Origin: Boletus sp. NGJ
Lineage: Eukaryota > Basidiomycota > Agaricomycetes > Boletales > Boletaceae
Length of the DNA stretch: 64,000 nucleotides
Reading direction: 5' to 3'
Assembly (NCBI GenBank): GCA_019096195.1
Contig: JAGTXK010000036.1
Coordinates: forward strand, 1 to 64,000
Positions 1 to 64,000 of the stretch are shown here, piece by piece; within the stretch, counting starts at the first letter, position 1; every line of letters begins with the position of its first letter. The translations under genes and the position numbers were made by a program. The notes under the pieces were generated by a model. The model saw only the letters and a list, made by a program, of their open reading frames with translations, was not told the origin of the DNA and ran no database searches.

Positions 1-9
1 ATCCTCAAT

Positions 10-1173
10 ATGTCTAGAGTCGACATTGACAAACTCGTCCAAAAGCTCGCTGACCTTACTCAGGAACGCGATAAGGAAAACATCACAAAGAAAATCGCCG
101 ATCCTGGGAAATGGGACGGTACAAGGTCATCATTCCGCCCTTGGTGGATAAAGCTCCAGCTCTGGGTTGACGCCCAGAAATGGAAAAATAACAAAATCAT
201 GGACATCGCGGTCCTCTCCCGTCTCGAAGGAAAAGCGGAATCCTTCGCACAATTAATCATGGAGCACTACCTAGATGAGGAAGCTACCATCGAGATGGAT
301 GCAAACGGGGTTCTGCAACCGGCAAAAGGAGCCGCTGCTTGGCCTACTTGGAACAGGTTACAGGAGCAGATCAAAACTCACTTCTGTATCGATACTTTGG
401 CCCACGAGTCACTAAGGAAACTCGAGGCCTTAAAACAAAATGGTCACCCTATTGACCTGTTCCTACAACGATTTGAGATCTTAAGGAAAGAGTCGTACAT
501 CGACGACCACCACGCAGAAGTCCTACTGAAAAAGGCGGTAGACTACAAAATCTATGAACGTTCTTGTTTGAATAGCCCCGCCCGCAATTTTGACTATGAA
601 GATCTAGTCATAAATTATAGGACAATAGGCAGAGCATTCGAACAGATCGTAAACGAGCGTGGTCCCCCTCACAGATCTCAACCCCCACGTTCATCCTTCC
701 CTCCTCCCCGTGGGCAACCCCCACAAAACTCTTATCGTCCAACCTACACGGCAGTAGGAACACAACCGGGTCGCGGTGCGCCCATGGAAATAGGTGTCCA
801 GCAGGCTGGACCATCTAAGGAAACCAGAACCTGTTTCCACTGTGGCAAACCCGGCCACATAAAACCTAACTGCCCGACGAACCCTTTCAAACGGACTGGT
901 CGTCCGCCCATGCAACGCCAGATTTGGGACTGGAACCAAGGCTCGTATATCGAGCAATCTCAGGGAGAAAATGAGTATCCCTCATTTTTTAATGAAACCC
1001 AATCTCGCGCTTACACACAACGACCACTCCCGCAACCTCCCGTAGCTATGATGGCACCAAGCGTAGCAGCAAGGACTTATGTTTCTGACGAAGCAGAAGC
1101 ATATTATCGAGACAAATTTGAGGTAGACGCAAAAGCCAGAGCTGCACAGGCTTTAAATGGACAGCGCCAATGA
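10..1173 (+). CDS. gag region of Ty3/Gypsy copy A
   Basis: Open frame of 387 codons encoding the structural protein of the element. The N-terminal half resembles the retrotransposon gag domain; a proline/arginine-rich linker follows, then the zinc knuckle CFHCGKPGHIKPNC at about residues 275-288. Its end overlaps the start of pol by an ATGA, an arrangement that fits termination-reinitiation in this family (inference). Fossil element part; no host role is suggested. Confidence 0.9.
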   Translation: MSRVDIDKLVQKLADLTQERDKENITKKIADPGKWDGTRSSFRPWWIKLQLWVDAQKWKNNKIMDIAVLSRLEGKAESFAQLIMEHYLDEEATIEMDANGVLQPAKGAAAWPTWNRLQEQIKTHFCIDTLAHESLRKLEALKQNGHPIDLFLQRFEILRKESYIDDHHAEVLLKKAVDYKIYERSCLNSPARNFDYEDLVINYRTIGRAFEQIVNERGPPHRSQPPRSSFPPPRGQPPQNSYRPTYTAVGTQPGRGAPMEIGVQQAGPSKETRTCFHCGKPGHIKPNCPTNPFKRTGRPPMQRQIWDWNQGSYIEQSQGENEYPSFFNETQSRAYTQRPLPQPPVAMMAPSVAARTYVSDEAEAYYRDKFEVDAKARAAQALNGQRQ

Positions 1174-4100
1174 GTACAGAGGGAACTCAGTGGCAAGAAC
1201 TTTCTTCATCTTTTTCATCTTCTTTTACAACATGTACAAGTACCGATTTCCCTATCTCCAATCTCTCCGCTGTACTACGTAAATTATCTATGAAATCTGC
1301 GAGGGCGTCTCAACTGAGCGTGGCACCAGAATTAAGTGTACTTAATTCCCTCGTGAAACAACAAAAAATATCGAATATATATAAACCCACAAAGGTCACG
1401 TTAAACCAAGCATCTACGCTTTCCTATGGAGGGGAATTCTCCCTTGAAACCATAGTATCGTGCAACGTTAACGGCCAGTGGTCGCGTTACCGTTTCCAGT
1501 CCCTCCTGGATTCGGGAGCGTCGCATACGTTTATTGATCAGGACTATGTAAAAAGACACGGAATACCTTTTTATACCATCGACAACCCCATTAAGATACA
1601 TAACGCTGACGGTTCGGAAGGAGCAATCAGACCAATCCGTCATGCGGTAACCCTGATGGTGGAAATCGAAGGACACTACGAAGTTATAGACGCGTACATA
1701 TCTAAATTAGGAACTCATCGAATGATCATCGGGTATGATTGGCTATATCGTCATAACCCTGACATCGATTGGGTAAAACAAACAATTACGTTTCCTCGAT
1801 GTACCTCATACTGTAAAATTATGGGCCTAGGACCCACTTCCTCTTACAAGCCGGCTCAACTACGTACAATAGAAGAAGAACTAAAAGAAAAGGTTCCATT
1901 AACTTATCACGAATTTTTAGATGTCTTCTCGGAGAAAGAATCTCAAAGGATGCCTTTACGAAAACACTGGGATCACGCAATCGATCTTAAAGAAGACTTC
2001 ATCCCCAAGAAAGGACATGTTATTCCCCTTTCGGACATCGAGATGGAAGAAGTCAGAACGTTCATCGAAAAGGAAGTCAAAAAGGGTTATGTCAAACCCT
2101 CAAAATCTCCACAGACATCTCCCGTCTTCTTCATTCCCAAAAAAGACGGCAAAAAACGAATGGTCATGGACTATCGCTATTTAAATGAAGGAACAATCAA
2201 GAATTCCTATCCACTCCCTTTAATCCCGCAATTAATTGATCGACTCAAAAATGCGGACTTATTTACGGCCATGGACCTCCAATGGGGATATAACAATGTC
2301 CGTATCAAAGAAGGCGATGAATGGAAAGCGGCATTCGTCACCCCTATTGGAGCTTATGAACCTACCGTTATGTATTTCGGTCTTACGAACTCTCCTCCCA
2401 CATTCCAAACTATGATGAACGATATATTTAACGACATGTATGCCGTAGTCGTCATCTACATCAACGACGTGATGATATTTACCTCAAAAAAGACAAAAGA
2501 ACAACACGAAGAAGTTGTAAAGGAAGTTTTACGTCGTCTCCGCGAAAACGACCTTTACGTAAAACCAGAAAAGTGTACCTTCTCGGCAACAAAAGTAGAT
2601 TTCTTAGGGATGGTGGTATCTAAAGAGGGGCTAGAAATGCAGTCGAAGAAAGTAGCTGGGGTCATGGATTGGCCAATTCCTACTCGCTTGAAGCAACTTC
2701 AAGGCTTTCTCGGACTCTGTAATTATTATAGAAGATTCATAGAAGGCTTCGCGCAAATCGCACGACCCTTGAACGATCTTACCAAAAAAGACGTTCCATT
2801 CAAATGGGGTCCGAATCAACAAGAAGCATTCACCAATCTAAAAAGAAAATTCACGGAAGCACCACTTCTCACGTATCCTAATCGCGATCAAGAAATGCGT
2901 GTGGAAACCGATGCTTCAGACATCGCCATGGGAGCAGTGCTCTCCACATTATGCAATGATGGTAACTGGCGACCAGTCGCCTTTATCTCTCACTCTTTTG
3001 ACAGCGCAGAGCGCAATTACCCAATCTACGATAAAGAACTGCTTGCAGTAATACGTGCATTGGAAGAATGGCGTCATTATTTAATAGGTCACGAAGGATT
3101 TGAAATCTGGACCGACCATAAAAACCTTGAATATTGGAAGAAGCCTCAAACACTTAGCGGACGTCAAGCACGTTGGCACGCGCTTCTTCAAGAATTTAAT
3201 TATTCCTTCGTATACAAACTTGGATCGTCCAATGGAAGAGCCGATGCTCTATCTCGACGACCAGATCACGGCGACGCAGTTGTAGATCACAATCAAAACG
3301 TCACCGTCCTTCCTCCTTCTATATTTATAAACCACGTTTCTCTCTCTTCCGATCTTATGACAAAAATACAAAAAGAATCTAAAAAACATAACGTCGATGC
3401 TATAAACAATTTCCTTTTCTACTCAGAACTTAATCTATTCAAAAACGAAAAAGATCAAATCTACGTACCTGAATCTCTACGTACAGAAATCATTACATTA
3501 TGTCATGATTCGCCTATTGCAGGACACGGCGGTCATTCTAAAACTATACATACTCTTTCTCGATATTTCTCGTGGCCAGGAGTCACAAAGGACGTAAAAA
3601 TCTATGTAGATCACTGTCAAGTGTGCGCCCTCACGAAGGGTAAGCAAAATGCACCGGCAGGAAAAGTTATTCCTCTTCCCGCGGCAAAAAGACCATGGGA
3701 AGACCTATCAGTAGATTTCATCACAGGCTTACCGCCATCACAATCTTTTACGGCTATCTGCGTTGTTGTGGATAGATTTTCAAAAGAAGTTATTTTTATA
3801 CCGACATACGATACTTGTTCTTCGAAAGATCTAGCTATCCTATTTAGAGACCATGTCTGGTCAACACATGGACTTCCCTCTACTCTCGTATCAGATCGAG
3901 GACCACAATTCGTTTCTGCTTTCACACAAGAGCTTTGTAAGCTTCTTGGTATAAAACAAAAAATCTCTACGGCATATCATCCGCAAATGGACGGACAAAC
4001 AGAATGCGTTAACCGAGATCTCGAGCAGTATCTCCGCGCATATGCCGGAAAGAAACAAAACGAATGGGTCGATTGGTTGAAACTAGCCCAATTCTCTCAC

Positions 4101-4838
4101 AATAACACCATAACTACGGCTACCGGAGAAATCCCGTTTAAAGTAACACGAAACTACATACCGCGTATGGGTTTCGAAAGGAATCTCACGGGTTTTGCAG
4201 AAGAAATTGGGTGAAATCATAAGGAGATTGAAGAAGTGCTGGAAGCAACACGAGAGAGGATGATCACCTCTTCCGATAAAAAACGATCTACAGCACCCGA
4301 ATATTCTATTGGCCAGCAAGTCTGGCTTTCTACAGATAAATTAAAACTTCCTTATACGGCGAAAAAACTAACTCAAAAATGGATTGGCCCTTACGTTATC
4401 ACTCGGGTACTTCCAAACGCCGTAACGCTCAAACTACCTAATTCGGTTCACATCCATCCAACTGTGAACATTTCTCGCATCAAACCTTATAGAGACACGC
4501 TGCCTGGACAGCCTAAATCTCGACCAGATGCTGTAGAAATTGATGAAGAAGGAGAAGAGCAGTTCGAAGTTGATTATATCGCCGCTTCCAGGTTGAAGAA
4601 AGGCAAAATAGAATATTTGGTTCATTGGAAAGGTTACGACGAAACCGATCGAACCTGGGAATCAGAAGAAATTCACATCACTGCACCAGATGCAGTAAAT
4701 GATTTCCATCGTCTTAACCCTTCCGCACCACGCAAGCTTCGTGGTCTATCGTTATCAGCTTTCGCTTCTTTATTCACTCCTTATGAAAATTTCACCGAAC
4801 AAGAAAAAACAACGACTCGCCTGGAATTCGAGTCTTAA
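1170..4838 (+). pseudogene. pol region of Ty3/Gypsy copy A (PR-RT-RNase H-integrase-chromodomain)
   Basis: Seen in order: an aspartic protease (LLDSGASHTFID, near 1505-1540), the reverse transcriptase (about 2050-2650), RNase H (ETDASDIAMGAVL near 2910), the integrase zinc-binding region (about 3500-3640), the integrase core (about 3700-4100), and a chromodomain near the C-terminus (YLVHWKGYDETDRTWE, about 4615-4665). The chromodomain is thought to steer chromoviruses to marked chromatin (family knowledge). About one break separates the last part of the region from the rest, so it is listed as a fossil. Confidence 0.9.
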
Positions 4839-4849
4839 AGAGGGGGTAG

Positions 4850-5317
4850 TGTAATAATATGGGAAATTTTCAAACTTTTCAAACGATCACTTACTTCTCA
4901 TTTTCTTCAAACTTTTTCTTCATAAGTCACGTGACTGTGCACGTGACCGTGAGAACACATCACATGATAGGTCTAGAACCTATGACATCATACCTCATGT
5001 GATCCACGACCTTTTAATTTCTGCTCTTCTCACACAGCCCTATTAATCTCCGTCTTACTATACGTAGTAATTTATCACACGCACAGCATGGTCTGTGCAC
5101 ACTTTTCTCCTGTATATAAACTAGCACTTTGATGACTGGTACCCCAGTCTAATCCACTTGTATCTTTCTCCAACAACCTATTAGCTTCGGCCATCGGTCG
5201 TCGTAGGGTTGGGAATATCCAGGACTAAGACTCCCCACCTTATTCGTTAAGCCAGGACTTGTGTAGCCTGTGAGATATTCGAGCCTTGTGGTTTGGTTTC
5301 CGAAAGGGATCATAACA
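4850..5317 (+). repeat. 3' LTR of Ty3/Gypsy copy A
   Basis: 468 bp, beginning TGTAATAATATG right after a purine-rich tract and ending CATAACA. It is clearly related to the LTRs at 6964-7447, 12866-13350 and 61704-62185, which lie in the opposite orientation. The flanking sequence from 5318 on is transposase of a pogo-type element, so the LTR marks an insertion edge. The target duplication cannot be tested because the other LTR is outside the window. Confidence 0.92.
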
Positions 5318-6627
5318 CATACTATGTGAACTGACTTGAGATTTAGGACCTGATATTAGAACAGAAATATGCACGCATAATTTAACCCTGTTTCATCACC
5401 ATTGAAAACATCATGCCCTTTGTAACCACCTTCTTTGATAACCCCCCTAATTTGAAGCCATTCCTTGTTAACTGTGTCGAATGCTGCAGACACAGCTTTA
5501 TCATAACACTTCATCTATTTCAGGCCATTTCGTCCCTTATATCAGGTTAACCACCCTTTACTAAGACAAAGCCGCTTATCCTCTGGTATGGCAGCAAGGT
5601 TAGCAAATTCCTTCCACTTTTGATGGAGAACTTCGCCAGTCAATAGAATCTTATCTGCCATTGCCTTTGAAACCCAGAGATCCAGCATCTCTGTCACCTC
5701 TGGATGCTGTGTCTGATACACTCACTTCACAGAGTGAGACAAGCCTCCACTACTGTCATACTCTGCTCACCATTTCATTTCACATTTGATCCATTCAGAA
5801 ATCCATGGCTGGGTAAGGCAGAGGGTGGAATATAGTTTATTAAAATGGCCCACTGTCCTTGTCTGATTCTTACCATTGGCATAATGCCAGTTTAGAATTT
5901 CAATCTGCTGCTCAAGCAAGGCAGTCTTTGTCCACTTGACTGGCTGTGCAGGTTTTTTCTCTTTTGTAGACATGCTCACAGGCTGCATGGAACATAGACC
6001 TGCAACACAAGCTTAATATCCTTACATATGACCATTGGAGATTAATTAATTAAAAATCCTATGTTTGTGCTTTCTTATAGAAACAGACTTCCCGTCATTT
6101 GCAGCAAGGTCTGTCAACTTCTGCACAATGGACTGGTCCAATTCATCCAACCTTCTGAGGGCACCTTTAAAATCTGCTGCCTCTTCCAACTGGTCAACCA
6201 CATGCTCTTCATCCACCAGATTCCCAGCATTGTCTAGCCATTCTTCATCGGCCTCTGAGATTGGTTAACTAGCCTTTAAAGCAGCCTCAAGTGCTGATTT
6301 GTGGACACATGTTTGGTCTTGCAGCTTCTTTAACCCCTGTTTTAGAGCATCAAGAGATTGTATAATGATGGAGACAATGGTCAAACTGATGGTTTGGGTC
6401 ATAGTTGCCATGTTGGAATGGTCAGTAATCATGATTATATAATCAAACTATCTAATTTGGAAGTAAAGTCATGTGATCTATCAGTTTTCCACCTCAAAAA
6501 ATGGTATGGGTTATTGGTTATCAGCTATACTCCAAATTTACTGTAAACCAACTTGGGAAATCTGAAAAGGTATTGGTTATCGGAGAGTATCAGTTATGTG
6601 GGGTATCAGTTATGAGGGAGTCAACTG
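5318..6627 (-). mobile_element. pogo-type DNA transposon, copy 1 (5' half, cut by the Ty3/Gypsy insertion)
   Basis: Minus-strand transposase relic of the pogo/Tigger kind. Reading leftwards from about 6390 it shows an N-terminal region rich in acidic residues (EEWLDNAGNLVDEEHVVDQL), a CENP-B/psq-type helix-turn-helix (LLEQQIEILNWHYANGKNQT, about 5840-5900), the second DNA-binding domain (MLDLWVSKAMADKILLTGEV, about 5630-5695) and the first part of the DDE domain with NGDETG near 5390. The sequence then stops at the Ty3/Gypsy LTR. The right end matches the terminal repeat of pogo copy 2 in a diverged form and is followed by TA at 6628-6629. Several stops and an intron-like gap are present. The other half is presumably to the left of the window. 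Confidence 0.82.
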
Positions 6628-6694
6628 TACCTGCTGCCCAACATGGGCAGAGCCCGAATGCCATCCATTATGAGAATTATGAAGTTCCACTGTA
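6628..6694. other. Short spacer between two pogo elements
   Basis: 67 bp including a TA at each side (6628-6629 and 6693-6694), the expected target duplications of pogo/Tc1-like elements. It is all that remains of the original sequence between the two insertions. Nothing else is recognised in it. Confidence 0.7.
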
Positions 6695-6722
6695 CAGTAG
6701 ACTCCCTTGTAACCCATACCCC
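6695..6722 (+). repeat. Left terminal inverted repeat of pogo copy 2
   Basis: 28 bp identical to the reverse complement of 15573-15600, preceded by the TA target duplication at 6693-6694. Confidence 0.95.
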
Positions 6723-6963
6723 TCAGGATAGGCCATGGGGTATGGGTTATGAGGGAGTATGGATTGTGTGGAGACTACCCATTATATAGAGATCTACTGA
6801 GATTATAAGGGTATTATGTATGAGCAAAATAGCTAGTTATCTTAGTATCCATCATACTTTGTGTCACCAGTGTGCATGTCTCCTGTCCAAATATGCCCAA
6901 CATCACCTTGAGCTTGCAAGCAAATGGACTGTTGATTCCCTTTGTGTATTTGTGCAAGACACA

Positions 6964-7447
6964 TGTTATGATCCCTTTCGGTAACCAAAACCACAAGGCT
7001 CGAACTAACTTGCAGGCTACATGAGTCCTGGCTCAACGGATGAGGTGGGGAGTCTTAGGCCGTACTATTCCCAACCTTACAATGACCAGAATGGCCAAGG
7101 CTAATAGGTTGTTGGAGGAAGAATACAAGTGGATTAGACTGGTGTTACCAGTCGTCAAAGTGCTACTTTATATACATAAGGGAGATGCATATGGACCAAG
7201 CAGTGCATGTGATAATCTACTAAGTATAGTAAGACGGAGATTAAATAGGCTGTGTGAGAAGAGTGGAAATTAAAGAGTCGTGGATTACATGAGGTGTGAT
7301 GTCATATGATATCATAGGTTCTAGACCTATCATGTGATATGTTCCCACAGTCACATGCACAGTCACGTGACTTATGAAGAAAAAGTTTGGTGAAAATGAA
7401 AAGTAAGTGTTCATATGAAAAGTTTGAAAATTTCGTATATTATAACA
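6964..7447 (-). repeat. 3' LTR of Ty3/Gypsy copy B
   Basis: 484 bp, TG...CA ends, preceded by ACACA. Next to it inside the element is a purine-rich tract (on the minus strand) as in copy A. Confidence 0.95.
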
Positions 7448-7458
7448 CTACCCCCTTC

Positions 7459-10400
7459 TTAGGACTCGAATTCCAGGCGAGTCGTTGTTTTTTCATTTTC
7501 GGTGAAGTTTTCAAAAGGAGAGAATAGCGACGCAAATACTGATAATGATAAACCACGAAGCTTGCATGGTGCAGAAGGGTTAAGACGATGAAAATCTTGT
7601 ACTACCACCAGTGCAGTTGATATAATGTCTTCATATTCCCAAGTACAGTCTGTTTTGTCGTACCCTTTCCAGTGAATCAAATATTCTAGTTTGCCATGCT
7701 TTAATCTAGAAGCAGCAATAAAATCAACCTCATATTGTTCTTCCCCTTCTTCATCAATTTCTATCGCGTCTGGTCTAGATTTTGGTTGACCTGGCAACAT
7801 ATCTTTGTATGGTTTGACGCGAGAAATGTTCAAAGTGGGATGGATGTGAACTGAGTTGGGAAGTTTCAATGTAACAGCATTTGGTAGGACATGAGTGATA
7901 GCATATGGTCCTATCCATTTTTGGGTAAGTTTCTTTGCTGTATACAGAAGTTTTAATTTATCAGTTAAAAGCCAGACTTGCTGGCCGATAGAATATTCTG
8001 GTGCGAGTGATCATTTTTTATTGGAAGAGGTGATCATCCTCTCTCGTGTAGCTTCTATCTCCTGATGATTTCATCCTATCTTGCTTGCAAATCCCGTGAG
8101 ATTTCCTTCAAAACCCATATGCGGTATGTAGTTTCTTGTGACTTTGAAAGGAATCTTGCCAGTAGCTGTAGTAATGGTATTGTTATGCGAGAATTGGGCT
8201 AACTTCAGCCAATCTACCCATTTGTTTTGCTTCTTTCTGGCATATGCACAAAGGTATTGCTCTAGATCTCTATTAACGCATTCTGTTTGTCCGTCCATTT
8301 GCAGGTGATATGCGGTAGAGATCTTTTGCTTGATTCCTAAGAGCTTACAAAGCTCTTGAGTAAAAGCAGAAATGAATTGGGGTCCTCGATCGGATATCAA
8401 AGTTGAGGGTAGTCTGTGGTTTGACCATACATGGTCTCTAAATAAAACTGCTAAGTCTTTTGAGGAACAGGTATCATATGTAGGTATAAAGATAACTTCT
8501 TTAGAGAATTGATCAACAATTACGCAAATAGCCATGAATGAATGTGAATTTGGTAGGCCTGTGATAAAATCTACCAAGAGGTCTTCCCACGGTCTTTTTG
8601 CCGCAGGTAGAGGAATGACTTTTCCTGCCAGTGCATTTTGCTTACCCTTCGTGAGGGTGCACACTTGGCAGTGATCTATGTAATTTTTTACATCTTTTGT
8701 AACTCCTGGCCACGAGAAATAACGAGAGAGTGTGTGTATGGTTTTGGAATGACCACCGTGTCCTGCTATCGGTGAATCATGGCATAATGTAATGAGTTCT
8801 GTACATAAGGGTTCTGGGACAAATATTTTGTCTTTTTCGTTTTTGAATAAACTAAGTTTAGAGTAAAAGAGGAAATCGTTTATAGCGTCTACGTCATATT
8901 TTTTAGATTCTTTTTGGATTTTTGTCATAAAGTTTGAAGATAAAGAAATATAATTTATAAATATAGAGAGAGGGAGGACAGTAACATTTTGATTGTGGTC
9001 TATTACAGCATCGCCATGATCAGGTCGTCGGGATAGAGCATCAGCTCTTCTGTTTGAAGACCCTGCCTTGTATACAAATACATAGTTGAATTCTTGAAGA
9101 AGAGCATGCCAGTGTGCTTGTCTACTGCTAAGGGTTTGGGGTTTCTTCCAGTATTCAAGATTCTTGTGATCAGTCCAAATTTTGAATCTTTTGTGACCTA
9201 TAAGATAATGATGCCATTCTTCTAGCGCCTGAATTACTGCAAGTAATTCTTTATCATAAATAGGGTAATTGTGCTCTGCGCTATCAAAAGAATGAGAAAT
9301 AAAGGTGACTGGTCACCAGTTACCATCATTGCATAACATTGAGAGCACAGCTCCCATGGCGATGTCTGATGCATCAGTTTCCACACGCATTTCTTGATCG
9401 CAGTTTGGATATGTGAGAAGTGGTGCTTCCGTGAATTTTCTTTTTAAGTTTGAGAATGCTTCTTGTTGTTCGGGACCCCATTTGAACGGAACGTCTTTTT
9501 TGGTAAGATCATTTAGAGGTCTTGCGATTTGAGTGAAGCCTTCTATGAATCTCCTATAATAATTACATAGCTCAAGGAAACCTTGTAGTTGTTTTAGTCT
9601 TGTAGGTATTGGCCAATCCATGACCCCAGCTACTTTTTTTTCTTGCATTTCTACCCCCTTCTTAGATACGACCATACCCAAGAAGTCTACTTTATCAGCA
9701 GAGAAGGTACACTTTTCGGGTTTTATATAAAGGTCATTCTCGCATAAACGGCATAGAACTTCCTTTACAACTTCTTCGTGCTGTTCTTTAGATTTCTTGG
9801 ATGTAAATATCATAACATTGTCAATATAAATAACAACTACAGCATACATGTCATTGAAGATGTTGTTCATCATAGTCTGAAAAGTGGGGGGTGAGTTTGT
9901 GAGTCCAAAATACATAACTGTTGGTTCGTAAGCTCCGATGGGGGTGACGAAGGCTGCTTTCCATTCGTCACCTTCTTTGATGCATACATTGTTGTACCCC
10001 CATCGAAGGTCCATTGCTATAAATAAATCTGTGTTCTTGAGTCTATCAATTAGTTGCAGAATAAGAGGGAGTGGGTAGGAATTCTTGACAGTTCCTTCGT
10101 TTAAATAACGGTAATCCATTACCATTTGTTTTTTGCCATCCTTCTTGGGAATGAAGAAGATGGGAGATGTCTGTGGAGATTTAGAAGGTTTGACATAACC
10201 TTTCTTGACTTCCTTTTCGATAAACATTCTAACTTCTTCCATTTCGATGTCTGAAAGGGGAATAACATGTCCTTTCTATGGAATGAAGTCTTCTTTGAGA
10301 TCTATTGCGTGATCCCAATGTTTTCATAAAGGCATTCTTTGTGATTCTTTCTCCGAGAAGACATCTAAAAATTCATGATAAGTTAGTGGAACTTTTTCTT

Positions 10401-11111
10401 TGAGTCCTTCTTCTATAGTATGAAGATTAACTGGTTTGTAAGAAGAGGTAGGGCCTAGTCCCATAATTTTACAGTATAAAGTGCAGCGAGGGAAGGTAAT
10501 TGTTTGTTTTACCCAATCGATGTCAGGGTTGTGGTGATACAGCCAGTCATAACTGATGATCATGTGATGGGTTTCTAGTTTTGAGATATAAGCATCTATT
10601 ACTTTGTAATGTTCTTGTATTTCCACCATCAAGGTTACCGCATGACGGATGGGTCCGATAGCTCCTTCCGATCCGTCAGTGTTATGTATCTTGATAGGGT
10701 TTCGATATCATAAAAGGGAATACCATGGCATTTAACATAGTCCTGATCGATGAAAGTATGCAACACTCCCAAATCCAAGAGGGATTTGAATCGGTAACAT
10801 GACCACTGTCCATTGACGTTGCATGATACTATGGTTTCGAGTGAGAATTCTCCACCATAGGATAACGTAGATACTTGGTTCAATGTGACTTTTGTGGGTT
10901 TATAGATACAAGATATTTTTTGTTGTTTTGTAAGGGAATTAAGCACACTTGTTTCCAGTGCCACGCTCAATTGAGACACCCTTGTGGATTGTATTGATAA
11001 TTTACGTAGAACAGAAGATAGGTTGGAAATTGGAAAATCGTTACTAGTACAGTTTGTAAGAGAAGAAGAAAAAGATGAATGTTCATGCTGCTGAGTTCCC
11101 TCATCACTCAT
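7459..11111 (-). pseudogene. pol region of Ty3/Gypsy copy B
   Basis: Protease, reverse transcriptase, RNase H, integrase and chromodomain can all be followed at amino-acid level against copy A, in the same order. The region is a fossil with several breaks. The chromodomain (EYLIHWKGYDKTDCTWEYED) lies near 7630-7690 and the integrase zinc-binding region near 8640-8780. Confidence 0.88.
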
Positions 11112-12262
11112 TGGCGCTGTCCATTTAAAGCCTGTGCAGCTCTGGCTTTGGCCTCCACTTCGAACTTATCTCTATAATATGCTTCGGCTTCCTCTGAAAC
11201 ATATGACCTTGATGCTACGTTTGGTGCTGCCATAGCGATAGGAGGTTGTGGTAGAGGTCGTGCCACGTAACTTTGGCGAGATTGGGATTCATTAAAAAAC
11301 GTAGGATACTCGTTTTCTCCTTGTTGTTGCTCAACGTATGAGCCTTGATTCCAATCCCAAACTTGCCTCTGCTGAGGCGGACAACTGGTTCTTTTGAAGG
11401 GATTTGATTGACAGTTGGGCTTAATGTGGCCTGGCTTCCCACAATGGAAACATGTTCGAGTTTCCTTAGAGGGTCCAGCCTGCTGAACTCCTATCTCCAT
11501 TGGGGTGCCACAACCTGGCTGTGTGCCTACTGCCATGAATTGGGGGTGGTACATTTGCTGTGGGGGTTGCCCACAGGGAGGGGGGAATAAGGACCTTGAG
11601 ATAAAGCGTGAGGTGTTGACAGGCGGTCCACGCTCCATCGCCATCTGCTCGAATGCCCTTCCAATTACTCGGTAGTTCAACACCAAATCCTCATAGTCAA
11701 AGAATCGTGATCTCTCGTAGATTTTGTAGTCTATGGCCTTTTTTAGGAGGATGGTTGCGTGGTAATCATCTATGTGGGATTCCTTTCTTAGTACTTCGAA
11801 TCTTTGCAGGAATTGGTCCACAGGATGATCATTTTGTCGTAGAGCCTCCAATTTCTTGAGAGACTCATGAGTGAGGGTGTCGATACAAAAGTGGGCCCTT
11901 ATTTGTTCTTGAAGCCTACTTCAAGTGGGCCATGCATTATCTCCTTTTGCTGGTTGCATGACTCCATTGGCGTCTGTCTCGATGGTAGCCTCTTCGTCCA
12001 AGTAATGCTCCATAATGAGCTGGGCGAAGCCCTCTGCTTTTCCTTCCAATTGAGACATGACAGCGATGTCCAAGACCTTGTTACTTTTCCATGTCTGAGC
12101 ATCAACCCAAAGATGCAGCTTAATCCACCAGACATGGAAGGTGGAGTGATTGCTGTTCCGTTTGCCGGGATCAGTGATTTTCTTTGTGACATTGTCTTTG
12201 TCACATTCTTGGGTGAGATCAGCGAGCTTTTTTACTAATTCATCTATGTCCATGTGAGACAT
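11108..12262 (-). pseudogene. gag region of Ty3/Gypsy copy B
   Basis: Matches gag of copy A along its length, including the zinc knuckle CFHCGKPGHIKPNC near 11420-11460. It abuts pol with the same short overlap as in copy A. Broken fossil. Confidence 0.88.
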
Positions 12263-12865
12263 ATTTTATGACAGGTTTCAAGAGGGAGGTTGGACATAGG
12301 TAGGAGCGGTGAAAAGCGATGCAGTATAGAGCGAATGCAGAAGAGGGGCGGAGGGGTCTCTGTTTGTCGGGGTTCCTTTGGTAAATTTTCCTGGGTCGGG
12401 CTTCTTTCAGTGCCTTACTACCCGGTATCTTACAACCGGATTCTGTGGCACCTACATCTTCATAGGAGTCAAAATATAAGTCGTTAAAAATGATGGGCAG
12501 TGGTGGTAGGGGGACCAGAGTATGACTGTCATACTACAGACAGGTGTGCACAGAGAAAAGTCAAGATAAATTCTCCTATCGCACTGCGTGACGTCACAGG
12601 TGATCACGTGAACCTGGATTCACTATTGTAGAATCAATGTATGCTCGAGTCGGCAACCACTTGAGAAGTGGGGCTAGTGCACTATGCCTGGCAGCAACTT
12701 TATCCTTATTTATAATGCCAGATGAGCGTATATGCAAGAGTTTCGGCGAGTTCTTTACTCATCACCATCAAGTGGTGAAGACTTCAGATGTCCCTTAACG
12801 CTGGGCCCATGTATGATCTCCTTAGCTCTGGAGTCCAAGCGTTGTGTATGATAGTCTAATCCAAG
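12263..12865 (-). other. Leader of Ty3/Gypsy copy B between 5' LTR and gag
   Basis: About 600 bp of non-coding sequence inside the element. The primer-binding site should lie next to the LTR at about 12850-12865; I could not match it to a particular tRNA. No gene is seen. Confidence 0.6.
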
Positions 12866-13350
12866 TGTTATGATCCCTTTCGGTAACCAAAACCACAAGG
12901 CTCGAACTAACTTGCAGGCTACATGAGTCCTGGCTCAACGGATGAGGTGGGGAGTCTTAGGCCGTACTATTCCCAACCTTACAATGACCAGAATGGCCAA
13001 GGCTAATAGGTTGTTGGAGGAAGAATACAAGTGGATTAGACTGGTGTTACCAGTCGTCAAAGTGCTACTTTATATACATAAGGGAGATGCACATGGACCA
13101 AGCAGTGCGTGTGATAATCTACTAAGTATAGTAAGACGGAGATTAAATGGGCTGTGTGAGAAGAGTGGAAATTAAAGAGTCGTGGATTACATGAGGTGTG
13201 ACGTCATATGATGTCATAGGTTCTAGACCTATCATGTGATATGTTTCCCACAGTCACATGCACAGTCACATGACTTATGAAGAAAAAGTTTGGTGAAAAT
13301 GAAAAGTAAGTGTTTGTATGAAAAGTTTGAAAATTTCATATATTATAACA
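12866..13350 (-). repeat. 5' LTR of Ty3/Gypsy copy B
   Basis: 485 bp, nearly identical to 6964-7447, followed by the ACACA target duplication at 13351-13355. Confidence 0.95.
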
Positions 13351-15572
13351 ACACACACCACATGAAGCACCTCATTCCATGTTGGAGTGGCTTCAATGAG
13401 TGTATTTAACTCATCACCACTAGAGCTTCCTGTGCCCTCCCAAACCTTTTTTGCATCCATCACAGTGGTGTATATGTCCTAATCAGTTACGCTGAAAGGT
13501 ATTGTGTGCTTCTGAAGCTGGGTTGAGGAGCTAAGCAAGATCCATTCAGTTTGAATGCTGGAGAATCCTGGTCAACTCCAGATCATCCAGAGCACATTTG
13601 ACATCATCCTTGGCTTCAAGAACATTCAGACCCAAGTCATTTGAAGTTCCTGACAAGTTGGTGGCATACACAAGAGATGAGATAGGGACCCGGAGTGAGG
13701 ATTGGACTTTTGGCAAGTCCACTGTGTCTAGTAAAATGCCAGCTCTACACCAGCAGTTCCAAATTGTTGTGGTATCTACTTCACTCCATGCTTCATCAGC
13801 AAGGCGCATTGCCTTGAGTTGGTCAATATCGTAGATCTGTGATGGTGTGATGCCAGTTTCATAGTGGTCGATGGCACAATGAATGAACTTTGCATGGTAG
13901 TGTGCTTTGAAGCAGTGGATAATGCCTTGATTGTTAGGTTGAACATGGGCAGTCAAGTTCAGCTCAAAGTTTTCAATGCAGATATTGATGAAAGTATCAG
14001 GTATGACATGTCCTGAAAAATTATCCTGCAAAAGCAGGATTTTTCACCCCTCCTTTCTGAGCTCGGTATCCCAATCTTCTAGCCACTGTTAATAGATTGT
14101 ACCTGTCATTCATGCTTTTGCATTACTGCAGTAGTTGAATCCAAGTTGGCTGCCAGTCTTGCCCCCAAATGCCTGTGGTTTGTATGCCTTTCTGATGATA
14201 AGTGGGGCCAGTTTCTTTGAGCCATCCGCATTTACCACGAATAAGTAGGTTAGTCTATTCTTCTTCCCTTTGACACCAGCTTGCTGCTTGTCAGAGAGTC
14301 CTTGATCAGGGGGCATGCTATTTGATTCCAAAACTAAGTTTCGTCTTCCATGTCAGTCAAAGATAAAGTATATAAACATATGCATAGAACAATCCAGTTT
14401 CATCACCATTGAAAACATCACACTATGTGTAGCCACTATCTTTGAGTATTTTCTGAATGCATAACTGTTCCTTGTCAATGGTATCAGGCAGTGTGGAGGC
14501 AGCTTTACCATGATGTTTTGTTTGCTTCAAGCCAACTCGTGACTTGTACCAACTCAGCCATCCTTCACTTAGACTGAACTGCTCGTCTGTTGGGACCCCA
14601 ACAAGATCTGTAAAACTCCTCCATTTCTGACGAAGAACCTCACCCATGAGTAAGAGATTATCTGCCATTGCTTTCAAGACCCAAAGGTCCAGCATTTCAG
14701 TAACCTCGGGATGGAGTGTCTGACAAACTCATTTGACTGATCAAGACAAACTCCCACCAGCCTCATACTCTGCTTGCCAGGCTGTCTCATGCTTGATCCA
14801 TGCTGATATTCTTGGCTGCTTGAGTTGAAGGGAGGGATAAATTTTATTGAAATGTACAGTGGTCTTTGTCTGATTTTTGCCATTTTTGTGATGCCAATTC
14901 AGAATTTCAATTTGCTGCTCAAATGTCACATTTTCTTTCTTTTGAGGTTCCTTGGGTCGTGCATGCTGCCCTCTCTGACTATTGGCTGCAACAGCAGCCT
15001 GTCCAGGATCTACAGTAGAGTTAAATTCAATCACTTGAGTTTTCAACACTGAAATTTTAAATCCATACATTGGCACTTCTTTGAAGGAGCATGACTACAC
15101 TCAGCAAGTGCTGTCAGCCTCTGCACAATGGATTTTTCCCATCCATCAAGCTTCTTAAGAGCAGTCTCGTAATCTGAAGCTTTGTCCAACTCATCAACCA
15201 GGTGCTCTTCATCTACCAAATTCCCAGTGTTGTCAAGCCATTCTTCATCAATTTCTGAAATGGGCTGATTAGCTTTTAATGCAGCTTCAAGTGTGCATTT
15301 CCGGTCTTGTGTCTGGTCTTGAAGCTTCTTCAGGCCTTTTTTTAGAATGCTGACAGTATGAGGTTTCATGTCTAAGTGCCGACACAGTGTTGGGTCGTTG
15401 TTGCCATGTTGGGATCACAGAAACATATCAATTACATAATTAAAATCTTTAATTTAGACATATGTTGGCAGTAACATATAGGGTATGGGGTATGGATTTT
15501 GAGGCCAAAATACCTCCAAACCAACTTGGGAAATGCAAAAATGTATGTGCTATGAGGGAGTATGGGTTATGT

Positions 15573-15600
15573 GGGGTATGGGTTACAAGGGAGTCTACTG
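15573..15600 (-). repeat. Right terminal inverted repeat of pogo copy 2
   Basis: Reverse complement of 6695-6722, followed by TA at 15601-15602. Confidence 0.95.
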
Positions 15601-15724
15601 TAGTATCAAATTCACGACTGCTGGAAAGGCCTGACAGCCTGCGCAGCCGGATGACTAAGCTAGCGACTCGTGCCAGATCAGATCACTTGTGCTCCTCTCC
15701 CATCTCTTCAACATCCAGATATCC

Positions 15725-16776
15725 ATGGCTAAGGGCGACGCTCAGCTTGGGGAGAGGCACAAAACCCTTTACTTTATGGACGGTAACATTGTCCTCCTGG
15801 CTCCACGGCCAGATTCAGATGAACCTCCCTTACTCTTTCGTATCCACAAATCAGTTCTATCCACTCACTCCCCGGTTTTTTCGGATATGTTTGACGTTGG
15901 CGACTCATCTAGTGATATGGTGACTAATCGCGGGGGTAATGAATCCTACGATGGAGTACCTCTCGTTCATTTGCCGGATGATGGCAATCACCTTGCATTT
16001 GTCCTCGAAATTGTCTATTACCAAAGGTGAGTATCGTACTGCGCTGGAACTTGATGACCGTTGATCGAGTGTCCTTCAGCACCCTGCCTTGGACGCCTTA
16101 CGACCCTCACTACCCTGCAACCATCACTCCCATCCTCGACCTGTCGGTGAAGTATGGGATTGATCGCATGCGTGAGCAGATCCGGACGCAGTTCGAATCA
16201 GACTGGCCCCAGACACTAAAGGACTGGGACAAGCTGGAAAGAGAGATCCAGTATGTTGTGAACGACTCGAAAGCGCAACGTATCGACAGCCACTTCCCCG
16301 AGCCGGCATCTGCCATCAAACTTGCCCGTGAATTTGACATCCCTAGTATTCTACCTGCCGCCTTCTATCATCTTTCGCGTCTTTCTATCCTAGATGATTG
16401 GGAGAAGACTCGCGCGGACTCATCTATACCCATTCAAAATCCCACGAAACGTACTGCACGGTGGGAACTACTCTCAGCAGGCGATTTTCGTTGCCTCCTT
16501 CTTGGGAAGGCAGAGATGGCAGAGTTATTTCGCGGGAGTATAAAGACGGGAGAGATATTCCACGCAAGTACTAATCTGCTTTGGAGCAAGGAAGAACGTA
16601 CCACGGACGAAGAGCGGTGGCAAAGCATCTGTGATAGGTGTTCACAATCTGCAGATCCTCTCGCAATGCTTCAAATGGAAAAGAGGCCCACAGGGGGATT
16701 GAAAAGCAGACTCTTGGCGGTACGCTTACTGATTTGGAAAAGACTAGGCGATTTGTTCCACCTCGACGACGAGTGA
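15725..16776 (+). CDS. BTB/POZ domain protein, two exons
   Basis: Exon 1 is 15725-16026 and exon 2 is 16080-16776, with a 53-bp intron (GTGAGT...TTCAG); the joined frame is 999 nt, 332 residues plus stop. The first 100 residues hold a BTB fold as in many Agaricomycete proteins: LYFMDGNIVLLAPRPDSD, then FRIHKSVLSTHSPVFSDMF, then LVHLPDDGNHLAFVLEIVYY. The rest is the alpha-helical extension typical of this family (LSVKYGIDRMREQI, about residue 120). BTB domains make homo- or heterodimers, often adaptors for cullin ligases; the specific partner here is unknown. I chose the ATG at 15725; an in-frame ATG at 15689 would add 12 residues. The gene starts only 120 bp from the end of the pogo element, so its promoter may have been displaced by it. 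Confidence 0.83.
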
Positions 16777-17159
16777 GTGGAGAAGCATCCTTTTCCGGGC
16801 GGTAGCAAAGGGCGAAGGTAGTAAATAATTGGTCATATGTCATTTCAATTTGTCGGGGCTTGGTGGATTACAATGACACTGATGGGACAAATTCAGTTCA
16901 GCGCCGCTGTCTCTTGAAAGTGAGATGCTCTGTGATCGGTGACGCCGTTGTCGTTCGCATGGCGCTGCATCATTCGTGGCGGGAAACTCGGAATGCAGAG
17001 CTCATGGGATCCCTTTTGTGGTGAATTAGAAGATTGTACATAAGTACAGGCATTACGAGCATATCATATCCACTTCCAAGCCCTGTTCCAAGCCCTGTCC
17101 GAATCACATCCATGAACGAGTCAACGACCATAAAAGGAGCAGCACTTCGCCGAGCCCAG
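16777..17159. other. Intergenic, 3' ends of two convergent genes
   Basis: About 380 bp between the stop of the BTB gene (+) and the stop of the WW-domain gene (-). From about 17030 the sequence already belongs to the tandem duplication unit (3' flank of the WW gene). No further gene seen. Confidence 0.6.
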
Positions 17160-19643
17160 CTAAACATGGTGCTCTTGACCTCTAGCAGCTGGATTATTCT
17201 TCGCAGAGGGATCCACGACCTCTACATCCTCGTCCCTAGCAAACAGTTGCATCACGAAGCGGCTCATGGCCCCAAATAACACGAGGATGAAACATTCGAC
17301 CCCAAGGGTCACGATAGTAGCACGTTCTTTCGGACTAAAGATCTGTATCGCGAGGGCCGTGGAGAAGAGTGTGATTCTAAAAACCATGTGGGTGAATGGG
17401 AATAGACACAATCATGTGTTGAAATGACGTACGACCAAACGAGACATGCAATCGGAAGACTGTGCGTGATCGCAAGACACGCCATTCCCCCTTTCATTCG
17501 ACTGAGTGTCTCCATGACATCCGCCTATCACAGCCCGCATGAGCACTGCGAGCAGACATGATATCTGTCATAGAACATACCGCAGTATTGGCATTCGCAA
17601 GTGCCGGATCGCTGTACACATTTGACAAGGCAAAGGAGAATATAATAGACCCGATTGTGCAAACCACTGAACAATAGATAATGATTTCAATCTGAGTTGC
17701 AGGCGAGCCTAGGGTGATAACACCAGGAACAGCGAGAAAGCTGATGTTCACGGCAAGCATCACTGTAGACTGCGAACCATAAGACACTCCTTACGCAAAA
17801 CAAGTATGACTCACAAAGATGGGATATCGGGTCAACTCGAGTGTGAGTCTGTCGATGAAACCCTTCCAGCGGGGCAAGATGATGGTGCCGTCAACCCAGA
17901 CCCGTTGCAAACGAACAGCATGTTCGTTCGGTGATCTAAGTAGAAACACATTGACGACTTTGAATATAATGCTGCGATTCCAAAGCTGTTGATCGAATAA
18001 CTGTGTATCTGCATTCAAACGTGCACACGGCTGACCAGAAAAGTTCATGAACTGATCGTCAGCTAGTGTTGCATTCAGAAAAGCAGGCGATAAAATGCAT
18101 CCAGTTGTACCCACTGAAGACCGCGATTAGCCGTGCTTTATATGACATCAGCAACACCCCGTGGCGAGACAAGGCGTATCGCACCAATGATCCAAACGCT
18201 GTAGTGATCGGAAATCTTCATGTCAGCTTCGTCAAAAGTCAGCAAGATCGAGGAAGGACACCGGTTAGGAGAATGTACCCTTGAGTGAGTTGACGGAGTC
18301 CAGGAATGAAACAAGCTCCACTTCTGTGAACGGACTCGTGGAGGAACCAGCGGTCATTACGTCTTGTGGTGCGATGAGAATAGTGAGGGAATTTCACGAA
18401 AGGGATGTACCGGTCTTCGCATAATTAAGCATCCCTCTAAGGTCTTCGAAGACTCCTGTTGGAATGGTACGACCGTGGGGGTAGTATTCACAATGCGACC
18501 TTGATTTCATGTCATATACAATATACTTGAATTACGGTCAGTGCCAAAATAGTATGCAACGGGTGCAGACATGCCTGAAGGACTATAAGAAGCATACCAG
18601 TATCGGGCCTCGACCAAATATCCTAAAACGTGTCAGTGAAAGAAAGTAATGGCGTATCGAACATACTGATATGGTCATACTCAGTGATTCCTTGCAAGTG
18701 CATTCTGAGATCCTCCCGCAGGTCAACTGGATGGACCCAGAAGAGAAGGCGGTTTGTGTGGTCAACAAAATAATAGTACCAACGTCGATCATCATCGTCC
18801 ATATTCAGGACAATTTCTGTGAGCTCATCCATGGTAACACCATCTGTATGATGATCAATCGCTTGCTGGATGAGTTTTGTGGCATAAAACAGGATTTCAT
18901 TTTCTTGATGAATGACGTTGCTCTCTGTAAATATACGCTTGCAAAAGGTCCACAACAGAAGTCTGTAACACACACGAAAATGAAGCTTACTAGTCGTTCA
19001 TGATAGAAGAAAACATTTCCTTCGGGATGAACATGCCGTCTCCATCCTTCTGGAAGTGGCGCTAATCTATGTTAGGAGCTATCATGGGGTAGACGAGTCT
19101 CGTAGAACAAGTTAACTTACGCAGACAAGAGTTTCTTTTGCCCAACTGGGATGTGAGAAATGTCATCGCCATGTCTGATTCTGAGAATGAACTTGAACGG
19201 AAGTACTAAACACAGGGATCGGGACACTCTCACCTAACTTTCCTGGATTTATAGCGTTGTGATCCTTTGTCAGGAGTCGCAGGGTTTGGGTTGAATGTAA
19301 ACCGATGACTTGAAGCGTGAGCCCTGTATGTTGATAGTTTGTCCTCCCAGCGAGTGGGCCCTACGGGTGGAACTGCGAGAGTCCCTCTGTCCTCTCCCTC
19401 CGCTTTTTCACGTTCTGATATTTGGGGTCGTTCTCTAACGGACTTATTATCCACCACGGAGACATCGTTTGCGTGCAGTCGAATCTGGGACTGGCCTCTG
19501 CGACATGCAAATGTTAGAATTACCCTCCAAAGTGAAGCAAAGCGAGCTTGAAACGTGAATGCTATGCGTCCGACGGACAGACGGAGGCGAATGACAAGTG
19601 ACGACAAGAATCGAAATAGACTTGAGCACGTCGAAGTTAGCAT
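17160..19643 (-). CDS. WW-domain membrane protein, tandem copy 1 (multi-exon)
   Basis: Member of a fungal family of unknown function in which an N-terminal WW region is followed by a membrane-spanning C-terminal part. Reading leftwards from the ATG at 19643: a basic/hydrophobic leader (LFRFLSSLVIRLRLSVGRIA), a low-complexity linker, a first WW-like segment (LPEGWRRHVHPEGNVFFYHE, about 19010-19060), then a second (DDDDRRWYYYFVDHTNRLLF, about 18750-18810), the conserved stretch YLVEARYWYASYSPSG (about 18560-18610), and CEYYPHGRTIPTGVFEDL (about 18440-18495). The C-terminal half has hydrophobic segments near 17650-17780, 17430-17510 and 17280-17390, probably membrane spans. Several introns of 45-60 bp are needed to join the pieces; I resolved some but not all. 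WW domains bind proline-rich ligands. Stop at 17160-17162. Confidence 0.72.
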
Positions 19644-19905
19644 TGCCAGCCTGTGGTGGTGTTTCTGGCAGCGCTGAGCGCGCGGTTGGTTGGTATCACT
19701 AGCGTTGTCCTTTGTCACGTGATACAATGAGCGAACGTACTATGTCACTAGCCCACAACAAGATCCCTTTGGAGTCAGGACAATATTTACATCAGCATAG
19801 GCATTACAAGCATATTTACCATGGTATCCAATTCCAAGCCCTGTCCGAATCACATCCATGAACAAGTCAACGACTATAACAAGTGCAGCACTCTGCCGAG
19901 CCCAG
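19644..19905. other. Spacer between the two WW-domain genes
   Basis: Holds the upstream region of copy 1, the junction of the two duplication units (about 19725-19785) and the 3' flank of copy 2. No separate gene recognised. Confidence 0.6.
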
Positions 19906-22355
19906 CTAAACATGGTCCCCTTGGCCTTTGGCAGGTGGATCATTTTTCGTAGAGGCATCCACGCTCTCTGTGTCATTGTTCCTGAAAAACAGCCCTATCA
20001 CGAAGCTGCTCATGGCCCCAAATAACAGGAGAATAAAACATTCGACCCCAAGGGACACGATAGTAGCACGTTCTTTCGGACCAAAGATCTGTATCGCGAG
20101 GGCCACGGAGAAGAGTGTAATTCTACAACCACGTGAGTGAAACGGGAATGGACACAATCATGTGTTGAAATAACGTACGACCAAACGAGACACGCAATCG
20201 GAAGACTGTGCGTGATCGCAAGACACGCCATTCCCCCTTTCATTCGACTGAGTGTCTCCATGACATCCGCCTATCTCAGCCCGCATGAGCACCACGAGCA
20301 GACAGGACATCTGTCATAGAACATACCGCAGTATCGGCATTCGCAAGTGCGGGATCGCTGTACACATTCGATAAAGCGAAGGAGAATATGATAGACCCGA
20401 TTGTTGAAACCACTGAACAATAGATGACTATTGGGATCTCAGTAGTAGGCGATCCTGGGGTGATAACACCAGGAACAGCGAGAAAGCTGATGTTCACGGC
20501 AAGCATCACTGTAGACTGCGCACCATAAGACATTCCGTACGTAAAGCAACAGTGACTCACAAAGATGGGATATCGGGTCAACTCGAGTGTGAGTCTGTCG
20601 ATGAAACCCTTCCAGCGGGGCAAGATGATGGTGCCGTCAACCCAGACCCGTTGCAAACGAACAGCATGTTCGTTTGGTGATCTAAGTAGAAACACATTGA
20701 TAATTTTGAATGCAATGCTACTATTCCAAGTCTGTTGCTCGAGCAAGAGTGTGTCTGCATTCAAACGTGCACACGGCTGACCAGAAAAATTTATGAACCG
20801 GTCGTCAGCTGGTATTGCGTTCAGAAAAGTAGGTGATGAAATGTATTCAGTGGTACCCACTAAAGAACGCGATTAGCCGTGCTTCATATGACATCAGCAC
20901 CACCACATGGCGAGACAAGGCGTATCGCACCAATGATCCAAATACTGTATGGATCGGAAATCTTCTTGTCAGCTTTGTTAAAAGTCAGCAAGATCGAAAG
21001 AGAACACGGGCTAGAAGAATGTACCATTGAGTGAGTTGACGAAGTCCAGGAATGAAACGAGTTCAACTTCCGTGAACGGACTCGTGGAAGAATCACCAGT
21101 CATTACGTCTGGTGGTGCAATAAGAATAGTGAGGGAATTTCACAAAGGTGATGTACCGGTCTTCGCATAATTAAGCATCCCTCTAAGATTTTCGAAGACT
21201 CCTTTTGGAATGGTACGATCGTGGGGGTAGTATTCACAATGCGACCTCAATTCCACATCATATACGATATTATTGACTTAGTCTAAGGGTCAGTGCCAAA
21301 ATAGAATAAAGCATACCAGTACCGGGCCTCGACCAAACATCCTAAACGCGTCAGTGAAAGAAAGTTACAGCGTATCAAACGTACTGATATGGTCATATTC
21401 AGTGATTCCTTGCAAGTCCGTACCGAGATGCTCTTGCAGCTCAACTTGTTCGACCCAGAAGAGAAGGCTGTTTGTGTGGTCAACAAAATAATAGTACCAA
21501 CGTTGATCATCATCGTCCATATTCAGGACAATTTCTGTGAGCTCATCCATGATGACGCCATTTGCACGATGATTAATCGCTTGCTGGATGAGTTTTGTGG
21601 CATAAAACAGGATGTCTTTTTCTTGATGAATGACGTTGGTCTCTGTGAATAGACGCTTGCGAAAGGTCCACAACAGGAGTCTGTCATACACACGAAAAAG
21701 AAACTTACTAGTCGTTCATGGTAAAAGAAAGTATTCCCTTCGGGATGAACATATCGCCTCCATCCTTCTGGAAGTGGCGCTAGTCTATGTTAGAGCTATC
21801 AAGGATGGACGAATCTCTTAGAAAAGGCGAACCTACGCAGACAAGAGTCTCTGTTGCCCACCTGGAATATGAGCAATGACGTCGTCTCGTCTGAGGGCCA
21901 GAATGAACGGAGGTACTAAAACACAAGAATTTAAGGTGCCCTCACTTAACTTTCCTGGGTTTATAGCGCTGTGATCCTTTGTTAGGAGTCGTAGGGATTG
22001 GGGATATGAACTGATGACTTGATGTGTGAACCCTGTATGTTGACAATGTGTCCTCCCAGCGAGTGACAGGCCCCACTGGCGGAACTGCGGGAGTCCCGCT
22101 GTCCTCTCCCTCCACCTTTGCACGTTCTGATATTTGGGGACGTTCTCCAATGGGCTTTTTATCCACCACGGAGACATCGTTTGCATGCAGTCGAATCCGG
22201 GACTGGCCTCTGCGACATGCAAATGTTAATATTGACCTCCAAAGTGAAGCGAAGTGAGCTTGAAATGTGAATACTATGCGTCCGACGGACAGACGGAGGC
22301 GAATGACAAGTGACAACAAGAAGCGAAATAGACGTGAGCACGTCGAAGTTGGCAT
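19906..22355 (-). CDS. WW-domain membrane protein, tandem copy 2 (multi-exon)
   Basis: Paralogue of the gene at 17160-19643 with the same order: leader LFRFLLSLVIRLRLSVGRI after the ATG at 22355, WW-like segments (the second as DDDDQRWYYYFVDHTNSLLF near 21470-21530), the CEYYPHDRTIPKGVFENL stretch near 21180-21240, and three hydrophobic C-terminal segments (for example near 20400-20540 and 20030-20130). The membrane part is the best conserved; the linker after the leader differs more. The C-terminal tail (RNNDTESVDASTKND) is polar, as in copy 1. No disabling change was noticed in the exons I could follow, so both copies may be expressed. Function unknown. Confidence 0.7.
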
Positions 22356-22849
22356 TGCGGCGGCTAGCTTCAAGTTGTGGTGTTTCAATGTCGCTAACAT
22401 TGTCCTGTGTCACGTGAGAGCGAAGCAAACCGCGGCCTACTAGCAAAATCATTGTCGCTAGGCTATATGGGCAAGAAAAAGTGGTCGACGATCGTAATTA
22501 TAAGTTATCGTAGTCGGACGGAATACGTGAACATCAATAAGACTAATTAAGTGCCTAAGATAAAAGAGTCGCGAGTCCAAAGTACGAAAGAGCGTGAGGG
22601 CAAAGCCTTGGCCTTCTTTCGGGGGCCAAGCGGGCGTCTGGGGCGATACGAACTCGTTGTCCATACTCCAGTACTCAGTATGACATCTATATCCATTACA
22701 TCAAATCAGCTGGATGAATGCTGCACATCTTGGGTATCTGAGCCACAACACATCCAATTGGGAAAGGTGATTGAAATGGTAGTCTTGCCTGATTTTCGCT
22801 GATGTGATCTGTTGTGAGTCTTACAACATAAGCGTAAGCATGTTCGCAC
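22356..22849. other. Intergenic region
   Basis: About 500 bp upstream of WW gene copy 2. Only short open stretches without recognisable similarity. I see nothing else. Confidence 0.6.
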
Positions 22850-22915
22850 ACCTTTGAAGGTTGAGATTGATCGAGATCACCCACTTGTTGCAGCTAATAT
22901 GAAATGAACTATTAT
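22850..22915 (-). repeat. Detached part of the duplicated WD40 tail exon (unit B)
   Basis: On the minus strand this matches the end of the exon unit at 23776-24006 (coding CNKWVISINLQ against RNKWAINLNLQ there). It was separated from the rest of unit B (23627-23775) by the 711-bp insertion. Confidence 0.75.
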
Positions 22916-23626
22916 TCCTGGCCCGGAGGGGACAGGTTTGCGATCCAAGAATGCGTGGGAAGTGCCAAAAGTCGACGCCTGTGGGAAGTCTTGGCTTGAC
23001 TTAACGGGAACCTAACCTTAACCTCAGTGTTGGGGCTCGCGTCGCCCAGGGCAGAGGGCTGGCGGTCATCACAATACTCCATCATCTGAACACTCCATTA
23101 TCTACAACAACAGTACTACGATTTTATCATGTCGAGCTTGGTCGTAAACGAATCGGACGTGCAAGTCGTTTTGGCCGTTTCAGAGGACGTTGAGTGTGAT
23201 GTGGACGTAGCGAACGGCGTTGTCAGTTCGCGCAGACTTGGCGATGCGTTCGACTTTGTCGGTGTTCGTCACATGCCGCTCCCGACAGTGCGTTTGTGGC
23301 CAGCGGGCCCTTGTGTACTCGTTCAGTTTCAGTCGCTGACGCAACTGGTTCATTCCTTTCCGTACCTCACTGTCGCTGCATTGGAGAGTGTCGCTTCGAT
23401 TCATCATGTTCCTTTTAGTCGACGCTGGCCTAAGAATCGGCTCGTGGAAGAACTGCGCCGTCATGAATGTAGTGCACCTTGCGAGTCTGATCTCGTGTTC
23501 GTCTTCGAGCAACGTCGCAAAAGTAGAAGGGTCAGTCGACGCAGGCACGCGAACGAGAATGATGCACGCATTGTGCATGAATTTGTGCAGTCCCAAGAAT
23601 GCACGATGTGGTCGCGCGATGGGATT
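22916..23626 (+). mobile_element. 711-bp inserted segment, copy 1 (second copy at 63263)
   Basis: Starts TCCTGG and ends GATGGGATT. It looks identical to 63263-63974 except for one inserted base near the start. It interrupts a tandem exon duplicate of the WD40 gene: the flanks (CTATTAT and GGCAT) rejoin to match the uninterrupted sister sequence, so the limits are known to within a base or two. It contains 213 bp of upstream sequence and the first 166 codons of an open frame. The copy at the window end continues beyond the point where this one stops, so this copy is truncated or chimeric. A 5' TC with differing 3' ends is compatible with a Helitron, but no CTRR hairpin end is seen. Confidence 0.8.
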
Positions 23627-23761
23627 GGCATACCACATAATAACCAGAAAATAACACACCGGGCATGCTTCCTTTGCATCTGCAGTACCTTGTCCACTAT
23701 CAGGAGCATCTTCATTCAAATGGCTGGAATCAGCAGCCTCAGTAGCCAATTTAGGCTGTAA
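23129..23761 (+). pseudogene. Truncated open frame of the 711-bp segment, possibly Helitron N-terminus
   Basis: Codons 1-166 (23129-23626) are identical to the frame starting at 63477. After that the frame runs into unrelated sequence (antisense of the WD40 tail exon) and stops at 23761. Features: AFDFVGVRHMPLPTVRLWP near residues 45-62, FPYLTVAALESVASIHHVPF near residues 79-98, and a Cys pair in RRHECSAPCESDLVFVF near residues 112-128. From memory this pattern resembles the leader of Rep/helicase frames of basidiomycete Helitrons; I could not check it. No Rep or helicase motif is in the shared part. Confidence 0.45.
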
Positions 23762-23775
23762 AATCTAATGAGTGA
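23627..23775 (-). repeat. Duplicated WD40 tail exon, unit B (main part)
   Basis: On the minus strand it encodes PKLATEAADSSHLNEDAPDS and CPVCYFLVIMW, a diverged copy of unit A (23776-24006: AKTADSSRQNEDAPDNGQ and GPVCLFLVIMC). Both units are preceded by the same TTTTACAG/TTTACAG-like acceptor sequence. It lies after the stop codon of the main reading frame, so it is either an alternative last exon or a relic, and it is interrupted by the 711-bp segment. Confidence 0.72.
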
Positions 23776-25932
23776 TCACATGCAAGCTCGAGGAACAATG
23801 AACCTGTGATATTCCAGAGACCCCTGAAGATTGAGATTGATCGCCCACTTGTTGCGGCTAATTAAATGAGCTGTTGTGGCATGGCACATAATAACCAGAA
23901 AAAGACACACCGGGCCTGCTTCCTTTGCATCTGCAGTACCTTGTCCATTATCAGGAGCATCTTCGTTTTGACGGCTGGAATCAGCAGTCTTGGCACCCGA
24001 TTTACGCTGTAAAGTATAATGAGCCGCTGCATGCAAACCCGAGGAACAACAGACCTTTTTTCTGTTAGGGTTTCTCGCGGCTGACCGCTATGATACGTTG
24101 GACACAAGGCATTCGGAAAGAAGAACACTCACCGTCGCACCACGCGATGCAGCCATCCTCGAAGGTCTCTCATCTACTCTCGTCTGCGAGTGATTAGGTT
24201 GACGACCAGCAGGCAGACGCAGCTTTCCGGAAAGTTGATCACGCTCGCGCGAAGTGGGGTCCTCGTTATCCTTCTTGACCCACATTTTTCCCAATCTCTT
24301 GAACGCCGGAATGCGCCAATATGACTTAGCAGTATTAGGGTTTTTCTCTACACATGCCTCCGAAGGGGGGGTCACTGGTAGGGGACCTGACTGCTGCGGC
24401 GCGGCGTGCCCCAATGGCGATACCTCGTACCCACTAGAATGCGTCGAGGATGACAAGGATAGTGCCTCCGAAGGGGGGATCACTGGTAGGGGATCTGACT
24501 GCTGCGGTGCGGCGTGCCCCAATGACGATACCTCGTCCCCACTAGAATGCGTAGAGGATGACAAGGATAGTGCCTTCAGCAGGGTCAACACACAGGAAAG
24601 AGAATAATGTAGTGATCACCAACCACATCATAGTTGAATTGAGGAGCGGGATTCCTCGGCAACTCCTCGACCTATATCATCGTGAGGACTCGTGTCAAGG
24701 GAGAAAAGAATGAACTGATACCTCGAGGAGATCATCATCGCCGTCTCCGCTGTGCGTCTTGGGCTCGACTGAACTCGATTTCTCAGGCTCCTCCTGGTGC
24801 ATGTACACTCTTCCAGTGACGACGGAATGACGAACTCCTACTGGATTAGAGTCACGTGGTCTATCGTCCTCGGTGGTCAAAGGTTGTGCGTCTGGTTGTC
24901 CTGCCTAATGTAGTGTGTCAAAGTGGAAGGCATGATGGGGGTCATCCAGCATGCTTACATGGAAGGGACCATACATGTCCGGGAGGATGTTGCCGAGGTT
25001 ACGGATAATGACTCTCCTGTCACATCCAGTCGCAAGGTAATTATTATCCTGGGAGAGGGCAATCGAATCTATCCTTTGACTATCCTGAACGACCGTACCA
25101 ATCGGACCGAGTGTAGACGCATCCAAAAACGAGATTGTACGGTCTGCGAAGGTAGCGATGAATTTCCCGTTGCCGGCTAGAGCAATAGATCTGACGTCGT
25201 TGGGAATGTCCGATTCGACAAGCTGGGACCCACTGGACACGTCAAAAGACTTGATTTTCCTGTTGTGGGATGCAGCAAAAATTTGCCGCCCATCTCTTGA
25301 CCACGCAAGTGGAGTGGCCGGGGCCGACAAGGGTAAGGCGGTGTTGATGGTAATGATCCCATTACCGCTGTGACTGTCAAAGATGGAGATGGAACCACCG
25401 TAGCATGCAGTGGCAATGTGTTGGCCACTTGGTGAGAATTTGATTCCAGTGACATCGTCGTCGTGTTGGAGGGCGCCAACGGCGACTAATTTTTTGCCAG
25501 TGGTGAGACTCCAGATGCTCGCCTCCGCAGTCCCAGTGGCAAACCTAGTTGAGTCTCCGGAGATATCCACCGCAAGCACCGGCCCTGTCCCCTCCACGTC
25601 GACCACCTTTTCCTGTATTTTCGCGTCCCACACGCTTGCCCCCCTCACAGTCCCACATACTATCCACTTCTGATCCTTCGACACAGAAATAGCGCCCAAG
25701 TCTCGGGTTCCCGTTTGCTTCCTTACCTCTTGGCCGTCTGCGAGTCGCCATCGTAGAATTCCATCATCGCCCCCTCCGAAAAGATGCGCTCCGTCAGGGT
25801 GAAACGCCACTGCCCACACCGCACCAGAGCGGCCGGTTTCAAGAACTAATGTATGGTCTTACTGAATTGTCAACATAGCACAGTCACTCCTCAGAACCAC
25901 TACGCACCGGGCTTCAAGTTTGTCGACGACAT
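23776..25932 (-). CDS. WD40-repeat protein with tandem repeat tail, five exons
   Basis: Exons 25932-25908, 25845-24959, 24904-24722, 24573-24133 and 24006-23776; introns of 62, 54, 148 and 126 bp. All phases agree and the joined frame is 1,767 nt (588 residues). Start MSSTNLKP, then WD40 blades such as GAVWAVAFHPDGAHLFGG (residues about 15-32), DDVTGIKFSPSGQHIATACY (about 140-160) and GNGKFIATFADRTISFLD (about 230-250), about seven in all, forming a beta-propeller likely used as a protein-binding platform. The C-terminal third is polar and contains two 36-residue repeats, then a last exon with a short hydrophobic Cys-containing stretch (GPVCLFLVIMC) as found at the end of related mushroom proteins. 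Partner and pathway unknown. It is transcribed divergently from the GTPase gene. Confidence 0.85.
24357..24572 (-). repeat. 108-bp tandem repeat, two units, coding
   Basis: Units 24357-24464 and 24465-24572, in frame within the WD40 gene; each encodes 36 residues beginning ALSLSSSTHSSG and ending PPSE. Only a few bases differ, so the duplication is recent. Confidence 0.95.
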
Positions 25933-26156
25933 CCCTACTGATGGTACACAGTCGTTGGCTTCGAAGAGTTAAAGCACGAGGTATTTCGATTTGCAATGGT
26001 GTGCACACCCGGCCACAGTCAAACACCGTGAGTTCCTTTCACACGGGACGGGCTCTCATGTCTTTGGACCTCAAGCCTTTGGCGCTATCCTTGGATCCCA
26101 ACTGACCATTAGTATTAGCAGTGTGACCCATCGACGTCCGACGCCCACCAGCTGGC
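25933..26156. promoter_or_regulatory. Shared upstream region of two divergent genes
   Basis: 224 bp separate the start codons of the WD40 gene (-) and the GTPase gene (+). Both promoters must lie here or overlap the genes. I see no clear TATA box or other named motif. Confidence 0.5.
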
Positions 26157-29100
26157 ATGTCATCTCCTCAATCGGAGGACTACTATGTCTCCATTTCGAG
26201 TAAATTACCCCTCCTCGCGTATCGTCCTGATCCGTTCAACGTAGACCAATTCTTTTCTTCATAGGTGTCGCTCTCAACGTTCGAGAGGAATTGGGCAGAA
26301 ATGTAGACCACATCATATTCCAGACTGAAACTGGAACATTTACAAAGGAGATATCGGTCCAAGTCTCCCCTGGTCGTGAGCATAACGAAGTGTTTGATCC
26401 CGCGATGTGAGACATCCAGTTACATCGACTCATGAACCTGACAAATATTTGTTTCAGTGAACTGTCCGCTCAGGACCGACTGTCTGTATCTGTACAGTAT
26501 CCATCACGGTGGCATGGGAAACATACTCTCGGCGTCACCATGGAACTGAACGAGGTCATGGCCAAAGCGCAAGTCGATACGCACGGGCAACAAAGTAAGC
26601 TATGCGGATTTGCTCTGTCTTGAACACATTTTACGTTGGCCTTTGAAAGCATCCTTATTCAAGTTACACAAGCATATCGAGGTCGCTATCAGCCTCTCTC
26701 GTCATTTGGCCGACGGTGAAAGTTCTCTCGATGCCCCGTTACCCCCTACCGCTGGCGAGCCGAACGCCAGCATCGGACCCATCGACGCCGCCGTGTCGAT
26801 TCCACAGTCCGAGGACACTATCCACATATCAAGTGAATCCTACTTCTCGCGTATCAACCATCGTAGACCAATTCTTTCTTCACAGGTATCGCTCTCGACG
26901 TCCGACAGCAATTTGGCAACACTGTAGACCACATCACATTCCAAACTGAACCTGGAAGCTTCAAAAGGGATATTGATGTCGAAGTTTCCCCTGGTCAAGA
27001 ACATAAGGAAGTGTTCGATCCTGTTCTGTGAGACATCCAGTTGCATCGAGTCGTGAACCTGAATTTCACCATTTGTTTCAGTGAACTGTCCCCCCGGGAC
27101 CAACTGTCCGTATTGATGGAATACAAATCACGGCGGTTAGGGAGACGTACTCTCCCCATCACCGTGAGACAGAGCGAAGTCGTGAAGGAAGCGCGGGACG
27201 ATGCACACGGCAATAGAAGTGAGCTACGTTACGTTCTTTCTTGAACACATTTAACCTTGGCTTTCAAAAGCATACATGAAGTTCCATAAGCATATCATGG
27301 TTTCTATGAGCATCTCTCGTGGTACTCCGTCACGGAGAGAAATCTCTACCATCGTTGAAAGTCCTCACGATGGTCCATTGCCCCCCAGTACCAGTGATAT
27401 CCTTCGCATATGCCCTCGGTGAGCGCTTCACGCTCTTTGGTCACCACATCAAGCTGATCGCTTGAAGCTTCCGACTGTTGCTTATAGGAAATGTACCCAT
27501 ACCTTTCCGCCCGAGAATGGCCGACCACTGACCCTCAAAACTTTCAGAGTGGTGTTGGGAAGTCTACCCTAATTCAAAAGGTATTCGGGATCCATGATGT
27601 GGTGGGTCTGCTCCTGCATACAACCATTACATTGGTAAACATTTCTGCCAGGACGTCTCTGAGGCATCCCGAGGACATGCGGACATCAACCGCGAATTCA
27701 TCGCAGCGGACAACGGGCTTTTTGTTCTCCATGACAGCGTCGGACTTGAGGCAGGAGAAAGTAAGAGCTTGGCAAAAGTCAAACAGTTCATTGACGGTCG
27801 ACGAAAACAGCAGCATGTGAAGGATAAACTGCACGCCGTTTGGTAAGGCGTCCCGTGCTGATCTGAATGAAACTGAAGCAAAACTGCAGGGTATGTCTTG
27901 CCGTTCCGTATGCCGAGGGACGGCTCCTTGAAGCAGGTGTGGAGGAATTCCTGCGAGACAGAGAGAAAATTCTGGGTAATAGTACGTATATCAGATGGTC
28001 GCGATCTATCAGCATCTGAAGATATCACCAACCTGGTAGTTCCGATCGTCGTTGTACTGACGAAGGTTGACCTGTTGGACGGGATGCTGTTGCAGACTCT
28101 GCGTAACGAAGGTGTCGAGTTCAAGAGCGTAGAGGAAGCGCAGCCAAAACTAGAACAACTCAGGTCCGAGTTTCTCGAGCAGTACTGCACGCAACCCCTC
28201 GTGCGAGCAGCAGGGCGGCGCGACATTCCACGCGTAGCCGTTTCTAGTATGTACCGCTTTGATATTTTCCCTTTTATCGGATTAATGGCATGGACAGCGA
28301 AAAGCGGATTCAGGCTGGAACCAACGATTTCCGAGCTCGTCAAGACCACAACCTCTGAGATCGAACGGTACATTAAAGCCGATCCAGCCTATGCTACGGC
28401 GGCCGAGCAGCCGAGCATCGAACGCAACGCGCCTTTGTATATCGCTGGAATGGCCCAGCGGGTCAGCATTGAAACAAAGGTGGATCTCACTATAGCGTAC
28501 GCCCCACTGGCATATTACCACTCCCAGCGCCAATCTTATATCTTTGTAGACTAGCGAAGAAGAGTAAGTCCTTGGCACTTCAGTGTTGTGGTTCTAAGCG
28601 ATGCCTAAGGATACTGGACGATCCTTGGCTCAAGCTTGAGATTTTCCGACGATAAAGTGAAAGAGAACCTGCTTGCTCCACATCAGGATATCATCCAGGT
28701 TTGGAATTTTAATGACCCGGAAATGGTGAGAAATTGTCCTACTTCATACTATGGTACTTGACGCTGCAAAAGGCCCTACTAGGTGACGCTTTCAAAGCAG
28801 CATTGCTGGAAACTTCAGATCTTGGGGTAGCAGACAATTCCAAGTCGTCGTAAGTTATGGTTTCATCCTTGGTTGCTTAGTACTGGTAGACCCTAACACT
28901 GACCATAGTCCAACTATTGCAAAACGCTTCATGACATACATTGCCGACCTGATCTACGTGATGAAGATCCTCATCATCATAGTACCGCAAGGATCCGTCA
29001 CTTCTCGAGACGTAGCCCTCGCATTGCAGGTCTACGAGGAATCAACGTATAGAACTCGTGTTCACTTGGAGATTAAAGATTTCAGTACAGACTTTACGAT

Positions 29101-29224
29101 GCTGCCCGGAAGACGCGACCGGGTTTTGGAGAAGCTTGAAATGCTGGTCAGACGATACAGTATTACTGACGAGGAGGTGTCACGTTTACGGGCTCGGATT
29201 GACGCAGCACAACGTTCCTCGTGA
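26157..29224 (+). CDS. Fungal P-loop GTPase with two tandem C2-like N-terminal repeats, many exons
   Basis: Exons resolved with agreeing phases: 26157-26199, 26265-26406, 26458-26594, 26650-26832, 26886-27027, 27082-27218, 27271-27418, 27468-27492, 27548-27598, 27652-27842, 27890-27981, 28040-28246, then from 28298; the last exons (28500-29224) are less certain. Residues 1-310 hold two copies of a beta-rich domain (VDHIIFQTETGTFTKEISV and VDHITFQTEPGSFKRDIDV, then ELSAQDRLSVSVQY and ELSPRDQLSVLMEY) that I read as C2-like. The GTPase part has the P-loop SGVGKSTLIQK (about residue 320), FVLHDSVGLEAGE (switch/G3 region), and LTKVDLLDG (G4). Late parts IIQVWNFNDPEM and a C-terminal helical region (28931-29224) are usual in this mushroom family. 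Cellular role unknown; membrane or stress signalling is a guess. Confidence 0.78.
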
Positions 29225-30439
29225 AAATGTGTCGGCGAGTTCCTAGTTGGACTCCCCATCGCAGCCAGTTCAAGTTGGTTGACGATCAAAGTTCTTTGGC
29301 TTCCATGGGGTTGACAGTTGTAGGTATTATACCTTGTAGCGACGCTCGATTGTATTCATGTATTTTGAATCACTTGAGCTGATCGAGTCAGTCTGATCCG
29401 CACAGGAGAGGAACGAACTAGTGCAGGTCGTCGCACTAGGCGAAGAAGCGGCAGCGAGGGAAGGGCAATGGGAAGGGGAAAGTTGTAGGTAGCTCGTGAT
29501 TCCAACGTACATTTAATTGGCAGTGGAGAATCGTTTGGATTGCCGGGTCATATGACAGATTCAATAGCTCGGTTCAGTGCACTGTAACACCACAGCAGCA
29601 ATGGCTGCGGGCGCAGACCAAGGCTCTAGATCGTTAGTGCCAGGAAAGTCGGAATCGGGCCAGTGAGTTCTGTCAATGTCGAGATCAGACAACCATTGAG
29701 TGCATTAGGTAAGTTTCAATACTCGAACTCGAGGTCCCGCGTCCATCCAGCGCTCGAACCCAGCGCCTTGCATGACCGATGGAGCGCTGTCTGAAAAGAC
29801 GCTGACCGGTGGAGTTTGAGGCGAAAGCGGACGTCGATGTCTCCGATGGAATGTAGAATGCGCGGAACCGAGTTGCGGCCTTGGAGACCGGATGGTTGGA
29901 GGACACGGCGAAAAGCGACCCGGTGCCATGCAAAAGCAGTGTCAACACACGACAGCGTTCCGTGCAAGGCTGGGGGTTAGGAGAGGTTATATCAGGTGAG
30001 GATATATATATGGGAATTCCTTGGAAGTTTGAGACGCTTGGTCGTTGGTGCCACTGACGATTAGATCCGCCTCACAAGTCTGGCAGGTAAGCCAGAAAGC
30101 CGCAAAACAGTGGCTACTATACTGCGTTCTCAGATTGCCACACTGACGTTGAATGGGATCCGGGCATGTTCGCATAACATTCCAAACTAAACCCGCCACA
30201 GGAGTGCGGGTGCTGCGGTTGTATTGGGTGAGCTTGCTGTAGGTCCTGCGCTAACTGGGTAATCAGATGGTGAACGCGGTAGCAACACTGGCAAGTGCTA
30301 CCAATTCGATCTGGTAAGATAGTACTTTCCATCCGGACTAGTGCGACGTCATACTAACCCTGCTACCAGCTGCATATATTCCTCGGCGTATAAAAACCCG
30401 TCAGAGATGGTTGGTATCCTGGACACTCAGATTTACAAC
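29225..30439. other. Intergenic region upstream of the kinase gene
   Basis: 1.2 kb. Several short overlapping open stretches near 29685-29967 on the minus strand have no recognisable features and are probably chance. A TATATATATA-like run at about 30002-30012 is about 430 bp before the kinase start. Nothing else seen. Confidence 0.55.
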
Positions 30440-33400
30440 ATGACCATGTCTGCCTCATCCACGCGCTCGCCCCGCCCAGCGACGAGCGTGGCTTCAGGCT
30501 ATCAGAGCTCTTCACCCCGACTTCCTTCTCCTCTCAATCCATCTCCCAATTCGTTCTCTCCTCTCCTCACCTCCGGGCAGACACCCCGCAACTCGCCCGT
30601 CGGTGAGATGTCCGACACCCTCTCCCCACTCAGAGAGCGTATCGACTCGGCATTGTCCACCTCTCCCCGCTCATCTCCTGGTGTCGGTCGTTCTCGCACT
30701 TCTTCCTTCTCTCGCTCCCCTGAGCGATCTCCCGTCATGACCATCCCTCTCCAACCACATCGTGGGTATGCACGCCATTCCAGTCCAAATAGCAGTCCGT
30801 TTGCACAGGGAATACCCTTCCCTAGTTCCTCTCCCCTTCTTTCTTCGTCTCCCCTCGCAGGTCCTTCCCAATCCTCCATATCCCAGAGTCCACGTCCCCT
30901 CTCGCCTGCTTCCAACAGTCCGAGGCAAGGCTCGCCTAGTGTACGTTGTTCCCCGCTCGTTTATGTGTGCGCGTTCCCTGACATCTCCATGTAACGCAGA
31001 CTCGTTCTCAGTTCCAACCCCGTCCTCTCCGTTCACCACCCCATCCCACCCCATCCCAGTTCCATCTTTCCCAAAGCTCCCTCGTTCAAATCATACCCTC
31101 GCCTCCACGTTACCCTCGTACCCAATCACTCATTCAACAATCCTTTGGAAACCCATATGCCGCACAGGCTGCTTCGTCTCCTCCAGGTGATCTGCGCAAC
31201 AGACACGTCTCTCTGGGTGCTGAATCGCGTCCGCATCCGTTCACGCGGGCAAGTCCCACGCCCGCTGATTATTCGTTTGCCCAGGACACATCATCCGTGA
31301 TCAAGGGAAATTCGACCCCTCTGAATGAAGCCCCCATCCGCTGGTGGGGTGGACGAAGAGGCTGGGAAGACGACTGGGACCATGTCGTGCAGCAGTCCCA
31401 GGCATGCAATCCCTACGCAACACACGGTGAACTCGACGGTACGATGGGAATGGGATTCGTCCAGCCCGGCTTTGAGAATCCGTTTTCGTTTCGAGACCGC
31501 CTTGGGCGTGGCGGGGGTGGTCCTGGCGCATTTCTGGACGAGGAGATTCGTGCCTCGTTTGATGGCGTCGGGGATGTAGGTGCTGGATTTGCGGATCCGC
31601 TGACCCCTAGCATTGTTCATGCACCGATGGGTGCCAATGCTGGCTATGAGATGGAGGCCATCCCTGTCCCTCGGGCTGTACCCGTCCCCATGGCACCCGG
31701 GTTAAATTCAAGGATACGGGCTGAGAGTCTTGGCTACGGTGAGGTGGACGTCGGACCACCGCTTGTCGAGGCGGGCTCTGATATGCAGAAAGCGCCAGAC
31801 ACTTTGACGCGCCACTCGTGTCTTGTTCATCTGCCCGGAAGCGCGAGTGGGTTTACTCCTAATGGAGTAGTGAGTAGATGCTTTTTTCTTGTGACTCTTG
31901 TAGTGGATCTCAATTCTTTGGCGCGCAGGTATCTGTACAAGGTCAGGAGCGCGGACATGGCGGACATGGACACGAACACGTTGGTGGGCGCAATCGCCGA
32001 TTCAGCAATGCATCGACGCACTCGTCGACATCGTATGCTTCGTGCATGTCTGGGCCATCGCAGTCACAGTCACAATCACTGTTGTTGTCCTCGTCGCAAT
32101 CTCACACGAGTACTTGTCCTTCCTTGTGTTCGCTCGGCATCGGAATTGAGGAGGCAGAGCGAGAGGGGCGCCGTTCAAGGACGTTTTGGGGGCGGAGGAA
32201 CTCGGGGAGCACTAGGAAACAACAGAACAAGGATTTGAGCCATGGTACCGGTGGGCACAGCGAGGTTGTCTGTCAAGGGTGCCAGTCTTCCCATTTGGTG
32301 AAGAGTGGCGAGAAGGGTGGGTTGGCGCACGTGGACGGTGTGGAAGGAGAACGCGCGGATGATGTCAAAGCAGGGGAACCCGTGGAGTGTCCAGATGCGG
32401 ATTCGAAGCAGTCTGCTACACACGCACACGAGAAGGATACAGTGAAGCATGGATCCCTGTTCTTCCGCATTGGCCTGAAGCACGGAGACGTGTCGAACGA
32501 CCAAGCCCAACGAGAGGGGTATATGAGGGCTGAAAGGGTGTGTCTTATTCGCGGTTGCGTTTTATCGGTAATTAAAGAACCACAATCGTAGTGCGTTTCG
32601 TTGGCGATCACGTCTATTTTGTCGGCCAAGACCATCGCGATGATGTCGCCCGTTGGCGACGCGCTCGTCAGAGCGAAAGAATCAGGTATGTTATTGAATT
32701 GATTTGCAGGGATGTGCTCCTCCTGAACCCGTGTCAGCCATGTTCGTCGGTCACGAACTCGCACCAGTGGTCAGAGATACGCTCTCTATATCCACTGACG
32801 TTCTTTCGCTCGCCTCTCTTCCCGGTCTCGAAGAGGCAGCCAAGGCATTATTGAGCGTTTGGGACGCGTGTCAAAAGGTTGACGTGAGTGCCTCGTTGGT
32901 TTGGACCCGCATATATTCTCCTTCTGATCCTCTACTTCAAAAAGACGAACCGTCTATCTTGTTTACGTCTCGCAGAGCGTTCTGCAACGCTCCTCTATTC
33001 TGTTCGGTGCGAGATTGATGAAGCAGGCGTAGACACTGCCATGGCTCTCGCTGAGCCTGTTCAGCGGTTGTGCGCTGCACTTGTCCAGGTGCGTCGACAT
33101 GGACCTGGATTGTTCCTTTTTTTTTTTAATGGGGGGGGGGCTCGACTGACGTTGTCTTGCAGATCCGGACGTTTCTCGAGACGCAGCTCCACCGACCGTT
33201 TTTGAAGCGGTACGTGAGGAGGGAGGAGATTGCGAGGGACCTCGTGGCGTGTAACGAGGCGATCACGGATGCTGCTTCGAGGTTTGGGGTGAGTCTCTTG
33301 CACTCCCTTTGGTTGTGTGCCAGCTGAGCGACTGGGCATTTACAGAACTCAGTTCAAATCCGCACATTTCACGCGGTGTGCTCGGCGGCGAGCGAGTCAA

Positions 33401-36400
33401 GGCGGTTCGCACAAGAAGCGCAGGCGCTACTGACGTTGGACCATCAGATGATTCAAAGGCAATATGCAATGATATATGAGCAGCAAGTGCAGTCGTGGCG
33501 ACAAGAGGTGGTGACGGAGTTGTCAGGTGATAATGGCTTGGGTCTCAGAACGGATGGCGCATCGGTGAGCATGAACCGGCGTCCACGTCGGGCCGTGGGC
33601 GAGGAAGGTGATTGCGATGGCGGTGGAGGTTATTTGACACCTCCACCTGCATATGGACCGCCATCACAGCCGCCACCACCGACGATGGCAGGTATGTCGA
33701 CCAGGTCTGGATCTGGACAAAACACGCCGACACCGTCCATTCTGTCGGGGTATCCATCTGACGCGACGGATCCCAGTGTGTCTGCACCGCCCACGCCAAC
33801 GCCGACCAGAGCCACGTTTGTCGTAGAGGAGACCAATACTACAACCACGAAGATGGAGACAACGACCAGTCACCCAGCATTTCCGATGTGCGCGCTCGCG
33901 GAGCTGCATCGGGCCCAAGATTCGGTGGATGCGGCTGCGGACGAGGCTGCCCTTCGAGGGACGTTGGCGGGTGCGTTGGACGCGCACAATGACGTGGGGA
34001 TGGTTCGTTGTCTGCAAGTCGCTAGAGGTGAGATTCCCGAGGCTACCGAGACGCTCCGGCGGGTGCTGGGCGTGGGTGTGAAAGAGGACGAATGTATCGC
34101 ATTGGAACGCGGGCTGCATGGTGTGGATACGGGAAATACCGAGCTCGATAGGAAATTCATGCAGAGTGGGATCGAGGCAATGACGAGGCTGACGAGTGTT
34201 GTCGTGGAGCAGCCTCGATGTGAGGGGGAGCAGGTGGGACTTGGCAAAGGCGCTGATGCTGGCGTTATTGGTGCGCCGGAGTTGCCAAGCTGGACGATTA
34301 CGAGGTATCTCACTGTGATCTCTGCATGGACCTCTGCTGATACACGCACGTACGCGTGACCGACAGATACGAGGTTGTTCGAACGCGCAAAATTGGCGTC
34401 GGGTTCTTTTCGGACGTGTACTTCGGCCATTGGCGCAAACGCTCTGTTGTAATCAAGGTGTTGGCACATAGTGTGTCGCGGGAGGCATTTGTGCGCCACA
34501 TCGAGTTGTGGCACGCGCTCGACCATCCGAACGTGTTGCCGTTGTATGGTGCAAGTAGTGCGGTCGGGGAGAAGCCGTGGTTCTTTGTGAACAAGTTTTG
34601 TAGTGGAGGCAATCTCGTGGCTTCGCTCAAGCGCACGAGGGTGGTGGGGGTGACGATGGTGGGAAGTGGGGCAACGGTGCGTGTGGATCCGTTGAGGTGT
34701 ATGCATGAAATTGCCAAGGGAATGGCGTATTTGCATGGATGTGGGGTCTTGCATGGGGATCTCAGGGTGGGTGGATTTATATATGTACTACATTGGTGTC
34801 GGTGGCTGACCATCCTTTGACAGGCGGCGAACGTGCTGGTGGACGAGGACGGGCGGTGTATTCTCTCTGATTTCAGCCAGTGTGAGATCAAGTCGGAAGC
34901 GCATCAGTCATGTGGGCAGCCTGAGCCACGTGAGTGACTGACAAGATCGTGTCTACATACGTGGAAGCTCACGTTGCCTCCCCTCGTAGATCTCATTCGA
35001 TGGAGGGCACCAGAGATGCTGATGGGCGATAACCGGCCAACAAACGCTGCGGATGTGTACGCGTTTGCAATGTGCTGCGTCGAGATACTCGGCATGGGTG
35101 ACCTCCCTTGGGAGACGTTGGACGACAAGACCATCCATGAGCTTGTGTTGGGTGAGTTGCACCGATTTTTGATGAAGATGACGGTCGACGTTGATGGTGG
35201 TGTCGCTGTAGACAAGAATGAGCGTCCACTGATTCCGATGCTCACTGGGTATGTCGAGGTCGTCGACGCGGTTGCGAATGTGGTGCACTCGTGTTGGGTT
35301 CGCGAGCCTGATCGCCGGCCGTCGTTTGCAAGCGTTGCTGCCTTGCTGGAAGAAGTTTGGATACATCAGGGTGACCACGCTTCGACGCCGATGATTGACA
35401 CCGGGTCGGCATCTATCACGTCGACAGCGTCTTCAGCTGCCGACGAACAGTATGAGACTGCCGTTGAGAGTATGACGACTGACATTGAGGAAGAAAACAT
35501 GGATGGTATGATGGACGTGCCGTTGACCAGTCCCGGACCAGTGCTTGGGAGTGATAATGTGGCTCGTCCTATGGTTCGCATAGAGGGCACGCAAGTTGCG
35601 TCGGGTGTCCTCAATCACCAGGACAAGGATATGCCGACATCTACTCCGTTGAACGGATTGGATCTCGACACAAGAAACGAAGAAACCTATCGCCTCCTTG
35701 TGGGATCGAGCCATGCATTCCATAGTTCACGTGAGTTTGTTTCTCTGAAGGCGTACGGGATGCTGAACCAGAATGACTTGGTTTCCAGTGACGCTTCCTC
35801 TGTGGTCCCCGACACGCGTCGAACTCGGGGCAGTTGGATACCATTCTAAGCCCAAGGGCGAGTTTATCACGTTGTTCAATGCGATGGACCCTCTCCAGAG
35901 TTGCGAGGAGCGACTCCGTCGCTTGCCGTCCATGTATGGGTATGGCAAGTTTGAGGTGCAGAAGCGGGAAGACGGGAAGCGGAACGTGGCACAGCGCGGT
36001 CTCGACGCCATTTCCGTATTTTTGACGTTCAAGGCGCGAGGCGATCGGTCGCATCCGTACGTGTTCGTTTCTTGAGAATTGTCGCGGTACTAACGAGATG
36101 AGTCGACTAGGGAACGAATCGCGCGACAGTATACGTTTCCCCTCGTGCAAGGGAAGCCGTGGGCGAATCTGTGCGTGGAAAAGACGGTGCACCGGTACAT
36201 GGATCAGTTGGAGGCACCCATGACATGGTTCAAGCAGCACGTGGACCTCATTCTGGAAGTGTATGCGCCACGCCATGCGATTCGAAAGAAAGACTTGATT
36301 CTGGGTGAGTAACCCTTTGTGCGGTCGTTTGTCGAGTTTGACAAGTGCTTTTCCTCTGCAGTGGTTGGGACGTTGGATGCACCAGACTGGGCGGTATTTG

Positions 36401-36663
36401 TCTCTGACGATCATTCCGATGGTCGGGCACAATTCAACGTGTTTGCGGGTCGGGAGAAGGGCGAGCCATGGGGTATGTATACCTTGGAACAGGCGGTCAA
36501 GACTGGGAACGCTGGGGTGGGGCGATGGGTGGACGTGGGCCAGGGGACATTTGCGAGCAAGGCGTCGTGCGTCACGCTGGGTGGTCACGATGTTGCAGGT
36601 GATACGGTCATGTTGGCAGGGCTGCGGTTTGAGGGAGGAATGGAGATGCCGACGGTGATGTGA
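30440..36663 (+). CDS. TKL-type protein kinase with MLKL-like helical bundle and a C-terminal fungal domain, 14 exons
   Basis: Exons 30440-30940, 31000-31869, 31929-32537, 32592-32685, 32738-32883, 32945-33088, 33163-33288, 33346-34304, 34367-34766, 34824-34929, 34990-35730, 35789-36056, 36111-36304, 36362-36663. All phases agree: 5,460 nt, 1,819 residues. Residues 1-650 are Ser/Pro-rich and low complexity. About 690-900 is a helical region (SLPGLEEAAKALLSVWDAC, then RPFLKRYVRREEIARDL) like the four-helix bundle before many mushroom TKL kinases and in MLKL. The kinase domain is about 1150-1440: glycine loop GVGFFSDV, VVIK lysine (about 1180), LHGDLRAANVLV, WRAPEML. The DFG position reads DFS. 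Residues about 1566-1819 form a separate conserved domain of unknown role (YTFPLVQGKPWANLCVEKTV). ATGs at 30407 and 30446 are alternative starts. Likely a signalling kinase; substrate unknown. Confidence 0.87.
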
Positions 36664-37027
36664 AGCTGGATCGCTGATTTTTGTTTGATTTTTTGATACT
36701 TGTGATGTGTCGATTGATTTGTAGACGGCGAACAATTTTTTTTTTTGGCTTTGACTACGGTGGGGTGCACTTTGGGGGATGTCGATGAACGTGTTTACGT
36801 GGTCCTAAGTATTCCGTACGATCTGCACAAGGCGAACATTTGTACGGAGCAAGACCGTGGCATGCCAGTCGAGTCCAAGCTATCAAGAAACCTGCTCGCG
36901 TCCTCATAAATAGCTGGCTCGATCAACGGTGGCACTACAAATGGCCAGGACGCTTCTAACAAATGTCTAATTTCGTGAATATACGTGACAGTCCAGCCAA
37001 TTGAAAATCAATGACCGTCCATAGGAA
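36664..37027. other. Intergenic region
   Basis: 360 bp downstream of the kinase gene, with a T-rich stretch at 36737-36747. No gene recognised. Confidence 0.6.
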
Positions 37028-37474
37028 TCAGTGTCCGTTTCTAGGTTCGATGGCTTCGATAGGGATGTACTGTTGTCCATCAAGAGGGGCAATGACCGTG
37101 GTTTTATTAGCAAGAACGAATTGGAAGTAAAGACCCTGAGGAGGGGCGATGGTGGAATCAAAGATCGCGGGGCCCTCACCACCAGCCTTGGCGAGGACGT
37201 CGATCTGGTGAGTTCAGATTTTGTGCCATTGATATAGGAAGGCGAGGAGCTAGTCAGATAGACCGAGCAAAGGAAGGACCAAAGGGCGTGAGACTGGACC
37301 TGCGAGAACCAGAACATACATGGAAGGATCCGTCGAACGAAGCCTGGGGGTCCTGCTTACTGCGCCAAGAGGAGTATTTTCGGTGAAGGCGGGCTCGAAG
37401 GTCTTGAGGTCTTGGTAGTATTCATACCGGCCGCTGTTTCGGGCAATAACGACAGAACCGAGAACATCAGTCAT
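37028..37474 (-). pseudogene. Histidine acid phosphatase relic, 5' part only
   Basis: On the minus strand MTDVLGSVVIARNSGRYEYY begins at 37474; related mushroom proteins have a catalytic RHG motif at this place, which here reads RNSGR, so the catalytic His is lost. Further on SPSYINGTKSEL and, after a one-base frameshift, AKAGGEGPAIFDSTIAPPQG and TVIAPLDGQQYIPIEAIEP match the family order. The sequence then ends at a stop (37028-37030), so the large C-terminal part with the second catalytic motif is missing. At least three defects: lost catalytic His, frameshift, truncation. Family assignment is from memory of these N-terminal motifs. Confidence 0.65.
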
Positions 37475-37967
37475 GATAGTCGGGTGGTTTAGTTTGAGAG
37501 GCGACTAGGATGGGGACCACAGATGCTGATGGAGAAAGAGACGGAGTAGCTTCGAGGTTTTATGGTAGCAAAGACGCCATAGTCACGACGCATCCGTTCT
37601 ACGTGTATGATCTCAAGGAGGAGGAGGGAGGAAGAAAAAATCCTACCCACATCACAAAAATAGCAGAAACCTAACATGCCCAAACACAGTGTACATATGC
37701 CGGCTCACCTAAGCATGACAAAGTGACATCATATGTTTCTTCGACACGAGTCCGTCGCCTCCCGGTCGAATGGCCTCTGGCATGTTTCACCATTGTTCGC
37801 CTGTACTATATCTTATAGAAATTATGGATATGTATATATTGTGTCCTGAGAATCTACCTTGGGCCTTCCGACCCCCGTGAGTATTGCTTAGTCAGGAACG
37901 CTGTTTATCTACGCGTTCCGACTCTTCTTCTGCCTGCCTTGTTTTTCGACTGTCACTACAACTTGAA
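37475..37967. other. Intergenic transition zone
   Basis: Upstream of the phosphatase relic. Around 37.75-37.88 kb the sequence changes from CG-rich host DNA to AT-rich, CG-poor DNA that continues to 63.26 kb. No gene recognised. Confidence 0.6.
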
Positions 37968-38530
37968 ATGCCTGGATGCATCAACAACCGGGAATGTGAT
38001 GCCGACACATCCGGCAATGTTCTCCTTCTGGAAGTCAAGAACCTTTTGACTGGTTGGCTGACATATATCATTGACTTTACATCTGAGCAGCCTGGCCCTC
38101 TTGTACATACCACAGTCTAGAGTCTTATCATACTTATCAATACTAATTCTTCTTATCCAGAAATTCATTCTGCATCTTAAAGATGCCTTGAAAGAGGTGT
38201 ACACTGAAAATATGGACGATGAAGACATATCTTGTACTTGTAAATATTCTCCCTGTGCAAATCTCACAATTGAGGTGTCAAAGTAAGTCAAATATAAAAT
38301 ATTCAACACATTTATTGAGGTTTCTCAATACAGGGACCTAAACCATGGTGCTGATGCCAAGAAATTTTCAGCCAAGGCCATTTCAGTTGTTCTTGGAGGC
38401 ATAGAGTATGATTCTAAATTACTCAAACACAAGATCATCAAGGATTTAGATGGCAAAGAAGGTATCTGGCCACCACCTTGTTCCAGGTGCAAAATCCCCC
38501 CTCACATGCCCCTTTGCTCACTTTGCACCA
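37968..38530 (+). pseudogene. Unrecognised gene-like relic, at least three exon-like pieces
   Basis: Pieces that look like exons: MPGCINNRECDADTSGNVLL with EVKNLLTGWLTYIIDFTSEQ (37968-38117); KFILHLKDALKEVYTENMDD with DEDISCTCKYSPCANLTIEV (about 38160-38285); DLNHGADAKKFSAKAISVVL with EGIWPPPCSRCKI (about 38337-38500). Separations of about 45-50 bp with GT/AG edges look like introns. The cysteines (CTCKYSPC) hint at a metal-binding region. I do not recognise the family. A stop follows shortly after the last piece. Confidence 0.4.
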
Positions 38531-38699
38531 TCCACACCTTTCCTACCCCTCTTAAATGTGTTGCAAACTGACTGTTCATTTGTTGTTGGTCATATAAGCA
38601 TCACAGATAGTAATCATATTTTTGATAGATGAGTAACTTATGCTATGCATGTACCAGCTTGAACAGGACCCAATGTAATCTCATTCTTGTGCAACATTG

Positions 38700-41600
38700 T
38701 TCAGAGTGCACTATACCCTTCATAATCATAAAGATTGCCATTCTCCAGTTCATTATATTCACAAGGATTCTTGTCATTGTGGTCATCAATGTCACCCTCC
38801 TGCTCAATGTCATTTTTACCATCACCTCTTTCCATCACCTCTTCCCACTCCAACTGTTTGTCATTGTTCCATTCTCCTTCTTCCCCCATGACCTCTCTGT
38901 CATTCATATCTCCCTTGTCATTGTCTGATTTTGGTATCACCACATTATTGTCATCATCTAGAACCCCTTCTGCTCTGACATCACCTTCCAGAAATTTGTT
39001 CCAATCCCAAGTGGCCTTGTGGCTGATCCCACCACCTTGTAGATGCATGAATATATCATGGTCCACAAACCTGCACAATCAAAATCAGTTGTGAACCAGT
39101 CACATCAATAGAGATACTCATATGTTAACATAGTAGCAGTTCCAATCACATCTGTCCTGTGCACCATTCTATTTGTGATGAGCCTTTGAGGGACTGAGTA
39201 GTTCATTTGTTGAGTCATATGCGAATGCAGGGATAAGATGTACCCCTCAGACAACACTATCAGGGTTGACAAAACTGAATGCTTCAAGTGCATTGTCATG
39301 TTCAAAGAATCGAAGATGATGTAGTCACTTCTCTCTCCAGCCCAATGGATGATTCACATTGTGTCCAAACCACTGAATGAATAGAACATTCATTCAGATT
39401 GGTTGTGAGAAGGGCAAGTAAATGTTCTCCCATACCTGAACAAGAACATGGAAAATGTGAATGACATGAGCATACCAATATGGATGACTCTTCTTGTCCT
39501 TGTAAGATAGCACCATAATGTCTGAATGACTAAGTGGATTGATACAGTCTTGCTTGCATCATAGATCATAGGTGGTGTAGTTGACAGAGTGAGTAGAGTG
39601 GAAGTAGATACAGTTGTCCTTGATATTAATACAAATCCAGTCTTCATCTGAAAGTTGTGTTCATTCCCATTATACTCCAGATCAAGAAAGTGTGCAAGTA
39701 CATGATCCTGGAGGTGAACCAAAAAATTCTGATTCTGATCACTCTGATACATTCAGATATGACACTACAAGAACTCAACATCAAATGCTGTCTCTCCTCG
39801 TCACTCTGCAAGCCAGGTGGTTAGATTATTGGACATCTGGGAAGACTTGGCAATGTAGTAATGGTCTGATGGGGATGTTCGAATGTGTCCCCTTGGCTGT
39901 CTTTCTTGATTCAGCACTTGGTGAACTGTATTGAATTTCCTGATGAAATGTTTGATAGCTTCTTGATTCACTATACTGGCAATCATAGAATTTTTTTTTT
40001 CCCAGAACATGGATACTGTTATTTTAAATGATGGTGTTCAAGTTCACCCTGTTAAAAATATGAGTATAGATGAAATGTCAAGGAGATAACCTACTGTCTA
40101 AGTTGTGTAGTTGTCGGTAGAAAAAAAGCATGCAAATTGATCTTCCAATATGGTGCAAGTATTAATGAGGTATGTGTTAAGAATATACTCAACAGTGAGT
40201 CCTTGATTTCCACCTATGTATGTCATGTTATCTACATACCTTAGTATTTCATTCACTGATTAATTCAGAACACCTTCACTGAGCAGATCCCTGATGAGGA
40301 ATTCAATTTCTTTTTGCTCTTAGTTGTCGACCTCCTTCATGAATTTGAACTAGGTGTATGGAAGGTGATATTCACACACTTGTTGCAAATTCTTTTTGCA
40401 AAAGGTGGTACCACAATCAAGCAGCTTAAGTATAGATGCATTTTCTCACTCTCTAATTAAATAATATTTATACATATGTGTTATAAGGTATAGAAGGGTA
40501 CTGACATTTGGAAGGGGAAGAATGCATCAAGCTTGAAATATGTCGCTACAAGAGACTTTGAGAACCTCCTTCAGGTTAGTTCTTTAACATATCCAGTAAC
40601 TGCTTCTCATCAATTCTGGTCTTGAAATGATAGTGTGCAATGCCTTGCTTCAAAGGCCTTCTTCTAGCTCCCCACAATGCAATTGTGCTCAACCTTCTTT
40701 TTGACCTTGCAGTTTGGCATGGTTATGCCAAGCTTCAAGTTCATACTGACAACACTCTAGTCTTTTTTGAAAGGGGAATCAAATCACTCTGTCATTCAGT
40801 TGCTAAGTTCAAAAGGGAGACATGTGGGCATTACCAGACTACTGAACTTCCTCAAGAAAGTGCAGGCCATGGCCATCATATGGCAGCCTTTGCTATAAAA
40901 CAGGGCAGTCTTGCCCCTGCAATAGGAATGAGGGCCATAGTCAAGTATCTGAACCTCACAACTTATAAGTATTATGCCCTCACCAACTATCCGGACATGA
41001 TTAGCCATTATCTCTGAGGCTCTGGTTGCTTATTCAAACATTGTGTAGTCAGGTTGTCATATCACTTTGTGATCCCATCTTGGGGATATCTGCCTTTGTG
41101 ACCAAGCACCAGGAACAGGGGCATCTTCCTAGAAACTTGATACAAGCAAGTAGAATCCTAGACATGATTAGCTCCTATCAAATGAATGAATCTTACTTAC
41201 TTATTTCTCAGGGTAATTAGCCAAGTAAGTGAAAAATTGAACATACAGATGGTGAGTGATCCCATTAAAAATTTTGACTGCAATTCCATTTTCATAGGCA
41301 TCAACAAGTTGGTCATTGAGAAGTAGTGTTCAAATCGCATGCATTAGCTTGTGTTTGCAGTGGATATAAACATCACTAGATGATGCTTCACCATAGTACT
41401 TGCTGTATTTGTCTTGGAAATTGTCAGGTAGCTACAATAAAACTCAGCACCATGATCCAACTTGAAAGACAAGAAACGACATACAATGGAAATATAAGCA
41501 ACATGGTGACATGCATCTCCTGTGGGCTTCACACAAGTATATTTGGACTGGTTGGCTAGGTAAAGATAAATGGGCCACAGCGAAGCATCACCAAAATTGG

Positions 41601-42936
41601 CTAACTGTGTGGCATCAGACCATAGCATAATTGGAGCTACAATACACTCCATATCATCTCCAGGCTCACATGGAAGTGAGTGAACTGATTGATAAGCATC
41701 AAGGAATGTGGGAAATGAATAGGCTTCACCATAGACACAAATCTGCTCACTGTGCTCCAACACTTGCCAATATTCTTCATATGGAACATTATGAAATGTT
41801 GATGAATCTGGGCTTTGAAATGTGGAAATAATCATATTGACAATGTTGTGATGGTACACAGCATTAATGGTTAGCCTAGAAAGGGCAGGATCATCTTTGG
41901 AGGTGTACTTGACATGCTCATGAGGCAATGGGATAGTTACATAGGATTGCTGCCATTCATGAGCAGTGTTGAAAGGATTAGAGGAATCTGATATATACTT
42001 TTCAATTCGCTTCCTCTCTCGGTCATGGCTAAAGACTGTGTCGTCTACTAGGTTAAAGTAGAGATCTTGAATATACATCCATAGGCAATCCAGTTCGTTA
42101 GTGGATTTTGTTGTCCCCCCAAAGTATTGCCAAGCCATAAGAGGTCCTACAGTTGGGAAACTAAATGTCAAGTAGAGAGTAGAGAGTGTGATGTCTAATA
42201 TCCCATCTGGCAAGTCTAAGAAGTCTGCATCTTCACCCTGGAGGGTAGGTGCATCAGTTAGAGCCATGAGATTATCCCTTTGAAGGATACCAGAATATCT
42301 TGGGAATACCCTGAACATGCCCATCTCATCTAACATTGTTTTGAACCTGACAGAGTGCAAGGGGGGTGGTGAACAGGATTGACTCAGTGATGATGGACCT
42401 TCAGGAACTGCAGCACAAGGCAGGTAATTCTTGTAATGTGCTGGAAGATAAATCTGTCATCCTGAATACAAGGAGACATGGGGAGAAGACATTGAGACAG
42501 GCCCCTTGCTGGGTGAGCTATCTTGTGAAGGGAGCAGGGGTGGTGGTGGATCTGAAGGATCATTAACCAACTCTGGTTTGCTCTTGGGTTTGTAAAACAA
42601 TGAGGATTGTGAGGCACACAAAAGACAATGAGAGTGAATATACAGTACCATGTCAACATCATTGTTGAAGACATTGCTACTATAATGCTGCAAAGCAGGC
42701 TGTAGGGAAGGCAAGTGGGATGTGTGTGAGTGTCTGACAGTTTTTACCAATGAACCCTGGTGGACAAGGGATCCAGCCTTGCAAAGCTTTCATTTGGTTT
42801 TTGAGAGACATTTCTGGGACTGGAAAACATCCAGCTGGAGTCGTTTCTTGACCTTGCAAATAGCTTCATGAGCATGAAGGCATTTTCATGTATCAAATGA
42901 CTTCATGCAGCTGAAACACAAGAGCTCATCATCCAT
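38700..42936 (-). pseudogene. Plavaka-type DNA transposon transposase relic with an inverted middle segment
   Basis: Plavaka elements are large basidiomycete DNA transposons. Minus-strand parts in order: a start with a C2H2-like finger (LLCFSCMKSFDT) at 42936; the long central frame 42360-41344 containing PIMLWSDATQLANFGDASLW; YENGIAVKIFNGITHHLYVQ near 41240-41300; LACIKFLGRCPCSWCLVTKA near 41080-41140. Then, after the inverted segment, VNQEAIKHFIRKFNTVHQVL (about 39900-39970), SHPYWYAH-like sequence (about 39460-39500), and the C-terminal FVDHDIFMHLQGGGISHKAT with a long acidic tail (39078-38701). The middle, about 40020-41030, is present but on the plus strand. Several stops and frameshifts occur; certainly inactive. 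Terminal repeats were not found. Confidence 0.8.
40020..41030 (+). other. Inverted internal segment of the Plavaka relic
   Basis: On the plus strand this reads VVDLLHEFELGVWKVIFTHL (about 40326-40390), ATRDFENLLQ (about 40550-40577), LLFDLAVWHGYAKLQVHTDN (about 40700-40760) and TTYKYYALTNYPDMI (about 40959-41003), the Plavaka parts that should lie between the two minus-strand halves around it. The missing part and the inverted part fit each other, so this is an inversion within one element rather than a second copy. Breakpoints are about 40010-40060 and 41020-41035. Confidence 0.75.
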
Positions 42937-43277
42937 GTTAAAGGGGAATAGTGCAGGGGATGTCAGGGTATGACCTTGATGTCATATAAGGTCTTTAAAA
43001 AGTATATATTAGATTCTCCAAAGGATACTACATGAATCATATAGTAAAGTATCTGCCAAATGGTATTCAGCCTGAGGATTGATGATAAGTAAGGTAATAA
43101 TGCACCTCTTAAGCAGTCTAGTCAAGATGGATGGCTCCAAAGCAGCAAGTACTATCAGGTCACAGACTTGCCACACAAGGAATAAAGATTGGGGTATTGA
43201 TCTCACATGAGTATTAGCTAATCTTACCTATTATGGTATTCCCTCATTGCACATATACTCTCTCTTTCGCCACCATC
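42937..43277. other. Spacer upstream of the Plavaka relic
   Basis: 340 bp, CG-poor. It may hold the 5' end of the Plavaka element (no terminal repeat recognised) and the start region of the next relic. No gene. Confidence 0.5.
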
Positions 43278-45605
43278 ATGCCCAGAGTGCTTACCATCCT
43301 CAGCTCTGATGAGGACTCAGAGGTCCATTTCTCTGAAGATGAATCCAGGGTTATGATTACTGGAAAAGAGGACCAGAAGAACAAGAGGAGTCATAATAGG
43401 ATGAACAATAAGAAGAGCAGCAAGGATGACAAGGCTGACTTGTTGGACAAGAAGGGAAAGGAAAGCAAGGGAAAAAAATAAGTATTATACTTTTATTAAT
43501 AATGGTACTTAATACTGAGATAGATTAGGTCTGCTGAAGACTTAGGGTCTGTTAATGGAGAATTTATATCCATGGCATGTACCATTGCATGATGCATTGA
43601 TCTCTGGTGCAAGATTGATAAGGTGATCAAGATCACACAAATGCTAGAACAGGAAGAGGCCAGCAAGGCTGGTGAGCTCAATGAAGATGAAGCCATCAAG
43701 AAGCTTCACACTGAGTGATTGCACAAATAGTAAGTTGTGCTCTGTGGTACCTGCAAAGCTAACCATCACCATAGTGACAAGGAAACACATGAACATTTCC
43801 TCAGCACTTATTGCAAGGTTCTGCAAGTCGCACCTGACCTGTTGCAACTCTTCAAAGATCCCAAACATGCTAGTGAGCTGGCAAATGTTATGCAAAAGGT
43901 GCATTTCTTTAGATTATCTATGCATACATGCACATGTATGAATGCTAACATGGATAACAGATGAATGAGACCATCCATGGGACAAGATTCCATCAATGCA
44001 ACCAAGCTAAGGACCTACATTGGGCAGTATGTGGCACTGGATCCTCACAAGGCAGGACTTGATCTACTGATTGTCAACATAATTGGTTAGGAGGGAATGG
44101 GTTTGAAATACCCTATTCTTGCAAGCTTCATATGTCCTACAGATAAACTGAAGAACTTCATGCAGAATCCTGAGGAGTAAGTGAAATGCTGACCATATTT
44201 CATTGCTACTATAAGCTTGTTGAATACACCACACTGGTCATACTAGGACATGAAAGCTGCTGGAATGCGGGAAGATACTCTTAAAGGCAAACGGCTTTCC
44301 CACCATATTTTGGAGTGGTGACAAGTATCCTGGAGACAACTATGACACTGAGAACATGTGTAACAGACTTTTCTGTAACTATATGCTCATCCAGGTTCTA
44401 TAATTCTGTTCATGACATGACTTGAAGGAGGTGGACAGATTGTGTGCCACATATTCATTGGGCCAATGTTTGCTCTCAATATCACTTTAATATGCAATGC
44501 AGTCCTGCATGATATGACCACTGTGGAACCAGAACACATCACATATATTTGTGTCCAAGTAAGTGTTTTATTTTGGTTGCATTTTAGATTTTTAACCCTC
44601 ATTTTTCAGACATGTTTTGGGATTTTGTTGATGTCCTCTTGGAATGAGAAGAAAGGAGAATTTAGCTACCTTGAGCTGTACTGCCTTGTGGTCTCATTTA
44701 TCCACACTATAATTGATATTGAATGGAAGGATGATCTCTTGAAGTGGTGGAATTTGTAAGTGTTCTACTTATTTGTGATTCTATAGTATACTCAGATTGA
44801 TTTGTCATGTAGGCAGTTGTTTGGAAATGAGAGGGGTCATGGATTCACTGAGAAAATGAAAAAGATGGTGGTGTCACATCCTCATTTTCTGAGCCTGTAG
44901 AAATGACTATGCTGAAAAGAATGCAAGCACAGATGGTGGCTTGTATGGCAGCAAAGTCAAAGGTTGTCAATGTCTCAGTGGCTGGCTCTTCTGGTACTCA
45001 TACACACATTGAATCCACTAAGCAGAGACAGCTCACATCCCCTACACCTTCATCCAATGCAGACAGCATTCACAATTCTCACTCATCACCCATTCCTGGC
45101 CTATCCTATTGTCATGACACAATATCTCCTCCAGCTCATTCTGAGTTATCACATGCTTCACCACCTCCCACTACTCCATGACACTATCATGCCACACCCC
45201 CACATAGATCATCTCATTAGAATTCTGGCACGTGTTGCCAGATGCAGCCTTCCAATACTTCATTGCCAGTAATTCCCTGACATCTAGCCCCATGATCTGG
45301 TATCCCATCCCCAGTCATTCCCTGTTGTCTGGCCAAACATTTTCATAATCCAGTAGTTGTCACAGATGAAGAAGACAAGTAAAGGTCCAAGGGAGAAGAT
45401 GAACAAATGTGCTTTGAATGAGAACTCTACTCCAATTGCAAGCAATGCAAAAGTTGATATGCCCACTCCAATCCCAGTAAAGGAAGGAGGAAGGAGTACA
45501 AAGGGTAGGGGCAAAAAATGTACTGTGGATGGACTTGAGGATGACAAGACTGCCAGTAATGAAGATTGTGCTCAGAAATTGAAACATCATCATGCTCACA
45601 AGTAG
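43278..45605 (+). pseudogene. DUF6698-like gene relic (mushroom-specific family)
   Basis: Starts MPRVLTILSSDEDSEVHFSE at 43278 (acidic/lysine-rich N-terminus to 43478). Later parts: TKLRTYIGQYVALDPHKAGL near 44005-44060; HIFIGPMFALNITLICNAVL with HDMTTVEPEHITYICVQ (44445-44558); SWNEKKGEFSYLELYCLVVS and EWKDDLLKWWNLQLFGNERG (about 44640-44840); then a Ser/Pro-rich region and a basic tail KGGRSTKGRGKK-like to the stop at 45605. The order and the WNEKKGEFSYLELY/LLKWWN motifs match DUF6698-type proteins from memory. Several stops and shifts interrupt it. Function of the family is unknown; it is often repeated in mushroom genomes. Confidence 0.6.
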
Positions 45606-46329
45606 GCTAACTCAAGTATGTGCAGATGTCTTGATTTCTTTGGTACACATTCAGTGTATCTTATTACAGGGCTTAGTTCAAATCATGTATTTTCATCCAT
45701 ACCTATAATGCCATAGTTTCCAATACATGTATCTCTCATCCGCACCTATATCCACATAAACCGCAATGCATCATTGTGTATGGCTAAATATGGTCCTGTG
45801 TGCGTGGGTGAGATTATACTAATAGGGTAGGTGTCTAATAGAACATTCCAGAGATAATATGGTTCAATTCCACCATTTGAGTTCCTAGCTATGGCTGTAA
45901 ATCCTTGACCTGAGGCAAACTATGAAACATTCAGATTATAGGCCTCATATAAGCAAGTATATATGTATATGGGTATATTCAAGTTTTACAAATTTTGTGA
46001 TGCAGGTGTGCCATGGTGTGGTGCAGACATTTGACTGTCATTAATACTATCACTGCACCGGTGTTGCAAAATATGAACATCAGCTGCAACTACAATAATG
46101 GATAACTTGAATGGAGTATGTAGGATCCATGAGTGTTCTAAAATGAATAGGGTGGAAAGAAACTGCCATCGAAGTGTGTGGTATGATATACCATGCTTTT
46201 GAGCAGCAACACAAAGATTGGGAGAATCTGAAGTACAAAGAAGTGAGCAGACATCTTATATTTTCTTCTCTTGCTTATTACTGAGTTTCTGGGTTCATGT
46301 TTTGTAGATGCAAGTGTACTGTGCCAGCA
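45606..46329. other. Non-coding, CG-poor
   Basis: About 720 bp without recognisable coding or repeat structure. Only a short open stretch at 46138-46344 (-), not supported by any motif. Confidence 0.55.
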
Positions 46330-47000
46330 TGCAACCAGAGGCATGCAGATTATGATGCTAGATCTGCATATTTAATCCAGTGTGTTTTTTTGACCTGTAT
46401 GCTACACACTTTTTATTTTCACTGTATTTCTTTGACCTGCCACAGTTTTTTTTGACCTATGCACTGCATACCTTTTATCCCTACCATGTTTTTTTCTTCA
46501 ATCTCCCATATTACACAAGAGTCAGACAATAGCTACCCCAATATGTCCATGATATTACATTGAAATAAGTGTTCCACTATAGAGGGGATTATATAGTGTG
46601 TGCTCTCAAATGCCAAAGGTTATACACCAAGGAACTTGGAAATGACATCAAGAACATCCATGTTACAAATGACAGCTGTGTGGTAGTAGTACTAGACATT
46701 GTTGGTGAGCTGAAATATGTGGGGTGGCCCAGGCAGGAGTGTGGACTTGTTCTCATCAACAGTGTGGCATATTCTTGGGGAATTGAGTGAGGAATTGACA
46801 GCAACAAGGGTGGAAGATCTGGTGTGGTGTAGATGGTGCTCAACATGAAGTGCTTGTGGGAGGCAGGGCTGTATGCCTTGTGGTAGTAGGCATTGTTAGC
46901 AAGCTGAAATATGTGGGGCAGGAGTGGGCCACATTTTCAGCAATGTCCTGATAGTCTGCAGTGTGTTTTACTCACCATTTGAAGTGACATGTTTGTGGGG
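46330..47000 (-). repeat. Repeat family X, copy 1 (inverted relative to copy 2 at 55.3-59.5 kb)
   Basis: On the minus strand this matches 55680-56070 joined directly to 59248-59440, for example STIYTTPDLPP and RTSPHSCLGHPTYFS against STIYTTLDLPP and RTSPHSHLGHPTYFS. It lacks the Tc1 element that splits copy 2, so it preserves the empty site (about 46588-46592). The coding family is not recognised. Confidence 0.75.
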
Positions 47001-47355
47001 GTTAGCAGTGACAAGGGCCTATAATGGTCATCACATTGTCTGTGGTCATCAGGTAGGAGACTGAACCTAGTGCAAAGTGAGTGTGAATTCTGGATGAACA
47101 ATGATGTTGGATCATACCAGTTGCACCATGGCTGAAAGAGGTTAGCTGCATAGCTACCTATTCTTGTCTTGTTGGAGTTGTGCTCTAGTAACTATAAGCA
47201 AAAATTAGTGCATGTATTTCAGAACTCATGAACTTGACTCATACTCATTTATGACACTACTGAATGACTAGAAAATGTATGCACAGTGTGTATAGTGCCC
47301 ATCATCAGTAAAAACAGGACTAACTGTCCAGTGCTGGACAGTACTGGACAGTAAT
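47001..47355. other. Non-coding spacer
   Basis: Nothing recognised. It ends in a short CTGGACAGTACTGGACAGT direct repeat at about 47333-47352 just before the foldback-like repeat. Confidence 0.5.
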
Positions 47356-48188
47356 ATAGTGCTCATAGTGATGCCATAGTATACATAGTGCTTCCATAGT
47401 GGCTTAGCAATCCTAATCCTAATCTAAGTTCAAGCCAATTCTAATTCCAAATTCTATTAAATATTAATTCTATTAATATTAATCCTAATTCTAATTCTAA
47501 TCTCAGTCCCAGTCCCAGTCCCAGTTTCAATCTCAATATCCTAATCCTAATGATTTACAAAGTGAGATGTTGACTTCATGTAATGAGTAGAGAAGGATAA
47601 AATTGAGAAACAAGAGGGTGTGGGAAAGTTTTTGAAGTCTGGCTTGTTTATATAAGAATGGTGGCACAAACAATGTCCACTTTTTGAACACTGAGTGTGG
47701 GAAAATGGACTTGGATATTTTTTGAGTGTAGGTCTACATTTTTGATACACATTGTGACTACACTTTTACTACACTTTGGTGTGCATTTTTGATACACTTT
47801 TGATATACTTTGTTTGCTACACTATACTACACTCTGCTACACTTTTGTTTGCTTTTTTTACTATACTTTGTTTGCTACACTTTTACTACATTTGGTGCGC
47901 ATTTTTACTACACTGTACTATACTCTTTGTATACTTTTGACTTAGGATTAGAATTAGAATTAGGATTAGGATTGAGATTGGGATTAGTTTAAAATTACTA
48001 CTATGACTATGACTACTATGAATGTACTATAAATGCTATGGTACTATGACACTATGATACTATGAACACTATGAATATACTATAGATACTATGAATACAC
48101 TTTCAATACTATGACACTATGAATACTATGAGTTATCTATGAAACTACTATGATTACTATGAAACTACTATGGCACTATGAGCACTAT
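47356..48188. repeat. Foldback-like low-complexity palindrome
   Basis: 833 bp. The left end ATAGTGCTCATAGTG is matched in reverse complement by the right end CACTATGAGCACTAT. Inside, CCTAATCCTAAT/TCTAATTCTAATC words on the left (about 47411-47545) mirror GGATTAG/GAATTAGAATTAGG words on the right (about 47945-47985). The right arm is a run of ACTATGA-type words. The centre (about 47740-47935) is made of TACACTTT and TTTGGTG(T/C)GCATTTT repeats. The arms are imperfect and differ in length. It could be a foldback or MITE-like element or two expanded satellites; no coding. Confidence 0.65.
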
Positions 48189-48659
48189 GATAAAATCCTG
48201 TATTTACTGATGCGTGAAGGGGATCAGAATTTGTCTGAAGTATTCCCTTGAAGTCTAATCAAGTTGTTGTCACTTTTGCCCTTAGGTCCAACTGTGATGC
48301 TCAAGTTGCTGTTGGAGGTGCTAGAGTGCAGGTTTGAGTCTAGAGAGAACATGCCCTGAAATGTGTATGCTATGAAATGGGGTAAGGTGAGGAAGTAAGA
48401 CGACAAGAAGGCCCATCTGTAGAGAAAATTCAGTATGGTGATGGGTCTTTGAGCCACTGTTGTAGGCTCATGCAACAATCTTCAGACTCTCCCAAATGGT
48501 CAGAAATCATGCATCAACTCGCTGCAGAAGGACAAGTGTGGAAAACATGACAGAAGGGTGGAACTTTGTCCTGTGTTTGAAGCACAGTAATATTACGATA
48601 AAAAAGTGCATAGTACATTACACCATGACAATTGACTAGCTACTGTGTAACCATATCAT
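48189..48659. other. Non-coding, with one unrecognised short open stretch
   Basis: A minus-strand stretch of 84 codons (48224-48478) contains FIAYTFQGMFSLDSNLHSST and LSITVGPKGKSDNNLIRLQG and may be part of an old gene, but I cannot assign it. Confidence 0.35.
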
Positions 48660-49640
48660 CATGAATGTGCATGTCCTTTACAAGGCCTTGGCAAACATCA
48701 ATAATAAATGTTTTAGCATACTTAAACCCAGCGCCATGATCAACAATCTAAAGTATGCATACTTGGCAATTGTCACTCATGTGTCCAAATTTCATCTTCT
48801 TAAAGCACTTGACAGCACCATGGTAGTGGTGTGGATTTCTGCCATTAAGTAGGAGGCAGTCCATACCATTTCACCAGGCTAAATGCCAATCATTGGCACA
48901 CTCTTTCAGATTTTGGCAATCATCTATATGAAACATCATGGTTGGCTCCTGCATAGCGATGATGCTCGAGAATGGCCTTGGAATAAACCAATGAGACAAA
49001 GATGTCATGGCCCATTATTGAGCTGTAATTGCCATAGATCTTGGTGAGTGGCATTGCAAGAAGCCTCCTGAAGCTCTATGTAAACAACTTCTTGAGTTTG
49101 TGTGCACAGCTTAGCTGGATAAGCTCAGCTGCATGATAGTTATATCATGCTACCCAAATTGAATCAATGAGAAACTCCTGCAGTTGTTGACAGCAATACT
49201 TGTCTGCAAACCACAGAAAATTTTGAAGTTCTTGATGGATATAGGGTGACATGCTCATGCACATACTACAGAATTACCAATAGATATTCAGACTTCACAC
49301 TTAAATCAAGTTGGGCTACTTACTGGGAATAAATGTGGTCAAGAAATAGGTCAAACACCTCTGAATGTTCACACTCCAGGATAATTGGATATATATCACT
49401 TTGTCCTTCTCTGGGCCAATGTCAATAGCAGAACGAGTGGATGAATCACAGGTTTCAAACATATCTTTAAAGAGGTTTGAGTGGGATAAGAGTATGTAGT
49501 CATGCAGTTTGTACAATATGTGTTTGACCTAGTGAAAATAGAGTCATGATGAGTCAACATCACAGTCACAGGTGAAAACACAGATGCAAAAGATATGTGT
49601 TCCCTTTGGATAATAGTACTTCTCATGGCATACAATTTGG
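48660..49640 (-). pseudogene. BTB/POZ domain protein relic
   Basis: Minus strand. The BTB core is LHDYILLSHSNLFKDMF (about 49450-49505) with DKVIYIQLS after it (about 49380-49405), then FLTTFIP (about 49330). After an intron-like gap, LQNFLWFADKYCCQQLQEFL (about 49165-49230), AELIQLSCAHKLKKLF (about 49085-49135) and MPLTKIYGNYSSIMGHDIFV (about 49000-49060) follow the order of mushroom BTB genes. Stops occur in the first and later parts. It is not a recent copy of the BTB gene at 15.7 kb, since similarity is only at protein level. Confidence 0.65.
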
Positions 49641-49814
49641 GGAGGTTGCATATCTGTCATTGGGTGTACAGTTATGATGATGTGACATGAAGAAAGATTA
49701 CAGTACAGTGAGAATGCAGAGACAGTCTGTCAACATAGATGTAATATGGCCTGTGTGATGTTGGCCTATTTAGAATTGCTTCCAAGTTGCTTCCCACTAT
49801 AGTAATTTTGTTTT

Positions 49815-51880
49815 CCTTCTCTCCAAGCTGCATTCAAGTCAGACCTATTGATGATTGATCATTGGTTGATGGTAGCCAGTATGATAGCCCAAACATTACT
49901 TCCACAGGCTACCAAGAACTTACCCAACATTCTTAGGGTGCACAACACTCTAAGCAATATCTATTGCCATGCTGTCCAGTTGTTCAATTAAGAGGAGGCT
50001 GATATCCTTCAGCTTGTGTTCCACCTAAACACCATTAGAAACAATGCTATTCCACTCCTTCAAGCAATTGAATGCTCTGCATCAAGGCTGAATGGTTGGC
50101 TCACACAAGTCACTACTCAGCTTGGTCACCTATTCCATGCCCTCTCAAATTACTAAGATAGTATACAAAACCAGTAAGTCATTAGTCCACCATCACAAAT
50201 AACTAATGACATATTCTTGACTATAGAATGGATCCTAATGTCATAATCCCACAGCCTATTGGGGACCTTCATACTGGGCAATGAGGCCATTCAAAGAAAT
50301 ATATTGACTTGGCTTTCCTTTGTGAAGCAACTTCAAATTCCCACCACATCAAGTTAATGGAGCTTGCTAATGTTTTGAGAGTACATCACAACAAACTTCA
50401 CTTGTACATGAAGTGACATGGAATTGAGTGGAAATACTCATTATTGAGCAATAGTGAACTTAATCAGTTGGTTGCTCATTTCAAGGCCAAATGACCAGAA
50501 TTGGGCCTGCATTACACAATGAATTTTTTGTGACAATGTGGTTACCATGTACAATATTCTAGGATGTCCCATTCTTTGCACTGGTTGGACAGCGTGGGCC
50601 AGATACTGCATAATTGGAAGGTAAAAAAATGGTGCAAGTACTATGTAAAGCACCTGAATGCCCTTTGGCACATTGATGGGCATCACAAACTGATCCAATG
50701 GGGTATCATCATCCATGGAATGATTGACAAATTCTGTCAGATGGTGTGCAATTACAGTATTCTTACTTTATATTTCAAGCTAGCTAAACATTGTCCATTA
50801 TGTAGATTACTGCACTCCATGCAAGTGACAACAACCATTCAACAACCATTTTAGACTTATTTAAGCATACAATTGCCATGTATGAAATACCATCGAGGGT
50901 AAGAGGTGATGGAGGTGGTGAAAACATTGATGTAGCAACATATATGGTGATAAATAGAGGTGCTCAATTTGCTTCTTTCATGTGGGGCTCATGAGTATTG
51001 CTATTGAATATATCTCAGCTACTAATTATTGTTGATCAGTTCAACACATAACTCACACATTGAATGCATGTGGGTTGAGGTTGGAACATAATTTGTGCAA
51101 TGTTGGCATGCATTTTTCACTCAACTTGAAAGATGCCTCATGCTTGATCCTTGCAATCCAGCCCATCTGTGGCTGTTACATACACTTTCCCTTGACATGG
51201 TCAATGATAACTGTGATGACTTTCAACTTGAGTGGAACTGCCATCTGATATGGGGACCAAACACCAATAACCAGAGCCCACAAGTATGTCATAATTAAAT
51301 CCACCTGTTATTTTTTTTTTCACATTACTTCAAGGATCTTCAGTTTCTAGAACAGGCACATTACAGTGTATATGATGATGACTATCAAAACACATTGCCT
51401 GATCTTATTAATCAATTCTATGGCACATATGGGGCATGTGTTCAGCAGAGAGAGCACCAGACAGGAGCAAGGCATGTAGCAGATGAAAATGATGAAAATG
51501 ATGGCACTGGCAACAGTGATGGTGATGTGCCTGATGGCCATGACTGCTCAGCAGAGATCTCAATTAATTACCAGTAGCAGCAACATGTTCACCATGAAGC
51601 AATTCATGTTTCAGCACATAGGAGCCCATTCAATTGTTCCAACAATAAGGCTGCATTTTTTACAACATTGCATGAAGTTAGCACACTTGACATCATTCTG
51701 GAAGGGTTTGAACTTATGGCAACTGAAGGAGGCAGTCTGGATCCCATGTTTGAAATGATCTCTGTTGGTCATCAGGAAAGTAAGCAGATTGACATCTCAC
51801 TAGCAGAGCCAATTTGGTACAATTGGGCATGCCTTTGGTGCCAAGCATTATTGGTTTTACAATATTATTTGGACTAGCAG
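49815..51880 (+). pseudogene. Integrase-core (DDE) domain protein relic
   Basis: Plus strand. A helical N-terminal part (SRLNGWLTQVTTQLGHLF, about 50085-50145), then the core: HIDGHHKLIQWGIIIHGMID (about 50671-50730), whose D is the first acidic residue; a middle with YMVINRGAQFASFMWG-like sequence (about 50940-50990); DPCNPAHLWLLHTLSLDMVN (about 51146-51205); and a C-terminal part YGTYGACVQQREHQTGARHV (about 51420-51480). This matches the 'integrase core domain' proteins repeated in mushroom genomes (family knowledge). At least four stops or shifts. It may derive from a cut-and-paste transposon; terminal repeats not seen. Confidence 0.68.
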
Positions 51881-52917
51881 GATTATCTACTATAAATTGT
51901 CCATTTTGAACTTTGTATCAGTGTTCTCTGGGCCTGTGAAACATTCACACATGATACCTATTATTTATCACTACCCTCACTACACTCTCACACTATCTAT
52001 AGACAATACATCTACATCTACTACCAACCAAGCTCCCTCCTTGCTATACATATACAAATACACAACCTAGTCCCCATATGATACCATATCCATATCATAC
52101 ACCATTCCACCATTTGTATCCTCGCATTACCTATTGTATCCTCCCCCGTATGATACACCACACTATCACATGTATCCAAGTACACTTTTATTAGTCATAC
52201 CCTAGTCATACCCATTACACCATACAACACCAAATAAGCCTTACAGCTAAATCTGGCATTCATCACCACAAGCATAGGCCCGCATGCCTCTAAACTACAC
52301 AAGATCTGTAGGCAGTACCTGACACAGTGCTCGGTACCCTACACCAAGTACTAATCAAGCCAATGCTAGATTAACCTATCTATTAGACCCATATGTAGAT
52401 ACATTAGACAAGATCCAATCCATCCCCTGATGTGATCCTATCTCAATACCGGATCTCACAATCAATCTATGCAATGCCCTAAGTGTTACCTTTTCATTTC
52501 CTTTTCATTTCATCTCTGTATTCCTATCTTTGATATATCACAATGTAGCCATGTTCCAGAACACCATGGACTGCCTTTCACTTACATGCACATACCATAT
52601 GCATCTCATTCTACCATTTCTCTCTTCTGCCATTGAACACTAACATTTCTTCATTCCTGTGATATCATACCCAGTACCCACAACATCATAGCATAGCACA
52701 GTCCATGTGCCACTATCAGTAATATATAAGTAGCTAGTAGAGTACCATGTTTCCCTTAGTCTTGAAATTGCCTCTCACTTCCTTGCATATTGCTTTAGTT
52801 AGCAATGCTTGGAATATCAGGTATAGGTTTCTGCCTCCAGGTTGTTGGTTGTTCCTTTCAGCCTGGTGACCTCATGGCTTCATTGTCTGTTTGCTTATTT
52901 ATTACAGTACTTTTTAT
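51881..52917. other. Long non-coding CA/TA-rich region
   Basis: About 1 kb with many CATA, CACTA and GTATCC words (for example around 52070-52200). No open frame of note and no dispersed repeat recognised. Confidence 0.55.
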
Positions 52918-54715
52918 CTACCCCACTGGCAGTGCCAATGGACCCATCCACCATCTGCTGAGGTGCCAATGGTGCTTGTGACTGTGAAGAGTTCTTTCCC
53001 AGCAATGAGAACAGTCATATTTGCCTAGAGTGTAGCCATGGGATGAGCAAGCATTGTAATGCTGCTGGTGGTCCACTTGACCCACCCCCCTCAGTACCAC
53101 CACCCAAACACCACCACCAGCATCTTTAGCAGTCAATATCTTCTATGAAATCACTGGACAACAACTGTTCTCAACAGACATGGATTGAAAGCCTGTACTA
53201 TCATTTGCCAAAGCCAAGGCCAAAGCACTTGCTGCATTTTTGTTAAAGAAGCAAGCAGACAATTTCAAGCTGGTGAGACAGCCTGCATCTCTTGCCGGCA
53301 TTCCATACAAGGTGACAATGTTCGTTTATATTTGACTGACATACCTGCCTATAGGGTCACACATTGACCACTGGCACAATGGGATTTATTGTGCACACTA
53401 CTACTAATACCTCCAGCATACATTCAAATGCATCAATATTTCACATTCATTCTATAGGTATTAATATTGGCAGAATCAATGTATGTATACACTTAGGCTG
53501 CCAGTAAGCTAACATGAATGATAACCCAACCATTTTTTTAGTGCAGCGGTAACCTTTAATGACCAAGAGCACCTCATGGGAAAGCAGCTCCAAGTGAAAT
53601 ACAGGCCTTGAAAAATCATGGTTGCTATATCACAGCAAATTCCAACAAGGATACCTCCATTGACTCCACCTGGACATTTGCAGATGTTGACAAGAAGATG
53701 TGCAAGTGGTTTCCAAAGGACTTCCAGTATATTGAGTCAACAAAACCTCCCTTTTGCTCTCACTGTTAGAACCTGCCATTCACTCAGTCATCTGACTCCA
53801 AACCACCAGACTGGTGTGTTATTATCAAACAGGGGGTGACATTTACAATATTAGAAGTTGTTCAACCCAATGGATTGACACTAGTTGAGAACAAAGGTTG
53901 AAGTAAGGCAAGTATTGTGGACAGCCATCTTTGGATTGGTGGATGAATGATTCTGCTATTGTTATTTCATTTTACCAACACAATTCTTGCTGTTTTCTAG
54001 CCACATGGAAAGCCATTGGCAATAATATTTACAAATTATGGAACACACAATCATTGATTGCCAGTTTGGACACCAAGAGCTACAATGGTTCTAATAATAC
54101 TAAGCCACACGACAAGTATGCTCTAGTATCAGGATTCAATGACAACAGTAGTATTGATGACAAGCTCTCAAGCCCTATGCAAATACTGGACATTCAGATG
54201 ACAATGACTGTGCAATATCACATCATCTAAATGACAAAGGAAAAGGGAAGCTGAAGAATGTGCATGCACCACCTCAATACCAAGATAAGTCTTTGACTAC
54301 TGCACTCGCTGTATGCCATTTTTTTAATTCATTATTAGGCAAGCAACCCCATGTTGTTCTTTCTCCAAAATCCCCCTCTGCAACAATTGCCAAGAGAATG
54401 AGAGATGGTATGTTTGAATTTCACTCCATGCCATGGGACCATATTTATATTTTTCAGCTTACAACAAAGCTATACCACCATTTCCCAAGCTTGTCACAGT
54501 GTCTGAGTCTCCTGAGCCCCAGCTTCCACTACCAGTAATCCATTCCAACATCTTTCAAGCTGACACAGCTGATATCCTCTGTGCCCATCGCATCTTGCTG
54601 ATTCCAGCCTCTGGGAGATGCCCCATGATTCTGGAGTTAATTCATACTCACTTTCATACTCACTTCTCAACTATACTACATGTTGCACCTGGTATTTGAT
54701 TCCCATGTAGTCTTT
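52918..54715 (+). pseudogene. Unrecognised relic with a cysteine-rich N-terminus
   Basis: Near 52960-53070 the plus strand reads CDCEEFFPSNENSHICLECS then HGMSKHCNA, a compact Cys/His cluster that looks zinc-binding. Further pieces: AKAKALAAFLLKKQADNFKL (about 53205-53270), FPFALTVRTCH-like sequence (about 53745-53780), HLNDKGKGKLKNVHAPPQYQ (about 54220-54280), and SESPEPQLPLPVIHSNIFQA (about 54500-54560). The order resembles a family repeated in mushroom genomes that I cannot name. Several stops and shifts. Confidence 0.4.
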
Positions 54716-54849
54716 ACATGTAGTTATGTTGATGCAATGAATATTTTTTTATTTGGAGTCAAGTTCAAATGTATTAGAATGCAATAATCTTGCCAATTGA
54801 GTCGTTGCAAAGAGAGATGTCCTACTCAGCACCACTGGATATGAGATTT

Positions 54850-55035
54850 CTATTGATCTTAGCAGTTTCACCTCACTCTCACTTTCACCCTTCAATCATT
54901 TCTGCCTGGCCTCACCCTCACCCTCATTCTGTTCTCATTCTCACCCTCATTCTTGCCCCCACCCTCATATTCTCTTTCTTGCCAAGTCACCTTTGCCCTC
55001 ATCTCCTTCACCCTCATTCTCACCTTCTCATCCTT
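54850..55035. repeat. CTCACC/CTCATT-type simple repeat
   Basis: Pyrimidine-rich imperfect microsatellite (CTCACC, CTCATTCT, CACCCTCA words). No gene. The sequence between 54716 and 55310 otherwise shows nothing recognisable. Confidence 0.75.
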
Positions 55036-56572
55036 GGTGAGTTGCTGACTCATCTTTGCACTCAGCATCTCACATATAAAATCTGGTTTTGCAGGCAGTT
55101 TTGGAAGTGCTTCATGACCTTGAAGTTGATAAATGGCCAGTTGAGATGTATATGATAGCTGTAAAACATACAGATTTTTGTTTATATTTTCTCAACACAT
55201 AGGCAGAGTTATTGGCCAATGTCTATGGCAGTTAACATTTTTCTCCCTTCACTTTATTATTCAATGGAGACCATACTGTGTGATTTCTAACTGCTTAGGG
55301 ATATGGGGATACTAGTCAGATCACTGCCGAACAGGCAGTCTTGATTCTGAAAAAATATCCTACTGACTTTCGGGGTAACATTGCTAAGAGAACAAGGCCC
55401 CACTCTTGCCCCACACATTTCAGCTTGCTAACAATGACTGCCATGCAAGGTATATGGCCTGCCTCCATGAGCACTTTATCCCAGACACTACTATATACCA
55501 GCATTGGATCCCCCAGGCCCTCATCACTGCCAACTTTCACAAACACATCGCTTCAAATGGTGAGTCGATCCTTCAAAAACATGCCACAGACTATTGAGAC
55601 ATTGCTGAAAATATGGCCCACTCTTACCCCACATATTTCAGCTTGCTAACAACATCAGCAAATTCATGATTTTGCCACCATGGCACTGTCTACCACACAA
55701 GGCAGATGGCCCCGCCTCCTACAAGCACTTCATGTTGAGCACCATCTACACCACACTGGATCTTCCACCCTCATCACCATCAATTCCTCATGAATATATT
55801 GCCTCAAATGCCCACTCAATCCCCCAAGAATATGTGACACTATTGATGAGAACAAGTCCACACTCCCACCTGGGCCACCCCACATATTTCAGCTCGCCAA
55901 CAATGCCTACTACTATGATACATCATCATTAGGTATGTCTTGTTTTTTAGTTCATGCTTAGTTTATGGATTTCATTGGATGCAGCTGTTATTTGTAATGT
56001 GGATGTTCTTGGTATCAATGCCAAGTTCCTTGGTGTACAACCTTTAGCATTCAAGAACACACACTATATACAGTGACTTCCAAAATTGAATTAATGTTTT
56101 GAGACTTTGGAGTATTAGCTATATAACTTAGGAACATAAACAAATAGAGTCAATGTATAAGTGGGTGCCTAAACATGCCTGCCCCTGGCTATCTGTCAAA
56201 AAATATTTATATAAGTTGAGTATGTATCCATGGAGATATTGTTAATTTAATTCAATATGTCATTGACTCAATTGTGCAACTACCTATCAGATCTATCAAA
56301 GGTGGACAGCTGTCATATGTAACCCTTGATGGAAGTATGATAGATGGTTACCATAGTTACTATATCTTAGTAATCACTTCAACTGACACTATTTAAAGGC
56401 TGGTTTAATCTCTTATGCCTTTCAAATTCACTATGCATTCTACTCCCTCTTCTCAAAAAGCAAACATCCTTTCTCTGGCCTCTAATGGTCATTCTACATC
56501 GTCATATTGCCTCCAAACTAGGTGTCAGCCAGTCTACTGTCTCCACGATACTCAGGAATCTTCTTCCCAATA

Positions 56573-58167
56573 CAGTGGCTCAAAAAAGTGTCCCAATGTT
56601 TGACTATTTTGCAAAGACTTGACATTTGCAAAAGAACCAAAAGGCATTAGCCCTAACCCTTGCTAAGCCATTGATAGCCCTACTCCTTGCCCTGAAGATG
56701 AGCCCTTAGTCATATAATTTGGTTGTCATGGCACTGAGATATAGCCATATTAAAGTGACATGTTATTGGGACACTTTTTTGAGCAACATTTCTATTCTTC
56801 AATTTAGTACTTTGTATGCCCTCCCTTTGCTTTTATCACTGCCTCTAGTCTTCTAGGCATACTCTCTATCAATCCTTGACACTCCTCAACCTCTATCTTC
56901 CCCCACTCCACTTTAATTCTCTCCCAAAGCCCCCATACTCTTTTTGGTGGTGTTGTATAGCTATTGAGTTTTTTTTTGAGGATTTGCCAGAGATGTTCAA
57001 TGGGATTAAGGTCTGGAGATTGTGCTGGCCAGTCAAGAAAATTGATCCCTTGAGATTCCAGCCACTCCTTAACTCTTTTAGAGGTGTGCTTGAGGTCATT
57101 AGCATGTTGAAAGATAATGCTCTCTTCAGGAATTCCAGAATTTTCCATGGAAGGAAGCAGATTATCCTCCAAAATGGAGACATACTGCTCAGCATTCATC
57201 CTCCCTTCAACCTCTGCAAGAATCCCCACTCCACTCCAACTCATGCATCTCCAAACCATCAAGGAACCTCCTCCAAACTTTACTGTTCCCTGAACTTCCT
57301 TGTCTTGCAAAGACTTTCCTGCCAATTTCCATACATACTTCCTTCCATCTGACCCAATCCTGTTGATCTTGGTTTCATCTGACCATATAACCCTAGTCCA
57401 GTCCTCCACAGTCCAATGTTGATGCTTGAGAGCAAAGGCTAGCCTATATTGCCTATGCTTCACAGACAAGAGTGGCTTCTTTTTCTTGACTACAGCCTTG
57501 AGAGATGCAGACTTGAGAACATTCCTAACAGTTTGAGCAGAGACAGGAGAAGAGAGAGCAGAATTGATGAGATGGATAGCCTGGACAGCATTTTCAACTT
57601 TGCCAGAGGTAATACTAGAGACAATTCTCCTTTTATCAGTAGGAGAAAGTTTAGAAGGACATCCTAATTTGATGTTTTCCTTGCCTGGGTGGATCTCCTT
57701 GATAACCCTGGCCACAGTAGACTTCCCCAGACCAGTTTGGAATGATATTTGCCTAGTAGAAAGGCCAGATTCAGAGAGAAAAAGAATATTGGCTCTAGCA
57801 GAGGAGGGAGTGGATTTCATAATGAAGTAGGGTTGGCTGAACGGTATCTCTACTCTTTATACCATTTGGAGTTATGTAAGTGACATAATCAGACAGAGTT
57901 GAAGCACAGCATCCATCAGAACCTTATGTTATTTACTAAATGATAGTTGATAATATCAGGGTCAAATAAGTGTCTCAATGACATATCCTTTTAATATGGC
58001 TATAACTCAGTACCATGACAACCAACTCACATGACTAAGGGCTCATCTTCAGGGCAAGGAGTAGGGCTATCAATGGCCTAGCAAGGGTTAGGGCTAATGC
58101 CTTTTGGTTCTTTTGCAAATGTCAAGTCTTTGCAAAATAGTCATTGGGACACTTTTTTGAGCCACTG
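56573..58167 (-). mobile_element. Tc1-like DNA transposon (inner), 1,595 bp
   Basis: Ends CAGTGGCTCAAAAAAGTGTC and its reverse complement, with TA at 56571-56572 and 58168-58169. The inverted repeats are about 210-225 bp and roughly nine-tenths identical. Each repeat contains at its inner edge a reversed partial copy of its own terminus (ATTGGGACACTTTTTTGAGC at 56767-56786; a diverged one near 57965), so each end could fold on itself. Inserted into the transposase of the outer element. Confidence 0.95.
56804..57820 (-). CDS. Tc1/mariner-type transposase, uninterrupted but with an altered catalytic residue
   Basis: 338 codons, ATG at 57820 to stop at 56804, no intron. Catalyses cut-and-paste transposition at TA in the family. 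An N-terminal homeodomain-like/paired-type helix-turn-helix region (STRQISFQTGLGKSTVARVI, residues about 21-40; GCPSKLSPTDKRRIV, about 54-68); first catalytic Asp in RVIWSDETKIN (about residue 149); FGGGSLMVWRCMSW; third acidic residue Glu in SPDLNPIEHLWQILKKKL (about 280). The family's second Asp is in QQDNDPKHTS; here the motif reads QHANDLKHTS, so that Asp is Ala. The protein is therefore probably inactive though the frame is open. It is the only intact transposase frame in the AT-rich part. Confidence 0.92.
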   Translation of the reverse strand: MKSTPSSARANILFLSESGLSTRQISFQTGLGKSTVARVIKEIHPGKENIKLGCPSKLSPTDKRRIVSSITSGKVENAVQAIHLINSALSSPVSAQTVRNVLKSASLKAVVKKKKPLLSVKHRQYRLAFALKHQHWTVEDWTRVIWSDETKINRIGSDGRKYVWKLAGKSLQDKEVQGTVKFGGGSLMVWRCMSWSGVGILAEVEGRMNAEQYVSILEDNLLPSMENSGIPEESIIFQHANDLKHTSKRVKEWLESQGINFLDWPAQSPDLNPIEHLWQILKKKLNSYTTPPKRVWGLWERIKVEWGKIEVEECQGLIESMPRRLEAVIKAKGGHTKY

Positions 58168-59480
58168 TAGATCTATACCTCTTTCTGGCTGTCCCTTCAA
58201 GCTTTCAGCCACTTCTCGGCATGCTATCATCACTCAAATCACCACAGGCAGAGCTGCCAATGCTGTCCAGGCTACCCATCATATCAATTCCATCATTCCT
58301 AGTCCAGTCTCCTCACAAACAGTAAGAAGAGTCCTCAAAAAACTTTCATTCAAGGCTGTAACAAAGAAGAAAAAGCCACTTCTTGCTGCAAGAAATAAGA
58401 AGAAGCATTTAGCCTTTGCTCTAAAGTATTAGGAATGGACTATTGAGGACTGGAAGAGGGTTATTTGGTCAGATGGAAAGGAATGGGTGTGGAAACAGGC
58501 AGGTGAGGGCCTTATTAACAGAGAGGTTCAGGGAACAGTGAAGTTTGGAGGAGGAAATATCATGGTATGGGGGTGTATGAGTTGGGAAGGTGTTGGGCAC
58601 CTTGCAGAGATTGAGGGGAGGATGGATGCCAATCAACATTTTGAAGGACAACTTGCTTCCAAGCTTGAAAGAATCTGGAATTTCAATTTCTCTAAAGGAT
58701 GTGATTTTTCAATAGGACAATGATCCCAAGCATACCTCCAAAACAGCCAAAACACAGATGGAGGACAATGATATCAATCTCCTGGATTGGCCTCCACAAT
58801 CTCCAGATCTTAATCCTATTGAATACCTTTGGCATCACATCAAAAAGAAGCTTGCCAAGTATTCAAGACATACTAAGGAGTATGGGAGATTTGGGATAGA
58901 GTGGCAGAAGTATGGATCCAGAGATGTGTCAGAATTTGATTGAAAGCATGCCTAGGAGGATCCAAGCAGTGATCAAGGCCAAAGGAGGTCATACAAAGTA
59001 CTAGAATTGGCTGATTCTATAGACTTGATATATGGTTACAAAATTGAGTCAATGACTTGCCAATTTGAATTGACTATATCTCCATGGATACTTAATCAAA
59101 TTATATAAGTCTTTTTTTAACAGATAGCCAAGAGCAGGCATATTTAGGCACCCACTTATATTCTGGCTCCATTTGTTCATGTTTTTGAGTTATATAGCTA
59201 ATACTCCAAAATCTCAAAATATTGATTCAATTTTGGAAGTCACTGTAATCTCCCCTGTAGTGGAACACTTATTTCAATGTAGTATCATGGACATATTGGG
59301 GTAGCTATTGTCTGACTCTGAGTGTGTAGCATGGGAGATTGAAAAAAAAAAAAAAAAACACAGTAGAGATAAAAGGTATGCAGCGTGTGGGTCAAAAAAA
59401 CATGCTGGATTAAATGTGCAGATCTAGCATCATAGCGGGTGTAGTAGTATCCACAGACTTGACACAATTTTTTCATGAGT

Positions 59481-59853
59481 CCTGCCATGTGCTGCTGCCA
59501 TTGCCATTGGTGCCGAAATGCACTCCACCAAGTCTGCTCAACAATGTCACACTTAATGCACAATGGAATTCAGGAATTGCACATGCTGTCACAACAATTG
59601 TTATGACCTTAAAAACATGACAAGCAGTTGGGCAACAATGTAGACAATTCCTTTGATTTTTTTTGCTGTGATCTATGTATTGCCCTGACACTTGTAACTG
59701 AATATGCCTGACCATAAGGTATGAATGAGATGCTGGGGGATGAAGACACACTCTATTATGATTATTAAAAATACATAGAGATTGATCTATTATATCTTGT
59801 TCTAGATCCACCACCTTGGGCTGAAAGGTGTGGTGGTGTGTGAGCTAGACATG
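59481..59853. other. Non-coding or unassigned
   Basis: A minus-strand open stretch (59473-59814) reads CLHPPASHSYLMVRHIQLQV and CIPEFHCALSV-like sequence, with no recognised domain. It may continue repeat family X. Nothing else seen. Confidence 0.4.
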
Positions 59854-62800
59854 TTTTTTTTTTTGAACAAGTGGTAATATTATATAGCAACTGACTAGTC
59901 GAGCTCTATATAAACACTATAGCAGTAATCCTGGGGGGGAGACTGGTTCAAGGAAAAATGCACTTACACATGCTCTGCAGTCTATAGGGGATGTGAAACT
60001 CTAGATAGCTACTAGGGTGCCTTGTTCAGTCAGAGGGCCGTGGTAGTCTAATACCCACTAAAACCTCATTTGTGGGGTGTGCGTCTTCTGATGGGAGGTT
60101 TTTGATCTTTTTATATATTGGGTGGTGTAGAAGTCAATGAGTATTCTTTGGCTGATTTTGTAAGACCAGCAGGTTTTGATTGTTTGTGGTGATGAGAGTG
60201 TGCCACCGATGGTTCATTCACAGCATAGGGCCCAGATTAGGTGGGGCGGCTTTAAATATTAGAATGCATAAGAGGTGGGAGTTGCTGGTTTGAGTTTGGG
60301 TGGTCGTTCTTGGATCATTAAGAATATGGAGCCACAGCCAAGGATTGTTCCAATTGTTATGTTGGGCCAGAGGATGGTGTTGGTGGGCCAGCATTCAGCT
60401 GCTAGTTTCCAGATGGCTGCATGTTCAGAGCTATTGCATTCTAGAAGGATATGTTCTAGTATTTCTTTGTCATCTCTGCAGGTGGAGTATCGGGTGCAGT
60501 GTTCATAGGTGGAAATGTTACTCCAGAAGTCACCAATTTTGAGCAAGTGGCATAGCACTTGATAGAGGAAGTTCTGTATGGGTTTTCTGATTTCTGCATT
60601 CCAGAGCTTTTTTCAAATCACACCATCAGTTTCTAAGGTTTGGTTAGTGGCATGTATCACATGGCATGTAATGTCAAGGTTCATTAGGGTCCCTCAGATA
60701 TATGGAAGGGGGGTTCATTTGTCTAGTATCACCTGATGTGTAAGGGATTGCATAAGAGTTTCTAGCTTTGTTCCAGAGAGTCAGAAATTCGGGGGTATAT
60801 CTGTATTTATGGTGTTAGATTGGGGTTTATGGGCTCCAAGATGTGCTAAAGCATTGGCTTTTTCATTTCCTAGGGAGTCTGCATATCCTTTTATCCATTT
60901 AAAGGCTATTGGTGCAGAGTGTTTGTGTAGGTGGTAGGCTGTGGCTTAGAACCTATTTTTGTTTGTGGTTGTGATCCATCCTTTGTCTTTCCAGGATTGA
61001 AGGTGTGTGGTAAGGCCATCCATGACATATCTGGAGTTGGTGATGATTATGAGGGGAGTGGCTGGGTCTGTCTTTTGTATAGCAATTAGAATGGCTGCTA
61101 TTTTGCCTGTTTGATTGAATTGTTCTTTGCTGGAGACTCAGATTGAGGTGTTGAGTGGGTGGTTTTCTCTAAAGTATATTCCACTACTGCATTGAGCATT
61201 TTGTTTCCCATTGTTGAGGCAAGAGCTGTCCATGAAGAATATAGTAGGTGGGCATGGTAGATTTCTGTTGAGTGGGGGGATTTTCATTCATAGTGCTGGT
61301 TCTTGGGGGAATACTAGGGGTTCTATGAAGATTTGGAAACATTCTGAGAGTAATATGTGTGCTGTGATGGTGGAGTCAAATAGTAGTTTATCTCCTTTGT
61401 TGATTTTTGCTCTAATGTTCTTTTCTTTGTGGTGTTGTGTGAGAAAGAGGTCATCATTGGAGGATCTTTGGTGGGTGTTGAAGGTTGGCATGAGATTCTC
61501 TAGGATGAGGCAGGCTTTAGTGGCACAGGCATGTGAGTTGTGGCACCCTTTTGATTGGTCTTTTATGCAGTGGCAGCATTCATAGTCCTGTCTGAGGTGA
61601 TGGTCTAGGGAGAGGTCTCAGATTCTTTCAGTGGTGCAGACTAGGTTTTTGACAATCTTGATGTTGTGGATGTTTTTCAGGCAGGCATCTTTGGTGTTGT
61701 AGTTGTTATGAATCCCTTTTGGAAAACAAATCACAAGGCTCGGAACTACTTCGCAGGCTACACAGGTCCTGGCTGAGCGAATCAGGTGGGGAGTCTTAGG
61801 CCTGACTATTCCTAACCCTACGACAACTGATGGCCAAAGCTAATAGGTTATTGGAGGAAGAGACAAATGGATTAGACTGGGAATTCCAGTCGTCAAAGTA
61901 CTACCTTATATACATGAGGAAAGTGTGCACGGACCAAGCAGTGCGTGTGATAAATTACTAAATATGGTAAGATGGAGATTAATAGGGCTGTGTGAGAAGA
62001 GCGGAAATTAAAGAGGCATAGATCACATGAGGTGTGACGTCATATGATGTCATAGGTTCTAGACCTATCATGTGATGTGTTCCCATGGTCACGTGCACAG
62101 TCATGTGACTTATGAAGAAAGGAGTTGAAGAAAATGAAAAGTAAGTAAGCGTTTGAAAAGTTTGAAAATTTCCTATATTATTACAGTAGTAGGCTTTCGG
62201 TGGTGCCCCTACATGTAGCCATGTGGGCATTTGGTGTTTGAGATGTTTTGAGAGTTTGAGGGGGGCAAAGGTGACATTGTGGCTTTGTGCTGATTTCAGA
62301 AGTGAGAGGACAGGGGTTTGGAGGTGGCATGCATGTTTTCCTTGTGTGGGAGGGGATCAGGAGGCTAGAAAAGTGTTGAGATCTGGTGTTGACTTTATCT
62401 CTTCAGAGCGAAGGTGGTTGATTATCATGTCCATTTGGAAGGCCCATCTAGAGCAGGAGGATGAGAGGTCAAGGTAGGTAGAGAGCCAGGTGGCATTAAT
62501 GGCTGTGTTGCAGGCATGCATGTCAAGGAGGTTAATGCTGCCTTGGGCATGGGGTAGTTGAAGTCTGTCAAGTCTAATTGGGGGGTGTTTGTCATCCCAG
62601 ATGAAGTTCCTGGTCATTTTGGTGAGCATGGTGGTGATGGGTTTTGGCATGCCTTGTGCTTTGGTGAGGAATTGGGTCATGCTGCTGACCGTCATTTGGG
62701 TAATCAGGGATTTTTCCATCTAGGGTAGAGTGCATAGTGGACCAGAGGGATAGGTGTTGTTTTATTTTGTCAAGGACTGTTTCCTAGAAGCTGGCATCAT

Positions 62801-63262
62801 TGATGTCATTTCCAATTCAGGTGTCTAGGCAGTGGACTGCTTGGCCATCAGGTGCAATGCAGATGCCTTCATGTAAGGGGGTGTCATCAGGGTGGATTTT
62901 TCTTGATGTGACAATGCAGTCTCGATGGGATTTGGTGCCTATGGGGATGACCTCTGTCTTTTCTAGATTGAATTTGGCACCTGAGGTGAGGCACCATTTG
63001 ACGAGAATGATTTCTAGATCTGAGTAGCAGTCGTTAGCAGAGAGGTAAATGGTGGTATTGTCTGCATACATGTTAACTAGTGCCTTTTGAGAGACATTGG
63101 GGGTTGTGATACCTTGTAGGGCTTGGGAGTTTTGTAGAAGGCAGGCTAGGAGTTCAATTTCCAGGTCAAAGAGGAGACAGAAGAGGGGATCTCCTTGATG
63201 TACACCTCTCATTACATGGAAGGTGTCACTTAATACTCCATTGATTGCTATTGTCGTGCATT
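59854..63262 (-). mobile_element. LINE (non-LTR retrotransposon), 3' part with reverse transcriptase and RNase H
   Basis: Minus strand. Reverse transcriptase: INGVLSDTFHVMRGVHQGDP (about 63170-63235), then MYADNTTIYLS (about 63045-63080; the usual FADD/YADD reads YADN), GAKFNLEKTEVIPIGT (about 62935-62980). A connecting region KMTRNFIWDDKHPPIRLDRL (about 62565-62625). RNase H-like FMDSSCLNNGKQNAQCGSGI (about 61170-61230) and FKWIKGYADSLGNEKANALA (about 60850-60910). A Cys/His knuckle CTRYSTCRDDKEILEHILLE (about 60435-60500). The 3' end has a poly(A) run (11 T on the plus strand, 59854-59864). The endonuclease part is not in the window: the element is cut at 63262/63263 by the 711-bp family segment. 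Several stops and shifts; a solo LTR sits inside. Confidence 0.85.
61704..62185 (-). mobile_element. Solo LTR of the Ty3/Gypsy family inside the LINE
   Basis: 482 bp, TGTTATGAATCCC...TATTATTACA, same orientation as copy B, flanked by a perfect 5-bp duplication GTAGT (61699-61703 and 62186-62190). No internal retrotransposon sequence beside it, so it is what is left after recombination between two LTRs. Confidence 0.95.
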
Positions 63263-64000
63263 TCCTGGACCCGGAGGGGACAGGTTTGCGATCCAAGAAT
63301 GCGTGGGAAGTGCCAAAAGTCGACGCCTGTGGGAAGTCTTGGCTTGACTTAACGGGAACCTAACCTTAACCTCAGTGTTGGGGCTCGCGTCGCCCAGGGC
63401 AGAGGGCTGGCGGTCATCACAATACTCCATCATCTGAACACTCCATTATCTACAACAACAGTACTACGATTTTATCATGTCGAGCTTGGTCGTAAACGAA
63501 TCGGACGTGCAAGTCGTTTTGGCCGTTTCAGAGGACGTTGAGTGTGATGTGGACGTAGCGAACGGCGTTGTCAGTTCGCGCAGACTTGGCGATGCGTTCG
63601 ACTTTGTCGGTGTTCGTCACATGCCGCTCCCGACAGTGCGTTTGTGGCCAGCGGGCCCTTGTGTACTCGTTCAGTTTCAGTCGCTGACGCAACTGGTTCA
63701 TTCCTTTCCGTACCTCACTGTCGCTGCATTGGAGAGTGTCGCTTCGATTCATCATGTTCCTTTTAGTCGACGCTGGCCTAAGAATCGGCTCGTGGAAGAA
63801 CTGCGCCGTCATGAATGTAGTGCACCTTGCGAGTCTGATCTCGTGTTCGTCTTCGAGCAACGTCGCAAAAGTAGAAGGGTCAGTCGACGCAGGCACGCGA
63901 ACGAGAATGATGCACGCATTGTGCATGAATTTGTGCAGTCCCAAGAATGCACGATGTGGTCGCGCGATGGGATTCATTATGTCTCGTCACATCTTCTTAA
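63263..64000 (+). mobile_element. 711-bp family segment, copy 2, continuing beyond the window
   Basis: 63263-63974 repeats 22916-23626 with one extra base near the start; after 63974 it goes on as open coding sequence where copy 1 has stopped. It is inserted into the LINE (left edge) and CG-rich, unlike the surrounding DNA. This copy is the longer one, so copy 1 is probably derived by truncation. Confidence 0.85.
63477..64000 (+). CDS. Start of an unrecognised protein (possible Helitron leader), cut by the window end
   Basis: ATG at 63477; at least 174 codons open to the last base. Identical to 23129-23626 for 166 codons, then continues IHYVSSHLL in the same frame. Begins MSSLVVNESDVQVVLAVSED; contains FPYLTVAALESVASIHHVPF and a Cys-containing RRHECSAPCESDLVFVF. 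Basic stretch RRKSRRVSRRRHANEND near residues 130-145. From memory this looks like the leader region of basidiomycete Helitron proteins, but no Rep or helicase motif is reached in the window. The 5' 214 bp upstream is shared with copy 1 and would carry its promoter. Confidence 0.6.
   Translation, partial: MSSLVVNESDVQVVLAVSEDVECDVDVANGVVSSRRLGDAFDFVGVRHMPLPTVRLWPAGPCVLVQFQSLTQLVHSFPYLTVAALESVASIHHVPFSRRWPKNRLVEELRRHECSAPCESDLVFVFEQRRKSRRVSRRRHANENDARIVHEFVQSQECTMWSRDGIHYVSSHLL

Follow-up and report, generated by a model that had tools for sequence, protein, structure and literature searches.

The plus strand at 30440-36663 raises two questions: whether one gene there joins an MLKL-like helical bundle, a kinase domain and a further C-terminal domain, and what a protein so built might do. 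Coordinates refer to the window, the whole stretch of 64,000 nucleotides from Boletus sp. NGJ that was analysed; papers are cited by PMC number, and statements resting on them extend to the accessible portions of their texts. The gene at 30440-36663 is real. As read from the sequence, it most likely makes one long protein that combines an MLKL-like bundle, a kinase altered at some key residues and, at its end, an uncharacterised domain. This three-part layout had been put forward in the original prediction, and the sequence supports it, the MLKL-like label through a profile match that falls slightly short of the cut-off. To the accompanying suggestion of a possibly undescribed protein it must be added that fungal bundle-kinase proteins (HELL with kinase or pseudokinase domains) are already mentioned in the available part of a 2025 review (PMC12881547), so the bundle-kinase kind is known.

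The gene has 15 exons, all of whose joins are in phase; the 5,400 nt encode 1,799 residues, and the sole stop is the terminal one. An open, phase-consistent spliced frame on this strand had been predicted correctly, but with 14 exons, 5,460 nt and 1,819 residues, the segment 35152-35211 having been kept as coding. Keeping that segment alone restores exactly the 5,460 nt and 1,819 residues. It is the sole intron of the 14 that adds no stop when retained, and for this reason it was mistaken for coding sequence. Retention would insert 20 extra residues into the kinase lobe, between TIHELVL and DKNERPL. Because the additional 60 nt are a consensus intron within that lobe, we rejected the 14-exon model.

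Thirteen of the 14 intron donors read GTNNGT and one reads GTATCT; the acceptors are YAG in 13 cases and AAG in one (intron 32884-32944). Both introns singled out in the original prediction, 34930-34989 and 35731-35788, begin with GTGAGT and end in YAG. Upstream of the ATG at 30440 lies TATAAAAA (30389-30396). A second in-frame ATG is found at 30407, and the start position of the gene is therefore not certain. Features of the gene are collected in Table 1.

Table 1. Features of the gene, in window coordinates, with the basis of each call
Feature	Coordinates	Strand	Basis
Disordered Ser/Pro/Gly-rich N-terminus, residues 1-660 (exons 1-3)	30440-30940, 31000-31869, 31929-32537	+	Open frames in phase; composition
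MLKL-like helical bundle, residues 661-891 (exons 4-7 and start of exon 8)	32592-32685, 32738-32883, 32945-33088, 33163-33288, 33346-33528	+	Pfam match
Pro/Thr-rich linker, residues 906-1008, then helix-prone stretch, residues 1009-1130 (within exon 8)	33571-34243	+	Composition; crude helix propensity
TK/TKL-type kinase, residues 1143-1422 (end of exon 8, exons 9-11, start of exon 12)	34282-34304, 34367-34766, 34824-34929, 34990-35151, 35212-35360	+	Pfam match
Intron overlooked in the original prediction	35152-35211	+	60 nt, GTGAGT...TGTAG; open in frame if retained
Ser/Thr/acidic linker, residues about 1425-1545 (rest of exon 12)	35365-35730	+	No stops; best codon score
Intron carrying the fusion	35731-35788	+	58 nt, GTGAGT...TCCAG
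C-terminal domain, residues 1546-1799 (exons 13-15)	35789-36056, 36111-36304, 36362-36663	+	Codon score

The N-terminus had been described as 650 residues rich in Ser and Pro, and we find about 660 such residues (S 16.2%, P 10.5%), with G at 10.3%. Codon use favours the gene frame in exon 3, where it is the best of the six (0.119 per codon). In exons 1 and 2 the gene frame scores -0.138 and 0.001 per codon and other frames of the six score higher; these two exons rest on openness and phase. The Ser/Pro composition may explain their low scores. Within the gene model, certainty is lowest at the far N-terminus.

Residues 661-891 match the Pfam family PF22215 (MLKL_N) at 26.5 bits (E 5.2e-6, curated cut-off 27), the match covering residues 732-854; in a longer protein of 1,139 aa the same family scores 22.7 bits (E 7.7e-5, cut-off 27). 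In a shuffle control on residues 661-891, MLKL_N was matched by none of nine sequences, and three of the nine weakly matched other families (best E 0.0085). The bundle had been predicted at residues 690-900; its probable helical character and its likeness to MLKL are supported, the latter by a match just under cut-off, and its limits have been redrawn. An alternative acceptor, which makes intron 5 94 nt long and loses TNRLSCLRLAE, was rejected: with it the MLKL_N match is gone at E up to 0.1. That loss supports both the MLKL-like label and the unusual AAG acceptor of intron 32884-32944.

A crude estimate gives several segments within residues 661-891 a high helix propensity. The bundle opens with CVSLAITSILSAKTIAMMS, the most hydrophobic 19-mer of the whole protein (mean 1.5), two windows in the kinase being nearly as hydrophobic (1.49 and 1.31). 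A PDB sequence search with the bundle returned nothing at E up to 10, and no PADLOC profile matched it. Part of the bundle was also searched against IMG/VR, a non-fungal collection in which the scan reaches close relatives only, and no relative was confirmed. A sub-threshold NCBIfam match of the bundle to a hydrogenase subunit (E 0.062) was taken as chance. A Pfam scan of residues 906-1130, downstream of the bundle, gave no match.

The profile match and the hydrophobic first segment both suit a cell-killing fungal counterpart to MLKL, in which phosphorylation or a partner signal would free the bundle to permeabilise the plasma membrane in non-self recognition or parasite attack. We nevertheless consider such a killer rather unlikely. 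In the model the bundle is internal, some 660 residues preceding it where MLKL has its bundle N-terminal, and this speaks against its being simply a copy of MLKL; the killing domains described in the available texts of PMC10197012 and PMC12881547 act through an N-terminal helix. There is an in-frame Met656 (ATG 32523) five residues ahead of the hydrophobic first segment, in what we judge to be a poor start context. A shorter product from Met656, which would carry an N-terminal bundle as in MLKL, is possible.

On sequence grounds the identity of the kinase domain is certain: it matches PF07714 at 160.6 bits (cut-off 23.1, E 6e-47) and PF00069 at 98.2 bits. Among PDB sequences, the best 60 of 2,231 matches are tyrosine kinases; a Src-Abl ancestor ranks first (E 4.9e-30). 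Of the key residues, K1180 (the ATP lysine), D1281 (the catalytic Asp), N1286 and D1299 (the Asp of DFG) are kept, and an APE motif is present. HGD (H1279-G1280-D1281) stands in place of HRD, a form common in mushroom TKL kinases, and DFS (D1299-F1300-S1301) in place of DFG, the serine being S1301 as had been predicted. His1194 aligns in both alignments inspected with a Glu of Src-type kinases that we take to be the alpha-C Glu, and Glu1196 follows two residues on. A His at the alpha-C Glu position together with DFS is unusual for an active kinase. Catalysis may be weak, yet the kinase does not look plainly dead.

These residues bear on the killing reading in both directions, since changes at three key positions would suit a switch better than an enzyme, whereas the lysine, the catalytic Asp, the Asn and the Asp of DFG are intact. 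They bear likewise on a plainer account, in which the protein would be an ordinary TKL-like signalling kinase, active in mushroom development or in responses to stress; the bundle would then be no more than a scaffold for dimerisation, and the C-terminal domain would serve localisation or act as a substrate. The catalytic residues are largely kept, as this account would have it; the His at the alpha-C position and the DFS speak against it.

Three motifs, DL(R/A)A(A/R)N, P(I/V)(K/R)W(T/M)APE and GXR(M/L), are given for tyrosine kinases in the accessible text of PMC3937382, and all three are required. Here DLRAAN fits the first, HLIRWRAPE is without the Pro and the T/M of the second, and NERP replaces the third, so that the complete set is absent. 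The same source describes the FslK group of Agaricomycetes, many TK-related kinases without the TK-specific residues and with a Pro at the position of the third motif. The present kinase is like them in being TK/TKL-related, in its NERP and in the absent Pro of the second motif. It differs from them in that DLRAAN fits the TK consensus, though not in the 'AARN' form, and in its large extra domains, which are rare among FslK. The abundance of FslK kinases favours the ordinary kinase, but in the part of PMC3937382 available just 16 of 241 members carry extra domains, and we regard this account as unlikely.

Whether the C-terminal domain belongs to the same protein turns on the linker and on the intron at 35731-35788. 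Across 35365-35730 the gene frame has no stops, whereas each of the five others has 2 to 9, and its codon score is the top of the six (+0.13 per codon). Sixteen stop-free GT-AG joins of 45-110 nt lead into the C-terminal frame; two of the 16 combine a GTRNGT donor with a YAG acceptor, and both of these start from donor 35731, one ending at acceptor 35788 and the other at 35833. A YTRAY branch-like motif is absent from intron 35731-35788, as it is from four others of the 14 introns. The open linker and the shared consensus donor uphold the fusion through this intron that the original prediction had proposed, and the joining of kinase and C-terminal domain in one product is well supported. A match to PF14070 in the linker (E 0.0088, 16.5 bits, cut-off 27) was taken as chance.

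The same stretch could be read as two genes, a bundle-kinase gene that retains intron 35731-35788 and ends at 35849, and a C-terminal gene starting at ATG 35773 or ATG 35884. Both ATGs are in the C-terminal frame, and the unspliced kinase frame does run open to the stop at 35849. Two such genes would overlap on the same strand or leave hardly any space for a promoter and a terminator; besides, the donor and acceptor of the intron match consensus, its join is in phase, and the linker is open and best-scoring in the gene frame as far as the donor. Linker openness, codon score and the consensus joins led us to reject two separate genes as a strong rival, and we hold that arrangement to be very improbable. 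A separate short transcript with ATG 35773 or 35884 is conceivable.

The C-terminal domain, with the peptide quoted for it in the original prediction, is present and now numbered 1546-1799 (254 residues). Its codon score is +0.348 and that of the kinase +0.325, both regions lying within the training set. The domain had no match in Pfam, NCBIfam, PADLOC or plasmids at E up to 1, and a PDB search up to E 10 was likewise empty. In IMG/VR and GTDB genomes, which are non-fungal and where the scans reach close relatives only, no relative was confirmed. The nulls in IMG/VR, GTDB and plasmids say nothing about fungi, because none of these collections is fungal; the domain may be one that mushroom proteins share. 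It is the unusual part of this protein.

Known systems share parts of this architecture. In the accessible portion of PMC9815663, which counts 600 basidiomycete MLKL-like sequences in total, models of BaMLKL have an additional N-terminal helix; the BaMLKL and fungal HeLo-like regions resemble the present one in having an MLKL_N-matching helical region with an extra predicted helix ahead of the core match. That set is based on NLR proteins, stand-alone proteins of at most 400 residues having been searched in addition, whereas here the bundle lies inside a long protein and before a kinase. The fungal HELL-kinase proteins likewise place a bundle and a kinase-like domain in one protein; in the available text of PMC12881547, where the comparison is by description and no sequence is given, no C-terminal extra domain is mentioned for them. 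Animal MLKL, as the reviews describe it, and the plant MLKL Pm13 (PMC10951266) share the order of bundle, then kinase-like domain. Unlike them, the present protein has an internal bundle, an extra C-terminal domain and about 1,800 residues, and it retains the ATP lysine, the catalytic Asp and the Asp of DFG. In the open-licence literature we found no description of a three-part protein of bundle, kinase and C-terminal domain.

The assembly comprises 32.8 Mb in 141 contigs. No other copy of the bundle or of the C-terminal domain was found in it (the latter searched at E up to 10). With the kinase as query, the gene itself was the best hit, followed by other kinases at 28-33% identity. A tblastn search with the bundle and the C-terminal domain at 18 loci (12 places) with other kinases gave chance-level hits (best E 0.64 and 1.4, respectively); it covered about 1.5 kb of flank around each kinase, left out 12 further loci that are this gene, and is limited by the short flanks and by divergence. 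Identical kinase scores in the contig pairs C59/C127, C35/C50 and C10/C94 suggest duplicated or haplotype contigs. PF22215 matched nothing over the whole genome; it also missed the window's own exons, and such an exon-wise search therefore cannot count bundles here.

That no second copy was found suits a conserved signalling gene, as the ordinary kinase would be, and is a point against the killing reading. So is the absence of NACHT matches on this contig. Elsewhere in the genome eight NACHT matches exceed the cut-off, all on other contigs, so that NLR-type machinery may exist, although three of 14 control genomes also score above the cut-off with that profile. A genome search for SesA found none at E up to 1. 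The suggestion that the gene might encode an incompatibility protein thus finds no direct support, given that no second copy was found and that the bundle begins about 660 residues from the N-terminus.

Several other frames occur in the window. A 317-residue open frame on the minus strand (24905-25858), some 4.6 kb away from the kinase gene, carries WD40 repeats (PF00400, 94.9 bits). Broken or intron-split plus-strand frames at 27488-29224 resemble a P-loop GTPase (GVGKST, TKVD) whose C-terminal segments are hydrophobic; their Pfam matches are weak and under cut-off (GTP_EFTU, E 0.088; RH1, E 0.0064). Long frames at 1122-4214 on the plus strand and 8071-11920 on the minus strand read as a Ty3-type retrotransposon polyprotein with reverse transcriptase, RNase H and integrase; the minus strand additionally has a zinc-knuckle gag-like frame. 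A 350-residue minus-strand frame at 56804-57856 reads as a Tc1/mariner-type transposase.

The reading we favour, and to which we give about an even chance, is that of a membrane-linked signalling protein in which a divergent kinase controls an MLKL-type bundle while the C-terminal domain receives or anchors a signal. The bundle would be the output module, oligomerising or touching a membrane, and the adjoining kinase would be the switch that holds or releases it. The C-terminal domain would take the input or bind a partner. The long Ser/Pro-rich N-terminus would act as a tether, as would the acidic Ser/Thr linker, and either might be phosphorylated. From the protein's layout and residues we infer the function of every module, including contact with a membrane, sensing by the C-terminal domain and a switch worked by phosphorylation or by the binding of ATP. 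Regulated membrane signalling seems to us likelier than straightforward pore formation because the bundle is internal.

Beyond this signalling protein one may imagine a necroptosis-like device within one polypeptide, with the C-terminal domain as sensor, the kinase, with its altered alpha-C, HRD and DFG positions, as ATP-binding switch and the bundle as a membrane executor that would be unmasked by cleavage or by a start at Met656. We think such a device distinctly improbable, but if it were true, sensor, switch and executor would lie in one gene and not be divided between an NLR and a separate effector. Basidiomycetes have many MLKL-like bundles, and a protein in which one is coupled to a kinase, as in the MLKL of animals and plants, would be a direct test case for necroptosis-like switching in mushrooms. 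The C-terminal domain, if confirmed in the same protein, would be a starting point for identifying the signal or partner of such a switch.
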